Below, piece after piece: positions 1 to 64,000 of a stretch of DNA of 64,000 nt. The notes beneath the pieces were generated by a model. The model did no database searches. It was not told where the DNA came from and saw nothing but the letters and a program-made list of their open reading frames with translations. Each line of letters starts with the position of its first letter. Position 1 is the first letter of the stretch. The position numbers and the translations under genes were made by a program. Where the stretch lies: assembly GCA_903862425.1 (NCBI GenBank), contig CAIOYC010000002.1, positions 62,001 through 126,000 of the forward strand, written 5' to 3'. This DNA is from an uncultured Caulobacterales bacterium (GTDB lineage Bacteria > Pseudomonadota > Alphaproteobacteria > Caulobacterales > Caulobacteraceae).

Positions 1-237
1 GCCTAGCAGCCGAAGGAGCCGGCTGATCACATGCCGATGATCCTCGAAGCGCGTGTGTTCCGATATTTCCCGCCCCGCCGCGTCCTTGGCGTTGAAGCCG
101 CCGTCCGTCCCAATGGCGGTGGCCTCACCGGTGACCAGAGCGTCGATGCACCCTGGCCCGGTCTCGAAAACCCCGAATTTCAGCGAAGAAGACCCGCTGT
201 TTAGGACCAGAACCTGGATGCCGGCGTCGGCCGTCAC
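1..237 (-). CDS. ackA: Acetate kinase, N-terminal part (cut by window edge)
   Basis: Acetate kinase interconverts acetyl phosphate plus ADP and acetate plus ATP in the cytoplasm. Only the first 79 codons lie in the window. Residues 9-19 read [11 protein letters not shown], the phosphate-binding N-terminal signature of the ASKHA-fold acetate/propionate kinases, followed by KFGVFE. The start is a GTG whose bases overlap the TGA stop of the phosphoketolase gene (GTGA at 234-237), so the two genes are translationally coupled. Phosphoketolase makes acetyl phosphate, and this enzyme would turn it into ATP, so the pair forms a complete phosphoketolase-to-acetate branch. The rest of the gene lies outside the window. 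Confidence 0.9.
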
Positions 238-2654
238 GCCACCCCGGCCCAGGTCCAGTTGCGGACCTCCGGTAGGTCTTCACCATGCTTGTCGATGTAT
301 TGTTTGTGCTCGATCAGCCGGTCTTCGACCATTTGCTTCAGATAGGCGCCCTCGTCACCGAGCTGCGGCAGGCGGTTGATGACGTTCTGCACCAGATGGA
401 AGCGGTCGAGGCCGTTCTGCACCCGCATGTCGAAGGGGGTCGTGACCGTCCCCTCCTCCTTGTAGCCATGGACATGCAGGTTGCGATTGGTCCGACGATA
501 GGTCAGCCGGTGCACCAAGGACGGATAGCCGTGGAAGGCAAAGATGATGGGCTTCTCCTTGGTGAAAAGCTCATCGTAATCGATCTCGCTGAGACCGTGG
601 GGATGCTCGCTTTTGGACTGCAGCTTCATCAGATCCACTACATTGATCACTCGGATCTTCAGCGTCGGAAGGTGCTGACGAAGGATCGAAACCGCGGCCA
701 GCAATTCCAGCGTCGGGGTGTCGCCGCAACAGGCCATGACCACGTCCGGCTCGACCCCCTCGTCGTTGCTGGCCCAGCGCCAGATGCCAAGCCCTTCGGT
801 GCAATGGGCTTCAGCCGCCTCCATGGTCAGCCACTGCGGCAGGGCATGTTTGCCGGCGACCATGACGTTCACATAATGGCGGCTCCTCAGGCAGTGGTCA
901 GCCACGGACAACAGGCAGTTGGCATCCGGCGGCAAGTAGAGGCGGATGACGTCCGCCTTCTTGTTCACCACGTGGTCGAGAAAGCCCGGATCCTGGTGGG
1001 TGAAGCCGTTGTGGTCCTGCTGCCAGACGTGGGAGGACAGAAGGAAGTTCAGAGAAGCGATTTTGCGGCGCCAAGGCAGTTCGCTTGTCACTTTCAGCCA
1101 CTTGGCGTGCTGGCTGAACATGGAATCGACGATGCGCACGAAGGCCTCGTAGGTGTTGAAGATGCCGTGCCGGCCGGTCAGCAAATAACCCTCCAGCCAG
1201 CCCTCGCACTGATGCTCGCTCAGCATCGAATCCAGCACCCGCCCCGTGGGCGCTAAGAACTCGTCGCCTTTGAGGGTCTGTCCATCCCATTGGCGGTCCG
1301 TACTTTCGAATACCGCATTCAACATGTTCGAGAGGGTCTCGTCCGGCCCGAACACCCGGAAATTCCGCTGCGCATCGTTGAGCTTGATGACGTCGCGCAG
1401 GAAGACGCCGAGCACGGAGCAATCTTGCGCGCTGACGCCGCCGGGGGTAGGCACCTCCACCGCGTAAGTCCGGAAATCCGGCATGGCAAGGTCGTGCAGA
1501 AGCAGGCCGCCATTGGCATGCGGGTTGGCGCTCATTCGGCGCTCACCCTTGGGCGCAAGCTCCGCCAGTTCGGCGATGAGGCGGCCACTCGCATCGAACA
1601 ACTCTTCGGCGCGGTAGCTTTTCATCCAGCTTTCAAGTTGGGCGACGTGATCAGGGTGGCCAGCGTCGACGATCAACGGCACCTGGTGGGCGCGGAAGGT
1701 CCCCTCGACCTTCAGTCCGTCGACGTCCTTGGGGCCGGTCCAGCCCTTAGGGGAGCGAAGCACGATCATCGGCCACAGCGGGCGCGCCGCGGTTTGGCTT
1801 TCCCTCGCGGTCTTCTGGTATCGCCAGATCTGCGTGATGGCCTCGTCCATGGCGGCGGCCATGAGCGGGTGCATCAGTTGCGGATCATCGCCTTCCACAA
1901 AGAGGGGCGCCCAGCCGCAGCCGCGCAGGAAGCCCTCAAGCTCGTCGTGTGGGATGCGGGCCAGAATGGTGGGATTGCTGATCTTATAGCCGTTAAGGTG
2001 CAGTATAGGCAGCACGGCGCCGTCGGAGATTGGATCCAGGAATTTGTTGGAGTGCCAACTCGTGGCGAGCGGCCCGGTCTCGGCCTCGCCGTCGCCGATC
2101 ACGCAGGCGACGATCAGGTCGGGATTGTCGAAAACTGCGCCAAACGCGTGGCTCAGGGAATAGCCGAGTTCACCGCCCTCGTGAATTGAACCGGGTGTCG
2201 TTGGACCGACGTGACTGGAGATGCCGCCTGGAAAGGAGAACTGCTTGAACAGCTTTTTCAGCCCGGCCTCATCCTGACTGATGTCCGGATAGACCTCGCT
2301 GTAAGTCCCCTCCAGATAGGTGTTGCCGACGATGGCCGGGCCGCCGTGACCTGGCCCAGCAACGTAGATCATGTTCAGGTCGCGCGCTTTGATGGTCCGG
2401 TTGAGGTGGGCATAGATGAAGTTCTGGCCGGGCGTCGTACCCCAGTGTCCCACCACCAGCGGCTTGACGTGGGCGAGGGTCAACGGTTCGCGCAGCATGG
2501 CGTTGTCATAGAGATAGATCTGGCCGACCGAGAGATAGTTGGCGGCGCGCCAATAGGCGTCGATTTTGCGCAGCGCCTCAGGCGATAGAGCTTCCGCCGG
2601 TTCAACGGCCCTGCCCGGGCCGCTTTCGACCGTCTCCATGGCGCGTAGGTCCAT
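234..2654 (-). CDS. xfp: Xylulose-5-phosphate/fructose-6-phosphate phosphoketolase
   Basis: This thiamine-diphosphate enzyme splits xylulose 5-phosphate (and often fructose 6-phosphate) with phosphate to give acetyl phosphate plus an aldose phosphate. The product is about 806 residues, normal for the family. Family-specific motifs are visible: [11 protein letters not shown] near the N-terminus, the [15 protein letters not shown] block and the ThDP-binding [19 protein letters not shown] block. The ATG at 2654 is chosen because it follows the stop of the upstream gene by two bases; an in-frame ATG at 2705 would overlap that gene by 49 bases. Downstream, ackA starts on the overlapping GTGA. Whether fructose 6-phosphate is also used cannot be read from the sequence. 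Confidence 0.95.
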
Positions 2655-2656
2655 CC

Positions 2657-2998
2657 TCAGGCCTTGGCGTCGGAGGCGTCGTGTTCGTGGGTCTCCGGCG
2701 TCCATCCGCTAGCAGCCAGGAAGTGACGCACACCCATGACCTCAGGCGCGGTGAGATGATGAGTGTGGGGCTTTCGCGCCTCATAGGTCTCGCGCCCGAT
2801 CTTGAAGACGAAGTTGTCATTGGAGCGCTCCTCCACATGGCCGATATGCTCCACCAGCGTGACCACGTGATCCCAGGCCAGGTTGTGCGAGATCGGGTGA
2901 TGGAACACCTGGTCCAACGTCCGCCGGTTTGCGGCGTTGACCGATGGGCGCTCCGCGGCCTCGGGGTTAGTCGCAACAAACGTGGGGGAACTGGTCAT
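2657..2998 (-). CDS. Conserved-looking hypothetical protein upstream of xfp
   Basis: This encodes a 113-residue protein rich in His and charged residues, with no signal peptide or membrane segment. The middle part contains [15 protein letters not shown] followed by [10 protein letters not shown], and the C-terminal half has [19 protein letters not shown] do not recognise a named domain; the alpha/beta pattern with a conserved-looking HH/HTHH is only loosely like small HicA-type folds and is not enough for a call. The ATG at 2998 is preferred over an in-frame start at 3055. It is transcribed just ahead of xfp (two-base gap), so it probably belongs to the phosphoketolase operon. The left end of the IS element lies 115 bases upstream. 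Confidence 0.6.
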
Positions 2999-3113
2999 GG
3001 CGCGGGGTCCTTGGCGTGATCCGGAAGGGGATCGGCCCGCAGAAGCGGGCTCCAAAGATTCTGCTCCGAAAAGCGTCCCGCCTAGGATCGGAAACTACTC
3101 AGTCCATCCAAAA

Positions 3114-3947
3114 GGCTCTGTCAGTCTAAGTGCACCGAGCCAGCAACTGAGGCATACGTCTGGCCCATGGCCCGAGCTCGCAAGCCCAAGACCCCGTTCT
3201 ATCGGTTCAATTCGTCACCCGAGATCATCCGTCTCGTGGTGATGATGTACGTGAAGTACCCGCTGTCGCTGCGGAACGTCGAGGACCTGCTCGCGGAGCG
3301 CGGGATCGAGATCTGCCATGAGACCGTGCGGTTCTGGTGGAACCGGTTTGGCCCCATGTTCGCCTCTGAGATCCGCCGCCGGCGCGTCGATCGGATGAAG
3401 GCCTATACCCACTGGCGATGGCGCCTGGACGAGGTCTACGTGAAGATCAACGGCGAGATGCACTACCTGTGGCGGGCCGTGGACCACGAGGGCGAGGTAC
3501 TAGAATGCTTTGTCACCAAGGAGAGGGACAAGGCGGCAGCCCTGAAGTTCATCAAGAAGGCGCTGAAGCGCCACGGCTCACCCAAGGCCATCATGACAGA
3601 CGGTCTGCGCTCCTACCGAGCCGCGATGAAAGAGATCGGCAACGCCGACAAACAGGAGATCGGCCGCTGGGCCAACAATCGGTGTGAGAACTCACACCTT
3701 TCCTTCCGACGACGAGAGCGGGCCATGCTGCGGTTCAGGCAGATGAAGAGTCTGCAGAAGTTCAGCTCCGTCCATGCCGCCTTCCACAATCACTTCAACA
3801 AGGATCGTCACCTCACCCAGCGAGAAGACTTTAAAGCCCAACGCTCAGCCGCCCTGGCTGAGTGGAAGTCCCTCATGGCCTAGGCTCCGCCCTCCCCTGC
3901 CCGCACTCCACCCAGTGGAGACAAGTTGCGGTTAGACTGACAGCACC
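3114..3947 (+). mobile_element. IS6-family insertion sequence, 834 bp
   Basis: The element carries one intact transposase gene bounded by 16-bp terminal inverted repeats at 3114-3129 (GGCTCTGTCAGTCTAA) and 3932-3947 (complement reads GGTGCTGTCAGTCTAA), with 14 of 16 matches. IS6 elements usually leave an 8-bp target duplication. Here the eight bases on the left (ATCCAAAA) and right (AGTTGGTG) do not match, so either a neighbouring deletion or rearrangement, or recombination between two copies, has removed one side. It sits upstream of the xfp operon, pointing away from it, and next to a DUF3857 gene on the other side. Confidence 0.9.
3167..3883 (+). CDS. IS6-family DDE transposase
   Basis: A 238-residue transposase of typical length for IS6/IS26-like elements. 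An N-terminal helix-turn-helix region (SLRNVEDLLAERGIEICHETV) is followed by the catalytic core. The DDE triad is visible as D in WRLDEVYVKI, D in MTDGLRSY and E in NNRCENSH, followed by the usual K/R-rich block FRRRERAMLRFRQ. The frame is intact from ATG to stop with no frameshift, so the element may still be active. It catalyses replicative transposition through cointegrates in known family members. Confidence 0.95.
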   Translation: MARARKPKTPFYRFNSSPEIIRLVVMMYVKYPLSLRNVEDLLAERGIEICHETVRFWWNRFGPMFASEIRRRRVDRMKAYTHWRWRLDEVYVKINGEMHYLWRAVDHEGEVLECFVTKERDKAAALKFIKKALKRHGSPKAIMTDGLRSYRAAMKEIGNADKQEIGRWANNRCENSHLSFRRRERAMLRFRQMKSLQKFSSVHAAFHNHFNKDRHLTQREDFKAQRSAALAEWKSLMA

Positions 3948-4140
3948 AGTTGGTGCTGCTATATTGCCAAGCTCGACGCGCCATTAGAGGCGCGGCTGGT
4001 ATTCTTCCCGATCCCACGTTGAGTGCTGGAACGTCCGGATTCCGGCGCGCCTCTCGAGTCAGCTTGGAGCGCACTCCGGCGGCCGCCGAGCGACCACAAG
4101 AACTACGGTGCAAAGCCGAAACCCGGCGCAGCCCACGCGC

Positions 4141-6192
4141 CTAAGGAGCACTCTTCGCCTGACCAGGACTTTTTAGACAGGGCACATTGGCGGCGCTCCA
4201 ATCGAGCTCATAAGTCGCCGGCACGGTCTCACCCACGCCAACTGAGGGTTTCTCGCGGTGAGGGTCGAACATGATCCAACCCATGCTATTATCGAATGTC
4301 GCGATCCGTGCGTTATCGCGTTCGGCTGTCGCCGCATCGATCTCGGGTTGCTCAACCCGATCACCGCGCACCATCCGGATTGCGCCGTCACGAAGTTCCC
4401 ACGCTCGGTGGTAAGTTCGGCCAAAGTAGAATTGATCGAAGCCCGGCTTGGTCGACCATTGGGTAGGGCGCGTGGAGATAGGGAGTCGGACCGTGGTGAC
4501 GTGACAGCTATATTCAGGTGCCTTGTAGAAAGGCGCGTTCTGATCCTGATCGGCTGAGCGCGCGCGCCGATCCGGGGGATTGAATCCACCGCCTGGTAGC
4601 GCGAGTGATCGGGCGCCGTCGCCGTCGTCTTCCCAGTCCACCTTCCCGACGCCGCTGACCGTCAGGATGCTCGCCTGGACCTTCGGATCGTAGCGCCATT
4701 GCACCTCGTCGATCGATTGAAAAACCTCTCCCGAGGCGCGCTGGCGATAAATATCGCGCAGTTGCTCGCTGCTCACCGTTGAAAACTGCATCTGCTGCTG
4801 CAGGCCCTTCACGCCGCGAACAATCTGTGTCGTCTTTATCCGCGCCGGCTTGTCGAATCCGGCCCGCGCATCGAATTCATAAAGTGTGATCTCGTCGGGC
4901 GTGGGAGCCGGCTTCCACACCAGCTTATCCAGAGGACGGCCCTGCGAACTCAGCGGCAGGACCCAGTGCACGGCAAAAACGGGCTCCGGCGTTGGCGCCG
5001 CAACCGGCGGCAGCGTTCCGTCGAGCCACCAATCCTTGCCGTCGATATGGGCGCGGACCAGAACATGGTCGAAGACCTGCGGTAGTGGCAGCCGCTGATC
5101 GAGCCCGTCGTCCGTGCCGCTCGAATTGACGAGCACAGCCTCGGCCTTGATCCCCAGTGCATTGAGCAGGGACAATAGCAGGACGGTCTTTCCCTTGCAG
5201 TCTCCATACCGGCGGCGCCATGTTTCCTCGGCCGTTGCGGGGGTCAGATTGCCGCCGTCCAAGCCCACATAGATGTAGCGAACGTCCTGCTGGACAAGCT
5301 TCAGTGCAGCGCTCGCCCGCTCGAAAGGCGTCGAATGAGAGGCCGCAATCCGGTCCGCTTCGAGCTTGACTGGAGAGTTTGCGCTGAGGATGGCGGCCCT
5401 ATCGAAGAGCGGTCCGATTTGGCGAGATAGCGCTGTCCAGTCGGGGAAGGCGCTGAATTCCACGACCCGATGCTGCCAGGCGTATCGCACCGGTGCGTCC
5501 TTTGGCGGAGACACGACGGCGGGGTTGTCGAGCCGGAAATCCACACCGTCATCGCGCGTTACGGCGACCGCCGCCATATCGGGCGCCATCTTCAGATTGG
5601 GCTTGCTGCCGGGCTCCCAGCTCAGTCCCAGGTGGTATCTGCCTGGCGACGGGCTCGGGGCAACAAAGAGCATTCCGTTTGCGTATTGGCCGAGCGTCGG
5701 GTCTTTTGTGAACGTGGTGAGATCGACCTCGAGTTCATCGCCAACGCGAAGGTCTGGGATGCGGAAGACGGCTGTAAGGGCGCCATCGAGCATCGCCGCC
5801 TCAAGCTGATCCTCCCGTCGAAGAACTTCGAACTTGGCGTCCCTCAACGCGTCTATCGTCTGATCGTCTCTGTAAATCCTGATCTCGTGGACGATCGGCG
5901 CGCCCTCAGCGGGGTTCCATTTGATCGAGATATTGCCCGCTTGGAGCGCGCTCGATTGAAGGATTTTGACGCGGTAGCCCATGTGCTGCGCCTGACCGTG
6001 GGCGGTGAGATGAACCTCCACGTCCTGCCGCCGCATGAAGATTTGGCCGGTTGGATTATCGGGGACGGGCAAGGGCGGGGTGACAGTTTCCCAGACCGGT
6101 GCTGGGCCACGCTGGACTTGCTCCGGTTCTGCACGGGCCGCCCCGCCAAGCAGCACCGCCACCGATACGCAAAACGCAAACTTCACGAGCAC
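4141..6192 (-). CDS. DUF3857 and transglutaminase-like domain protein, secreted
   Basis: A 683-residue protein with an N-terminal signal peptide (hydrophobic core at residues 4-18, cleavage near ARA-EP). An N-terminal DUF3857 beta-sandwich is followed by a transglutaminase-like fold. The cysteine-protease-like triad is visible: Cys332 in RRYGDCKGKT, His376 in QVFDHVLVR and Asp391 in WWLDGT. Such proteins are envelope-located in many Proteobacteria and Bacteroidetes, and their substrates are largely unknown. The gene stands alone between the IS element and a long gene-free stretch, on the strand opposite to the transposase. Function beyond an intact catalytic triad is inference. Confidence 0.85.
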   Translation of the reverse strand: MLVKFAFCVSVAVLLGGAARAEPEQVQRGPAPVWETVTPPLPVPDNPTGQIFMRRQDVEVHLTAHGQAQHMGYRVKILQSSALQAGNISIKWNPAEGAPIVHEIRIYRDDQTIDALRDAKFEVLRREDQLEAAMLDGALTAVFRIPDLRVGDELEVDLTTFTKDPTLGQYANGMLFVAPSPSPGRYHLGLSWEPGSKPNLKMAPDMAAVAVTRDDGVDFRLDNPAVVSPPKDAPVRYAWQHRVVEFSAFPDWTALSRQIGPLFDRAAILSANSPVKLEADRIAASHSTPFERASAALKLVQQDVRYIYVGLDGGNLTPATAEETWRRRYGDCKGKTVLLLSLLNALGIKAEAVLVNSSGTDDGLDQRLPLPQVFDHVLVRAHIDGKDWWLDGTLPPVAAPTPEPVFAVHWVLPLSSQGRPLDKLVWKPAPTPDEITLYEFDARAGFDKPARIKTTQIVRGVKGLQQQMQFSTVSSEQLRDIYRQRASGEVFQSIDEVQWRYDPKVQASILTVSGVGKVDWEDDGDGARSLALPGGGFNPPDRRARSADQDQNAPFYKAPEYSCHVTTVRLPISTRPTQWSTKPGFDQFYFGRTYHRAWELRDGAIRMVRGDRVEQPEIDAATAERDNARIATFDNSMGWIMFDPHREKPSVGVGETVPATYELDWSAANVPCLKSPGQAKSAP

Positions 6193-6698
6193 CCCCGGTT
6201 GTTCCGAGCGGACTGTGGCAGAAGCCCGGTCGCTTGCAAGAGTCGCAGGCTACTGAGCCAATGGGCAACCGACGCGACCACGGATCCAATCGCATCCAGC
6301 CACCGAGGCTTTCCTTCGGCGCCTAGCCTCAAACTGACCTACCCTGAAACGGGTGCCCGTCAATTTGCCTTGTCAACGCAGATATCCGCAATAGTCGACT
6401 GCAGCGGTTTAGCGCCAGCCGGAGAGCCGATCTTAAGTCCCCTCAATTCCATGTCAGGTTTCGGGGCTGCACTTAGTGACCGCTTTGAGCGCTAGCTAGC
6501 CGTCGGCGGCTCGGAACAGTGCGGTCGATGCTTCTCGGATCAACCCATCGTTCTAACAGAAACACGCTTCGGCGGGAGGGAACTCGGGAAGCTGCTGAGC
6601 AGGGTGCAGCCTACGGAGAGCCTATCTGATCAAAAAAGTCTGTTGGGGTGGCTGTAAGGGCTAGCGAAGCTCCCCTGCCAATAACAATAACCAATACA
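6193..6698. other. Gene-free stretch of about 500 bp
   Basis: There is no convincing coding frame here on either strand; open frames that enter it are extensions of frames antisense to the DUF3857 gene. It has no clear repeats or insertion-sequence ends. It separates the DUF3857 gene from the 3' end of the tRNA-Asn gene. I looked for a second copy of the tRNA 3' end in it (the mark of an integrated element) and saw none. Confidence 0.5.
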
Positions 6699-6714
6699 GG
6701 GCGTTAATGCGCCC
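6699..6714 (-). terminator. Possible terminator of tRNA-Asn
   Basis: Read on the minus strand, GGGCG-CATTAA-CGCCC forms a five-pair GC stem right after the tRNA CCA end. It is followed by a loosely T-rich run (TGTATTGGTTATTG). The stem is short and the T tract is interrupted, so this is a weak call. Confidence 0.35.
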
Positions 6715-6717
6715 GGC

Positions 6718-6792
6718 TGGCTCCGCGGGTAGGATTCGAACCTACGACCAGCCGGTTAACAGCCGGCTGCTCTACCACTGAGCTACCGCGGA
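6718..6792 (-). tRNA. tRNA-Asn (anticodon GTT)
   Basis: The minus strand folds as a complete cloverleaf of 75 nt including an encoded CCA. The acceptor stem TCCGCGG pairs with CCGCGGA, with G as discriminator. The D-arm contains AGCTCAGTGGTAGAGC. The anticodon stem GCCGG/CCGGC carries the loop CTGTTAA with anticodon GTT. The T-arm is GTAGG-TTCGAAT-CCTAC. Anticodon GTT reads Asn AAC/AAU codons. The tRNA is transcribed towards the xfp/IS/DUF3857 segment, so its 3' end faces the putative accessory block. Confidence 0.97.
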
Positions 6793-6865
6793 TCGGCCTC
6801 GCTCGAGAGGAGCGGGCTATACAGGCCCGACTCGCCCGACGCAAGCGCGCCTTTGAACGGGTTTC

Positions 6866-8134
6866 CTATGAGGTGATCCGGGCGTTCTGGACGGCCTTCT
6901 GGAACAGGGCGGTCATGGCGTTGGAGATGCCGTCCGTGGGGCTCACCTCGAAGAACAGGCCGGGCGAGGCGCAGGCCTGCATGGTCGGGCTGATGATCGA
7001 GGCGAAGGGCGCGACATAGCTGTTGTAGAAGGCGTTGGTCGGCAGCGGCAGATAGGTGGTGTAGAGCACCGCGATGCGGATGCCGCGGTTCTTCACCGTG
7101 GTGCACAGCGCCGGGTCGATGGTGGTGATGCTGCGATTGCCGCCGACGCTGGAGTCGTTCACCCCGTCGGACACCAGGAACAGCACCTCCTGCGGGCTCG
7201 TGGCGGACTTGCCCGTTCCCGGCGCCGGCATGGCCGAATTGGCCCCGCTCATCACATTGGCGAAGTCGGTATCCTGGTCGTTGTTGAAGTTCTGATAGGG
7301 CACGGTCATCAGGTCGATATTGGCCGCCAGCGCCTTCACGGCCGTGAGGTTGGAGGACGGCGAGGCGACGGTGAAGAAGCCCGGCGCCGCCGAGCTGGCG
7401 CCGAAGGTATAGATGCCCATTCGGAACTGATTGGAGACCACGGCGGTCGAGGCTGCGGTATCCATCAGGCTGGCGGTGGCGCTGCGCAGCACGTCGATAC
7501 GTGTAGTGACGCCGAGGTTCTTGGCCAGCTGGTAGTAGTTGCCCGTCGGGTTGGACAGGTCGTGGCAGGCGAAGGCGCACTGGTCGGGCGTATTCGCCAC
7601 CATCGTCGATACGTCCGCCGGCGTGGCGCCCACGCCCATGGAGGGTGTGTTGTCCAGCAGCATGTAGAAGTCGATGAAGGTCGGCAGGCTGTTGGTGGAG
7701 GTCGAGACGGCCGAGGTGTTGAGCGTCGACATGCCCATGATCTTCAGGAAATAGGTCGGCATCGACGCCTGGACAGTCACGGTGGAGGTCACCTGCAGAC
7801 CCGACTTGGTCACCGTGGTGGTGAGACCCGAGACGGTCACATCGGGGCTGGCCGCCATGTTGGCGTTGAAGATCTTGGTGGCCTGGGCTGAGCCGGCGGT
7901 GATGGCGCCGTCGCCGGTCATGAGGGCGGCGGCGATCATGGCGGCAGAGTTCTTGGCCACGGCCCCCACCGAAGCGGAATCCGCCGAGTCGACCAGACGG
8001 GCATGCACCATCTGCAGCCGTCCAAAATCCAGTGCGCCGCCGGCCACGCCCACCAGCGGCACCAGCAGCATGGCGAAGATCACGGCGATGTTGCCGCGCC
8101 GGTCTGCCTGCAGGCGGCGAAGTAGGTTCAGCAT
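6866..8134 (-). CDS. TadG-like pilus-assembly protein with vWA domain
   Basis: A 422-residue protein that starts with a TadE/TadG-type N-terminus: a short basic segment (RRLQADRRGN) followed by one hydrophobic helix (IAVIFAMLLVPLVGVAGGAL) and the LDFGR motif after it. The C-terminal two thirds form a von Willebrand factor A domain. The metal-site motif is degenerate, LLDNTPSMG in place of DxSxS, with later conserved VSDGVND. Proteins of this type belong to or resemble the Flp/Tad pilus system at the cell envelope, but no other tad gene is in the window, so this is an orphan member. The gene lies 74 bases upstream of the tRNA-Asn gene on the same strand. Confidence 0.8.
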   Translation of the reverse strand: MLNLLRRLQADRRGNIAVIFAMLLVPLVGVAGGALDFGRLQMVHARLVDSADSASVGAVAKNSAAMIAAALMTGDGAITAGSAQATKIFNANMAASPDVTVSGLTTTVTKSGLQVTSTVTVQASMPTYFLKIMGMSTLNTSAVSTSTNSLPTFIDFYMLLDNTPSMGVGATPADVSTMVANTPDQCAFACHDLSNPTGNYYQLAKNLGVTTRIDVLRSATASLMDTAASTAVVSNQFRMGIYTFGASSAAPGFFTVASPSSNLTAVKALAANIDLMTVPYQNFNNDQDTDFANVMSGANSAMPAPGTGKSATSPQEVLFLVSDGVNDSSVGGNRSITTIDPALCTTVKNRGIRIAVLYTTYLPLPTNAFYNSYVAPFASIISPTMQACASPGLFFEVSPTDGISNAMTALFQKAVQNARITS

Positions 8135-8242
8135 GGCTCGCAGTCGTCAGCGCGGCAGGTCCTGCCCTCGGCCGACAAAGCTAGACCATGAAGGTAAATA
8201 ACCGCTCAAACGGGGCGAGTATGCCCGCCAAAGCGTGCGGCC

Positions 8243-9151
8243 TTAGGGCTCGATGTCGGGTTTCGTCTTGCGGAGCCGGGGTCGCGGCGGCGCCGTCTCA
8301 GGGTCTGCTGGGCTTGGCTTGGCGCGGCTTCTCTTTACCGGACCTGGCGCTTCGGGGGGCTGAACAGAAATCGCATGCGGCGCGACCGCCTTAGCGCGCG
8401 GCGCGCGTCGGGCCTTGGACGCCGCCGGCTCGACGGAGATATCCGTAGGCGGCGTCGCCGCCGGCACGGCTGCCACGGGGGCGGACAGCGGCACCGCCGC
8501 GGTCGGCCATGGCGCGATGACGTCCGGCCGCCCGAAACCGGGCAAGGTCCACCCGCGCGCGATCGCCGCCGCGCGAAGCGCGAAGGCGGCGGCGATGCCG
8601 AGCCCGCCCGCCACAATGTCCGGAGCGCCGACGATGCGCAGCACCACGAAAACCCCCGCGCCGAGCACGGCGGCGGTGACGTAGATCTCCTTGCGCAGCA
8701 GCACGCTCGGCTCGCCTGCCAGCACGTCGCGCACCACCCCGCCGAAGGTGGCGCTGAGCACGCCCATGACGCCGGCCACCAGGGGCGGCGCGCCCCAGTC
8801 CGCCGCCTTGGACGCGCCGACCACGCAATAGGCGGCCAGGCCCAGGGCATCGAGCCACAGCAAGGAGCGGAAGCGCGACAGGCGCTCGCCCACGGCCCAC
8901 ACGGCCCCGGCGGCGGCGATGCATACCGCCACATAGCCCGGATTGGCGACCCAGAAGACCGGCGCCCCGAGCAACAGGTCGCGCAGGGTGCCGCCGCCGA
9001 TCCCCGTCACCGCGGCGAAAAAGGCGAAGGTGACGATGTCATAGCCGCGCCGCGCCGCCGCCAGCGCCCCGGTGGCGGCGAACACCGCCACCCCGGCATA
9101 GTCCAGCCCCATGCGCAGGGCGCTGTCGTGCAGGACCTCCGCCGGAACCAC
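8243..9151 (-). CDS. TRIC-family (UPF0126) cation channel with basic Pro/Ala-rich tail
   Basis: The first 205 or so residues make a seven-helix membrane protein of the trimeric intracellular cation channel family (formerly UPF0126/YadS). The duplicated signature is clear: GIGGGTLRDLLLG and the second copy TFGGVVRDVLAGE. The remaining 95 residues are a Pro-, Ala-, Arg- and Lys-rich tail with no predicted fold (RRAPRAKA, KRSRAKPSPADPE), unusual for the family, whose members normally end near residue 210. A GTG start at 9151 is used; it lies two bases beyond the stop of the upstream glyoxalase-fold gene, so the pair is coupled. Bacterial TRIC proteins conduct K+ in known examples; the physiological role here is inferred only. 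Confidence 0.85.
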   Translation of the reverse strand: MVPAEVLHDSALRMGLDYAGVAVFAATGALAAARRGYDIVTFAFFAAVTGIGGGTLRDLLLGAPVFWVANPGYVAVCIAAAGAVWAVGERLSRFRSLLWLDALGLAAYCVVGASKAADWGAPPLVAGVMGVLSATFGGVVRDVLAGEPSVLLRKEIYVTAAVLGAGVFVVLRIVGAPDIVAGGLGIAAAFALRAAAIARGWTLPGFGRPDVIAPWPTAAVPLSAPVAAVPAATPPTDISVEPAASKARRAPRAKAVAPHAISVQPPEAPGPVKRSRAKPSPADPETAPPRPRLRKTKPDIEP

Positions 9152-9153
9152 GC

Positions 9154-9594
9154 CTACCAGACCCCCGTATTGGGCATGGAGGCCCAGGGCTCTGCGGGCT
9201 CCAGCGGCTTGCCCTTCTGCAGAAGTTCGATGGAGATGCCGTCCGGCGAGCGGACGAAGGCCATGTGCCCGTCGCGGGGCGGCCGGTTGATGATAACCCC
9301 GCCGTCCGCCAGCCGCTGGCAGGACGCATAGATGTCGTCCACCGCATAGGCCAGGTGGCCAAAGTTTCGCCCGCCCGTATAGGCCTCCGGATCCCAGTTA
9401 TAGGTCAGCTCAACCTCGGGCGCGCGCTTGCGGGTGGAGCGCGCCTCGTCGTCCGGCGCGGCCAGGAAGACCAGGGTGAAGCGACCCTTCTCGTTGTCCA
9501 CCCGCCGCACCTCCTTGAGGCCGAGCTTGGCGCAATAGAAGTCCAGCGCGGCATCGAGATCGGCCACCCGAACCATGGTGTGAAGATATTGCAT
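9154..9594 (-). CDS. VOC-family lactoylglutathione lyase-like protein (glyoxalase I)
   Basis: A 146-residue two-module vicinal-oxygen-chelate protein. The expected metal ligands of glyoxalase I are present: His5 (YLHTMVRV), Glu62 (VELTYNW), His80 (FGHLAYAV) and Glu123 (ISIELLQ). Glyoxalase I converts the hemithioacetal of methylglyoxal and glutathione into S-lactoylglutathione. The C-terminal extension [12 protein letters not shown] resembles that of alphaproteobacterial lactoylglutathione lyases. It is followed two bases later by the TRIC-channel gene and preceded by vapC. The substrate is inferred from the ligand set and length. Confidence 0.8.
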
Positions 9595-9612
9595 GAGGAC
9601 TTCTCTTGGCAG

Positions 9613-10002
9613 CTAAAGCAGTTGAACGCCGCTAACGCCTTCCCTTGTCGCGATCTTGACCAGAGCGCGGTCGAAGGTGACGAAACCGTCGTGCTCCCGC
9701 GCCGCCGCCAGATGAAGCGCGTCGGCGAAATCCATGCCGGCCTTGGTCCACCTGAGCGCGCAGGCCAGACGTTCGGGCGCCTCGATCGTAACATGGGGCA
9801 AGGCGGCTACGTCGGCGATATCTTCGGCGACTTCCACTTCGGAGCGACCAAACGTACTCCTCAAGACCCAGCCCGCTTCCAAAACGACCGTCACGGGGAC
9901 AAAGACCTCTTCGCGGTCGATCAAAGCCCGGGTCGCGTCGAACTGCTGCGGCTCGTCCGCCACCAACAGGCGCACGAAGATGTTGGTGTCAATCACACGC
10001 AT
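9613..10002 (-). CDS. vapC: VapC-family PIN-domain toxin (ribonuclease)
   Basis: A 129-residue PIN-domain protein. The acidic Mg-binding residues of PIN nucleases are visible: Asp5 in MRVIDTNIFVRLL, Glu42 in VVLEAGWVL, Asp91/Asp94 in GMDFADALHLA and Asp111 in VTFDRAL. The start at 10002 is chosen because DTN must sit near the N-terminus; it lies inside the 3' end of vapB with a 14-base overlap. VapC toxins cleave tRNA or rRNA and are neutralised by VapB. The overlap with an AbrB-type antitoxin gene makes this a standard type II pair. Confidence 0.9.
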   Translation of the reverse strand: MRVIDTNIFVRLLVADEPQQFDATRALIDREEVFVPVTVVLEAGWVLRSTFGRSEVEVAEDIADVAALPHVTIEAPERLACALRWTKAGMDFADALHLAAAREHDGFVTFDRALVKIATREGVSGVQLL

Positions 10003-10273
10003 GTTTCTTGAGCCACCTCTGGCGTGCAAATTCCAGTACGCCCTCGTTCATCTGCTCGATCGATACCGCCGCCCCCTCGTGCTTCAACTTGCCGGCCACC
10101 TCATCGATCGTCTTCTCCGGAAATAGCTTGGCCTTGCGGATGAGCAGGCCCTCCGGCCGCTCTTCGAGGATCAGTTCGGCCCCTGCCGTCCAGCCCTTGA
10201 GGTCGCGGGCCGCCTTGGGCAGAATCATCTGGCCTTTGGTGGATAATCTGGTTTTGAAATGGGCGCCCATCAT
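9989..10273 (-). CDS. vapB: AbrB/SpoVT-type antitoxin (VapB)
   Basis: A 94-residue protein starting with a swapped-hairpin AbrB DNA-binding domain (RLSTKGQMILPKAARDLKGW), the part that normally binds the operon's own promoter. The C-terminal half (DEVAGKLKHEGAAVSIEQM) would bind and block VapC. Its 3' end overlaps vapC by 14 bases, so antitoxin is translated first, as expected. Two adjacent ATG codons (10273 and 10270) are possible starts. Confidence 0.9.
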   Translation of the reverse strand: MMGAHFKTRLSTKGQMILPKAARDLKGWTAGAELILEERPEGLLIRKAKLFPEKTIDEVAGKLKHEGAAVSIEQMNEGVLEFARQRWLKKHACD

Positions 10274-10333
10274 GCGCTCCCTGGGTAAGACGAAAGTAAG
10301 ATACGCGCCGACCGCCCCACTCGCAAGGCAAGT

Positions 10334-12238
10334 TCAGCTTTCGCGGGTCTGCTTCTTCCACAGGGCGGCGTACTCGCCCCCGGCGGCGATGAGGGCGGTG
10401 TGCGAGCCGCGTTCGACGATACGCCCGTTCTTGAGCACCAGGATCTCGTCGGCGTCGGCGACGGTGGAGAGGCGGTGGGCGACGACCAGCGTGGTGCGGC
10501 CCGCCTTGGCCTTGCGCAGGGTGGCCTGGATCGCCGCCTCGGTGCGGCTGTCGAGGGCGGAGGTCGCTTCGTCGAGGATCAGGACGCGCGGATTGGCGAT
10601 CAGGGCACGCGCCAGACCCACCCGTTGCCGCTCGCCGCCGGACAGCTTGAGCCCCCGTTCGCCGACCTTGGTCTCCATGCCGTCGGGCAGGTTGGTGATG
10701 AAGGCGCCGAGCTCCGCCGCCTCCGCCGCCGCCCACACGTCCGCCTCCGAGGCGCCGGGGCGGCCGAAGGCGATGTTGGCCCCGAGGGTGTCGTTGAACA
10801 GGGCCACGTCCTGCGGCACCAGCGCCACCGCCTGGCGCAGCGACGCCTGGGTGATCTGGCGCGCGTCATGCCCATCGATCCAGACCGAGCCCGCCTGCGG
10901 ATCGATCAGACGCAGGGCCAGCTTGACCAGGGTGGACTTGCCCGCTCCCGACGGGCCGACGATGGCCACGGTGGAGCCGGGACGCGCGGTGAAGGACACG
11001 TCCAGCAGCCCCTCCGCGCGGGCGGAGTGGCGATAGGACACCGTATCGAACCGCACCTCCCCGCCCCGGCTGTCGTACGCGGCGGGCAGGTCAACCGCAT
11101 CGGGTGCATCGGCGATGCCGGGCTCCTGCTTTCGCAAGGCCAGCATGGCCTCCATGTCGATGGTCGACTGGCGGATTTCGCGATAGGCGAAGCCGAGGAT
11201 GTTGAGCGGCTGGTAGAGCGAGGTCAGGATCAGGATCGAGGCGGTGATGTCGCCCGGTCCCATTCGCCCCGCCGCGACCTCCGCCCCCGCCAGCACGGTC
11301 ATGACCAGCAGCCCGGCGCTCATCACCGCGCCCTGGATCAGGTTGAGCAGGGCCAGGGATGTGTTCGCCTTCTCCGATGCCTGGGCATAGACCTCCAGCG
11401 CCGAGTCATAGCCCGCCGCCGCCCGCGCCTCGGCGCCGAAGGCCTTGACGGTCTCGTAGTTGAGCAGGGCGTCGACCGCGCGCGCCGAAGCCGCCGCATC
11501 CGCCTCGTTCAGCACCCGGCGATGGCCGATCCGCCAGTTGGAGATGCTGAAGGTCAGCACGCCATAGACCACCACCGTGGCCACCGCCGTCGCGCCGAAG
11601 CGCCAGTCATAGGCCTTGGCCAGCACCCCCGCGGCGAACACCAGCGCCACCACCGTGGGGGCCAGGTTGAACACCAGGATGCGCAACAGGAAGTCCACCG
11701 CCCGCGCGCCGCGATCGACGGTGCGGGCCAGCGCGCCGGTGCGCTTGGTCTGATGAAAGTCGAAGGAGAGCGACAGGGCGTGGGCGAAGGTTTCGGTCGC
11801 CGCCCGCCGCTGCGCCGCCTGCCCCACCGGACCGAACACGATATCGCGCAGTTGCGGCGCGGCGGCGGAGCCGAACCGCATCACCGCCCACCCCACCGCC
11901 AGCCCGGCGAAACTCCAGCCCAGCATGGAGACCATGGCACCCTGCGGGACCTGGCCGGCGGCCGTCCCGGCATGGCGGCTCGCGCGCACGATATGTCCGG
12001 CGCCCGCCAGCCGGTTCACCGCTACGCCGAGGAACAACGGCGCCAGCACGTCGGTGAACTTGGAGCCGAAGGTGAGGATAAGCGCCACGGTCAGACGCCA
12101 GCGCAGGCCGGGCGCCTTGGAACGGATCACCAGCCGCGCGAGATCGACCATGGCTCCGAGCAGGCTCAGCCTCTCCGGCGGCGGGCCGTCCGCCGCGACG
12201 GCGGAGGGACGCGACGGGGCTGTGGCGCGGATGTTCAT
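10334..12238 (-). CDS. ABC exporter, ATP-binding/permease half-transporter of Atm1/HMT1 type
   Basis: A 634-residue half-transporter with six N-terminal membrane helices (about residues 45-340) and a nucleotide-binding domain. The NBD shows Walker A GPSGAGKST, the Q-loop VPQDVALFND, signature LSGGERQRVGLARAL, Walker B RVLILDEATSALD and the switch His in VVAHRLSTV. The membrane part carries NYETVKAFGAE, a hallmark of the Atm1/HMT1 subfamily, which exports glutathione-linked or sulfur-containing compounds in known members. Its ATG overlaps the stop of the upstream lipoprotein gene (ATGA, 12235-12238), so the two are coupled. Substrate is inferred from subfamily. Confidence 0.85.
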   Translation of the reverse strand: MNIRATAPSRPSAVAADGPPPERLSLLGAMVDLARLVIRSKAPGLRWRLTVALILTFGSKFTDVLAPLFLGVAVNRLAGAGHIVRASRHAGTAAGQVPQGAMVSMLGWSFAGLAVGWAVMRFGSAAAPQLRDIVFGPVGQAAQRRAATETFAHALSLSFDFHQTKRTGALARTVDRGARAVDFLLRILVFNLAPTVVALVFAAGVLAKAYDWRFGATAVATVVVYGVLTFSISNWRIGHRRVLNEADAAASARAVDALLNYETVKAFGAEARAAAGYDSALEVYAQASEKANTSLALLNLIQGAVMSAGLLVMTVLAGAEVAAGRMGPGDITASILILTSLYQPLNILGFAYREIRQSTIDMEAMLALRKQEPGIADAPDAVDLPAAYDSRGGEVRFDTVSYRHSARAEGLLDVSFTARPGSTVAIVGPSGAGKSTLVKLALRLIDPQAGSVWIDGHDARQITQASLRQAVALVPQDVALFNDTLGANIAFGRPGASEADVWAAAEAAELGAFITNLPDGMETKVGERGLKLSGGERQRVGLARALIANPRVLILDEATSALDSRTEAAIQATLRKAKAGRTTLVVAHRLSTVADADEILVLKNGRIVERGSHTALIAAGGEYAALWKKQTRES

Positions 12239-13074
12239 CGCGGCGAGACCGCGCGGGGCGCGCCGCTCACGGCGTCATCGAACACCAGGCTCGACTGGGC
12301 GCCGCCGCCGGGAATGCGCCAGCTGATCCGCCAGCCGCCGGGATCGCGCACGGCGGTGAACACCTTGTCCGGCGGCAACTGCGCCGCGGCGATCTGCACC
12401 GGCCGCTCCACCGACAGGCCCTGAGGGGTGTCCACGCGCAGCTCGCGCCGGCCGGGGGCCACACCCCGCTGCGGATCGACGGCGAGGATGGCGAAGTGTC
12501 CGCGCGCGTCCGCCCGGGCCACGCCCACCACACCGCCATCGACGGTCAGGCGGACCGGCGAATCGGGAGGCGCAAACCCGCCCGCCGCCGCGCCGCCCCC
12601 GTCATAGTCCACGGTCAGAAGCTGCAGACGCCCGGCGGACCCGAGACCCGTGGGGGCCGCCGCGAAGCCGGCACGCAACATCAGGGCCACGGGCGAGGGG
12701 GCGGGAAGAACGGCGACCGCGCCCTCCCCCCTCAGCACCTGGCCGGCAAGCTCCGCCTCGAACGCATAAAGGCGCGGGGCGTCCGCGGGCGGCAGGGTCA
12801 GCGACCAGGCCCCGTCGGCCCCCGCCAGCGCCGCCACGCCCGGCCCATAGGGCGAACGCAGCCGTACGAGGGCGTCGGCGGGCGCCGAGCCCGACAGCCG
12901 GACCGACCCGTCCGGGGCGCGCACCGCATGCATCAGCAGGGGCGGCGCGCGATAGGCGTCACTCGCCTTGTCCGGCTGGGACCGGGCGCCGTCGGGCCTC
13001 GGCGCGCAGCCCGCAAGCCCCAGCGCGGCCAGGACGAGCAGAGCCGCCCGGCGATTTGACACCGCTTCGATCAT
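12235..13074 (-). CDS. Putative lipoprotein with Ig-like beta domains
   Basis: A 279-residue protein with a lipoprotein signal peptide: hydrophobic segment at residues 10-20 and lipobox LAGC with Cys23. The rest is rich in Ala, Gly, Pro and Val and in beta-type stretches (SVRLSGSAPADALVRLRSPYG; SPVRLTVDGGVVG), suggesting two or three Ig-like sandwich modules. I do not recognise a named family. It precedes the ABC exporter with an ATGA overlap, so a joint role in envelope traffic is possible but unproven. It is divergent from the LOG-family gene, with 68 bases between the starts. Confidence 0.7.
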   Translation of the reverse strand: MIEAVSNRRAALLVLAALGLAGCAPRPDGARSQPDKASDAYRAPPLLMHAVRAPDGSVRLSGSAPADALVRLRSPYGPGVAALAGADGAWSLTLPPADAPRLYAFEAELAGQVLRGEGAVAVLPAPSPVALMLRAGFAAAPTGLGSAGRLQLLTVDYDGGGAAAGGFAPPDSPVRLTVDGGVVGVARADARGHFAILAVDPQRGVAPGRRELRVDTPQGLSVERPVQIAAAQLPPDKVFTAVRDPGGWRISWRIPGGGAQSSLVFDDAVSGAPRAVSPR

Positions 13075-13142
13075 TGTCTCTTAGATCGGACCAATCCATG
13101 CGGGCCGCAAGGCGGCCAAGCTGTTCGAGAAGGTTTTGAGGC

Positions 13143-13781
13143 ATGTCGAGCGCCAAAACGGGTGCGGCCAATCGGCCGGACCTGTCCGTCTGTCTGTTTT
13201 GCGGCTCCTCCAACGCGGCCCGGCCCGAATATCTGCAGGCGGCGAGCGACTTCGGCACCACCCTGGCGGCCGAGGGCGTGCGCCTGGTCTATGGCGGCGG
13301 CGGCATCGGGCTGATGGGCGCGGCGGCGCGCGGCGCCCATGCGGCGGGCGGTCAGGTACTGGGCGTCATGCCCGATTTCCTGCGCCGCAACGAGGTCGTC
13401 TATGACGAGGTCCCGACGGTGATCGTGGACAACATGCACCAGCGCAAGATGCGCATGTTCGAAGAGTCGGACGCCTTCGCCATCTTCCCCGGCGGCATCG
13501 GTACGCTGGAAGAAGTGATCGAGCTGATGAGCTGGCGCCGGCTCGACCTGCACCGCAAGCCCATCGTGTTCCTGAACATGGACGGGTTCTGGGAGACGCT
13601 CTACGCCACCCTGCGCCACCTGATCGGCGAAAAGGTCATGCCGCCCTGGATGCCCGATACTTGGGGGTCGGTGGCGACGGTGGCCGAGGTGCTGCCCACG
13701 ATCCGCCGGATGCGCGAAGCCGCCGCCAGCGGTCCGGGCTTCTTCGGCTATCCCGACCAGGACCTGACCCGGAAGATGTAA
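13143..13781 (+). CDS. LOG-family (TIGR00730) nucleotide 5'-monophosphate phosphoribohydrolase
   Basis: A 212-residue Rossmann-fold protein with the two LOG-family signatures: GGGGIGLMGA at residues 51-60 and PGGIGTLEE at 116-124 (consensus PGGxGTxxE), plus an upstream catalytic Arg/Met region HQRKMRMFEESDAF. Characterised relatives release the base from N6-modified AMP (cytokinin activation) or hydrolyse AMP-like nucleotides. Length and motifs are complete. It reads away from the lipoprotein-ABC operon. Confidence 0.9.
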   Translation: MSSAKTGAANRPDLSVCLFCGSSNAARPEYLQAASDFGTTLAAEGVRLVYGGGGIGLMGAAARGAHAAGGQVLGVMPDFLRRNEVVYDEVPTVIVDNMHQRKMRMFEESDAFAIFPGGIGTLEEVIELMSWRRLDLHRKPIVFLNMDGFWETLYATLRHLIGEKVMPPWMPDTWGSVATVAEVLPTIRRMREAAASGPGFFGYPDQDLTRKM

Positions 13782-13947
13782 TCTTGCGACGCGGGGTGGG
13801 ACCGAACCGGACCTATCCTCCGCACTATCCCGCCGCCGGGCCCGGCCACGGCCAGCCTTTCGTCAGCAGATCAAAGCTTTGGCGCGACCATGCCTGTGTG
13901 AGCGGCGATCTTCTCCCCGCCGTTCTCCCATGGGTTAGGCTGTGGGC

Positions 13948-14613
13948 ATGAGACACCTTATCCCCCTCGAGGTCTGGGCCCAGGCGCGCGTCGCCTATGA
14001 AATGGGCGACGCCGCCGCCCAGGTCTGCCGCCGCCTCGGCATCGGCCGCACCGCTTTCTTCGCCGCCGCCAAGGCCGGCGGATGGCGACGCCGCGACCAG
14101 CCGGACGCTGTTGACGCGGAAGTCGGTCCTGGATCCGCCGAGGTCCTGGACGACGCCCGCCCCGCCACCGAGCTGGCCGAACACGCCATGGCCCGGGCCA
14201 GCGCGGCGATCCTGGCCGGACGACTGCACGAGGCCCAGGGCTGGACGCGCCTCGCCCAGACCCTGCGCCATCTGGCGGTGCAGGAGGGCGAACAGGCCAA
14301 CTGGCGCCGAACCCTCGACGAGGCCATGACCGAGGACGAGGCGGGCGAACTGGCCGGCTTCTGTCTCGCGGACGACGAACCGGACGTCGCGAACGGGTCC
14401 GCACCTGAGGTTAGTTCTCCAACCCCTTCAAACACCGAGACAATCACGCTGAAGCCGAACGGTGCGAACCGTTCGCTCCGGCTCCGGCCGCTCGTCTCCG
14501 CCCAGGCCCTCTCGCTGGATGACATGGAGGCGCTGGCCGAGACGATGGAAACGGAAAAAGCAAACCGCCGGCCGTCCCGCCCCGATCCAGACCTCCGCCC
14601 AGCGCCGGCTTAG
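13948..14613 (+). CDS. Helix-turn-helix protein of unknown function
   Basis: A 221-residue protein. Residues 6-45 form a helix-turn-helix of the kind seen in recombinase, transposase and terminase small-subunit N-termini (VWAQARVAYEMGD then QVCRRLGIGRTAFF, ending KAGGWRRRD). The middle is alanine-rich and helical; the C-terminal 75 residues are polar and low-complexity (SSPTPSNTETIT). The ATG at 13948 is used in place of a GTG six bases earlier. No partner gene suggests a function. It borders a gene-free stretch and an A+T-rich orphan gene, so it may be part of an accessory insertion. Confidence 0.65.
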   Translation: MRHLIPLEVWAQARVAYEMGDAAAQVCRRLGIGRTAFFAAAKAGGWRRRDQPDAVDAEVGPGSAEVLDDARPATELAEHAMARASAAILAGRLHEAQGWTRLAQTLRHLAVQEGEQANWRRTLDEAMTEDEAGELAGFCLADDEPDVANGSAPEVSSPTPSNTETITLKPNGANRSLRLRPLVSAQALSLDDMEALAETMETEKANRRPSRPDPDLRPAPA

Positions 14614-14953
14614 GGCGCGAAGCCATAATGAGCTACCAAGGTCTGACCTTGAGCGCGATGATAACGACCGGGTTCGACCCTTGGCGGACCTTCGCTCTTG
14701 GGTTCATTCTTTAAGGCGGGGTTCGGGCGCTAGGGCGAATGGACAGGGTAATGGATTGGGTTGGTACGTTAATTCTGCCTGTGTCGGCTACCCTCTACTC
14801 GTAGACGGACAGACAGTTCCTGCCTCTCCGCGTGACGGCGAATGATGGTTTCGCTAGAATATGAAAATAATATGCGACCCGTGCGTAGTGCAAAACACTT
14901 GTCGTTCTATATTGTGGTAATTCAGGGATCGATTTGTAGGTAACTTTACAATT
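14614..14953. other. Gene-free stretch, turning A+T-rich at its right end
   Basis: No supported gene on either strand. The left part keeps the high G+C of the neighbourhood; from about 14850 the sequence becomes A+T-rich (TATGAAAATAATATG; TTCTATATTGTGGTAATTC), as in the following gene. The change probably marks a junction of foreign DNA and holds the promoter of the next gene. I found no inverted or direct repeats bounding it. Confidence 0.5.
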
Positions 14954-15643
14954 ATGGAAGAAACAGCAATTTACACTATGGTATTGCTAGCTTTATTGGC
15001 TTTATATCAGCCGGCGCGAACACATGTCTTAAGTAACGGAGTTTACCCCAAGGCGGCATTCCAATCGATCTCAGAGAGAAGTTGTCCTGGAGACAGGTTG
15101 CCACCTCCTCAGCCCTGGTTAATGATCGACTGCTCGAACACATCCATAACGTACGAGGCCGCTTACGAAAGTTTTGGCATTGATCGCTCACGGAGCGATT
15201 TCTTAATTGCACGGCGCTTTCCGGAGCAAAGCGTGGTCACGGCCTACTTTTCGCCAAATCCTCCAACCGGGCAATTTTATGCTGTAGGTCCACCAGGGAT
15301 TTTTTCTTCGAACGTAAAATCTGGCATGTTCCAAATTGTTGATCGGCATATTTTTGGCAGAAATCAATTCGGCCTAATTGAATACAAGTTTCACACGAGG
15401 TCGCCGAACGATCCGATCCTCTCAACTATGATTGTTTCAGCAGATGGATTGGTCCAATGCCGTAATTACGGCGGCATTCCAAAACCCAGTTATCACAGCC
15501 CAAACCCATTCGCTATTTGCAGCATAACTGGCGTAGCTCGGAAATTTGGCATGTCAGTAAAAATCTCTTCTGACGCTTTAACTGCTCTCCCGGTCGTGAT
15601 TGAGCGGGCAATCGAGCTTATGTCATCAGCCGCAAGCCGTTGA
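14954..15643 (+). CDS. Orphan protein encoded by A+T-rich DNA
   Basis: A 229-residue frame with a short hydrophobic N-terminus (YTMVLLALLALYQ, residues 7-19) that could be a signal peptide or anchor. The rest is mixed alpha/beta with five cysteines and no motif I recognise. Base composition differs sharply from the surroundings: in 15301-15420 I count 49 G or C in 120 bases (41%), while neighbouring genes look to be near 65% or above. Codon third positions are often A or T. A recent horizontal origin is likely. Whether it is expressed is unknown; the frame is long for A+T-rich DNA, which argues that it is real. Confidence 0.6.
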   Translation: MEETAIYTMVLLALLALYQPARTHVLSNGVYPKAAFQSISERSCPGDRLPPPQPWLMIDCSNTSITYEAAYESFGIDRSRSDFLIARRFPEQSVVTAYFSPNPPTGQFYAVGPPGIFSSNVKSGMFQIVDRHIFGRNQFGLIEYKFHTRSPNDPILSTMIVSADGLVQCRNYGGIPKPSYHSPNPFAICSITGVARKFGMSVKISSDALTALPVVIERAIELMSSAASR

Positions 15644-15764
15644 GATAGGAAAGTCTAAACTGGTTCGTGGGTCGTCCCCACTGCGGATTGAACGGCCGCT
15701 TTCCACCCCTCTCCGACCTTGGCAACTTCCGCTTGTCGGAGGCGCGCTTTGCGGCGGCTTCGAG

Positions 15765-16232
15765 TCAGTCGTCGCGGTGGACGCGTTCGCGGCGCTCATG
15801 GCGTTCCTGGGCTTCGAGGCTCAGGGTGGCGATGGGGCGGGCTTCCAGGCGGGCCAGGCTGATCGGCTCGCCGGTGTCCTCGCAATAGCCGTACTCGCCC
15901 TGCTCCAGCCGCCGAATCGCCGCCTCGATCTTGGAGATCAGCTTGCGCTGGCGATCGCGGGTGCGAAGCTCAAGCGATCGGTCGGTCTCCGACGAGGCGC
16001 GATCGGCCAGATCGGGATGATTCTCAGTCTCCTTCTGCAGGTGACCGAGCGTTTCACGCGACTCGCGAAGAATATCTTCTTTCCAATGCAACAGCTTGCG
16101 TCGGAAATACTCCTGCTGCCGCTCATTCATGAACGGCTCGTCCTCCGTGGGACGATATGTGTCCGGGAGATCCAAGTGATCTACTGCCTCAACGACTGTA
16201 GTGGCCGCCTGCATGGACGTCCTCACACTCAA
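15765..16232 (-). CDS. dksA: DksA, RNA polymerase-binding transcription factor (single-Cys type)
   Basis: A 155-residue DksA/TraR-family protein acting in the secondary channel of RNA polymerase together with ppGpp. The coiled-coil tip motif DxxDxA is intact (D74, D77, A79 in DLADRAS). The C-terminal zinc-finger region is degenerate: of the four Cys in E. coli DksA only the first is kept (C117 in GYCEDTGE), the others being T120, S138 and A141, while the scaffold RLEARP is conserved. Such zinc-independent forms occur in alphaproteobacteria and in Pseudomonas DksA2. It lies next to fliX, as in Caulobacter. Confidence 0.93.
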   Translation of the reverse strand: MSVRTSMQAATTVVEAVDHLDLPDTYRPTEDEPFMNERQQEYFRRKLLHWKEDILRESRETLGHLQKETENHPDLADRASSETDRSLELRTRDRQRKLISKIEAAIRRLEQGEYGYCEDTGEPISLARLEARPIATLSLEAQERHERRERVHRDD

Positions 16233-16240
16233 CGTTTCTT

Positions 16241-16258
16241 GCGCCTCGGATGAGGCGC
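16241..16258 (-). terminator. GC hairpin between fliX and dksA
   Basis: GCGCCTC-GGAT-GAGGCGC forms a perfect seven-pair stem with a four-base loop. It lies in the 72-base gap after the fliX stop and just before the dksA start on the same strand. No U-rich run follows it on either strand, so it may be a weak terminator or a structure in the dksA leader. Confidence 0.35.
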
Positions 16259-16304
16259 GGGCCTTATAACACCGAACTTGCGCCGTTCAACGCGCGGCAG
16301 ATTG

Positions 16305-16748
16305 TCAGGCCGCCACAGCCTGAGATTTGCGCAGCATTTCATCCTTGGCGAGCTCGACCTCGGCCCTCAGGTCGATCTCGTCGAGCACGCCGTCGAGGCC
16401 CGGATCCTCGGTCCCGTCGCGGGCCTCGCGGCTGAGCGTGCGCAGCCGGTCGAGGGCGTGGCGCGGATCGCCCGCCTCCAGCAGGGTCAGCTTGATCTGG
16501 TCGAGTTGGTCCAGCAGGCCGCCGCCGCGCCGGATCGCGCGCTTGCGCCGCTCCGTCGGCGTGAGGGTCTCCTGCAGGGCCAGAAGCGCGTCGAGCGAGG
16601 TCAGGGCGGAGACGCCGCCCGTGGCGCCCGGTGCGGCCGTCCCGCGCGCCCCGCCCGCGGCCTGGGGCGCGAAGCCGTCCGCCGTCGGCCGGCCGGCGCG
16701 CTGGGCCGAGCCGGCGCCGCTTGCCGCTCCTGTCCCGCTCACCTTCAT
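16305..16748 (-). CDS. fliX: Flagellar assembly regulator FliX
   Basis: A 147-residue protein matching the FliX family. The N-terminal 45 residues are Gly/Ala-rich and flexible; the helical C-terminal part holds LDALLALQETLTPTERRKRAIRRG and ends DEIDLRAEVELAKDEMLRKS. In Caulobacter, FliX couples early flagellar assembly to activation of sigma54-dependent class III/IV genes by acting on FlbD. The ATG at 16748 is used because upstream in-frame sequence is not FliX-like. The gene is divergent from the sigma54-driven flgI operon, the arrangement known in Caulobacter. Confidence 0.88.
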   Translation of the reverse strand: MKVSGTGAASGAGSAQRAGRPTADGFAPQAAGGARGTAAPGATGGVSALTSLDALLALQETLTPTERRKRAIRRGGGLLDQLDQIKLTLLEAGDPRHALDRLRTLSREARDGTEDPGLDGVLDEIDLRAEVELAKDEMLRKSQAVAA

Positions 16749-16889
16749 GACGCCACCCTCATTGCCATGGCGGCAGTTTTTGCACCTGAGCCTTGCGGCA
16801 TGGTTAACGGCGCCGGGTAAATCCTGCCGCCAACGCTTCGCCGCCCCGCGAAACCCCTGTGGAGACAAGGCTTTTGCGCCGATCCGCCG

Positions 16890-16905
16890 TGGCACGGCGC
16901 TGGCA
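16890..16905 (+). promoter_or_regulatory. Sigma54 promoter of the flgI operon
   Basis: The sequence TGGCAC-GGCGC-TGGCA matches the sigma54 consensus TGGCAC-N5-TTGCA at 10 of 11 positions, with GG and GC at the obligatory -24 and -12 spacing. Transcription would start near 16916, about 20 bases before the flgI ATG at 16936. Sigma54 with FlbD drives this flagellar class in Caulobacter, and fliX, encoding the FlbD regulator, is divergent from it. Confidence 0.85.
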
Positions 16906-16935
16906 TGGGGATCAGCGAGTAGCGTGTGGGGTCGT

Positions 16936-18042
16936 ATGCGTCATCTGCTGAAACTGATGCTGGCGGCGCTTGTCGTCACCCTGGCGGCGCATCCCGCCGC
17001 CGCCCGCTCGCGCATCAAGGATATCGTCAGCTTCGAGGGTGTGCGCGACAACCAGCTGGTCGGCTACGGCCTCGTAATGGGCCTCAGCGGCACCGGCGAT
17101 TCGCTGCGCAACAACCCCTTCACCCAGCAGAGCCTGCAGTCGATGCTGGAGCGCATGGGCGTCAACACCCGGGCCGCCACCAATATCGACACCAAGAACG
17201 TCGCCGCCGTGATGGTGACCGCCAAGCTGCCGCCCTTCGCCACGCCCGGTTCGCAGATCGACGTGACCGTATCGGCCATGGGCGACGCCAAGAGCCTGCT
17301 CGGCGGCACGCTCGTCGTCACCTCCCTGAGCGGCCCCGACGGCGAGGTCTATGCCGTGGCCCAGGGCACGGTGCAGACCGGCGCTGTGTCCGCCTCCGGC
17401 GCCTCGGGCTCGTCCATCACCCGCGGCGTGCCCACCGCGGGGCGGATCGCCAACGGCGCCATGGTGGAAAAGGAGGTCGGCTACGCTCTGTCCAAGCAGG
17501 GCAAGATGCGCCTGACTCTGCGCAATCCCGACTTCAACACCTCCAAGCGGATCGCCACCGCCATCAATGCCCGCTATCCCGGCTCCGCCGTGGCCGACAA
17601 CGGCTCGGTGGTGACAGTCAACACCCCCGCCACCACCACCCTGGTGGATTTCATCACCGCCATCGAACCCCTCGAGGTCGAGCCCGACGAGGTGGCGAAG
17701 GTGATCATCGACGAGGTGTCGGGCGTCATCGTCATGGGCCAGGACGTGCGCATCTCCACCGTGGCCATCGCCCAGGGAAACCTCACCATCTCGGTGCAGG
17801 AGACGACGAAGGTGAGCCAGCCTGCCCCCTTCAGCCAGGGCCAGACCACCGTCGTGCCGAGTTCCCAGGTCAAGATCGACGAGGAGAAGGGCAAGAGGCT
17901 GATCATGCTGAAGTCCGGCGCCTCCCTCGCCTCGCTGGTGAAGGGCCTGAACGCGCTAGGCGTCACGCCGCGCGACATGATCTCGATCCTGCAGGCGATC
18001 AACCGCGCCGGCGCCCTGCAAGCCGACGTCGAGGTGATGTGA
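16936..18042 (+). CDS. flgI: Flagellar P-ring protein FlgI
   Basis: A 368-residue periplasmic protein that forms the P-ring around the flagellar rod in the peptidoglycan layer. A signal peptide is visible (KLMLAALVVTLAAHPAAA, cleavage before RSRIKD). The family signature follows: RIKDIVSFEGVRDNQLVGYG, then LVMGLSGTGDS, and later GVNTRAATNIDTKNVAAVMV. The ATG at 16936 fits the signal peptide and lies just after the sigma54 promoter. It is followed after two bases by the rod-binding protein gene. Confidence 0.97.
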   Translation: MRHLLKLMLAALVVTLAAHPAAARSRIKDIVSFEGVRDNQLVGYGLVMGLSGTGDSLRNNPFTQQSLQSMLERMGVNTRAATNIDTKNVAAVMVTAKLPPFATPGSQIDVTVSAMGDAKSLLGGTLVVTSLSGPDGEVYAVAQGTVQTGAVSASGASGSSITRGVPTAGRIANGAMVEKEVGYALSKQGKMRLTLRNPDFNTSKRIATAINARYPGSAVADNGSVVTVNTPATTTLVDFITAIEPLEVEPDEVAKVIIDEVSGVIVMGQDVRISTVAIAQGNLTISVQETTKVSQPAPFSQGQTTVVPSSQVKIDEEKGKRLIMLKSGASLASLVKGLNALGVTPRDMISILQAINRAGALQADVEVM

Positions 18043-18044
18043 CC

Positions 18045-18467
18045 ATGGACCTTTCCGCCGCCACCCTCCCCGTCTCCGTCCTCAAGCCTCTCGCCGCGCC
18101 CTCCGGGGGCGCCGCCTCGGGTCTGATGAATGAGGCCGACAAGCGGGCGCAGATCGCCTCCAAGGCCAAGGACTACGAGGCCACCTTCCTCTCCATGATG
18201 TTCGGCCAGATGATGGAGGGCACGAGCCCGACCCTGTTCGGCGGCGGCCAGGGCGAGGAGTCGTTCAAGTCGTTCATGACCGACGCCATGGCCAAGTCCA
18301 TGGTGCGCCACGGCGGCATCGGCCTCGCCAAGGCGCTCACCGCCGACATGCTGAAGCTGCAGGGCCTGTCGGCGACGCCGACCGTCGTGGCCTCCGGCGC
18401 CAACGCGGCCAAGCCCGCCGTCACCCCGGCGCCGTCTCCCAAACCCCAGCTGGATATCGCCGCATGA
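18045..18467 (+). CDS. flgJ: Rod-binding protein (FlgJ N-terminal-domain type)
   Basis: A 140-residue protein equivalent to the N-terminal rod-capping domain of FlgJ; the glucosaminidase domain of enteric FlgJ is absent, as usual in alphaproteobacteria, where a separate lytic enzyme does that job. The conserved block AKDYEATFLSMMFGQMME is followed by SFKSFMTDAMAKSMVRHGGIGLA. The C-terminal 35 residues are Ala/Pro-rich. The start follows flgI by two bases and the stop overlaps the next gene by four bases (ATGA). Confidence 0.88.
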   Translation: MDLSAATLPVSVLKPLAAPSGGAASGLMNEADKRAQIASKAKDYEATFLSMMFGQMMEGTSPTLFGGGQGEESFKSFMTDAMAKSMVRHGGIGLAKALTADMLKLQGLSATPTVVASGANAAKPAVTPAPSPKPQLDIAA

Positions 18468-18904
18468 GCCTGCACGCCATCGACGCCGAAGACCGGGCGA
18501 CGCAGATGATCCAGCTCACCGAGCGCCTCACCGACCGTCTCGCCGGCGAGACCCTGGCCTTCGAGGCGCACCGACCACAGGACGCCGCTTCGGGCGTGGC
18601 CGAGACCGCGCGCCTCGCCAACCTCTACCGCCACGAAGCCGCGCGCATAAAGCTGCAGCCCGAAGCGTTGCGGGGCGCGGCGCCTGAGACCCGCCGCCGC
18701 CTGATCCGCGCCACCGAGGCGTTCGAGGCGGTGCTCGCCCGCCACGGCCGCGCCGTCACCGCCGCCAAGCAGATATCCGAGGGCCTGGTGCGCGCCATCG
18801 CCGAAGAGGTCGCCAAGACCCGCACCGCAGCCGCCGGCTATGGCCCGGGCGCTCGCGCCGCCGCGACCTCCACCGCCGCCATCGCCCTCAACCGCCGGGC
18901 CTAG
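18464..18904 (+). CDS. flbY: Flagellar protein, FlbY-like
   Basis: A 146-residue, almost entirely helical protein without signal peptide, third gene of the flgI operon (ATGA overlap with flgJ). The helical blocks AIDAEDRATQMIQLTERLTDR and AAPETRRRLIRATEAFEAVLARHGRAV resemble a FlgN-type export-chaperone fold. Position after flgI-flgJ matches the Caulobacter gene called flbY (flagellar basal-body protein). The symbol rests on position and general character, so treat it as likely and not certain. Its stop codon shares a CTAG with the stop of the convergent methyltransferase gene. Confidence 0.65.
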   Translation: MSLHAIDAEDRATQMIQLTERLTDRLAGETLAFEAHRPQDAASGVAETARLANLYRHEAARIKLQPEALRGAAPETRRRLIRATEAFEAVLARHGRAVTAAKQISEGLVRAIAEEVAKTRTAAAGYGPGARAAATSTAAIALNRRA

Positions 18905-19863
18905 GCCTCGCGGCGCAGGTGATCGAGGCGGTAGCGTCGGCGACGTCTCTGCCGGATCGATGTGAAGCGCGGGCCCAGGGCGGTGATGAAGCCCTCGGCC
19001 GCCTGATCGCCCGTGAGCGTGTGGTGGCCCTGGCCCAGCCAGTGCACGAGCAATACCTCCCCGCCCGGCGTCAGCACGTCCGCCGTGCGCCGCGCGGCGT
19101 CGGCGACGTCCTCCGGCGTCAGGTAGTAGAGCACCTCGGAGAACAGGATCAGATCGAAGGACCCTGACAGGTCCGCCCGCAGGAAGTCCGCCGCCTGAAA
19201 CTCCACATTGGCAAGGTCCGCGCCCCGCGCCCTGGCGGTGGCGATGGCGCTGTCGGAGATGTCGAGCGCCACGACGGCGTCGGCGCGGGCCGCCAGTTTC
19301 CGGGTCAGCACGCCGATGGAGCAGCCGATCTCCAGCACTCGTCGATAGCGCCGCCGACCGAGCGCGGCGATGGTGGCGTCGTACTTGCGGTTCTCATAGC
19401 GGCTGGTCTCGAAGCGCCAGGGGTCGGGATGCTCCAGATACAGGCCCTCGAAATAGGCGGCGTCGAAGATCGTGGGCTCCGGTTGCGGGGCGGAATGGCG
19501 CGCCCGCGGGCTAAGGCGATCGAAGACGGCGCGTCGCCAGCGCCGCAACCTGTGCCATCTGCGCGGCAGGAAGAAGCGCTCCGAGCGCAGCATCTCATGC
19601 CAGATCACCGGCCAGATCTCCGGCTTCTTGCGCAACAGGCGGCGCAGCCGGTGCACATGCTTGGGATGGCGCCGGTGCAGGCGCACGAACCGGCGCCGCC
19701 AGGTGATGGAGTTGCGCAGCACCATGATGGCGCCCACCACCACCAGCACGCCGAGCAGGTGCAGGGTGAAGGGGATCCAGATACCGATGAGGCCGATGGC
19801 GATCAGCACGAAGCCGAGCGTGATCCAGGCGCCGCGCCGAAAGCGCCTCCACGCCCTAACCAC
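18901..19863 (-). CDS. Membrane-anchored NodS-like SAM-dependent methyltransferase (domain fusion)
   Basis: A 320-residue protein in two parts. Residues 1-85 are a small membrane module: one long hydrophobic hairpin (residues 14-48) followed by a very basic stretch (RRRFVRLHRRHPKHVHRLRR). Residues 130-310 form a class I methyltransferase: NodS-type lead-in EHPDPWRFETSRYE, SAM motif I VLEIGCSIGVL (176-186), acidic residue ALDIS after strand 2, and FDLILFSEVLYYL. NodS relatives N-methylate amino sugars of Nod factors; relatives elsewhere have varied substrates. The frame is unbroken, so the fusion is real in this sequence. The gene converges on flbY with a 4-base overlap. Confidence 0.8.
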   Translation of the reverse strand: MVRAWRRFRRGAWITLGFVLIAIGLIGIWIPFTLHLLGVLVVVGAIMVLRNSITWRRRFVRLHRRHPKHVHRLRRLLRKKPEIWPVIWHEMLRSERFFLPRRWHRLRRWRRAVFDRLSPRARHSAPQPEPTIFDAAYFEGLYLEHPDPWRFETSRYENRKYDATIAALGRRRYRRVLEIGCSIGVLTRKLAARADAVVALDISDSAIATARARGADLANVEFQAADFLRADLSGSFDLILFSEVLYYLTPEDVADAARRTADVLTPGGEVLLVHWLGQGHHTLTGDQAAEGFITALGPRFTSIRQRRRRRYRLDHLRREA

Positions 19864-19931
19864 TCGAACCGACCCTCGTCATCGCTGAGGACTTAGGGGA
19901 TCGATGTCAGGTTTGAAACAGGCGGGCGCGC

Positions 19932-21523
<1,592 letters not shown>

Positions 21524-21527
<4 letters not shown>

Positions 21528-22870
21528 TGGCTCAGCAACCTTGTGGCGGAACGGGCCAGGATTTCGATGTCGGTGGGTCGGGTCAGCTCCGTAGCGGCGA
21601 GGAGGACCACGTCGTCCATGCCGGCTCCGGGGTCGAGGCGGGAGACGGGCACGCCGCCCAGCACCCCGTGATCCGCCCACAGCTGCACCATGCGCTCGGC
21701 CGGGATCGGCGTACGGATGGCGATCTCGTTGAAGAAGCGGGGCGTCAACACCTCGAAGCCCGGCACCTCGGCCATGCGCGTCGCCAGGCGGCGAGCGGCC
21801 TGGTGGTTGAGCGCCGCCAGCTCGCGCAGGCCCGTCTCTCCGAGCAGGCTCATATGGATGGTGAAGGCCAGGGCGCAGAGGCCGGAATTGGTGCAGATGT
21901 TGGAGGTCGCCTTGTCGCGGCGGATATGCTGCTCGCGGGTGGAGAGGGTGAGCACGAAGCCGCGCCGCCCGTCCGCGTCCACGGTCTCGCCGCACAACCG
22001 CCCCGGCGCCTGGCGCACGTATTTCTCGCGGCAGGCGAACAGGCCGACATAGGGGCCGCCATAGTTCAGGCCGTTGCCGATGGACTGGCCCTCGGCCACG
22101 GCGATGTCCGCGCCCATGGCGCCCGGCGACTTGAGCAGGCCGTAGGATATGGCCTCGGTCGTCACCACGATCAGCAGGGCGCCGGCGGCCTGGGCGGCGG
22201 CGGCCACCTTGCTGACGTCGGTGACCGTGCCGAACAGGTTGGGAGTCTGCACCACCACGCAGGCCGTGTCCGGCCCAATGTGGCTGATGACCTCGGCCTC
22301 GGCGTCGATGGCGAGCGGCATGCGCTCAATCTCCATGCCGACAGCGTGGGCCAGGGTCTGGACTGTCTCGGCATAGTGGGGATGCAGGCCCGGCGAGAGC
22401 ACCGCCTTGTTCCGGCGCGTGATCCGGCTGGCCATCATCACCGCCTCGGCGGCGGCGGTGGAGCCGTCATAGAGCGAGGCGTTGGCCACATCCATGCCGG
22501 TGAGCTGGGCTACCTGGGTCTGGAACTCGAACAGCACCTGCAGCGTGCCCTGGGCGATCTCGGGCTGGTAGGGCGTGTAGGAGGTGAGGAATTCGGAGCG
22601 CTGGATCAGATGATCGACGCTGGCGGGCACGTGGTGCTTGTAGGCGCCCGCGCCGCAGAAGAACGGCCCCTGCCCCGCAGTGCGGTTGCGCCCGGCCATC
22701 TCGGCCAGCTCGCGCTCCACTTCGAACTCGCCGGCGTGCAGGGGCAGGTCCACCACGCCGGACCGGCGCGCGGAGGCGGGCACATCGACGAACAACTCGT
22801 CGATATTGGCGGCGCCGATCGTCTTCAGCATCGCAGCCCGGTCGTCGGGCGTCAGGGGCAGGTAGCGCAC
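21524..22870 (-). CDS. gcvPA: Glycine dehydrogenase (decarboxylating) subunit 1
   Basis: A 448-residue partner subunit of the split P-protein. The N-terminal signature [15 protein letters not shown] and the downstream [16 protein letters not shown] and [19 protein letters not shown] blocks are typical. It has the transaminase fold without the PLP lysine. It starts 20 bases after gcvH and overlaps gcvPB by four bases. It acts in the cytoplasm in glycine breakdown, giving CO2, ammonia and methylene-tetrahydrofolate with GcvT and Lpd (lpd is not in the window). Confidence 0.96.
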
Positions 22871-22890
22871 GGGTGCAGCCTTATTCGGAG

Positions 22891-23256
22891 CTAGAGGGTG
22901 GCGAGGAAGGCTTCGTAGGCGTCGCGGTCCATCAGGGCGTCGAGGGCGGCGGTATCAGCCACCTTCACCTTGGCGAACCAGCCGTCGGTTTCGGGGGCCT
23001 GGTTGACGGTTTCTGGGTTGCCGGAGAGGGCGTCGTTGATGGCTGTGACTTCACCGTCCAGCGGGGCGTAGACGTCGGAGGCGGCCTTGACGCTCTCCAC
23101 AACGGCCATGCCTTCGCCGGTCTTCAGCGCCTTGCCGACGCCCGGCAGTTCGACGAACACCACGTCGCCCAGCTGCTCGGCGGCATAGGCGGTGATGCCG
23201 ACGGTGGCGACATCGCCGTCGAGCTCGATCCACTCGTGGTCCTTGGTGAAGCGCAT
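22891..23256 (-). CDS. gcvH: Glycine cleavage system H protein
   Basis: A 121-residue lipoyl carrier protein. The lipoylated lysine is Lys57 in [12 protein letters not shown], and the N-terminus [15 protein letters not shown] is typical. It shuttles the aminomethyl group from the P-protein to GcvT and is re-oxidised by lipoamide dehydrogenase. It sits 19 bases after gcvT and 20 before gcvPA. Confidence 0.97.
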
Positions 23257-23275
23257 CAGGGTTTCTCCGGTCGGA

Positions 23276-24436
23276 TCAGGGTTTGCGCACGTAGCGGTGC
23301 GGAACGAAGGGCATGGCGACGACCTCGGCGGCCTGGGCCTTGCCGCGGACGATGACGTTCAGGCGCGTACCAATGGCGGACTGGTCGGGCGGCACGAAGC
23401 CCATAGCGATGGCGTGGCCCAGGCTCGGCGAAAAGCCGCCGGAGGTGACCACGCCGATGATCTTGCCGGCGCCGTCGGCGATCTCCGCCCCCTCGCGCGC
23501 CGGGGCGCCTTCCAGCACCCGCAGGCCGACACGGACGCGCGTCAGCGCCCCGCCGAACTCGGCGAGGATACGGTCCGAGCCACGCAGATCGCCCCGCTCG
23601 CGGCGTTTCTTGGGCACGGCGAAGTTCAGGGCCGCCTCGATGGGTGAGACGGTGGGATCGGCGTCGTGGCCATAGAGGGGCAGGCCGGCTTCGAGCCGCA
23701 GGGAGTCCCGCGCGCCGAGGCCGATGGGCTTGGCCCGCTCGTCGGCCAGCAGGCGCTCGTAGAAGGCGACGGCCCCGGCCGGTGGGACCAGGATCTCGTA
23801 GCCGTCCTCACCAGTATAGCCGGAGCGGGCGAACATCACGTGATGCCCTTCCCAGCTTCCGCCCGCGAACTGCATGAAGGCGAGGTCGGCGGCGCCCGGC
23901 AGCATGTCGGCCACCACGGCGGCGGCCTCCGGCCCCTGCACGGCGATCAACGCCGCGCCGTCCATGCGCATCAGCTTGGCCTTATCGCCCACGGTTCTGG
24001 CGATCAGGGCGTAGTCGTCGTCCTTGGTCCCGGCATTGACGACGATATAGAGGCTGCCCGTAGGCGCGCCGGCGGGATAACGGCCGACCATCAGGTCATC
24101 CAACATCCCGCCCTCTTCGTTGAGCAGGATGGTGTAGCGGATCTGGCCCGGCTTCAGACTGGCGATGTCGCCCGAGATCAGGGGCTCGATCAGGGCGGAG
24201 ACGGCGGCGTGGTCGGCCTCCGCATCGCCGGTCGGCGCGGACAGGCTCAGCATGGCCGGGCCCATGTGCGAGACGTCGAACACCCCCGCGTGGGCGCGCG
24301 TCCACTTGTGCTCGTTCAGCACGCCGTCCTTGAACTGCACCGGCATATCATAGCCGCCGAAGGCGACCATGCGACCGCCCATGGCGCGGTGATGTGCGTT
24401 CAGCGGCGTGGTCTTGAGGTCGGTCGGCTCGGCCAT
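23276..24436 (-). CDS. gcvT: Aminomethyltransferase, glycine cleavage T protein
   Basis: A 386-residue folate-dependent enzyme that releases ammonia and makes methylene-tetrahydrofolate from the aminomethyl-lipoyl H protein. Family blocks include [38 protein letters not shown] (from FDVSHMG), [13 protein letters not shown] and [20 protein letters not shown]. The ATG at 24436 is chosen because it begins the conserved [10 protein letters not shown] block; an in-frame ATG 36 bases upstream would run into the leader between the riboswitch and the gene. First gene of the operon. Confidence 0.96.
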
Positions 24437-24509
24437 ACGGGCTCCAGACAGAGGTGCGTCAGCGGCCGCCAACTGGCGGTGTCCACCGTCGCCCCCGCTG
24501 TCGCCAAGG

Positions 24510-24725
24510 CCCGGCTTCCCGAAGGAGTGGGGCCTCGCCTGAGAGATTCCGGAAGCGCTCCAAGCGGAGTCTTCCTTGCTCCTTCGGCGAGCGGCCGCTT
24601 ACGCGACTGCTGCTTTCCAGCTTTTTGGTCCTGCCTGCGGTCCGTTTGCCTGAGCGTTTCCGGGGCGGTTGCGCCTTCGGCGCCATCCCGGACCTTGCGG
24701 CCCGACATGGACTCTCCCGCAGGGA
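24510..24725 (-). promoter_or_regulatory. Tandem glycine riboswitch upstream of gcvT
   Basis: On the minus strand the gcvT leader holds two glycine-aptamer-like domains. The first (about 24723-24634) is closed by CCTGCGG/CCGCAGG and contains the hallmarks GGAGAG, GCGCCGAAGGCGCAA and CTCAGGCAAACGGAC. The second (about 24620-24510) repeats them as GGAAAG, TCGCCGAAGGAGCAA and TCTCAGGCGAGG, though its closing stem is less clear to me. Glycine riboswitches normally switch on gcv operons when glycine is abundant. The exact end and the mechanism (terminator or ribosome-site control) are not resolved. Confidence 0.9.
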
Positions 24726-24825
24726 GCAAGGCGACCCTTAACGGGCGGAGACGAGGTGTCAACCGTGGCCGGGCCGGTCCCGCTCACCCAATCGTCGATG
24801 ATCTGAAATCAGGCGCCGGCGAGGA

Positions 24826-27800
24826 TCACGCGTTATTGGTCACCAGGGTCTCTTCATCCTCGAGGATCGGGGCGTCGTCACCGGGCTGCTTCTGAGTGAC
24901 GAAGCGCGAGAACTTGGGCGCCAGCCACTTTTCGATGTCGTCGACGATCTCATAGACCACCGGCACCAACACCAGCGACAGGGCGGTGGAGGTAATCAGA
25001 CCGCCGATCACGGCAATAGCCATGGGCTGGCGGAACTCCGAGCCCTGACCGAGGCCGAGCGCGGTGGGCAGCATGCCCGCCGCCATGGCCATGGTGGTCA
25101 TGATGATCGGCCGGGCCCGCTCGCGACAGGCGTTGTGCAAAGCCTGCAGCCGGGTCTGCCCTGCCCGTTCGTCCTCGATCGCGTATTCGACCAGCAGGAT
25201 CGAGTTCTTGGCGGCCAGGCCCATAAGCATGAGGAATCCGATCATGGCGGGCATGTCGACCTCCATCCGGCCCACCATCAGCCCGATCACCGCTCCGATC
25301 AGGCAGAGCGGCAAGGCGGCGAGGATGATGATCGGCTTGAAGAAGCTGCGGAACAGCAGCACCAGTACGCCAAAGATCAGGCCGATACCGCTGAGCAGGG
25401 CGCCGATCACCCCGCCGAACAGCTCGATCATGGCCTCCGCATCTCCAATGGAGGCCTCCTTCACCGTGGGCGGCAGGTGGCGCATGATCGGCAGCTTGTG
25501 GATCTCGCCGAGCGCGGAGCCGAGCACCGACCCGTTCAAGTCGGCCAGCACCTGGGCCTCGCGCTCGCGTTGATAGCGGACGATCTTGGCGGGACCGGCC
25601 TCGAAGCTGATGTCGGCCACGGTGGAGAGCGGGGTGAACTTGCCCGAGGCGGTGGGCACCTTCAGCTGGCGGATCACGTCCAGGTTCTGGCGCTGGTCTT
25701 CGGGCAGGCGCACGCGGATCGGGATGCGGCGCTTGCCCTCGGAGTACTTGGCCACGTTGGCGTCGATGTCGCCGATGGTGGCCACGCGCAGGACGCTGGC
25801 GATGGCCTGGGAGGTCACACCGAGGCGGGCCGCTTCCAGGGGCTTGGGCCGAATCTGCAGCTCGGGACCTGCCGGCGGCGGCGAGGGACGCACGTCGGAG
25901 ATGATCGACAAGGTGCGCATCTCCTTCTCGAGCTCGAGCTGAACCTTGTCGAGGGTGACGGTATCCTCGCTGCCGAGGGTCATGTTCACGTCGGCCGAGC
26001 CGAAGGCGCCCTGGGTGGTGATGCGCACGTCGGGAATCTGGCGCAGCATGGGCCGGATCAGGGATTTGAAATCGTTGGTCTTGTGTTGGCGATGGGCCTT
26101 CAGGATGACCGTGATGGTGCCGTCGCGCAGATCCGAGCCGCCGCCGAGACCGAAGCCGCCGCCGCCCGACGACGAACCGGTCTGGGCGAACACGGTCTGA
26201 ACGTCGGGATAGGCGAGCAGGCGGTCGGTGACGGTGCGCACCGACTTCTCCATGCCCTCGCGCGTCACGCCGGGAGGCCCTTCCATCTGCAGATAGAAAT
26301 ATCCGGCGTCGCCGATGGGCTGGAACCCCTTTGGCAGCAACGGCGAGGCCAGGAGGACAAGCGAACCGATGAAGATGGCGCCGCCGAGGAAGGATGAGAT
26401 CCAGCGGTGATCCAGCGCCCAGTCCAGGCTCTTCTTGTAGAAACCGCCCAGCGGCTTGGGCGGGGCGGCATGATGGCGGGCCTTCAGGAAATAGGCGGCC
26501 AAGGGTGGGGTGGCGAACCTGGCCACCACCAGCGAGAACAGCACGGCCACGGAGACGGTCAGGCCGAACTCCTTGAAGAACTGACCCGGAATGCCCGGCA
26601 TGAACGAGACGGGCAGGAAGACGGCGACGATGGTGGAGGTCGTCGCGACCACGGCGAGGCCGATGGAGTCCGCCCCTATCAGCGCGGCGCGATACGGCGT
26701 CTGCCCGGCCTCGACCCGTTTCTGGATGTTCTCGATCTCAACAATGGCGTCATCGACCAGGATGCCGATCACCAGGGTGAGCGCCAGCAGGGTGATCACG
26801 TTCAGGCTGAAGCCCAGCAGCAGCATGACCAGGAAGGTGGGGATCAGCGACAGCGGCATGGCGAAAGCGGTGATCGCCGTGGCGCGCCACTCCTTCAGGA
26901 ACAACAGCACCACAAGCGCCGCCAAACCCATGCCTTCCAAAAGGACGTGCTCGGTGGCCTCGAAGCTCTGACGCGTCTCCTGAACGGTCGAGACCACCTT
27001 GGTGATGCTGATCTCCGGGTGCGCCTGTCGCAGCTTGGCCACTGCTTTTTCGACCCGGTCTTCCACCTGGACGTCGGAACTGTCCTTGGTCTTATTGACC
27101 TGGAAGGCCACGGTGGGCGCGCCGTTCAGCCGGGCGAAGCCGCGCTGCTCGGCCTCGCCGTCGCCGATCTGCGCCACATCGGACAGGCGCACGAAATGGC
27201 CGGCGGCGGGGATGTTGGTCTCGCGCAACCGGTCGATATTGGGGGCGGAGCCGAGCACCCGCACGGTCTGTTCCTGCGAGCCCACATCGGCGCGACCGCC
27301 GGGCTCGTCGGTGTTGAATTGCCGCAGGGCGTCATTGACCTGGGGCGCGGTGACGCCGAAGGCGGCGAGCTTGGCGGGGTCGATGACCACGTTGATCTCG
27401 CGGTCCACCCCGCCGACGCGCGCCACCTGCGCCACGCCCTTTTCCGCCTGCAAGGTGCGGGCGATGGTGTCGTCCACCAGCCAGGACAGGTCCACGCCCG
27501 AGAGCGAGCCGGAGGAAACGGCGTAGGTCAGGATCGGGGCGGAATCGATGTCGAGGCGGCGCACCTGCGGGGGATCGATGGTCGGCGGCAACTGGGGGCG
27601 AACGCCGTCGATGGCGGTGCGGACGTCGTCCGTGGCCTTCTGCAGGTCCGTGCCGAGCTCGAACTCGATCATCGTCGCCGAGGCGCCGAGTGTGGCGGTG
27701 GTCTGGACGTGCTTGACGTTGGTGATGCCGGCGATGGCGTTCTCCACCGGCCGGCTGATCTGGTTCTCCACCTCGGCCGGCGCGGCGCCGTTCTGCGTCA

Positions 27801-27954
27801 CCGTCACCAGCACCGCCGGGAACGAGATGTTGGGGAAGTGCTTCACCAGCAGCTTGGGATAGGCGCCCAGGCCCGCGATGGTCAGGGCGATAAAGATTAA
27901 CGCCACCGGTATGGGGTTGCGGATCGCCCAGGCGGAGATGCGGAACGACTTCAT
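24826..27954 (-). CDS. RND efflux pump inner-membrane transporter (AcrB/MexB-like)
   Basis: A 1042-residue proton-driven transporter of the hydrophobe/amphiphile efflux (HAE) group. It begins WAIRNPIPVALIFIALTIAG (first membrane helix), has two large periplasmic loops, and carries the adjacent proton-relay aspartates D401-D402 in helix 4 (VIGILVDDAIVEIENI). The second half repeats the fold and ends with the ALNNACRERARPIIMTT-type block. Its ATG overlaps the stop of the membrane-fusion gene (ATGA). With that protein and the outer-membrane factor upstream it makes a complete tripartite pump. Substrates are not evident. Confidence 0.93.
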   Translation of the reverse strand: MKSFRISAWAIRNPIPVALIFIALTIAGLGAYPKLLVKHFPNISFPAVLVTVTQNGAAPAEVENQISRPVENAIAGITNVKHVQTTATLGASATMIEFELGTDLQKATDDVRTAIDGVRPQLPPTIDPPQVRRLDIDSAPILTYAVSSGSLSGVDLSWLVDDTIARTLQAEKGVAQVARVGGVDREINVVIDPAKLAAFGVTAPQVNDALRQFNTDEPGGRADVGSQEQTVRVLGSAPNIDRLRETNIPAAGHFVRLSDVAQIGDGEAEQRGFARLNGAPTVAFQVNKTKDSSDVQVEDRVEKAVAKLRQAHPEISITKVVSTVQETRQSFEATEHVLLEGMGLAALVVLLFLKEWRATAITAFAMPLSLIPTFLVMLLLGFSLNVITLLALTLVIGILVDDAIVEIENIQKRVEAGQTPYRAALIGADSIGLAVVATTSTIVAVFLPVSFMPGIPGQFFKEFGLTVSVAVLFSLVVARFATPPLAAYFLKARHHAAPPKPLGGFYKKSLDWALDHRWISSFLGGAIFIGSLVLLASPLLPKGFQPIGDAGYFYLQMEGPPGVTREGMEKSVRTVTDRLLAYPDVQTVFAQTGSSSGGGGFGLGGGSDLRDGTITVILKAHRQHKTNDFKSLIRPMLRQIPDVRITTQGAFGSADVNMTLGSEDTVTLDKVQLELEKEMRTLSIISDVRPSPPPAGPELQIRPKPLEAARLGVTSQAIASVLRVATIGDIDANVAKYSEGKRRIPIRVRLPEDQRQNLDVIRQLKVPTASGKFTPLSTVADISFEAGPAKIVRYQREREAQVLADLNGSVLGSALGEIHKLPIMRHLPPTVKEASIGDAEAMIELFGGVIGALLSGIGLIFGVLVLLFRSFFKPIIILAALPLCLIGAVIGLMVGRMEVDMPAMIGFLMLMGLAAKNSILLVEYAIEDERAGQTRLQALHNACRERARPIIMTTMAMAAGMLPTALGLGQGSEFRQPMAIAVIGGLITSTALSLVLVPVVYEIVDDIEKWLAPKFSRFVTQKQPGDDAPILEDEETLVTNNA

Positions 27955-29054
27955 TTACCGTTCGCCTGGTTGGGCGAAGCCTCCACCGGGTGCACGGTAT
28001 CGCCATCAAGCAGGAAGACCCCGCCGGCAAGGGCGATGCGCGTGCCGATGGGCGGTCCATCGACCAGCTCAACCAGCCCCTGCGAGCGGCGACCGGTGCG
28101 GACCGGTACGCCGTGGACGTGGTTGTTATCGTCAACCTCCATCACCCGCGCCCCGTTGTCGTCGAAGTGAACAGCCGCCTCGGGCACGGCTTCCACCGTA
28201 TGGCCGCCGCCCTGGAAGGTGGCGCTGGCGAAGCCGCCAGGCCGCAGGTCCGGTCGCACCGGCAAGGCGATGCGAGCGTGCCCGAGCTTGGTCTGGGCGT
28301 CGACGCGCGGCGAGATGAAGCGCACCACGCCGTTCACCGTCTCGCCGGAGGGCAGCTTGACCTCGGCGCGGTCACCCACATGCACCTGGGCGAGGTCGGC
28401 CTCGTCCACTTCGGCGTCCATTTCCACCAGACCGTCGCGGGCGATACGATAGAGGGTCGTGCCCGGTGCGGACGTGTCGCCAGGGCGCGCTGTGCGCTCC
28501 AGCACCCGCCCAGCCACGGGGGCGGCAATAGTCATGCGCGCGTCGCGAGTCTTAAGGTCATTGAGCGCCGCGCGCGCCACGGCCACCTGAGCGTCGGCCG
28601 ACTTGGCGGCGAGACGGCGCTGCACGATCTGCTCTTCGGAGATGACGCCCTGATTATCCAGGCCTTTTACCCTGTCCGCCTCGGCCTTGGAGCGTTCGGC
28701 GGCGACCTGCTGCTGCTGGAGCGAGGCCTCCGCCTGGGCGATCTGCGCCTTGAGCAAGGTGTCGTCGAGCCGCGCCAGGGGCTGGCCCTTTTTCACCCAG
28801 TCGCCTTCGTCGGCGAGCACGGCGGAGACGCGATAGCCGGCCAACTCCGAGGCCACGCCCGCCTCTTCGCGGGAGACCAGCAGACCCGAAGCGGTCAGCC
28901 CCTGGCTCAACGCGTGGTTCTGGATGCGGGTGACCGTGACGGTAAGCGGCGCGGCGGCTGGCTTCTTCGCCTCGGGCTTGGCCCCGCAAGCCGAGAGCGC
29001 GAGCGCGGCGAGCGCCACGGCGGCCATCAGCCGGATTGGGTGTGAAACCGTCAT
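27951..29054 (-). CDS. RND efflux periplasmic adaptor (membrane-fusion lipoprotein)
   Basis: A 367-residue HlyD/AcrA-type adaptor. A lipoprotein signal ends in lipobox LSAC with Cys23. The order of domains is lipoyl half (VKKGQPLARLDDTLL), helical hairpin (about residues 95-150, QAEASLQQQQVAAERSKAEA), second lipoyl half (VAGRVLERTARPGDT), beta-barrel (ADLAQVHVGDRAEVKLPSGE) and membrane-proximal region. It links the RND transporter to the outer-membrane factor. It overlaps the transporter gene by four bases and is separated from the outer-membrane factor gene by two palindromic elements. Confidence 0.93.
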   Translation of the reverse strand: MTVSHPIRLMAAVALAALALSACGAKPEAKKPAAAPLTVTVTRIQNHALSQGLTASGLLVSREEAGVASELAGYRVSAVLADEGDWVKKGQPLARLDDTLLKAQIAQAEASLQQQQVAAERSKAEADRVKGLDNQGVISEEQIVQRRLAAKSADAQVAVARAALNDLKTRDARMTIAAPVAGRVLERTARPGDTSAPGTTLYRIARDGLVEMDAEVDEADLAQVHVGDRAEVKLPSGETVNGVVRFISPRVDAQTKLGHARIALPVRPDLRPGGFASATFQGGGHTVEAVPEAAVHFDDNGARVMEVDDNNHVHGVPVRTGRRSQGLVELVDGPPIGTRIALAGGVFLLDGDTVHPVEASPNQANGK

Positions 29055-29071
29055 CGCTTGGTCCCCTCGCC

Positions 29072-29144
29072 GGTGCGGCGATCCAGAAATTCGCCCACAG
29101 ATGATGGAAGTCGCGTTGCGAATTTCTGGATTCCGAGCCGCACC
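29072..29144. repeat. Palindromic element B in the efflux operon
   Basis: Inverted arms are 29081-29094 (ATCCAGAAATTCGC) and 29118-29131 (its perfect complement), extended outward by GGTGCGGC at 29072-29079 and its complement at 29137-29144. The two halves of each arm are separated by one base on the left and five on the right, a four-base asymmetry. It lies between the adaptor start and element A. The arm core GATCCAGAAATTCG is close to the core of element A (GAACCAGAAGTTCG), so the two are probably copies of one repeat family. Confidence 0.75.
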
Positions 29145-29158
29145 AAAAGCATAGTTTT

Positions 29159-29235
29159 CTAGTGTCCTTTTCGAACCAGAAGTTCGTCCCGCGTCTCATC
29201 CTTAATGCTGCCGAACTTCTGGTTCGGGACACTAG
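29159..29235. repeat. Palindromic element A (MITE/REP-like) at the end of the outer-membrane factor gene
   Basis: The outer arms CTAGTGTCC (29159-29167) and GGACACTAG (29227-29235) and the inner arms CGAACCAGAAGTTCG (29172-29186) and its complement (29212-29226) form a 24-pair dyad around a 25-base centre. The left side has four extra T bases (29168-29171) between the arm halves. CTAG at both ends could be a target site, as for some IS5-group elements. The element encodes the last 24 residues and the stop of the outer-membrane factor gene, implying insertion at that gene's 3' end. Confidence 0.75.
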
Positions 29236-30670
29236 CCGGCCATCCGCCACCCAGCGCCTTGAAGGTCGCCACCGCATCCACCAGCGAGGCGGTGGCGGCG
29301 GCGGTATAGGTGGCGCGCGTCTGGCGCCATAGCTGCTCGGCCTGGACCAGCGTGGTGGTGTCGGTAAGGCCGAGATCGTAGCCCTTGCGCGCCGCGTCAT
29401 AGGCGAAGCGCGACTTGTCGGTGGCGGTCTTGAGCAGGCCCACACGGAACTCGTCCGCCTGCAGCGTGGTCAGCCCCTTTTCCGCATCGCCATAGGCGGT
29501 CTGTACCGCCTTCTCATAGGCGATGACCGCCTGCTCGCCCCGTGCGCCCTGGGCCTTCACTTCAGCCAGCAGCTTGGGGATAGACAGGAATGGCACGGTG
29601 ACGCCGACGCCTGCCGCGCCTGTCGTGGTGATGGTGGTGAACTGGGCCTGCTGCTGGCTGTACTGATAGGACGGCTGCAGGGTGAAGGTGGGCAGGATGG
29701 CCAGCTTATCGAGCTTCAACCGGCCGGCGGCGGAGCGGACCCGCGCCTCGGCCTCGCGCACATCGGGTCGGCGAGCCAGAACATCGCCCGGAGCCGTAGC
29801 CGGGACAGCCGGCGGCGGCGCGGCAGCGGCCTCGATGGTCAGACTGGCCGACGGATCGGCGCCGCGCCCGATCAGCACCAGCAGCGAACGTATCGCCCCC
29901 TTGAGTAGGGCGTCGGTCTGGGCGGCCTGGGCGTCCAGGGCGATGGCGTCGGCTTCGAGCCGGGCCGAGTCCGCCGTTGTGCCGATGCCGATATCGGCCT
30001 TCTTGATGCCGACCTCGGCCAGCTGGCGCGCCAGACGGGCGTTGTCCTTCGCATCGGCCAGCTGGATGGCGAGGCCGCGCGCCTGGAACAGCTGGGTGGC
30101 CACGGCCGCGGCGAGGCTCATCCGTGTGGCCTCGTAATCGAAGCGCTGTGCGGCATAGTCGGCGCGCGCGGCCCGGATAGCGGTGAAGTCGCGGCCGAAC
30201 AGATCGAGCTCCCAGCTGACGTTCAAGCCGCCGCTGTAGAGCTTGTCGTTGCCGGCGTTGGAGAAGCCGACCAGGAATTGCTGCAGGATCGGATCGTTAA
30301 CGTTCTGATATTTGGTCGTCACGTGCTCCGCAGTGGCGGCGCCCTTGAAGTCGCCTTGAGGTAGGTAACCGAACACCACTTCACGGAAGTCTGCATTGGC
30401 CTCCTTGATCCGCGCCACGGCGCTTCTCGCGTCGGGGCTGGAGACCAGGGACTGCTCGATCAGGTCGGTGAGCTGGCCATCATTGAACAAGAGCCACCAG
30501 CGGTCCAAGGCCGACGCGTCCCCCGCTCCCTGCGCGCTCGCCGCCTCGAAACTGGTGGGAAGACGGGTGTCGGGCTTGGGCATGCGCGTATCGAGGGCGC
30601 AGCCGACCAGCATCGTCGCCAGAATGACAGGCGTGACGGCGCACAATCTTGAACGCACGGTACGTTGCAT
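29159..30670 (-). CDS. RND efflux outer-membrane factor (NodT/OprM family lipoprotein)
   Basis: A 503-residue TolC-like channel protein. The lipoprotein signal has lipobox LVGC with Cys24. Two copies of the outer-membrane efflux domain follow, with FNDGQLTDLIEQSLVSSPD, VSWELDLFGRD and LARRPDVREAEARVRSA as markers. The ATG at 30670 is chosen because it gives a proper lipoprotein signal. The normal protein appears to end near ALGGGWPA; the final 24 residues (from SVPNQKFG) are encoded by palindromic element A. It is the first gene of the efflux operon and is divergent from an MFS pump gene. Confidence 0.9.
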   Translation of the reverse strand: MQRTVRSRLCAVTPVILATMLVGCALDTRMPKPDTRLPTSFEAASAQGAGDASALDRWWLLFNDGQLTDLIEQSLVSSPDARSAVARIKEANADFREVVFGYLPQGDFKGAATAEHVTTKYQNVNDPILQQFLVGFSNAGNDKLYSGGLNVSWELDLFGRDFTAIRAARADYAAQRFDYEATRMSLAAAVATQLFQARGLAIQLADAKDNARLARQLAEVGIKKADIGIGTTADSARLEADAIALDAQAAQTDALLKGAIRSLLVLIGRGADPSASLTIEAAAAPPPAVPATAPGDVLARRPDVREAEARVRSAAGRLKLDKLAILPTFTLQPSYQYSQQQAQFTTITTTGAAGVGVTVPFLSIPKLLAEVKAQGARGEQAVIAYEKAVQTAYGDAEKGLTTLQADEFRVGLLKTATDKSRFAYDAARKGYDLGLTDTTTLVQAEQLWRQTRATYTAAATASLVDAVATFKALGGGWPASVPNQKFGSIKDETRDELLVRKGH

Positions 30671-30737
30671 ACCTGTCGGACGCCCTTTATTCCCCTTCCG
30701 AGCGAGGTGCGCCGATGCGCCAAAGTTTGCAACCCCT

Positions 30738-30785
30738 GCAATGTGAACATTGCTTAATCTGGCGCATTGCAGCGCAACATGTTGC
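30738..30785. promoter_or_regulatory. Dyad-symmetric sites between the divergent RND and MFS pump genes
   Basis: The 160-base region between the two pump starts holds two clear dyads: GCAATGT-GA-ACATTGC at 30738-30753 and the perfect palindrome GCAACATGTTGC at 30774-30785. An outer pair ATGCGCCA (30716-30723) / TGGCGCAT (30760-30767) surrounds the first. Such spaced dyads are typical operators of TetR- or MarR-type repressors of efflux genes. No regulator gene is adjacent, so the protein that binds is unknown. Confidence 0.5.
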
Positions 30786-30830
30786 TGCAAGAGCATGGAC
30801 CTTGGGCGCGACCCAGCCGATAGAGAGCCC

Positions 30831-32357
30831 ATGAAGGATGACGCCCTGCGCCCGGAGGGACCGGGCGAAAACCCCGCCGCCCAGCTTGCACCCGGCGGAT
30901 CCGAGACCGCTCCAGTCGAATCGAGCGTCGCTCCTGCGGCGGATCACGCGACGGAGGCCACGCCGACTCTGGGCGGCCTGTCGCGCCTGGCGCCCATCGC
31001 CATCGCCTCCGCACTATTCATGGAATTTATCGACTCCACCGCGTTGTCGACCGCGCTGCCGACGCTGGCGCGCGCCTTCCACGCCGACCCTATCCATTTG
31101 AAGCTGGCCCTCACCTCCTACCTCCTGGCCCTGGCGGTGATGGTGCCGGCAGGCGGATGGATCGCCGACCGCTATGGTGCGCGGCGGGTGTTCCTGTCGG
31201 CTATGGGTGTCTTCCTGCTCGGCTCGGTGTTGTGCGGCTTCTCGCACTCGCTGCCACAACTGGTGGCCGCCCGCATTATCCAGGGGACCGGCGGGGCGAT
31301 GATGGTGCCCGTGGGCCGGCTGATCATCGTCGGCTCGACGCCGAAGGCAAGGTTGGTCAGCGCCATGGCCTGGTTCACCACGCCGGCCCTGGTCGGACCG
31401 CTGATCGGACCGCCCCTCGCAGGCTTTGTGCTCGGCATCGCCGACTGGCCTTGGATTTTCTTCATCAACGTGCCTGTGGGCCTGCTGGGCATGGTCGCGG
31501 TCGCCAAGCTGGCTCCGAACATGCAGCGCCCGGACCCCGGACGGTTCGATACCCGGGGCTTTGTCCTATCTTCGATCGCCATCAGCGCTCTGGTGGTCGT
31601 GGCGGAGACCGCCGGCGTGGGCTTGCTGCCGTTGTGGATCGAGTTGGGGCTCGGCGTCGTGCTGATCGCTTCAGGCGCAGCCTTCCTGTGGCATTCGGCG
31701 CGGGCGCCGCGACCGATCCTCGACCTCAGCCTACTCAAACACCAGACCTATCGGGCCAGCCTGCTCGGCGGCACCCTGGTGCGCCTCGGCGTCGGCGCAA
31801 CTCCCTTCCTTCTTCCTCTGCTGCTGCAGGTGGCCATCGGCTGGAGCCCGGTGAAGGCGGGTTTGGTCACCATCGCCGGCGGCCTCGGCGCCCTCAGCGC
31901 CCGCACCATGACGCGCAAGGTAATCGCGCGGTTCGGGTTTAGGACCGTGCTTCTGTGGTCTGGTGTCGGCGCCGCGCTTGTGGCCGCCATCCCCGGCGTG
32001 TTCACCGCCGCGACGCCGCCTGTGCTGATGTTCGCCACGCTGTTCGTCAGCGGGATTGTCCGCTCGACCCAGTTCATCAGCGCCAACACGATCGCCTATG
32101 CCGACGTGCCTAATGAGGAGATAACGCGCGCCTCCACCCTGGCCTCGGTAGTGCAGCAGGTGGGGCTCAGCCTTGGGGTCAGCTTCGGCGCGCTGATGCT
32201 GGCGATCACGCGAGGCGGCAGCGGCGCACTGACGCCCGCCCGTTTCACCCTGCCCTTCCTGATGATCGGCGCATCGACCCTGCTCGCCCAGACCGTCTAT
32301 GTGGGCCTGAAGCGCGATGCCGGGTCGGAGATCAGCGGCCGGAAGGCTACCGCCTAG
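30831..32357 (+). CDS. MFS drug transporter, DHA2 (14-helix) type
   Basis: A transporter of about 508 residues with a 65-residue polar N-terminal tail followed by membrane helices. The DHA2 motifs are present: GGWIADRYGARRVFL (motif A) after helix 2, LVAARIIQGTGGAMMVPVGR (motif B region) and TTPALVGPLIGPPLAGFV (motif C). It would export drugs or toxic metabolites by proton antiport. The start at 30831 (MKDDALRP) is my choice; in-frame ATGs at 30795 and 30750 are possible but fall among the operator-like dyads. Divergent from the RND operon; its 3' end overlaps the convergent leucine dehydrogenase gene by 11 bases. Confidence 0.85.
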   Translation: MKDDALRPEGPGENPAAQLAPGGSETAPVESSVAPAADHATEATPTLGGLSRLAPIAIASALFMEFIDSTALSTALPTLARAFHADPIHLKLALTSYLLALAVMVPAGGWIADRYGARRVFLSAMGVFLLGSVLCGFSHSLPQLVAARIIQGTGGAMMVPVGRLIIVGSTPKARLVSAMAWFTTPALVGPLIGPPLAGFVLGIADWPWIFFINVPVGLLGMVAVAKLAPNMQRPDPGRFDTRGFVLSSIAISALVVVAETAGVGLLPLWIELGLGVVLIASGAAFLWHSARAPRPILDLSLLKHQTYRASLLGGTLVRLGVGATPFLLPLLLQVAIGWSPVKAGLVTIAGGLGALSARTMTRKVIARFGFRTVLLWSGVGAALVAAIPGVFTAATPPVLMFATLFVSGIVRSTQFISANTIAYADVPNEEITRASTLASVVQQVGLSLGVSFGALMLAITRGGSGALTPARFTLPFLMIGASTLLAQTVYVGLKRDAGSEISGRKATA

Positions 32358-33408
32358 CCGCCTCGATACGGTCGCGCGCAATCTCACCGGCGATCACGTG
32401 GGTGGGCCGCTTCTCGTCCACCGAGCGCTGGAACACCTCGTCCAGGGTCTCCATCAGGCGCGAAAGCTTGCCCTCGACCCAAACCGGATCGAAGGCAGCG
32501 CCGGCGTCGAGAGCGCGGATCTCGCCGGCCACATTGATGATACCGCCCCCGTTGATCACGTAATCCGGGGCGTAGATCAGGCCGCGGCGGTAGAGCTCTT
32601 CCCCCGCTTCCGGCGTGGCCAACTGGTTGTTGGCGCCGCCCGCGATCACCCGCCCTTGAAGGCGATCGAGATTGGCCAGGGTCACCGCGCCGCCGAGGGC
32701 GCAGGGCGCGAACACGTCCGCCTTGCTGTCGAAGATGGCGTCGGGCGCCACAACGGTCGCGCCAGTTCTGGCCGCCACCTCATCGAGCGCCGGCTGGTTC
32801 ACGTCGGTGATGATCAGCTTGGCCCCCGCCGCGTGCAGCTTCTCGGCCAGGAAGGCGCCCACATGGCCGACACCTTGGATCGCCACCGTGAGGCCGGAGA
32901 TGTCGCCGCCATAAGCGCGCTTGACGGCGAGCTTCAGCCCGCGAAACACGCCCTCCGCCGTCACCGGGCTGGGATCGCCCGAAGCGGCAGGGTGGCCGTC
33001 AAGGCCCGCCACGTACCTGGTGGTGCGGCGCGCCGCCTGCAGATCGGCCGGGGAGACGCCCACATCCTCCGCCGTCCAGTAGCGCCCACCGACAGCATCC
33101 ACCGCCCGGCCGAAGGCCTCGAACAAGGCCGGCGATTTCATGGTCTTGCTGTCGCCGATGATCACGGCCTTGCCGCCGCCGTGGTCGATGTCCGCCACGG
33201 CGTTCTTGTAGCTCATGGCGCGCGAGAGGCGCAGCGCATCCTCCATCGCGGCCTCGGCGGTGGGATAGGGCCACATGCGGCAACCGCCAGCGGCCGGGCC
33301 ACGCGCGGTGGAGTGTACGGCGATGATGGTCTTCAGCCCCGTGGCCTCGTCGTAGAAGGCGTTCACGCTCTCGTGCGCCTCGAAGGCGGGGGAATCGAAC
33401 AGGGTCAT
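32347..33408 (-). CDS. Leucine dehydrogenase-type Glu/Leu/Phe/Val dehydrogenase
   Basis: A 353-residue NAD-dependent amino-acid dehydrogenase that reversibly deaminates branched-chain amino acids in the cytoplasm. The active-site lysines of leucine dehydrogenase are at their standard positions, Lys68 (MSYKNAVADID) and Lys80 (HGGGKAVI). The NAD-binding glycine motif is VAIQGVGHVGAFLAE. The length fits leucine (rather than glutamate) dehydrogenases. It stands alone, convergent with the MFS gene. Preference for leucine, valine or phenylalanine is not decided by sequence alone. Confidence 0.88.
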   Translation of the reverse strand: MTLFDSPAFEAHESVNAFYDEATGLKTIIAVHSTARGPAAGGCRMWPYPTAEAAMEDALRLSRAMSYKNAVADIDHGGGKAVIIGDSKTMKSPALFEAFGRAVDAVGGRYWTAEDVGVSPADLQAARRTTRYVAGLDGHPAASGDPSPVTAEGVFRGLKLAVKRAYGGDISGLTVAIQGVGHVGAFLAEKLHAAGAKLIITDVNQPALDEVAARTGATVVAPDAIFDSKADVFAPCALGGAVTLANLDRLQGRVIAGGANNQLATPEAGEELYRRGLIYAPDYVINGGGIINVAGEIRALDAGAAFDPVWVEGKLSRLMETLDEVFQRSVDEKRPTHVIAGEIARDRIEAARR

Positions 33409-33486
33409 GAAGATAGGCTCGCCATCGCGGGGTCGCGGAAGGCGCGCGGGTTAGCCCCTCCCCGGCCCTAGTTCAACCCCGGCCCC

Positions 33487-33519
33487 GTCATCTGATCCTG
33501 TCATCTGATCTGTCATCTG
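33487..33519. repeat. Short tandem repeat, unit about 12 bp
   Basis: GTCATCTGATCCT, GTCATCTGATCT and GTCATCTG follow each other directly (33487-33499, 33500-33511, 33512-33519). The last copy includes the stop codon of the hydrolase gene. Its origin is probably slippage; a change in copy number would stay almost wholly outside the coding sequence. Confidence 0.7.
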
Positions 33520-34508
33520 GCCGCGTGGGGCACGCGCGGAGCGCTGGAGGGGAGTTGCGCCTTGGGGTCGCGCAGGAAGGCAAGGTCGTCGTCGAGCACA
33601 AGGTCGCGGTGCAGGTCGCGGTTCAGTATGTGCCAGCCCTCGCCATAGTAGGCTGTCCGCCCGCTGGCGCCCAGCTTGGCCACGGCATGCTCGGCCGCTT
33701 TCGCCGGGATGATCTGGTCGTGCGCGCCATACTGGTAGAGGGTCGGCAGGGTGATGCGCCCGATCCGGTCCTGGGCGTCCTGCATCAGGTTGACCAGGCC
33801 ATAGATGGCGTCGACCCGCGTACCGAATATGAGGTTCCGGTCGCGGGACATCTTGCGCAGGATGTCGATATTATCCGTCGCGCGGATCTTGCGAGTGAGC
33901 CAGGATGGCGGCTCCAGCACCGCGCCCGGCGTCACATGGGCCGTCAGCCAAAGGGCTACATTCTCGGGCAGGGATTGGTCTTGCCAACCCCAGACGGCGG
34001 GCGAGAGCAGGATCAGCCGATCGGCGTCGGGCGGCGCCGCAGAGGCGAAAGCGTTGATGGCCACCGCCCCACCCATGCTCTCCCCAGCCACGGCGAGGAC
34101 GGCCTTGGGGTGTCGGGCGCGGGCCAGAGCGCAGGCGGTGCGAAGGTCATCGACCATCAGCGCCTCACCGCCCCAAACGCCGCGATCCGCACCGCGCCCG
34201 AAGCCCCGCTGGTCATAGGCGTAGGTCGTGACGCCCCGCGCCGCCCAATAGGGTCCGGCCAGAGTGAAGGCTTCCGCATAGTCGTTCATGCCGTGCAAGG
34301 CGACAATCACAGCCCAAGGCTCGCCGCCGCCCCTGGCGGGCCACACCGTCATGGGCAGGCGCGCACCGTCGAAGCTGACCAGAGCATCGGGCTCCAATCT
34401 CGACCCGCCAAAGCCCGGCGGCGTCAGAAGCGGGTGCTGGCTCAACGGCGCGCAAGCCGAGACGGCCAGACCCGCGGACATACTACTGAGGAGGAGGCGT
34501 CGATTCAC
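33513..34508 (-). CDS. Alpha/beta hydrolase, lysophospholipase/monoacylglycerol-lipase-like lipoprotein
   Basis: A 331-residue protein with an N-terminal lipoprotein-like signal (SAGLAVSAC, Cys19). The alpha/beta-hydrolase fold shows the oxyanion block VALHGMNDYAEAF, the nucleophile elbow GESMGG with Ser144, a late acid in YQYGAHDQIIPAKAAE and the catalytic His in EGWHILNRD. The layout resembles monoglyceride lipases and lysophospholipase L2. It would act on acylglycerols or lysophospholipids at the envelope. The gene precedes a set of unrelated genes on the same strand; the tail carries the short tandem repeat. Confidence 0.85.
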   Translation of the reverse strand: MNRRLLLSSMSAGLAVSACAPLSQHPLLTPPGFGGSRLEPDALVSFDGARLPMTVWPARGGGEPWAVIVALHGMNDYAEAFTLAGPYWAARGVTTYAYDQRGFGRGADRGVWGGEALMVDDLRTACALARARHPKAVLAVAGESMGGAVAINAFASAAPPDADRLILLSPAVWGWQDQSLPENVALWLTAHVTPGAVLEPPSWLTRKIRATDNIDILRKMSRDRNLIFGTRVDAIYGLVNLMQDAQDRIGRITLPTLYQYGAHDQIIPAKAAEHAVAKLGASGRTAYYGEGWHILNRDLHRDLVLDDDLAFLRDPKAQLPSSAPRVPHAAR

Positions 34509-34548
34509 TGCGCCACCATGACAGCACGGGTTTGGCGAAGGTAGGGCG

Positions 34549-35115
34549 TCACGCCCTGGGAAACGGTTTGGACAGGAAACGCGAGCCTTTCAGGCCGAAG
34601 CGCCATGGCTGATCAACCGCCTTGGTTATACCGATGCGCGGACCGACGATGATATCTGGCGCCGTCTCGCGGGGATTGATCGCGAACGGCGGTTTTTCAA
34701 GATCGGCGCCGTTGTGCGCGATGGAGATGGCGAGCGCCTGGCAGAGCCTGCCTGGCCCGGCGCAGAGCAGCCTTAGCGGCGCCAGCCCACGTCGCTCACG
34801 CATGATTTCGATCCCCGCCGAAGGCTCGATGGCGCGAAGCAGCACCGCGCCAGCCCGCTTCCCGCAGGTGACGTTCACGCACCAGTGGATTCCGTAGGAG
34901 CGATAGACATAGGCGTGACCGGGCGGGCCGAACATCACCGCATTGCGCGGCGTCATCCCGTTGAAGCTGTGCGAGGCCGGATCGGTGGTGTCGTAGGCTT
35001 CGGTCTCGACGATCACGCCGCCGACATCATTATGCAGCAGGGTCGCGCCAATAAGGATGGAGGCGAGTTCAGCGGGTTCGAGAGTGAAATCGACCCCGCC
35101 CTTCGTCTCATTCAT
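34549..35115 (-). CDS. 3-methyladenine DNA glycosylase (AAG/MPG family)
   Basis: A 188-residue monofunctional DNA glycosylase that removes alkylated purines in base-excision repair. Family features are [20 protein letters not shown], with the catalytic Glu in the ETEAY block, [19 protein letters not shown] and [12 protein letters not shown]. Length is normal for bacterial AAG. The start at 35115 overlaps the DUF3253 gene by eight bases, so they are co-transcribed. Confidence 0.93.
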
Positions 35116-35380
35116 CGGCGGGATGATCTTCGGCGGGTGGAACCGCTCTACGCAGGCGATAGACGCCCTTGACGGGCTCGGCGGGATCCACCGGCTTGTT
35201 GTGGCGAAGGATTTCGACCTTGCCGATACGCGCTAGTCCCACGGCGGCAGCCTTGACCTGCGGCAATATCCGCCGCCACCGCTCCAGATCGATGGCCTTG
35301 GCCACCTGATCGGGCGGGACACTCTTGCCGTCCGGAACACTCGCCAGAGCGTCCAGAATGGCGTCCTCGACCGAGGCCAT
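35108..35380 (-). CDS. DUF3253-family protein
   Basis: A 90-residue winged-helix-like small protein of the DUF3253 family: [24 protein letters not shown], then [19 protein letters not shown] and the wing [16 protein letters not shown]. Biochemical function is not established for the family. Its 3' end overlaps the AAG glycosylase gene by eight bases, suggesting a link to DNA repair, which is inference. Confidence 0.8.
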
Positions 35381-35395
35381 AGGCTTACTCCAATA

Positions 35396-36763
35396 CTAGT
35401 ACTCCAGGTGCAGCCGTCCCCCAAAGACGACCGCCGGACCACGGTCACGGTTATAAGCCGGATTTTTAATCCCCTGCACGTCGAAACTGATACGCACGTG
35501 CTCGATTGGGGCGAGGCTGTAATAGGCCTCGACAATCTGTTCATCGCCAGGATGTGGCAGTCGCCCATCGCCCACAAGGATGCCAAGCCCGCCTGCCGCG
35601 AGATAGGCCTTATGAATATCGGAGATGCCGTTATCGACCAGGGCCACCGCCACCGTGTCGTCCTTTCGCCCCCAACGTGTCCCCTTCAGCGAGACGCCCG
35701 TCGAAACACTCCGGTCGATGTCGGTATATTCGTAGGGCTCAATGTGACCGTCGGCGAGGCTCAAGCGTGCGAAGACGCCGAGGTCGTCGCTAAGCGGCTG
35801 CTCCAGGTTCACCACTCCGCCCGGACGAGAGCGGTAGCGCCGAACGAGGGTCGTGTCCGCAGGCTGACCCATGGCCTGCCCCCAAGCGATGGCGTCGGTG
35901 AAACTGGCCAGGCGCGCGCGCGACAGGAAGCCCGTGAGCTTGATCTTGCCCTCACGGCCCCAGAGTTTGTAGCGCCGCTCGATCTCGGCATCGTACTGGA
36001 ACTGCCAGAAGCCGTTGGTCAGCGACTTGCCGTTCGGAAAGCGCGATGTGTCGAACAAACCGCCGCGGAAGGTCCAGTCGCCCGTGCGCCACTCCGCCGC
36101 CACCGCGTAGGAATAGCCCCAGGCATCTGCGGCGTAGTCATAGGCGCCGCCGTCGATCAGCGACCAGTTCATAAAGTCGGTCTTCGGATCGTGCGCATAG
36201 GCGTTGTCGTCGAAGATGTCGGTGGCGTTGATCTTGCCGACGGTGATGGTCAGCCGGTCCTTGGTGGTCTCCCGCGCCAGATGGTTGGTGTCGGCCTCGA
36301 GCTTGTCAGACCCGCCGCCGAGATCGACGGTCCAGCGCATGAACAGGCGTTGGGTGCGGAAATAGGGGTGCAGCTTGCCGACCTTGGCCCCGTCCCCATT
36401 CACATAGCCCGCCGCGCCCAGGGTATCTGATGGGGCGATGCCCTGGTCCATCTCCGGGTTCCACCACAACTCCAGCCCATGGCTCATATCCGCGCCGAAA
36501 AAGCCGGTGATGTCGGTAGTCTCGTTGGTGTGGTTGCCGCCCTGCAGGCTTTGCGCTCCCTCATAGGGGGATTTGAAGGCCGGGTGATATTGCCAGATAT
36601 TGGTCAGCTGGCCATGCAGGGAGAACTGGCCGAACAGCAGGTCATCGCCGCCGCCCTGCTCTTTGTCCTGGCTTTGCGGTGCGGCGCTGGATCCGCCGGT
36701 CTGAGCCCGCACGCCAAAGGCGAGAGCTAGCACTCCCAACAAGGCGATCGCCGCCATCCGCAT
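35396..36763 (-). CDS. OprB-type carbohydrate porin
   Basis: A 455-residue outer-membrane protein with a signal peptide (cleavage after VRAQ). The mature part is rich in alternating beta-strand segments and aromatic residues and ends in the aromatic-terminated strand GGRLHLEY. Blocks FSLHGQLTNIWQYHPAFKSPYEG, TLGAAGYVNGDGAKVG and AFVYRQ-like strand endings match OprB/carbohydrate-selective porins. It would let sugars or other small solutes through the outer membrane. It lies 15 bases downstream of nothing on its own strand and ahead of DUF3253 by 15 bases, so it may lead a transcript into the DUF3253-AAG pair. Confidence 0.8.
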   Translation of the reverse strand: MRMAAIALLGVLALAFGVRAQTGGSSAAPQSQDKEQGGGDDLLFGQFSLHGQLTNIWQYHPAFKSPYEGAQSLQGGNHTNETTDITGFFGADMSHGLELWWNPEMDQGIAPSDTLGAAGYVNGDGAKVGKLHPYFRTQRLFMRWTVDLGGGSDKLEADTNHLARETTKDRLTITVGKINATDIFDDNAYAHDPKTDFMNWSLIDGGAYDYAADAWGYSYAVAAEWRTGDWTFRGGLFDTSRFPNGKSLTNGFWQFQYDAEIERRYKLWGREGKIKLTGFLSRARLASFTDAIAWGQAMGQPADTTLVRRYRSRPGGVVNLEQPLSDDLGVFARLSLADGHIEPYEYTDIDRSVSTGVSLKGTRWGRKDDTVAVALVDNGISDIHKAYLAAGGLGILVGDGRLPHPGDEQIVEAYYSLAPIEHVRISFDVQGIKNPAYNRDRGPAVVFGGRLHLEY

Positions 36764-36913
36764 GATCGCCCCTGCCCGTAGTCCTCAATCGGCTGGCCTA
36801 TGGCTCAGCCCAATTCATAAAGCAACGCCCATGAGCTAGTGGGCAGGTGCTGTCAAAAAACGATCATGGAATAGGTTATAACGTCTGGATTGCGGGTGAT
36901 TATTGTCTGCAGA

Positions 36914-38062
36914 CTATCCGCCGCGCTTCATCGTCTCGCGGGCGATGACCAGCTTCTGAATTTCCGAAGAGCCTTCATAGATGCGGAAAATACGCACGTC
37001 GCGATATAGCCGCTCGATGCCGTAATCAGCCACATAGCCGGCCCCGCCAAAGATCTGCACCGCCCGGTCCGCCACGCGCCCCACCATCTCCGAGGCATAG
37101 AGCTTTGAGGCGGAGGCTTCCAGGGTGACGTTCTCGCCTGCATCGCGCCGCCGCGCCGTCTCCAGCACCAAGGCGCGGGCGGCCAGACACTCGGTCTTGC
37201 TGTCGGCGATCATGGCCTGAATCATCTGGAAGCTCGCGATAGGCGCGCCGAACTGCTTGCGCTCGGCGGCATAGGCGACGCTGTCGGCGATCAACCGCTC
37301 CGCCACGCCGACGCAGACCGAGGCGATGTGGAGCCGGCCCTTGTCCAGCACCTGCATGGCTACCTTGAAGCCCTCGCCTTCCGCGCCGAGAAGGTTCTCC
37401 ACCGGCACGCGCACGCCCTCGAACACCACGTCGTGGATGTGCGCGCCCTGCTGCCCCATCTTCTTCTCGGGTTTGGACACGCTGAGCCCGGCCAGATCGC
37501 GCGGCACCAGGAAGGCGGAGACCCCCGCCGCGCCCTTCCTGTCCGGATCGGTGCGGGCCATGACGGTGAACAGCGAGGCCCGACCGGCATTGGTGATGTA
37601 GCGCTTGGACCCGTCGAGCACATAGTGGTCGCCGTCCAGCCGGGCCCGCGTCTGCACGTTGGCGCTGTCCGACCCCGCCTCCGGTTCGGTAAGGGCAAAG
37701 GAGGTGACGATCTCGCCCGAGGCGATTCCGGGCAGGTACTTCTCCTTCTGCGCCTCGGTCCCGAACATGACGAGACCTTGGCTACCGATGCCCACATTGG
37801 TGCCGAAAGCCGAGCGGAAGGCCGGAGAAGCACGGCCGAGCTCCATGGCCACCAGCGCCTCGTCCTCCATGGAAAGGCCGAGGCCGCCATATTCCTCGGG
37901 GATGGACAGGCCGAACAGGCCAAGCCCCTTCATCTCCTCCAGCACCGCATCCGGCACCGCATCGTCCGCCGCCACCTGCGCCTCTATGGGACGCAGACGC
38001 TCGGTCACGAACCGACGAACGCCGTCGATAAGCTGGGTACGGGTGTCGAGGTCGAGGGGCAT
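36914..38062 (-). CDS. Acyl-CoA dehydrogenase
   Basis: A 382-residue flavoenzyme of the acyl-CoA dehydrogenase family, oxidising acyl-CoA to enoyl-CoA with electron-transfer flavoprotein. Signatures are SFALTEPEAGSDSANVQTRA (FAD and substrate binding), QIFGGAGYVADYGIERLYRDVR and the C-terminal IYEGSSEIQKLVIAR. The catalytic base of the short/medium-chain class corresponds to the Glu in the IYEGSSE block. Chain-length preference is not evident. It is divergent from a thioesterase gene, consistent with a fatty-acid or amino-acid catabolic locus. Confidence 0.93.
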   Translation of the reverse strand: MPLDLDTRTQLIDGVRRFVTERLRPIEAQVAADDAVPDAVLEEMKGLGLFGLSIPEEYGGLGLSMEDEALVAMELGRASPAFRSAFGTNVGIGSQGLVMFGTEAQKEKYLPGIASGEIVTSFALTEPEAGSDSANVQTRARLDGDHYVLDGSKRYITNAGRASLFTVMARTDPDRKGAAGVSAFLVPRDLAGLSVSKPEKKMGQQGAHIHDVVFEGVRVPVENLLGAEGEGFKVAMQVLDKGRLHIASVCVGVAERLIADSVAYAAERKQFGAPIASFQMIQAMIADSKTECLAARALVLETARRRDAGENVTLEASASKLYASEMVGRVADRAVQIFGGAGYVADYGIERLYRDVRIFRIYEGSSEIQKLVIARETMKRGG

Positions 38063-38141
38063 GGCGGTCCCGGCTGGCTTTCTGATCTTTACCGGTTATG
38101 TGTCGGCTCGCTTCAGGACGCAACGCGGGGACCACGGCATC

Positions 38142-38624
38142 ATGGACGGCGGCGACGAACAGGCGGTGAGCGGCGGTCCGCGCCAGGTGAGCGAGGGTGA
38201 GTGGGCCGGGTGGTGGACCTGGACCGGGACCGACGCCTATGAGGACCTGACCGGCCCGTTCTACTTCCGCGAAGAAGCCGTGCTGGACGGAAAACCCCAA
38301 GTCCGCTGTGCCTTTCGGGTTGAAAGTAAGCATATGAACGGCGGCGGCGCCCTGCATGGCGGGGCGATGATGACCTTCGCCGATTTCTGCCTGTTCGCCA
38401 TTTCTCATCCGGTACGCCGGGCCAATGGGGATGTCGATCACCACGTCACCGTCTCACTGAACGGCGAGTTCGTCGGTCCTGCCTTCGAGGGCGATCTGGT
38501 GGAAGCGGTGGGCGAGGTGGTGCGCGCCGGCGGCTCCCTGAGCTTTATACGCGGCCTGATGTCCACCGGCGGGCGTCCCATGTTGAGTTTCTCGGGCGTT
38601 GTGAAGCGGGTTAAGCGGAAGTAG
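38142..38624 (+). CDS. PaaI-type hotdog-fold thioesterase
   Basis: A 160-residue hotdog-fold protein of the PaaI/4HBT type. The active-site block HMNGGGALHGGAMMTFADF (HGG-x-x-x-x-x-D pattern) is followed by strands VTVSLNGEFVGPAFEGDLVEA. It would hydrolyse acyl-CoA esters. The ATG at 38142 is preferred because upstream sequence in frame is antisense to the acyl-CoA dehydrogenase gene. Followed 24 bases later by a flavoprotein monooxygenase gene, likely one transcript. Confidence 0.85.
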   Translation: MDGGDEQAVSGGPRQVSEGEWAGWWTWTGTDAYEDLTGPFYFREEAVLDGKPQVRCAFRVESKHMNGGGALHGGAMMTFADFCLFAISHPVRRANGDVDHHVTVSLNGEFVGPAFEGDLVEAVGEVVRAGGSLSFIRGLMSTGGRPMLSFSGVVKRVKRK

Positions 38625-38648
38625 TCGCGAGCGCGGAGGCCGGGCGCG

Positions 38649-39865
38649 ATGGGCGATCCGATCCAGGTGCAGTGCTGCATAGCCGGCGGTGGGCCGGCGG
38701 GAATGATGCTGGGTTATCTGATGGCCCGCGCCGGGGTGAAGACCCTGGTGCTGGAGAAGCACGGCGACTTCCTGCGCGACTTTCGGGGCGACACCGTCCA
38801 CCCATCGACCCTGCAGGCCATGGTCGATCTCGGCCTGATCGACGCTTTCCTCCAACGTCCGCACAGCGAGCTACATCATATCGGCGTCGAGATCGATGGC
38901 GAGGTGCTGCAGGTCGTCAGTTTCGATCATCTGCCGGTGGACTGCCGCTTCGTCGCCTTCATGCCGCAGTGGGACTTTCTGAACTTCCTGGCTGAGGAGG
39001 GGCGCAAGCTGCCCGCCCTCAGTGTGCGAATGCGGGCCGAAGCGCAGAGCTTGATCGAGGAGGGTGGACGCGTGGTCGGCCTGCGCGGCCATGGCACTGG
39101 CGGCGCGTTCGAAGTGCGTGCCGACCTTGTGGTCGGGGCAGACGGGCGAGGCTCGACACTGCGCGACCAGTCAGGGCTCAAGGTGGAAAATCTGGGCGCG
39201 CCTATCGACGTGTTGTGGTTCCGCCTCTCGCGCGACCCGAGGGACGAGGATCAGCTGCTGGGCCGGCTCAACAACGGCCATTTCATGATCACCATCGAGC
39301 GCGGCGACTACTGGCAGTGCGCCTATGTGATCAAGAAGGGTGGCGCCGACACCCTGCGGGCCGCAGGCATCGACGCCTTTCGCGCCAAGGTGGCCGAGGC
39401 CGCATCCTTCCTGACAGCCAAGACCAGTGAGCTGGAGAGCTTCGACGACCTGAAACTGCTCACCGTCACCCTGGATCGGCTGGAGCACTGGTCAAAACCC
39501 GGCCTGCTGTTCATCGGCGACGCCGCCCACGCCATGTCGCCGATCGGCGGGGTGGGCATCAATCTCGCCATCCAGGACGCCATCGCCGCGGCGAACCTGC
39601 TTGCCGACCCGCTGGCGCGGGGCGCTGCACTGACCGAACATGATCTCGACGCTGTGCAACGCCGCCGCCTGCTCGCCACCCGCCTCATCCAGGGTTTCCA
39701 GGCACTCGCTCAGGATCGCCTGTTCAAGCCGGGTGTGCAGGAAGACCATGGCCAAATCGACGCCACACCCATCAAGGTCGTCGCTTCCATCCCCCTGCTC
39801 GGCCACCTCGCCGCCCGCATGATCGGCCTCGGCGTGCGATTGGAGCGGGTGAGCAGCGTAAAGGT

Positions 39866-39869
<4 letters not shown>
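38649..39869 (+). CDS. FAD-dependent monooxygenase (UbiH/PHBH-like)
   Basis: A 406-residue class A flavoprotein monooxygenase. The Rossmann motif [21 protein letters not shown] is at residues 9-29, the DG motif is [12 protein letters not shown] and the GD motif is [21 protein letters not shown]. Relatives hydroxylate aromatic or isoprenoid-quinone substrates using NAD(P)H and oxygen. Its stop overlaps the stop of the convergent dnaE gene. Substrate is unknown; the thioesterase upstream suggests a small catabolic or biosynthetic unit. Confidence 0.88.
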
Positions 39870-43297
<3,428 letters not shown>

Positions 43298-43329
43298 CGC
43301 GCCGCCTTTCACTCCACCTCAGCGAATCG

Positions 43330-43419
43330 TCAGCCCACCATTTGAGCCGCCATCGCGACCATCCAGACCAGACCGCCGACGGACGCAAGCGCCATACCAT
43401 CTCTCATCAATCGGAACAT
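43330..43419 (-). CDS. sidA: SidA-like 29-residue inner-membrane peptide (SOS division inhibitor candidate)
   Basis: A 30-codon frame giving a 29-residue peptide: a short basic N-terminus (MFRLMRDGM) and one membrane helix (ALASVGGLVWMVAMAAQMVG). A purine/G-rich ribosome site (GGGGTG) precedes the ATG. Upstream are a good sigma70 promoter and two LexA-type boxes (43434-43481). In Caulobacter, SidA is a 29-residue, SOS-induced inner-membrane inhibitor of division that acts on FtsW. Length, topology and LexA-type control all agree; placement beside dnaE also fits my recollection of the Caulobacter locus, which I could not check. Sequence identity to known SidA was not testable here. Confidence 0.7.
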   Translation of the reverse strand: MFRLMRDGMALASVGGLVWMVAMAAQMVG

Positions 43420-43433
43420 CGCCGCACCCCGCT

Positions 43434-43481
43434 GTTTCGCATTTGTTCTTCTATTTATATTCTCCTTTTGTTCTTCGTCAA
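43434..43481 (-). promoter_or_regulatory. Promoter with two LexA-type boxes ahead of the sidA-like gene
   Basis: On the minus strand, -35 TTGACG (43481-43476) and -10 TATAAA (43459-43454) are 16 bases apart. The alphaproteobacterial LexA site is GAAC-N7-GAAC. One near match, GAAC-AAAAGGA-GAAT (43473-43459), fills the promoter spacer; a second, GAAC-AAATGCG-AAAC (43448-43434), covers the expected start of transcription. Each fits seven of eight positions. The element GAAGAACAAA also occurs twice, 25 bases apart. Such placement would block RNA polymerase until DNA damage. Confidence 0.65.
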
Positions 43482-43602
43482 GCAGCCATTTCGAGGGGCA
43501 CCAACACGCGGGGCATTGTCGAAATCCCCAATACGGCGCAGGTTGAGGTGCATCCGCGTCGTAGCAAACACGCGTAGCTGAACGCATCCCAGGAAACGCT
43601 CC

Positions 43603-44166
43603 ATGAAACGCCTTCTTCTCGGCTTCGTCGCCGCCAGCCTGATAGCCGCCCCCGCCTTTGCGGCGCTGGAAAAGGGCGCCAAGGCCCCTGACTTCACCCT
43701 GCCGGCCGCGCTGGCGGGCAAGGACTTTACCTACGACCTGGCCTCGGCGCTGAAAAAGGGCCCGGCGGTGGTCTATTTCTACCCTAAGGCCTTCACCTCG
43801 GGCTGCTCGGCCGAGGCGCACGAATTCGCCGAGAACATGGATAACTTCAAGGCTTTAGGGGCCAGCGTCATCGGCGTCTCGGGTGACGACATCGCGGCGC
43901 TGGAGAAGTTCTCTACCGCCAGCTGCGGCTCAAAGTTCCCGGTGGCCGCCGATCCCAAGGGCGAGGTGATCGCCAAGTATGACGTGAAGATGGACAACCC
44001 GGTCGCGAAGACCATGCTGAAGCTGGACCACCCGTCCAACCGCACCTCGTTCCTCGTGGCGCCGGACGGTACGGTGCTGGCGACCTACTCGGCCCTCGAC
44101 GCCTCCAAGCACGTCTCCACCATGCTCGACGCCCTGAAGGCCTGGCGCGAGACCCATAAGGCCTAG
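43603..44166 (+). CDS. Periplasmic peroxiredoxin (AhpC/TSA, BCP-like)
   Basis: A 187-residue thioredoxin-fold peroxidase with a clear signal peptide (LLLGFVAASLIAAPAFA, cleavage before ALEKGAKAPDF). The peroxidatic cysteine is Cys68 in PKAFTSGCSAEAHEF, matching PxxxTxxC with Pro61 and Thr65. A possible resolving cysteine is in TASCGSKFPVAAD. It would reduce hydrogen peroxide or organic peroxides in the periplasm. It is divergent from sidA-dnaE and is closed by a strong terminator. Confidence 0.9.
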   Translation: MKRLLLGFVAASLIAAPAFAALEKGAKAPDFTLPAALAGKDFTYDLASALKKGPAVVYFYPKAFTSGCSAEAHEFAENMDNFKALGASVIGVSGDDIAALEKFSTASCGSKFPVAADPKGEVIAKYDVKMDNPVAKTMLKLDHPSNRTSFLVAPDGTVLATYSALDASKHVSTMLDALKAWRETHKA

Positions 44167-44190
44167 TCGCTTAGCCACCGATGGTCTTCC

Positions 44191-44230
44191 ACCGCCGTCG
44201 TCCCATCTGCGGGCGGCGGCGGTTTATTTT
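44191..44230 (+). terminator. Rho-independent terminator after the peroxiredoxin gene
   Basis: ACCGCCGTCGTCC (44191-44203) pairs with GGGCGGCGGCGGT (44211-44223) in a 13-pair stem with two G-U pairs and a seven-base loop, followed by TTATTTT. It lies between the convergent peroxiredoxin and lolD genes and could serve the plus strand efficiently. Confidence 0.8.
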
Positions 44231-44243
44231 AGGCTGCGCGCGG

Positions 44244-44960
44244 TTAGCGGACCTGCTCGACCAGGCGGCCGTCCCTGAGAGCGAAGACGCGGTCCATATA
44301 GCCGGCGAGTTCCATATTGTGGGTGGCGATGAGGGCGGCGACGCCCTGTTCGCGCACGAGGCCGAACAGGCTCTGGAACACCTGGGCCGAGGTGGCGGGG
44401 TCGAGATTGCCGGTGGGCTCGTCGGCCAGGATCAGCCGAGGGCTGTTGGCCAGGGCGCGGGCCACGGCCACGCGCTGCTGCTCGCCACCGGAAAGCTGAG
44501 CGGGCTGATGCTGTAGCCGTGCCCCAAGGCCAAGGTGCGCCAGAAGCGCACCCGCCCGTTCGCGCGCCGCCGCCTTGCTCGCGCCGGCGATCTCCTGCGG
44601 CAAGGCCACATTGTCGAGCGCCGAGAACTCGGCCAACAGGTGATGGAACTGGTAGACGAAGCCGATCAAGCCGAGCCGCAGCCTGGTGCGCGCCTTCTCG
44701 CTGAGGCCGCCGCAGTCCACCCCGTCGAGCAATACGCGACCTTCGGTAGGTTTTTCGAGCAGCCCCGCCGCGTGTAGGAGGGATGACTTGCCCGAACCCG
44801 AGGGGCCGATCAGGCCGACGATCTCGCCCGCGCGGACATCGAGGTCGATGCCATGCAGCACGTTGAGCGTGCCGCCGTCACCGAGATTATAGGTGCGGCC
44901 CACCCCGCGCAGGGACAGGACGGGTGCGCCGGGCGCGACGGAAATGCCGAGGTCACTCAT
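44244..44960 (-). CDS. lolD: Lipoprotein-releasing ABC transporter ATPase LolD
   Basis: A 238-residue ATPase that powers extraction of outer-membrane lipoproteins from the inner membrane for LolA. Walker A is GPSGSGKSS (residues 52-60), signature LSGGEQQRVAVARAL, Walker B LILADEPTGNLD and switch His ATHNMELA. The FVYQFHHLLAEFSALDNVALP block is typical of LolD. It overlaps the lolC-type permease gene by eight bases. Confidence 0.95.
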   Translation of the reverse strand: MSDLGISVAPGAPVLSLRGVGRTYNLGDGGTLNVLHGIDLDVRAGEIVGLIGPSGSGKSSLLHAAGLLEKPTEGRVLLDGVDCGGLSEKARTRLRLGLIGFVYQFHHLLAEFSALDNVALPQEIAGASKAAARERAGALLAHLGLGARLQHQPAQLSGGEQQRVAVARALANSPRLILADEPTGNLDPATSAQVFQSLFGLVREQGVAALIATHNMELAGYMDRVFALRDGRLVEQVR

Positions 44961-46269
44961 AACGCAGCGCCTCCACCGGATCGAGACGCGAGGCCCAGAT
45001 GGCCGGCAGCAGGGCCCACAGCATGCTCATGGCCAAGGAGAAGGTGACGATCACGCTGACTTCCACCGGATCAATCTTGGCCGGGATGTGGGACAGGAAA
45101 TAGACGTCCGAAGAGAAGGTATTGACCCCGGTTAGCCGATTCAGACCCTGCTGGATCGGCTCGATGAAGATGCAGAACACTACCCCGAGCAGGAGGCCCG
45201 CCAAGGTGCCGAACCCGCCGATGGCGGCGCCGATCATCAGAAAGATGCGCAGGATGGCCCCGCGGCTGGCCCCCATGGTGCGCAGGATGGCGATATCGCG
45301 CGCCTTGTTCTTCACCAGCATGACGAGGCCGGAAATGATATTAAGCGCCACCACGGCGACCACCATCATCAGGATCAGGCGCATAGCGGTACGCTCGACC
45401 TGAAGCGCGTTGAACAGGGCGTGGTTGCGATCGCGCCAGTCCATGACGATGGCGCCAGGACCCACGGCGCGGAGGATGTCTGGCTTGATCTGGTCGAGCC
45501 GGTCCGGATCATCGACCTTGACCTCCACCTCGTCGATGGAGCCGTCGCGGCCGAAAAACAGCTGGGCCTGCTGTTGGGGCATGTAGATGAAAGCCTGATC
45601 GTATTCCGACACGCCCACTGAGAAGACGCCGCCCACGGTGTAGGTCTTGCGCCGGGGCGCCACGCCCATGGCGGTGGAGCCGCCCGAGGGAGCGATCAGG
45701 GCGATCTCGTCGCCCGCCGTCACACCCAGCGTCTCGGCCAGGCGCGAGCCGACCAGGATGAGATCGCCGCCATAGTCGCCTTCGCCAAAGCCCTTGAGCG
45801 AACCGGCCTTGATATTATCCGAGACCAGCCGCGTGGCTTTCACATCGGCGGGGGTTAGGCCGCGCACGATGGCGAAGGAGGACGAGTTCGGCCCGATGGC
45901 GAAGCTCTGCGCCTCCACCTTGGGCACCGCCTCGGTCACGCCCTGTACGGCGCGGATGCGACTGACCATGGCGTCGCGGCCGGGACCGTTGATGGCCGGC
46001 CCCTGGATATAAACGTGGCCGTTGAAGCCCAGCATCTTGGACAACAAGTCGGTGCGGAAGCCGTTCATCACCGACATGATGATGACCAGCGCCGCCACCG
46101 CCAGACCGATGCCGGCGAAGGAGATGATCGAGATCAGCGCCACACCGCCGTTCTTGCGCTTGGTGCGCAGATACCGGCCCGCCAGCGCCCGCTCCCATGC
46201 GCCGAAAGGACGCGCATCGCCTACCGCCTGGGTCTTGCCCCCCTGCTTCGCCGCGCCGGTCAGGCTCAT
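44953..46269 (-). CDS. lolC: Lipoprotein-releasing ABC transporter permease (LolC/LolE)
   Basis: A 438-residue permease with four membrane helices: one after the N-terminal [20 protein letters not shown] block, and three in the C-terminal FtsX domain ([37 protein letters not shown]). A large periplasmic domain lies between them. Alphaproteobacteria often have one LolC/E-type protein that works as a homodimer with LolD. ATGA overlap with proS upstream and eight-base overlap with lolD downstream show one operon. Confidence 0.93.
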
Positions 46270-47588
46270 AGGCGGGTGAGCTCGGCCAGAGCTTCGGCCA
46301 TGGGCAGGGTTCGCTTCTCGCCGGTCGCCCGGCGCTTCAGCTCCACCATCCCGTCCTTCAGGCCCTTGGGGCCGATGACGAGCTGCCAGGGCAGGCCAAT
46401 CAGGTCCATCTTGGCGAACTTGCCGCCCGGCCGCTCGTCGGTATCGTCATAGAGCGGGTCGAGCCCGGCGGCGGAAAGCTGGGCGTAGGCGGTCTCGCAG
46501 GCCAGATCCACATCCGCATCGCCGGGGCGCAGATTGATGAGGCCGACCCCGAAGGGCGCCACGCTGTCGGGCCAGATGATCCCCGCCTCGTCGTGGCTGG
46601 CCTCGATGATCGCGCCCAGCAGGCGCGAGACGCCGACGCCATAGCTGCCGCCATGTACCGGACGCTCCACCCCGTCGGGGTTGGAGACATTGGCCCTCAT
46701 CGCGGCGGAGTACTTCTCGCCGAAATAGAACACCTGCCCGACCTCGATCCCCCGTGTCTGCAGGCGTTGGTCCTCAGGCGTCTTCTCGAACAGGGCGGCG
46801 TCATGCACGTCCTCGGTCGCGGCGTAATAGCGCCCGCCCCACTCCTCGACGATCGGCGTCAGGTCGCCCTGATAGTCCACGTTCTCGTCGGGGATCGGCA
46901 GATCGAGCACCCTCTTGTCGCAATAGACCGTGCTTTCGCCGGTCTCGGCGAGAACGATGAATTCGTGGCTGAGGTCGCCGCCGATGGGACCGGTCTCGGC
47001 CCGCATGGGGATGGCGGTGATGCCCATCCGGGCGAAGGTGCGCAGATAGGCGACGAACATCCGCTGGTAGGAGCGCCGCGCGCCGGCCTCGTCGAGGTCG
47101 AAGGAATAGGCATCCTTCATCAGGAATTCGCGCCCGCGCATGACGCCGAACCGGGGCCGCTGCTCGTCCCGGAACTTCCACTGAATGTGATAGAGGTTGA
47201 GCGGAAGCTGTTTGTAGCTCTTCACATAGGCGCGGAAGATCTCGGTAATCATCTCCTCGTTGGTCGGCCCGTAGAGAAGCTCGCGCTCGTGCCGGTCGGT
47301 AATGCGTAGCATTTCCGGCCCATAGGCGTCGTAGCGACCGGACTCGCGCCACAGGTCCGCCAGCTGCAGGGTCGGCATCAGCATTTCGACGGCGCCGGCG
47401 CGGTCCATCTCCTCGCGCACGATCTGTTCGATCTTCTTCAGCACGCGAAAGCCCAGCGGCAGCCAGGCATAGATACCCGCAGCCTCCTGGCGGATCATCC
47501 CGGCGCGCAGCATCAGCCGGTGCGAGACGATCTGCGCCTCCGACGGGGTTTCCTTCAGAACGGGCAGCAAGAAGCGCGACAGGCGCAT
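46266..47588 (-). CDS. proS: Prolyl-tRNA synthetase, short form lacking the editing domain
   Basis: A 440-residue class II synthetase that charges tRNA-Pro. Motif 1 is in [21 protein letters not shown], motif 2 in [25 protein letters not shown] and motif 3 in [16 protein letters not shown]. The INS editing insertion between motifs 2 and 3 of the 570-residue E. coli enzyme is missing; the short form is standard in alphaproteobacteria. ATGA overlap with lolC. Confidence 0.95.
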
Positions 47589-47684
47589 GGATAGGCGATC
47601 CTTTTGCAGGCCAGCCTCTTAGCCCGCGTCGGCCCACCGTGACAACGAACCATGGCGACGAAGGGCGGCGAAAGCGTGGCCGCC

Positions 47685-47933
47685 TCAGTAGCTGGGCAGG
47701 TGGACCAGATGGAGGGTGAAGCACAGCCACACCACCGCGAAGATGACGGCTGAGATCCAGGTGGTGGTGAGGAATTTCTTCCTCAGGTTCGGATTGACTG
47801 GCGAGCCAGGATCGCCACCGCCCGGCACCTTGACCCCCGCCTCGTGGTGGCTCTTCACCCCGAGCGGCAGGATGGTGAACAGCACCACCCACCAGATGAC
47901 CAGAAAGACGGAGGCTGAGAAGACGAGGTCCAT
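47685..47933 (-). CDS. DUF1467-family membrane protein
   Basis: An 82-residue protein with two membrane helices (FSASVFLVIWWVVLFTILPLGV and TWISAVIFAVVWLCFTLHLV) separated by a polar loop containing the family block GVKSHHEAGVKVPGG. DUF1467 proteins are confined mainly to alphaproteobacteria and have no known function. The gene starts nine bases after the epimerase gene, so the two are co-transcribed, and proS follows after about 100 bases. Confidence 0.85.
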   Translation of the reverse strand: MDLVFSASVFLVIWWVVLFTILPLGVKSHHEAGVKVPGGGDPGSPVNPNLRKKFLTTTWISAVIFAVVWLCFTLHLVHLPSY

Positions 47934-47942
47934 GCGCTTCTT

Positions 47943-48365
47943 CTAGTGCGGATGCTTCGGGGTTTCCATCAGCTCGACCAGCACCCCGCCCATGTCCTTG
48001 GGGTGGAGAAAGATGATCGGCACGCCGTGGGCGCCGATGCGCGGCTCGCCCGTGCCGAGGATGCGTGCGCCCTTGGCTCGCATTTCGTCGCGCGTGGCAA
48101 TGATGTCCTCCACCTCGAAGCAGACGTGGTGCTGGCCGCCGGCCGGGTTGGACTTCAGGAAATTGTGGATCGGGCTGTCCTCGCCGTAGGGCTCGATCAA
48201 CTCGATCTGGGCGTTGGGCAGGGTGACGAAGCAGACCCATACCCCTTGCTCGGGCATGGAGAATTTCTCGCCGATCTCGGTGGCGCCGAGCAGGTCGCGA
48301 TACAGGGCGACGCTGGCCTCGATGGAGGGGGTGGCGACCCCGACGTGGTTGAGCTTGCCGATCAT
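47943..48365 (-). CDS. mce: Methylmalonyl-CoA epimerase
   Basis: A 140-residue vicinal-oxygen-chelate protein that interconverts (S)- and (R)-methylmalonyl-CoA in propionyl-CoA breakdown. Family features are KLNHVGVATPSIEASVALYRD with the first metal His, IELIEPYGEDSPIHNFL and GGQHHVCFEVEDI, and the last metal Glu in VLVELMETPKHPH. The ATG at 48365 is preferred because it places the first metal ligand (NHVG) at residue 7. The mutase gene is not in the window. Confidence 0.92.
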   Translation of the reverse strand: MIGKLNHVGVATPSIEASVALYRDLLGATEIGEKFSMPEQGVWVCFVTLPNAQIELIEPYGEDSPIHNFLKSNPAGGQHHVCFEVEDIIATRDEMRAKGARILGTGEPRIGAHGVPIIFLHPKDMGGVLVELMETPKHPH

Positions 48366-48426
48366 GGTGTCCTCCGAACGCTGCGCCTCCGGTTTGGGCA
48401 AGGCGCGTCTGAATGACAAGAGTGCG

Positions 48427-48978
48427 TCAGCCCCGTCGGGCGATCCGGACGGCGCGGCGGATATAGATCGCCAGCGTCGCGAGCGTCACCCCGGCGCAGG
48501 CGATGAGCAGCCAGCCGCCGACCTCATGATTGTCGGCGTCAGTCGGAAAGCCCGGCGCCCAAGGCGCCATCATCAATCCGAGCCCGGCGAACTGCAGGGC
48601 AATCTTGACCTTCTCCAGCCCGTTCACCGTTATGTCGAGCTGATCTCCCCATACCCGCTCAAGGGCGCTGACCACGAAGCCCCGGCCGATGATGATCATT
48701 CCGGCAAGCGCCGGTCCCGGCAGCATGGAGCCGCCGGCGAGCAGACCCAGCACGGCGGTGAGCGTCAACAGCCGGTCGGCGAGTAAGTCCAGTGCCGCTC
48801 CAAAAACCGAGGTCTGGCCCGTGGCGCGGGCGATGCGACCGTCCAGCACGTCGGTCAGCCCTGCGAATAGGTAGAGCCCGAGCGCCGCCCAGCGCGCGCT
48901 GGAATCTACCAGCACCAGGCAGATGAACAGCGGCGGCAACAACAGCAGCCGCAGCCCGGTGATCAGATTAGGGAGCAC
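48427..48978 (-). CDS. CDP-alcohol phosphatidyltransferase (PgsA-like)
   Basis: A 183-residue integral membrane enzyme. The full family signature D43-x2-D46-G47-x2-A50-R51-x8-G60-x3-D64-x3-D68 is present. N-terminal MLPNLITGLRLLLLP is typical of glycerol-3-phosphate 3-phosphatidyltransferases, which make phosphatidylglycerophosphate, but other alcohol acceptors are possible. It is followed by the methylmalonyl-CoA epimerase gene and preceded closely by the RodZ-like gene. Confidence 0.85.
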   Translation of the reverse strand: MLPNLITGLRLLLLPPLFICLVLVDSSARWAALGLYLFAGLTDVLDGRIARATGQTSVFGAALDLLADRLLTLTAVLGLLAGGSMLPGPALAGMIIIGRGFVVSALERVWGDQLDITVNGLEKVKIALQFAGLGLMMAPWAPGFPTDADNHEVGGWLLIACAGVTLATLAIYIRRAVRIARRG

Positions 48979-49010
48979 TTACCGGTAAGGCGCTAGGCGG
49001 AAGCCCGCGC

Positions 49011-50183
49011 CTAGTTCCGTTGTTGCGGCGGATAGTAGGCCACGTCGCCGGCGGGGGGCGCGGCTTCCTGCGGCGTGTAGTAGTAGCCGTCGGCGGGCGG
49101 CGGGGGGCGACGAAGCACCGGACGGCGTACCACATTGGCATGGACCGGAGCGGCCTGTAGAGCGCCGGACGGCGCCGGAACCGCACCGGGGATCGGCACA
49201 ACGCGCGCGGGCGGCGTCGCCGTCGGGCGAACCGGGGGCGCCGGCGCTACGGCCAGCTTGTCGAGCGCGGTCTGTTGGGAAACCAGCGGGCCTTTGCTGT
49301 CGTTGGCTACATACAGGACAAAGGCGGCCGGGTCGGTGACTTCGGCGGTCATGCTCTCTCCCACCGGCGCGCGATACGCCTCGCCGGCGGCGAGCTGGCG
49401 GGCGAAATAGACCGCGCCACCGGGACCGCGCACGATCAGACTGGCGGGCTTGCGCGCCTGCAGCACCACCATGTTGCGCGGGCTGGCGGGCGCGCCATAG
49501 ACGGCGGCCTTGGGGGTGAAGGTGGTGGGCGCGTCGGCCACGGTGGGGCTGGAGCCGCCGGTATTGATCGCCTGGGCGACCGGCAGGCCTTGTTTCATCT
49601 CGGGCGCGGGACCGTTGAGGCCGGGCGTCACATAGGGCTCGGGCAGGTTCTGGGCGGCGGGCGCAGGCGTGGAGGCGCCGATTGCGACCACCGTGTTGCC
49701 AGGCGCATTGACGGGCGCGACCGGCTCGGCCGGCATGGAGGCGGTGGCGCGATCCTCCTGCACCATGGTCCGCTGGACGACGTTCCACAGCACCACTCCG
49801 GACACGACGAGTGCGATGGACGCGATGATCAGCGGGCTGCGCCTCGGCTTTTCATGCGCCACGCCCACCGGATCGTGGAAGGGCTCGGCCACATCGGGCG
49901 TCTCCTTCTTGAACCTCGCGGCGGCGGCGTCGCCGTCGAGGCCGAGAGCCTGCGCGTAGGAGCGAACGTAGCCGATGGCGAAAGGACGCGCCGGGAGGGC
50001 CGAACGATCGCCCTCCTCGATGCCCTGCAGATAAGCGCGGCGGATGCGGGTCGTGCTCGCCAGTTCGGCCAGGGTCAGGCTTTGATGCTCACGCACGGCG
50101 CGCAGAAACTCGCCAATGGCGGCGTAGTCGTTCGGCACGGGGCCGGCGCGTTCGCCGAGCGGGTCTACCAACCGCAAATTCAT
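49011..50183 (-). CDS. RodZ-like protein: cytoplasmic HTH, one membrane helix, Pro/Ala-rich periplasmic region
   Basis: A protein of about 390 residues. An N-terminal helix-turn-helix of the RodZ/HTH_25 type (GEFLRAVREHQSLTLAELASTTRIRRAYLQGIE) is followed by a membrane helix near residue 118 (SPLIIASIALVVSGVVLWNVV). The rest is periplasmic: a low-complexity Ala/Pro linker, a small beta domain (SLIVRGPGGAVYFARQLAAGEAYRAP, similar to DUF4115) and a Pro/Tyr-rich tail (DGYYYTPQE, AYYPPQQRN). RodZ links MreB to the envelope. The start is uncertain between 50183 and 50210; 50183 has the better ribosome site. Confidence 0.75.
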   Translation of the reverse strand: MNLRLVDPLGERAGPVPNDYAAIGEFLRAVREHQSLTLAELASTTRIRRAYLQGIEEGDRSALPARPFAIGYVRSYAQALGLDGDAAAARFKKETPDVAEPFHDPVGVAHEKPRRSPLIIASIALVVSGVVLWNVVQRTMVQEDRATASMPAEPVAPVNAPGNTVVAIGASTPAPAAQNLPEPYVTPGLNGPAPEMKQGLPVAQAINTGGSSPTVADAPTTFTPKAAVYGAPASPRNMVVLQARKPASLIVRGPGGAVYFARQLAAGEAYRAPVGESMTAEVTDPAAFVLYVANDSKGPLVSQQTALDKLAVAPAPPVRPTATPPARVVPIPGAVPAPSGALQAAPVHANVVRRPVLRRPPPPADGYYYTPQEAAPPAGDVAYYPPQQRN

Positions 50184-50323
50184 CACCGATCCAGTGTCCA
50201 ACGGAGCCATTAACCACCCACAGGCCCTCAGCACGAACTGGCGAACACCCAGCCCGTCACCGTCAATCCATGCGCTAAAGCGTTAACGTGTGGATAACAG
50301 TGAAAGCCCGACAAAACAACGCT

Positions 50324-52585
50324 CTACAGTGCGACATTTAGTTTACGCGCCAAGGTTTCGATCTCGTTTCGAACCGTGCTGGAGCCGCTTTGCAAGAGGC
50401 CGGCCACGCCCTTTTTGGCCGCCTCCAGATCGACGGACAGCACCATGCGCTTGACCGGCCCTATGCCCGTAGGCGGCATGGACAGGCGGTCGAATCCCAG
50501 TCCAATCAGCGCAAAAGCTTCGAGCGGACGGCCCGCCAATTCACCGCAAACGGAGACTGGCGTGCCCGCTGCACGGCCTTGGTCGGCGATGGTCTTCAGG
50601 GCGCGCAGAGCGGGGGGCGAAAGCGCATCGTAGCGCTCGGAAACCCTATTGTTTCCACGATCTGCCGCGAAAAGGTATTGCATCAGATCATTGGTGCCGA
50701 CGGACACGAAATCGGTGAGCGGCAGGAGCGCATCGAGGTGCCAGAGCAGCGATGGCGCCTCGATCATGGCTCCGACGCGTAAGGGACTGGGCGCCGGACG
50801 GCCGCGCCGATGCGCCCAGATCAGCTCCTCGTCCACCAATTTACGCGCCGCCCGGAACTCGTCCACCGTGGCGATCAGGGGGAACATGATGTGCAGTTCA
50901 CGCCCGCTCGCGGCCGAGATCAGCGCCCGCAACTGCATCCTCAGGAGGGCTGGACGGTCCAGCCCCATGCGCACCGCGCGCCAGCCGAGCGCCGGGTTCT
51001 CCTCCCGTTCGGCCTTGAGATAGGGCAGCACCTTGTCTCCGCCGAGATCGAGGGTGCGGAAGATCACGGGTAGCCCGCCAGCCGCCTCCAACACCTTGGC
51101 GTAGAGTTCGGTCTGTACGGTCAGGCGCGGCATCTGGTCAGCGACCATGAACTGGAACTCGGTGCGGAACAGGCCGATGCCCTCAGCCCCGGTCTCGGAC
51201 AGATTGTCGAGATCGACCGCCAGCCCGGCGTTCATCAGCAGGGTGATCTTGGCGCCATCGCGGGTGATCGGCGGCGTGTCGCGCAGACGGGCGAACTCGG
51301 CATAGCGCTGGGCGCGCACCTCGGCCCGGGCGCGGAAACTCTGAATCACATCGGGGCGGGGACGCAGGAAGGCCTCGGCCTGCTCGCCATCGACGATCAC
51401 CGGATCGCCTTCTGAGACGCGATCACGCAACCGCTCCAGCCGGCCCACGCAGGGGATGCCGAGCGCGCGGGCGACGATCGAGGCGTGGCTCGTCTGCGAT
51501 CCCTCCTCCAGCAAAAGGCCGCGCAGCTTGGTGCGGTCGTATTCGAGCAGATCGGCAGGGCCGAGATTGCGCGCGATCAGGATGGCGTCGTCGGGCAGCA
51601 CCCGCTGGCCGGGCTCCTCCCCTGCCAGCACCCGCAACAGCCGGTCGGCAAGGTCTTCCAGGTCGTGCAGACGTTCGCGCAGATAGGGGTCGCGGGCCTT
51701 GGAGAGGCGCGCACGCTGCTCGGAGCGCACCCGCTCCACCGCCGCCTCGGCGGTCAGGCCGCCGCGCACCGCCTCCTCCAGCGACCGGTTCCAGCCCCGG
51801 TCGTGGGCGAACATGCGGTAGGTTTCGAGCACATCAAAGGGCTGGCCGACCAGGTTATGACCGTCCAGCATGGCGTCGATCTGGGCGCGCAGGGTCTCGG
51901 TCCCCTTGCGGATGCGCTCTTCCTCCAGGCCCGTATCGTCGGCGAGGAGCTTCTCAGGCGCCACCGGAACCTCGTGTAGCACCGCCACTCCGAAGGCCAG
52001 ACCGTCGGCGAAGCGCTGGCCTTTCATGCGCTCCGGGCGATGGGGGGCGAGTTCGACGTCCTTCAGCTCTTCCTGGCCGACCAGTTCCCCGGCGGCGACC
52101 ATCTCGGCCAGCACCATGGCGATGGTCTGCAGGTCCTCGACCTCGTCCTCGCCATAGACCCGCGCCGTCCGGTTCTGCACAACGAGCGCGCCGATGGGCC
52201 GCCCGCCGCGAAGGAGAGGCACGCCGAGGAAGGCGTGGAAGGGATCTTCCCCGGTCTCAGGCCGGTAGGAGAACTTCGGGTGCAGCGGCGCGTCGGTGAG
52301 GTTCAACGGCCGGCCCAGCCGCACGATCTCCGACACCAGGCCCTCGCCGGGCTTCAGGCGCGTGACGTGTACCGCTTCAGGCTTCAGACCCTCCGTGGCG
52401 AAGAGTTCGAGGTCGCCAGAGGCCCGGCGCAGATAGATGGAGCAGACCTCGGCCACCATGGAGCGGGCGATGATGCGCACCACCATGTCGAGCTTGACCT
52501 GCGCGGGCCCGCCACCAGCCATGGCTTCGCGGATCTGACGAAGCAGACTGCGCGGTCCTCGCACGGCCAGCACCCGATCCGCCAT
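50324..52585 (-). CDS. ptsP: PtsP, phosphoenolpyruvate phosphotransferase (enzyme I-Ntr)
   Basis: A 753-residue first enzyme of the nitrogen-related phosphotransferase chain (PtsP to Npr to EIIA-Ntr), responding to glutamine or to nutrient state; in Caulobacter it feeds ppGpp control. An N-terminal GAF domain (about 20-165) precedes the enzyme I part. The phosphorylated His367 is in EEGSQTSHASIVARALGIPC; the PEP-binding Arg block is GIGLFRTEFQFM, and the essential Cys is in VSVCGELAGRP. No PTS sugar genes are present. It is followed by the RodZ-like gene. Confidence 0.95.
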   Translation of the reverse strand: MADRVLAVRGPRSLLRQIREAMAGGGPAQVKLDMVVRIIARSMVAEVCSIYLRRASGDLELFATEGLKPEAVHVTRLKPGEGLVSEIVRLGRPLNLTDAPLHPKFSYRPETGEDPFHAFLGVPLLRGGRPIGALVVQNRTARVYGEDEVEDLQTIAMVLAEMVAAGELVGQEELKDVELAPHRPERMKGQRFADGLAFGVAVLHEVPVAPEKLLADDTGLEEERIRKGTETLRAQIDAMLDGHNLVGQPFDVLETYRMFAHDRGWNRSLEEAVRGGLTAEAAVERVRSEQRARLSKARDPYLRERLHDLEDLADRLLRVLAGEEPGQRVLPDDAILIARNLGPADLLEYDRTKLRGLLLEEGSQTSHASIVARALGIPCVGRLERLRDRVSEGDPVIVDGEQAEAFLRPRPDVIQSFRARAEVRAQRYAEFARLRDTPPITRDGAKITLLMNAGLAVDLDNLSETGAEGIGLFRTEFQFMVADQMPRLTVQTELYAKVLEAAGGLPVIFRTLDLGGDKVLPYLKAEREENPALGWRAVRMGLDRPALLRMQLRALISAASGRELHIMFPLIATVDEFRAARKLVDEELIWAHRRGRPAPSPLRVGAMIEAPSLLWHLDALLPLTDFVSVGTNDLMQYLFAADRGNNRVSERYDALSPPALRALKTIADQGRAAGTPVSVCGELAGRPLEAFALIGLGFDRLSMPPTGIGPVKRMVLSVDLEAAKKGVAGLLQSGSSTVRNEIETLARKLNVAL

Positions 52586-52740
52586 CGACTCTCCCTCAAT
52601 CCCGACGCCCGTGCGCCGATCCTACAGCTAAGCGCCTAATAGGCCGGTTCGATGCAGACCGTAAGGGCGGCGATCAACGCAGGCGCGCTTGCGTGCTGCT
52701 GCCCGCGATTGCGGCAGGCACACCAGAGGGGGCTGGCGCG

Positions 52741-53190
52741 TCAGGCGCCCCGCCCCGCCCGGACCTCCACCTCGCGCGCCTCAACCGGCTCGCCGCATTC
52801 CGAGCAGACCTGCACGGGATGGAAATCGCAGCCGCAACCCTTGTGCCTATGCAGAAGCGGCGGGCCCGCCTCACCCGCATAATAGCGGTCGCCCCAGTGG
52901 ACGAGCGCCATAACGGCCGGATGAAGATCCAGGCCCTTGGGCGTCAACCGGTATTCATGGCGCACGGGCCGGTCCTGATAAGCCTGACGCGACAGCACCC
53001 CCTCCCCCACCAGCCTGTCCAGCCGGTCGGCGACGATGGTGCGCGAGATGCGGAGACTGGTCTGGAAGGCGTCGAAGCGGCGTACACCGAGGAAACAGTC
53101 GCGCAGGATCATCAGCGTCCAGCGGTCGCCGATCACCGCCAGGGTGCGCGACATCGAGCATCGCTCCTCAGCCAAGGCCTCCCACTTCAT
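52741..53190 (-). CDS. HxlR-family transcriptional regulator
   Basis: A 149-residue winged-helix regulator. The HxlR domain covers residues 8-100: CSMSRTLAVIGDRWTLMILRD, then FQTSLRISRTIVADRLDRLV and PVRHEYRLTPKGLDL. Four Cys in the C-terminal part (CGCDFHPVQVCSECGE) may bind a metal or sense thiol stress. It is divergent from the SDR/isomerase gene pair, which it probably controls. Confidence 0.88.
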   Translation of the reverse strand: MKWEALAEERCSMSRTLAVIGDRWTLMILRDCFLGVRRFDAFQTSLRISRTIVADRLDRLVGEGVLSRQAYQDRPVRHEYRLTPKGLDLHPAVMALVHWGDRYYAGEAGPPLLHRHKGCGCDFHPVQVCSECGEPVEAREVEVRAGRGA

Positions 53191-53213
53191 CGCCGACCTC
53201 CGCTCATGATAGA

Positions 53214-53243
53214 TTGACTTAGTCCAAAAACGATACTCAGTTA
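53214..53243. promoter_or_regulatory. Candidate HxlR operator with two ACTnAGT sites
   Basis: In the 77-base gap between the HxlR gene and the SDR gene the palindromic core ACTnAGT occurs twice: ACTTAGT at 53217-53223 and ACTCAGT at 53235-53241, starting 18 bases apart. A -35-like TTGACT overlaps the first. The regularity suggests a binding site for the divergent HxlR regulator. Confidence 0.4.
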
Positions 53244-53267
53244 AGCGCCGATTGACGGAGCGGCCGA

Positions 53268-54017
53268 ATGAGTGAGGCGAAAGCTGAAAAACCGGGCGTC
53301 TGCCTCGTGGTGGGCGCTGGGCCGGGTGTCGGCGGCGCCATTGCACGCGCCTTCGCCCGGGAAGGGTTGAGCGTCTGCCTGACACGCCGCCCGCGCAACC
53401 TGCCGGAGCTCGAGACGCTGGCCGAGTCCATAAGGGCGGACGGCGGCGCGGCACACGCGTTCGGCGTCGATGCCCGCGAAGAGGCTGAAATGATCGCCCT
53501 GGTGGACCGGATCGAGGCGGAGATCGGCCCGCTTGAGGTGGTGGTGTTCAACATCGGCGCGAACGTCTGGTTTCCGATCACGGAGACCACCACGCGGGTC
53601 TATACCAAGGTGTGGGAGATGGCGGCGCTGGCAGGTTTCCTCACCGGGCGCGAGGCGGCGCGGGTGATGACGCCGCGGGGCAAGGGCTCGATCCTGTTCA
53701 CCGGCGCCACCGCCAGCCTGCGCGGTCGGGCGGAGTTCTCGGCCTTTTCCGGCGCCAAGCACGCCCTGCGCGCCCTGGCCCAGAGCATGGCCCGCGAGCT
53801 CGGCCCCAAGGGCGTGCACGTGGCGCATGTGATCTGCGACGGCTCCATCGACGGGACCTTCAGCCGCGAACGCTTCGACGACATCGAGCAACGCTTGGCC
53901 GACGACACCATCCTGAAGCCGGACGAGGTGGCCAGGAACTATGTCTGGCTGCACAACCAGGGCCGCTCGGCCTGGACCTTCGAGCTCGACCTTCGCCCCT
54001 GGACCGAAAGCTGGTGA
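53268..54017 (+). CDS. Short-chain dehydrogenase/reductase-like protein with Tyr-to-Phe active site
   Basis: A 249-residue Rossmann protein of the SDR superfamily. The cofactor motif is VVGAGPGVGGAIARAF (residues 14-29), and NIGAN (95-99) matches the NNAG region. The catalytic YxxxK is changed: residues 160-164 read F-SGA-K in AEFSAFSGAKHALRALAQSM, so the general acid Tyr is Phe while Lys164 is kept. Subfamilies with this change exist, and their activity is uncertain. It is followed after seven bases by the isomerase gene and faces the HxlR gene. Confidence 0.85.
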   Translation: MSEAKAEKPGVCLVVGAGPGVGGAIARAFAREGLSVCLTRRPRNLPELETLAESIRADGGAAHAFGVDAREEAEMIALVDRIEAEIGPLEVVVFNIGANVWFPITETTTRVYTKVWEMAALAGFLTGREAARVMTPRGKGSILFTGATASLRGRAEFSAFSGAKHALRALAQSMARELGPKGVHVAHVICDGSIDGTFSRERFDDIEQRLADDTILKPDEVARNYVWLHNQGRSAWTFELDLRPWTESW

Positions 54018-54024
54018 GATAGCG

Positions 54025-54621
54025 ATGGCCAAGACACTCGAATTCATCTTCGATTTCGCCAGCCCCAACGCCTATCTGAGCTACCAGGTCATTCCCGGCA
54101 TCCTGGCGCGCACGGGGGCGGAGCTGAAACTGCTGCCCTGCCTGCTCGGCGGCATCTTCAAGTCCACCGGCAACCAGGCGCCGATGACGGCCTTCGGCGG
54201 CGTGAAGGGCAAGCTGGCCTATGAGGCGCTGGAGACCGACCGCTTCGTTAAGAAGCACGCGTTGACCCGCTACCGGTTCAACCCCCACTTCCCCGTCAAC
54301 ACGCTCCTAATCATGCGCGGCGCCGCGGCGGCCGAATTGGAGGACGTACTCATCCCCTATGTGGACGCGGTGCTACCGGCCATATGGGAGAATGGGCTGA
54401 AGATGGACGATCCCGACGTGGTGGCCAGCGTACTGGACAAGGCCGGCCTCGGCCACCTTTTGCCCCGCACCCAGGAACCCGAGGTCAAGACGCGCCTGAT
54501 CGCCAATACCGAAGCGGCGGTGGAGCGCGGCGTCTTCGGCATCCCCACCTTCTTTGTCGGCGACGACATCTTCTTCGGTAAGGAGAGGCTGGGGCAGGTG
54601 GAGGAGGCCCTGGCAGGCTAG
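54025..54621 (+). CDS. 2-hydroxychromene-2-carboxylate isomerase-like (DsbA/kappa-GST fold)
   Basis: A 198-residue thioredoxin-fold protein of the HCCA isomerase/kappa-class glutathione transferase family. Features are FIFDFASPNAYLSYQVIPGI, with Ser in place of the thioredoxin CxxC, LLPCLLGGIFKSTGNQAP and the C-terminal GVFGIPTFFVGDDIFFGKERL, where the cis-Pro loop binds glutathione. Known members isomerise a naphthalene-pathway intermediate; here the real substrate is open. It forms a two-gene unit with the SDR gene. Confidence 0.88.
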   Translation: MAKTLEFIFDFASPNAYLSYQVIPGILARTGAELKLLPCLLGGIFKSTGNQAPMTAFGGVKGKLAYEALETDRFVKKHALTRYRFNPHFPVNTLLIMRGAAAAELEDVLIPYVDAVLPAIWENGLKMDDPDVVASVLDKAGLGHLLPRTQEPEVKTRLIANTEAAVERGVFGIPTFFVGDDIFFGKERLGQVEEALAG

Positions 54622-54798
54622 GCATCGCAGCGGCCGACTGCTGAAGCGATGAAAGACCGCTTAGGGTGGTAATGCGACAATCCGGACTCTACTAATGCTC
54701 AGTTAACGCCAAGCATCTGGCAGGGGATGAGGCGCAAGGGGCTCAGCTCCTACCAGCGCCAGAGGTGGGTCTGGCAGTCGGTTCCACGGCGGAAGCCC

Positions 54799-56514
54799 CT
54801 AAAAGTCCTTCCAGCTTTCCTGCTCTGTGACGAGCCTCGGCTTGTGCTGGGTGATGGGCTTCATAGCGGGGCGAAGGGCGTAGGGCGCCGATGGCGACGC
54901 GATCGCAGCGGCGTAGCGCGCCGCCGGTGCGTAGGTGGCGTGGAGGTCGCCCCCGACCTTGAAGCGGCCCATCAGGCGGGAGAGTTCTTCGGTCTCTGCA
55001 GCCAGGGCGTGAGATGCAGCGGTGGTCTGTTCGACCATGGCGGCGTTCTGCTGGGTGACTTGGTCCATCTGGTTGATGGCGGTGTTCACCTGATTGAGAG
55101 CGGTGGCTTGTTCCTGGGCCGAGGCCGCGATCTCGTGCACCACGGTCGTGATGTCCGCTACCTGCCCAGCGATGCGCTCCAGAGTGCGTCCCGCCTCGCC
55201 CACTAGGTCCACGCCGGAGGCGACCTGCTGACCAGACGCCGAGATCAAAGCTTTGATCTCCTTGGCGGCTTCCGCGGAGCGTTGGGCCAGGGCCCGCACT
55301 TCGGAGGCCACCACTGCGAAGCCACGACCCGCGTCGCCGGCCCGAGCCGCCTCGACCCCCGCGTTCAGGGCCAAAAGGTTGGTCTGGAAGGCGATCTCGT
55401 CGATGACGCCGATAATCTGGCCGATCTGTTTGGAGCTCTTCTCGATGCCGCTCATGGCTGAGACTGCATCCCGAACCACCACGCCGGACTTCTCCGCATC
55501 GCTCTTGGCCTTGCCGACCACGTTGCGGGCGTGGATGGCGCCCTCGGCGGTCTTCCTCACCGTGACGGTGATCTCGTCCAGCGCCGCGGCGGTCTCCTCC
55601 AGCGACGCCGCTTGCTGCTCAGTCCTGCGGCTCAAATCGTCCGCCGCATGGGTGATCTCGTCACTGCCCGAACGGATCGCCTGCGACGTGGTAGAAACCA
55701 CCTTCATGGTCTCCTCGAGCCCCGCTGTGGCGGCGTTGAAGTCGGCCCGCAGCGTCTCGTATTCCGCCTCGAAGGGCTTCTCCAGGCGCACGGTCAGGTC
55801 GCCGCGGGACAAACTGGACAGGCCGCAAGCGATAGTCTCCACCACCTGCCGGCGCACCTCCTCCGCCTGGGCCTTGAGGGTCTCGGAGCTGGCCCGCTGC
55901 GCGTCGGCTTCCGCGACGGCGGCCATGGTAGCGCGGTAGCCACTTTCGACCTGCACCTGCGCCGACGCGACCCGTTTGGCCTCGGTACGCAGGTCCGCGA
56001 ACATCTTCTCCAGGGTGAAAGCCATCCAGCCGAGAACGGCGGCCTCCATGATCAGAATGACGGCGTGGATCGCTAGGCGCCCGAGGTCGCTGCCGCCGGG
56101 GTAGATCAGGCCGGGGAGGACGAAGTTGAGCCCGATATGGTGCACGGCCACCACCGCCGCGCTCGCCGCGATCACCCGCCAGTCGCAGGACGCCACCAGA
56201 AGCGCCAGGGCGGCGAAGTAATACATGTGCAGGTCGACCTGCAGCTTCTGGCCAGCGAGAGCGCCCACCAGGACCGAGATAGAGGTCATAAGCGCCACGC
56301 CGCCGGCGATCCGCTGCCAGGGTCGATCAGGCGCAAGACGGAGAGCGAGGGAGAAACCGCCCGCCAGGATCAGGGAGGCGAGTCCCGGCTGCAGCCAAGG
56401 CGTTCCCAGCAGAAATGTGGCTCCGATGATGATCGGAACGTGCAGCCAAAGCAGGATCAGCGGCGCCAGGACGGCGCGCTGGCGCAGGCGGTCGAGGTTC
56501 ATGCCGTCGCTCAT
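54799..56514 (-). CDS. Methyl-accepting chemotaxis protein with multi-helix membrane sensor
   Basis: A 571-residue chemoreceptor. About six N-terminal membrane helices (residues 14-175) take the place of a periplasmic sensor domain. A HAMP-like segment ([30 protein letters not shown]) follows, then the methylation helices and the highly conserved tip [41 protein letters not shown]. The C-terminus ends ESWKDF, matching the xWxxF tether that docks CheR/CheB. It would feed the CheA-CheW array. The upstream small gene overlaps its ATG (ATGA). Confidence 0.93.
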
Positions 56515-56843
56515 TGCAACTGTCCTGTCTTGGGTGAGCAGCCGACCTTGCTCGTCTCGATCACCATCCAGGCGCCGAGGCTGCGAAGTCGGGCGGGCAG
56601 GTTTGCCCGCGCAGAGTGAACGACGATGGCGAAGGGCGCGCCGCCGGTGGAAACGATCTCACCCACGTCTGTAGCGGCGCCGAAAACCCGTTGCGGGCTC
56701 CACCACGGCGGAAAGACCGCCGCCACGAAGGATGCTTCGGGCCGCGGGGCTGGAGCAGCGGCGACGAGGCCCCCAATGGTGCAAGCGAGGACGGCTCCGG
56801 CCGAGAGGATGGTCTTCTCAAATCTTATCTGTGGCCTCGCCAT
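56511..56843 (-). CDS. Small secreted hypothetical protein coupled to a chemoreceptor
   Basis: A 110-residue protein with a signal peptide or anchor ([20 protein letters not shown]). The mature part reads [21 protein letters not shown] then [29 protein letters not shown] and ends with a lone Cys. This FPPWW...LGAWMV pattern looks conserved, though I cannot name a family. Its stop overlaps the chemoreceptor start (ATGA), so the two are made together; it might be a periplasmic ligand or partner of that receptor, which is inference. Confidence 0.7.
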
Positions 56844-56998
56844 AAGCGGAGCTAGGGCGGGCCGGGTTAATATTGGTCACCCGAACCGCTACGCACTATC
56901 ACCTAAAAGACTTTGGACAGTGCACCTCGAAGAGCGCTTCGAAGTGCGTCCGACTTTGGTCGTAAGCGGCCGTCAGCCTTGTCGCGCGTAGGAGGCCT

Positions 56999-58399
56999 TC
57001 ACCCCGCCGGTGGAAACACCAGCGCGGCCCGCAAGCCGGGGCCTGAGCCCTGGTAGCTTCCCGGCCCTTCCGCCAGCTCCAACCGCCCGCCATGCGCTTC
57101 CGCCACGGCGGCGACCAGGGAGAGGCCGAGGCCAACGCCGGGCTGATTGCGGGAATTGTCGAGGCGCACGAAGCGCTGCACTACTCGCGCACGGTCCGTC
57201 TCCGCCACGCCAGGCCCCGTATCGGTAACGGAGAACTCGATGTCGCCAGAGGCGCGCGAGCGGACGCGCAGCATCACCGCCCCGCCCTCGGGCGTATATT
57301 TGATGGCGTTGTCGAGCAGATTGGACAGGGCCTGGGCGAGGAATTCGCGATTGCCGCGCATGGACAGTCCACGCGCGATCTCGGCCTTGAAGTCGATGGC
57401 CTTGTCCTCACACAGGGCCTCGTAGAGCTCGGCGATATCCGTGCCGAGGTCGGCCGGGTCGAACACCTGCTGGTCCGGCGCGCCCGCCGCCTGCAGGCGC
57501 GAGATGGCCAAAACAGCGTTGAAGGTCTTGAGCACGCCGTCCGCATCCTCCAGCGCCTGTTCGAGCGCCTGGGTCGGGTCGATCTCGCCGCGATCCACTT
57601 CGATCAACGCCGCCTCCAGCCGGGCGCGCAAGCGCGTAAGCGGCGAGCGCAGGTCGTGGGCGATGGCGTCGCCGGCGTGGCGCAGCCCGCCCATCAGCCG
57701 TTCCAGCCGATCGAGCATGGCGTTGAGGCCGCCGGCCAGTTCGTCATACTCGTCCCCGACACCGCGTACTCTGGCGCGGGCGTGCAGGTCGCCCTTCTCC
57801 ACCTCCGCCACCACGGCGTTCAGCCCGGCCATGGAGCGGGACACGTTGCGACTGAGCAGCAGGCCGAAGCCGAGGCCGAGGACGATGACGAGCACCCCCG
57901 CACCCCAGATCGCCCGCACCAGGCGGATGACATAGAACCGCGCCTCGCCCACATCGGTCCCTACGAACAGCAGTTCGCCCTGGTCGAACTTCACCTGACG
58001 ACCCCAGGCGCTGCGGCGCACGACATTGCCGTCCGGATCGGTCATGCGCACGCGAAAGGCGGCGCGCGCTTCGGGCGCGGTCTTGGGCTCCACCGGGGTT
58101 TCGGCGATATTGCCGGAGATGGTCTCGCCGTCCTCCTTCATCAGAAGATAGAGGAAAGGCTTTTCCCCCGCCGCTCGCTCGATGATGGCGCGGTTCAGCT
58201 CGTCTACGCCGCCTTGAGCATAGACGGTCTTTAGCGAAACCAGCTCCCGCTGCACTTCCGTGTCCGCCTGCCGGTTCACCTCCCCCGCCGTCGCCACATA
58301 GATATAGGCCAGGAAGGCCGCGGCGGCGGCCGCGAACAGGGCAAGGAACAGCAGGGTGAGGCGAAAGGCGGTGGTGCGGAAGAGCGAGGGCAGACGCAT
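56999..58399 (-). CDS. HAMP-domain sensor histidine kinase
   Basis: A 466-residue membrane kinase. Two membrane helices (residues 12-35 and 163-183) flank a periplasmic domain, followed by HAMP (about 184-236), the dimerisation domain with phospho-accepting His248 in HAGDAIAHDLRSPLTRL, and the ATPase domain with N-box LLDNAIKYTPEGG, G1 VTDTGPGV and G2 GVGLGLSLVAAVAEAHGG. It is third in a tight operon (regulator, HWE kinase, this kinase) and is probably the normal partner of the OmpR-type regulator. The ATG at 58399 follows the HWE gene by eight bases. Confidence 0.93.
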   Translation of the reverse strand: MRLPSLFRTTAFRLTLLFLALFAAAAAAFLAYIYVATAGEVNRQADTEVQRELVSLKTVYAQGGVDELNRAIIERAAGEKPFLYLLMKEDGETISGNIAETPVEPKTAPEARAAFRVRMTDPDGNVVRRSAWGRQVKFDQGELLFVGTDVGEARFYVIRLVRAIWGAGVLVIVLGLGFGLLLSRNVSRSMAGLNAVVAEVEKGDLHARARVRGVGDEYDELAGGLNAMLDRLERLMGGLRHAGDAIAHDLRSPLTRLRARLEAALIEVDRGEIDPTQALEQALEDADGVLKTFNAVLAISRLQAAGAPDQQVFDPADLGTDIAELYEALCEDKAIDFKAEIARGLSMRGNREFLAQALSNLLDNAIKYTPEGGAVMLRVRSRASGDIEFSVTDTGPGVAETDRARVVQRFVRLDNSRNQPGVGLGLSLVAAVAEAHGGRLELAEGPGSYQGSGPGLRAALVFPPAG

Positions 58400-58407
58400 G
58401 GCCCGCC

Positions 58408-60441
58408 CTAGCCGACCGGGGGCATAGCGGGGGCGCGGCCGCTTTCCGCCAGGCCCGCATAGGGCGCGGCGACGCTCCAGCGCACGCCGTCCGGGTTGTA
58501 GTCGAGGCTGACCTTGCCGCCGAAGGCCGCGGCCGTAGCCCGCTCGATCAGTTGGGTGCCGAAGCCCTTGCGCGTGGGCGGCTGAACGGTCGGTCCGCCG
58601 CGCTCGATCCAGGCGAGATGAAACTGCGGCTGGCCCTCCACGATGTCGAGCGTCCAAACCAGACTCACCCGGCCCGTGTCGTTCGACAGGGCGCCATACT
58701 TCAGCGCGTTGGTGGCCAGCTCGTGCAGGGCGAGGGCCAGTTGCAGCGCCGGTTGCGGTCCGAGCCGCGCTGGCGGGCCTTTGATCTCAACCCGCTCGCG
58801 CGGCAGGCTCAGAGTGGAGACGACGCCATCGACCACCTCGTCCACATAGGCGGCGGACCAGTTGGAGGCGGTGAGTTGGTCGTGCGCCCTCCCGAACGCT
58901 TGAATGCGGGCGTTCAGCTTCTGACGCGCGTCACCGACGTCCACCGTAGAGCGCAGGGTGGAATCCACCATGCTCTGCATCAAGGCCAAGGTGTTTTTCA
59001 CCCGGTGGTTCAACTCGTTGACGAGCAGACGTCGGTGGGCCTCCGCCCGGGTCGTCTCGGTCACGTCCTCGATCACGCCGAGGAAGCGGGTGCAGACGCC
59101 GTCGGTGAACTGGGTACGACCCACGGCGGATAGCCAGCGTTCCTCGCCAGAATCGAGGATCAGACGAAAGATTTCGCGATAGAGACCGCTTCGGCGTGCA
59201 TCCATCACCCGTTCGAGCGAAGCGGCGATCCGATCGCGATCGTCAGGATGCACTTGCGCCATGACCCTGGCGATATCGTTTGCGGCATTGGAGGTCATGC
59301 CCAGCAGTTGCAGAGCCCGACCATCATAGAAGCGTTCGCCCTTGTGGGGCTTGTGGTCCCAGCGACCGAGGCGGGCGGCATCGAGCGCCAATTCGCGGCC
59401 CATATCGGCGTCGCGCATACGCTCCTCGGTGCGCTTCTGTTCGGTGATCTCCATCGCCACGCCGGGGAAACTGACCGCGCCGGCCATGTCGCCCTTCAGC
59501 GCCCGCCCCCGCGCCGACACCCAGGTCAACTCGCCATCAGGCCGAATTACCCTGTAGTCTTCGATGAACATGTCGCCTGTTTCCACCGCATCACCGATGG
59601 CGTCGCGCAGCAGCGCCCTATCGCCCGGATGAATATTGGCGAAGAAGCGCTCCATGGAGACGCCTCTGCCGACCTCATCGCTGGAAAAACCCAGCATCCG
59701 GCCCATTTCCGCATTGGCGACCACCTTGTCCGCGGTCACATCCCAATCCCACCAGCCGACATCGGCGGAGGCCAGGGCCTTCAGCAGCCGCTCTTCCCGG
59801 TCGTGGCTGGAGACGATCTCGGCAGCCTGACGATGGGCTATGTTACGTTGGGCCTGGACGATCTGGCGCAGCTTCAGCTGGGCCTCGACCTGATTGGCCA
59901 AGACCCGCAGCACCATGGCCTGCTCGTCGGTCAGCCCTGCGGGACGAGCGATAGGCGAGATAACGCAGAGCGCGCCCAGCGGCACGCCGTCGGGCGAGCG
60001 GATCGCCGCACCGGCGTAGAAGCGGATTTTGGGATCGCCAGTCACCAGCCCATTGTCGGCGAAGAGCGGATCTAGGGTGGCGTCCGGCACCACATAGAGG
60101 CTGTCCTGCCACATGGCATGTGTGCAGAAGGAAACGCTTCGAGACGTTTCGGTCGCATCCAGACCCACCCGCGCCTTGAACCACTGCCGTGTCTCATCCA
60201 CCAGACTGACGGCGGAAATCGGCACGTTGCAGATCTGCGCCGCTGCCTGCGCCAGTTCGTCGAAGGCCTTTTCCGGCGGCGTATCGAGCACGTCCATGGC
60301 GCGCAGCACCGTCAACCGTTCGGCCTCACCGATCGATCGATCCACGTCGTGCAGAGAAGAAGAAACAGCGCCAGCCACGGTAGGTTCTAACCAACCGTGG
60401 GCGTCTACGAAAGCGTTCGCACCGGCTTCATAGGGTCGCAA
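58408..60441 (-). CDS. HWE-family histidine kinase with GAF and two PAS domains
   Basis: A 677-residue soluble kinase. Order of domains: GAF (about 55-190), PAS (220-335), PAS (350-465), then an HWE kinase core. The phospho-accepting His479 is in LLVNELNHRVKNTLALMQSM, the N-box is LALHELATNALKYGALS, and WIERGGP matches the W-x-E block that names the family. No membrane segments. HWE kinases usually signal through single-domain or PhyR-type regulators in light or general-stress responses. It lies 13 bases after the OmpR-type regulator gene and eight bases before the HAMP kinase gene, an unusual insertion in a regulator-kinase pair. Confidence 0.92.
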   Translation of the reverse strand: MRPYEAGANAFVDAHGWLEPTVAGAVSSSLHDVDRSIGEAERLTVLRAMDVLDTPPEKAFDELAQAAAQICNVPISAVSLVDETRQWFKARVGLDATETSRSVSFCTHAMWQDSLYVVPDATLDPLFADNGLVTGDPKIRFYAGAAIRSPDGVPLGALCVISPIARPAGLTDEQAMVLRVLANQVEAQLKLRQIVQAQRNIAHRQAAEIVSSHDREERLLKALASADVGWWDWDVTADKVVANAEMGRMLGFSSDEVGRGVSMERFFANIHPGDRALLRDAIGDAVETGDMFIEDYRVIRPDGELTWVSARGRALKGDMAGAVSFPGVAMEITEQKRTEERMRDADMGRELALDAARLGRWDHKPHKGERFYDGRALQLLGMTSNAANDIARVMAQVHPDDRDRIAASLERVMDARRSGLYREIFRLILDSGEERWLSAVGRTQFTDGVCTRFLGVIEDVTETTRAEAHRRLLVNELNHRVKNTLALMQSMVDSTLRSTVDVGDARQKLNARIQAFGRAHDQLTASNWSAAYVDEVVDGVVSTLSLPRERVEIKGPPARLGPQPALQLALALHELATNALKYGALSNDTGRVSLVWTLDIVEGQPQFHLAWIERGGPTVQPPTRKGFGTQLIERATAAAFGGKVSLDYNPDGVRWSVAAPYAGLAESGRAPAMPPVG

Positions 60442-60454
60442 GGCCTTATTTCGC

Positions 60455-61126
60455 TCAGGCTTCCAGGCGATAGCCGGCGCCGCGCACGGTCTGCAGCATG
60501 GCGCGCGGGAAGCCTTTGTCGATCTTTGAGCGCAGGCGCGAAATATGCACGTCGATCACATTGGTCTGCGGATCGAAGTGATATTCCCATACCTTTTCCA
60601 ACAGCATGGTGCGGGTGACCGACTGGTTGGCGTGGCGCATGAGGAATTCCAGCAGCTGGAATTCGCGCGGCTGCAGATCGATTTCGGTCCCCGCGCGATG
60701 CACGGTGCGACCGATAAGATCCATCTCCAGATCGCCGACCTTCAGCACGGTGGAGACCGAACCGGTTTCGCGCCGCCGCGACAGGGCCTCGACCCGCGCG
60801 ATCAGTTCGGCGAAGGCGTAGGGTTTGACCAGGTAGTCGTCGCCGCCGGCCTTCAATCCCTCCACCCGGTCGCCAACTTCGCCGAGCGCGGACAGGAACA
60901 GCACCGGGGTCTGGTCACCTTCGCGGCGCAAGGTCTCGACCACCTGCACGCCGTTGAGCTTGGGCATCATGCGATCGACCACAAGCACATCGAACTTACC
61001 GTCGCGGGCAGCGTTCAGGCCCGCGAGCCCGTCTTCGGCCATTTGGCTTTCATGGCCGGCATCCTCCAGCCCCTTGGCCATGGCGGCGGCGGCCTGGGTG
61101 TCGTCTTCGATGATCAGAATGCGCAT
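60455..61126 (-). CDS. OmpR/PhoB-family response regulator
   Basis: A 223-residue two-domain regulator. The receiver has the acidic pocket IIEDD (residues 6-9), phospho-acceptor Asp51 in VLVVDRMMPKLNG and the switch Lys in DDYLVKPYAFAELIARVEA. The C-terminal winged helix contains LQPREFQLLEFLMRHANQSVTR and NVIDVHISRLRSKID. It is first in the operon with two kinases and lies 111 bases after degP, with a large hairpin between them. An envelope-stress role is likely from the degP neighbour but is inference. Confidence 0.93.
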   Translation of the reverse strand: MRILIIEDDTQAAAAMAKGLEDAGHESQMAEDGLAGLNAARDGKFDVLVVDRMMPKLNGVQVVETLRREGDQTPVLFLSALGEVGDRVEGLKAGGDDYLVKPYAFAELIARVEALSRRRETGSVSTVLKVGDLEMDLIGRTVHRAGTEIDLQPREFQLLEFLMRHANQSVTRTMLLEKVWEYHFDPQTNVIDVHISRLRSKIDKGFPRAMLQTVRGAGYRLEA

Positions 61127-61177
61127 GGCCCACCGTCCCTCAGAACTGGCGGCGCCGACTCAACGACGCCGCCTGAT

Positions 61178-61236
61178 CCGATCATAGACGAAGCCCTACC
61201 CTACGGTCCCGTTTCAAAACCGTAAGGTATGATCGG
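61178..61236. repeat. Large hairpin between degP and the response-regulator gene
   Basis: The right arm 61219-61236 (ACCGTAAGG followed by TATGATCGG) pairs with two left segments: CCGATCATA at 61178-61186 (nine perfect pairs) and CCCTACGGT at 61199-61207 (eight of nine pairs plus one G-U on one strand). A 12-base bulge separates the left segments. It starts two bases from the degP stop. There is no U-run beyond it, so it looks more like a transcript-processing or attenuating structure than a simple terminator. Confidence 0.55.
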
Positions 61237-61237
61237 C

Positions 61238-62848
61238 TTACTTGGTCGACACGCCATCCAGCTTGATCGCGACGAACGCCGAGGTCATGCCGGCCTGACC
61301 GCGGTGCCAGACAAGGCAGAGCACCGAGGGACGCCCGGCCTTCTTCGCGTCGGCCACGGCGGCGGCGACATCGGCCGCCGTCGTCACCACGTGATCGCCC
61401 GCCTTGGCCACTACGTCGCCCTTAGCCAGGCCGATGTGCTCCGCATCGCTGCCTTCGGACACCGACAGGACGACCGCGCCCTTGATTTTGTCGTCGAGGC
61501 TGAGCTCGCGGCGGATGGCGGGCGTGATCGGGCCAAGGCCCATGCCAAGCACCGTGGTCTTAGGCGCGGTCAGGTCGGTGCCGTCGCCATCGGAATCGCC
61601 TGCCCCGCCCCTATCGCCAAGGGCGAGCTGGGCTTCGGTCGGTCTGACGCCCGACTTGACGTCGATATTGAGAGTCTTGCCGTTGCGCAGGATTTTCAGA
61701 TGGATGGGTTCGCCCGCCTTCACCAGCGCCACGATACGCGTAAGCTCGGAATTGGACGACACGTTCTGCCCATTGGCGGCCAGCACCACGTCGCCCGCCT
61801 GCACACCCGCCTTGTCGGCCGGACCGCCCGGCACCGCATCCTTGATGAGGGCGCCTGTGTTGGGCGGCAGGCCAAGGCTGCCGGCGATGTCTTCCGACAC
61901 GTTCTGGATGGTGACACCGAGATAGCCGCGCACGATCTTGCGACCGGCCATCAGCTCTCGGGTGGTCCGCGCAGCGATATCGGCCGGAATGTCGAAACCG
62001 ATGCCCACCGAGCCGCCGGAAGGCGAATAGATGGCTGTGTTGACGCCGATCACCTTGCCATAAACATCGAAGGTCGGGCCGCCCGAATTGCCCCGGTTGA
62101 TGGGCGCGTCGATCTGCAGATAGTTGACGAACTGGGTCGAGTTGTCCGGCAGATCCCGGCCATCCGCGGAAATGATGCCCGCGGTGGCCGTGACGCCGAG
62201 GTTAAAGGGATTGCCCACCGCGATGACCCAGTCGCCCACGCGCGGCTTGGCCTGGGTCTCGAACTCCACATATTTGAAGCCCGTGCCCTCGACCTTCAGC
62301 ACGGCGAGGTCGGTGCCTTCATCCTTGCCGATCAGCTTGGCGGTGAGGATGCGCTTGTCCTGCATCACCACCTTGATGGTCTCGGCGCCGTCGATGACGT
62401 GGTTGTTGGTGACGATGTAACCGTCGCCGGAGATGAAGAAGCCCGAACCGGAGGCCTGCATCTCGGGCCCCTTCTTCGGCGTGGCGGGCGTATCGGGCTG
62501 GCCCGGCAGACGGGGGCTCAGTCCCTTGCCGCGCGGGCTCGCGCCAGGACGGCCGGGGATGGAGAACGGGAAAGGCAAGCCCTCACCGTCGCCGTCCTCG
62601 CCCTGCAGCTTGGACAGATCCACGTGGCTGGTCACATTGATCGACACCACCGCCGGCGACACCTTCTCGAAAATGTCGGCGAACGACATCGGCGCGCCCG
62701 GCGGGGGGGAGAAGACCGCGGAGCGGGTCACGCTCGGGCGCGTCTCGGCCATGGCCGACGGCCACTGCATGCCGACTCCGACCGCCGCGACCGCCGCGAC
62801 GCCCAGCCCGACCGCCGCGCCCGCCAGAAACTTCTTTTGCTCCGCCAT
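61238..62848 (-). CDS. degP: Do-family periplasmic serine protease DegP/HtrA
   Basis: A 536-residue envelope protease-chaperone. N-terminal membrane segment (GAAVGLGVAAVAAVGVGM). The trypsin-like domain has the triad His150 (IVTNNHVIDG), Asp180 (EGTDLAVLK) and Ser255 (NRGNSGGPTF). Two PDZ domains follow (GYLGVTIQNVSEDIAG; GMGLGPITPAIRREL). A Gly/Pro-rich insert (about 82-125) precedes the protease domain. The ATG at 62848 is used. It lies upstream of the regulator-kinase operon on the same strand; ccmH precedes it. Confidence 0.94.
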   Translation of the reverse strand: MAEQKKFLAGAAVGLGVAAVAAVGVGMQWPSAMAETRPSVTRSAVFSPPPGAPMSFADIFEKVSPAVVSINVTSHVDLSKLQGEDGDGEGLPFPFSIPGRPGASPRGKGLSPRLPGQPDTPATPKKGPEMQASGSGFFISGDGYIVTNNHVIDGAETIKVVMQDKRILTAKLIGKDEGTDLAVLKVEGTGFKYVEFETQAKPRVGDWVIAVGNPFNLGVTATAGIISADGRDLPDNSTQFVNYLQIDAPINRGNSGGPTFDVYGKVIGVNTAIYSPSGGSVGIGFDIPADIAARTTRELMAGRKIVRGYLGVTIQNVSEDIAGSLGLPPNTGALIKDAVPGGPADKAGVQAGDVVLAANGQNVSSNSELTRIVALVKAGEPIHLKILRNGKTLNIDVKSGVRPTEAQLALGDRGGAGDSDGDGTDLTAPKTTVLGMGLGPITPAIRRELSLDDKIKGAVVLSVSEGSDAEHIGLAKGDVVAKAGDHVVTTAADVAAAVADAKKAGRPSVLCLVWHRGQAGMTSAFVAIKLDGVSTK

Positions 62849-63021
62849 GCTCTTCTCTTGCTTTCCTAAGACCAGCGCCGGCGCGACCATCCGCGCATCG
62901 AGACACTGGATAATGCTCGACAGGAAAACTAGTCGCCCCTGCGCGGGACGCTAGTGCTCTTCGTCACCGTTTTCGACACGAGGGTACGTTTTTCGTTGGG
63001 CCGGTTCGCGGCGGAACCTTG

Positions 63022-63486
63022 TCAGGCGACCGGTTCGTCGGCTTTCGCCAACGCCGCGAGTCGTTTTTCTTCATCAGGAGACAAGGGCGCGGTCGGTTCG
63101 GGGCGGCGAGCGCGCACAACGAGAATCGCTCCGCCGCCCAGCACAAGGACAAACGGCGTCAACCACAGCACCGCGTTGCCAAGGGAGAAGCTCGGTTTCA
63201 GCAACACGAACTCGCCATAACGGTCGGTGAGATAGCGCTTCACCTCAACGTCGGAACGCCCTTCGGCCACCTGCTGACGCACCACCTTGCGCAAGTCCTC
63301 GGCGAGATCGGCCTCGGAATCGTCGATGGACTCGTTCTGGCAGACCAGGCAGCGCACCTCCTTAAAGAGGGCGCGGGCGCGGGCCTCCTTCGCCGGGTCG
63401 GGCAGGCGTTCGGCTGGATCGTTGGAGGCGGCGCAAAGGCTGAGCGCCGCGAAAGCTCCCGCAAGGATTAGGCGAGCCAGCCTCAC
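63022..63486 (-). CDS. ccmH: Cytochrome c biogenesis protein CcmH (CcmH/CycL/NrfF)
   Basis: A 154-residue membrane-anchored thiol oxidoreductase of system I cytochrome c maturation; it reduces or presents the apocytochrome heme-binding thiols to CcmF. The signature FKEVRCLVCQNESIDDS carries Cys46 and Cys49, and the C-terminal helix LGNAVLWLTPFVLVLGGGAILVV anchors it. The start is a GTG overlapping the ccmF stop (GTGA, 63483-63486), which decides it. A signal-like N-terminus (ARLILAGAFAALSLCAA) follows. Confidence 0.93.
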   Translation of the reverse strand: MRLARLILAGAFAALSLCAASNDPAERLPDPAKEARARALFKEVRCLVCQNESIDDSEADLAEDLRKVVRQQVAEGRSDVEVKRYLTDRYGEFVLLKPSFSLGNAVLWLTPFVLVLGGGAILVVRARRPEPTAPLSPDEEKRLAALAKADEPVA

Positions 63487-64000
63487 GCGGCGACCTCGCC
63501 CGCCAGCCTGGCCCTGGCTCTGGCCCCGGCGGCGATGCGCAGCCGGCGATCGGACAGGGAGATCAGGCCGCCCAGCGCCATCAGGAGCGGTCCGCCGAAG
63601 ATCAGCCGCGCCCACGGGTTCCAATAGGCGCGGATCAGCCAGCTCGGCTGACCGCCGGTGCGCTGTTCGCCGAGCACCACATACAGGTCCGAGGGCCCCT
63701 TGGCGTCGATGGCCACCTGCGAGGTGGCCTGCCGGTTGACGGGATAAAAGCGTCGCTCGGGCGTCATGGCGCCGCCCGGGCCATGCGGGCCGGTGACCAG
63801 CAGCGTACCACGATCGGCGGTGTAGTTGGGGCCCTGCACCGCCTCGACGCCCTTGAGCGTCAGGGTATAGGCGCCGACCTGCAGGCTCTGGCCCACGGTC
63901 AGGGCCTGCGCCGCCTCGATCCGCCCGGAAGTCTCCACCACCGCGCCGAGCACAAAGACGCCGAGGCCGATATGCGCAAGCGTCATGCCCCAGGTGCCGC
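63483..64000 (-). CDS. ccmF: Cytochrome c-type biogenesis protein CcmF, C-terminal part (cut by window edge)
   Basis: The last 172 or so codons of the heme-lyase subunit CcmF. Visible are GMTLAHIGLGVFVLGAVVE (a membrane helix), the periplasmic region EAVQGPNYTADRGTLLV then MTPERRFYPVNRQATSQVAID, and the family signature SWLIRAYWNPWARLIFGGPLLMALGG before the end. CcmF with CcmH attaches heme to apocytochromes c in the periplasm. The gene continues beyond position 64000. It is translationally coupled to ccmH. Confidence 0.93.
   Translation of the reverse strand, partial: GTWGMTLAHIGLGVFVLGAVVETSGRIEAAQALTVGQSLQVGAYTLTLKGVEAVQGPNYTADRGTLLVTGPHGPGGAMTPERRFYPVNRQATSQVAIDAKGPSDLYVVLGEQRTGGQPSWLIRAYWNPWARLIFGGPLLMALGGLISLSDRRLRIAAGARARARLAGEVAA

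Follow-up and report, generated by a model that had tools for sequence, protein, structure and literature searches.

A sidA gene behind a predicted LexA-controlled promoter lies directly upstream of dnaE in a Caulobacterales genome, with likely relatives in other alphaproteobacterial families

The minus strand of the window (the whole 64-kb stretch of DNA analysed) carries a very short gene between a promoter and dnaE. The features of this locus, in the direction of transcription, are as follows.

43476..43481, minus: -35 element TTGACG, read from the sequence; TTGN stands here, just 5' of box 1, in 83/89 relatives with paired boxes
43459..43473, minus: predicted LexA box 1, GAACAAAAGGAGAAT, a 7/8 match within the promoter spacer
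43454..43459, minus: -10 element TATAAA, read from the sequence
43434..43448, minus: predicted LexA box 2, GAACAAATGCGAAAC, a 7/8 match over the expected start point
43330..43419, minus: sidA, 29 aa, MFRLMRDGMALASVGGLVWMVAMAAQMVG, with one membrane helix and a match to NF033228
43298..43329, minus: gap of 32 nt from the sidA stop to the dnaE ATG, without a terminator-like site
39866..43297, minus: dnaE, DNA polymerase III alpha subunit, identified by Pfam, with its ATG at 43297

The sequence, read directly, places the sidA ATG at 43419-43417 and its TGA stop at 43332-43330. The best 19-residue hydropathy of the 29-residue peptide is 1.74, as expected of a single membrane helix. NCBIfam model NF033228 ("cell division inhibitor SidA"), a curated equivalog model with a cut-off of 35 bits, matched the peptide across residues 1-29 of 29 at 35.7 bits, a score that exceeds the cut-off by little. 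Since this model assigns the peptide to SidA, the window gene is, by its sequence, a true orthologue of Caulobacter SidA and an expected member of a known family. The first-pass annotation had proposed a SidA-like 29-residue one-helix gene just before dnaE, and this was borne out; its expectation that the frame escapes most automatic annotation held only in part, as NCBI already has a SidA model. When both strands of the 64-kb window were scanned for a LexA box followed by a one-helix ORF of 26-36 aa, sidA was the sole site. Residue 17 of the peptide is L, as in its closest relative (G028), where the family norm is F.

Downstream, dnaE begins 32 bases past the sidA stop, as the same annotation had described, with an alternative in-frame GTG start at 43312. 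A peroxiredoxin gene (AhpC/TSA, Redoxin; 43603-44166) is divergently oriented and shares its intergenic region with the sidA promoter.

The promoter was likewise found exactly as first described, TTGACG and TATAAA being separated by 16 nt, with one 7/8 LexA box in the spacer and the other over the start point. A strict promoter scan found no sidA promoter because the scan requires T at the sixth -10 position. Across the window, 7/8 matches to the LexA motif occurred at chance density (36 found versus 38.5 expected), so that a lone 7/8 match is at chance level; it is position and conservation that make the two predicted boxes credible. A perfect box, GAACACTTACAGAAC, lies ahead of the start codon of lexA in this genome, which suggests that the GAAC-N7-GAAC motif probably belongs to this organism's LexA. 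The LexA box has been described as GTTC-N7-GTTC (PMC12700426).

We searched for the window peptide in 99 Caulobacteraceae genomes and obtained a match at E<=1 in 82. Locating dnaE independently of sidA allowed the DNA 5' of dnaE to be read in 94 genomes, and a SidA-like frame of 28-31 aa, in most cases exactly 29 aa, lay directly 5' of dnaE at 91/94 of these loci. In the remaining three genomes (G016, G017 and G031; loci L105, L063 and L047) dnaE had neither an upstream SidA nor LexA boxes, and the whole module has apparently been lost, promoter boxes included. Adjacency to dnaE is thus the rule for sidA in the Caulobacteraceae. The gap between the two genes is short in most relatives, but some genus g3 members have one of about 250-320 nt and still retain the peptide. 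Second SidA-like sequences were also seen: a 37-aa copy, MTRLIRETLAFAAAATFVWAVCVGALVVGDLFRSLPA, lies away from dnaE at L221 2573-2686 (G022:C3), and G131 has a second SidA match too.

Both the frame and its control region are conserved. Neither a stop nor a frameshift was seen in the relatives' frames, one of the checks that had been proposed for this locus; another, the presence of LexA boxes at this place, gave a family-wide result, since the best box had at most one mismatch in 91/91 relatives, compared with 14% of dinucleotide shuffles. A perfect box was present in 56/91 (versus 0.7% of shuffles) and a single mismatch in the other 35, whereas both boxes of the window are imperfect. Paired boxes 15-26 nt apart were found in 89/91 relatives, and in 57 of these 89 box 1 ends in GAAT, an ending that fits the -10 element because its T begins the -10. 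Among close pairs, the sidA frame had a pN of 0.044 against a pS of 0.267 (pN/pS 0.17), while pN exceeded pS in the other two frames of the region. NF033228 matched 47/49 Caulobacteraceae members at E<=0.01, and the helix core SV-x-x-FVWM is kept within the family.

To relate the window gene to the Caulobacter crescentus system, we used genomes whose ChpT is near-identical to the solved C. crescentus ChpT. In two of these (G139 and G076, each identical at 224/225 residues) SidA precedes dnaE, although for G139 the SidA match alone was read; this arrangement agrees with the assignments of sidA as CCNA_02004 (PMC11034885) and dnaE as CC1926 (PMC1839093). C. crescentus SidA, the primary SOS division inhibitor, is a 29-aa inner-membrane protein that contacts FtsW; it is under LexA control, also contacts FtsN and blocks division, and it has been modelled as keeping the FtsW/FtsI/FtsN complex inactive (PMC4211646). 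The window gene resembles it in its 29 residues, single helix, LexA-type promoter, position directly 5' of dnaE, seen also in genomes of the C. vibrioides group, and agreement with NF033228. It differs in sequence, sharing about 45% identity with the SidA of G095 (a genome whose ChpT agrees with C. crescentus ChpT at 218/225 residues), and in its box spacing of 25 nt, where 16-18 is commoner in the family. The published FtsW suppressor positions of SidA, A31/F145/A246 (PMC4211646), could not be placed on the FtsW sequences retrieved. Another small membrane division inhibitor of Caulobacter acting on the FtsW/FtsI/FtsN complex, DidA, is set apart by its description as a 71-aa, SOS-independent protein that binds FtsN (PMC4211646). 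YneA, ChiZ, SosA, DivS and SulA are also SOS-induced division inhibitors (PMC4211646, PMC13396833) but, by published description, unrelated genes (PMC4211646).

Outside the Caulobacteraceae, profile A1 found no convincing SidA in 249 genomes of the order. The view suggested by this profile, that SidA is confined to the Caulobacteraceae, was contradicted by the gene order before dnaE: in other families within the order, GAAC-N7-GAAC boxes precede one-helix frames of 27-31 aa, with dnaE next. In these families, and in some more distant ones elsewhere in the class, the module consists of a LexA box, a one-helix peptide of 27-47 aa and dnaE. A detector that required a box and, 15-90 nt further on, a helix-containing frame of 26-36 aa was positive at 28/40 loci of families f2-f5 and at 8/40 loci across the class; the rate in shuffled controls was about 0.1% or less, and 0/80 loci were positive on the opposite strand. 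In family f2, which belongs to this order too, the four loci read lacked a frame of this kind. The frames of the order (L198-L203, L207, L209-L213 and L264-L281), such as MRRVVQDVSAATAVLGFAWMIAMWGSVLGAA and MENETLRDVVGLGVLLTVIGAAQFWGALLGA, are 27-31 aa long and match no curated family, and at distant loci of the class (L284-L292, L314-L328 and L331) peptides such as MTNFLKDFLALSSVVGVLWAVTVWSAIVGSALT and MDWVKDAAGLAALVGLWGAFAAWAEIIGSVVGS lie between a GAAC-N7-GAAC box and dnaE.

A wider profile that included peptides from outside the Caulobacteraceae was then used to search 389 genomes from the class. Most of these genomes gave no match to it; 28 matches fell below E 0.0013, and 26 of them had dnaE downstream on the same strand, within 0.4 kb in 25 and at 0.84 kb in G741. 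Thirteen matches came from genomes outside the order that had not contributed to the profile (families f12, f64, f95, f98 and f132), several of them close kin of profile members and f132 a new family; all 13 loci had dnaE downstream and a box upstream, perfect in 12. A member of f64 (G429) had been found beside dnaE in the round before any f64 peptide entered the profile. For the outer peptides, pN/pS was 0.13 within the order and 0.10 for the class. Compared with the SidA profile by hhalign they gave 96.3% and a score of 37.8, against at most 22.9% and 16.7 for 60 column permutations and 1.4% for the reversed control. NF033228 matched 0/31 peptides from outside the Caulobacteraceae at E<=1. 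What the outer peptides share with SidA is a core of an acidic residue near position 7 followed by a helix rich in small residues, often with W. We consider it quite likely from these comparisons that the outer peptides are homologous to SidA, and they may share its function. Three further loci (L227, L255 and L263, in G461, G399 and G420) have perfect LexA boxes and small one-helix frames before dnaE that fall outside the SidA profile; these are possibly more diverged members or replacements.

We propose, with a probability of roughly 0.92, that the window gene is a LexA-controlled division inhibitor, sidA, heading a sidA-dnaE transcription unit. This reading is built on what was observed here: the gene with its promoter and boxes, its membership of the family, purifying selection and a conserved gene order. 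It is very unlikely that this is a SidA-type peptide whose role has changed, such as to that of a general SOS membrane peptide with some other target: the C-terminal half does differ widely among peptides outside the Caulobacteraceae, but within the family the SV-x-x-FVWM core is kept and the curated equivalog model applies. Slightly less likely still is a role as a leader peptide, in which translation of the frame would regulate dnaE by attenuation or coupling with no inhibition of division. The frame's place 32 nt 5' of dnaE, and the shortness of the gap in most relatives, would suit such a leader, but RNA folding showed no unusual fold (z 0.75), a search of the 32-nt gap for a terminator-like site found none, and what is conserved is the amino-acid sequence; moreover, the peptide persists across the long gaps of genus g3, and the G022 copy lies away from dnaE. 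That the frame is a product of chance, the true gene being a longer ORF or there being no gene, can be dismissed almost entirely: reading is indeed open 5' of the ATG (ORF 43330-43821, 163 codons) and single 7/8 boxes are at chance density, but 91 relatives keep a frame of 28-31 aa that begins at the equivalent ATG, immediately behind the promoter and boxes, the NF033228 match spans all 29 residues, and pN/pS is low.

Under the preferred reading of a LexA-controlled division inhibitor, LexA bound to two direct-repeat boxes bracketing the -10 element would block RNA polymerase. RecA filaments formed on damaged DNA would promote LexA cleavage, opening the sidA promoter. The 29-residue peptide would then enter the inner membrane and hold the FtsW/FtsI/FtsN septal wall-synthesis complex inactive, so that constriction would be delayed until repair. 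Applying the published SidA mechanism to the window gene is well supported because of orthology, and the same division-inhibitor activity is to be expected in this organism. Transcription would probably continue into dnaE, raising the replicative polymerase alongside the division block; the short gap and its lack of a terminator-like site suggest such joint SOS induction, of which our literature search found no measurement, nor any published statement that dnaE is SOS-induced.

Taken more widely, SidA probably represents an ancient SOS checkpoint of the alphaproteobacteria, in which a one-helix septal inhibitor and dnaE form a LexA-controlled operon that several families far apart in the class have kept, unseen by present annotation. 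The recurrence of the sidA module in other alphaproteobacterial families is mostly unrecognised so far; annotation would miss the outer members because little beyond length, helix, promoter and gene order is well conserved in them. This bears on which protein halts division after DNA damage in alphaproteobacteria beyond Caulobacter. For families without such a named gene, the module offers a candidate division-inhibitor gene at a constant position, and it suggests that one predicted LexA promoter may drive both the arrest of division and the provision of replicative polymerase.
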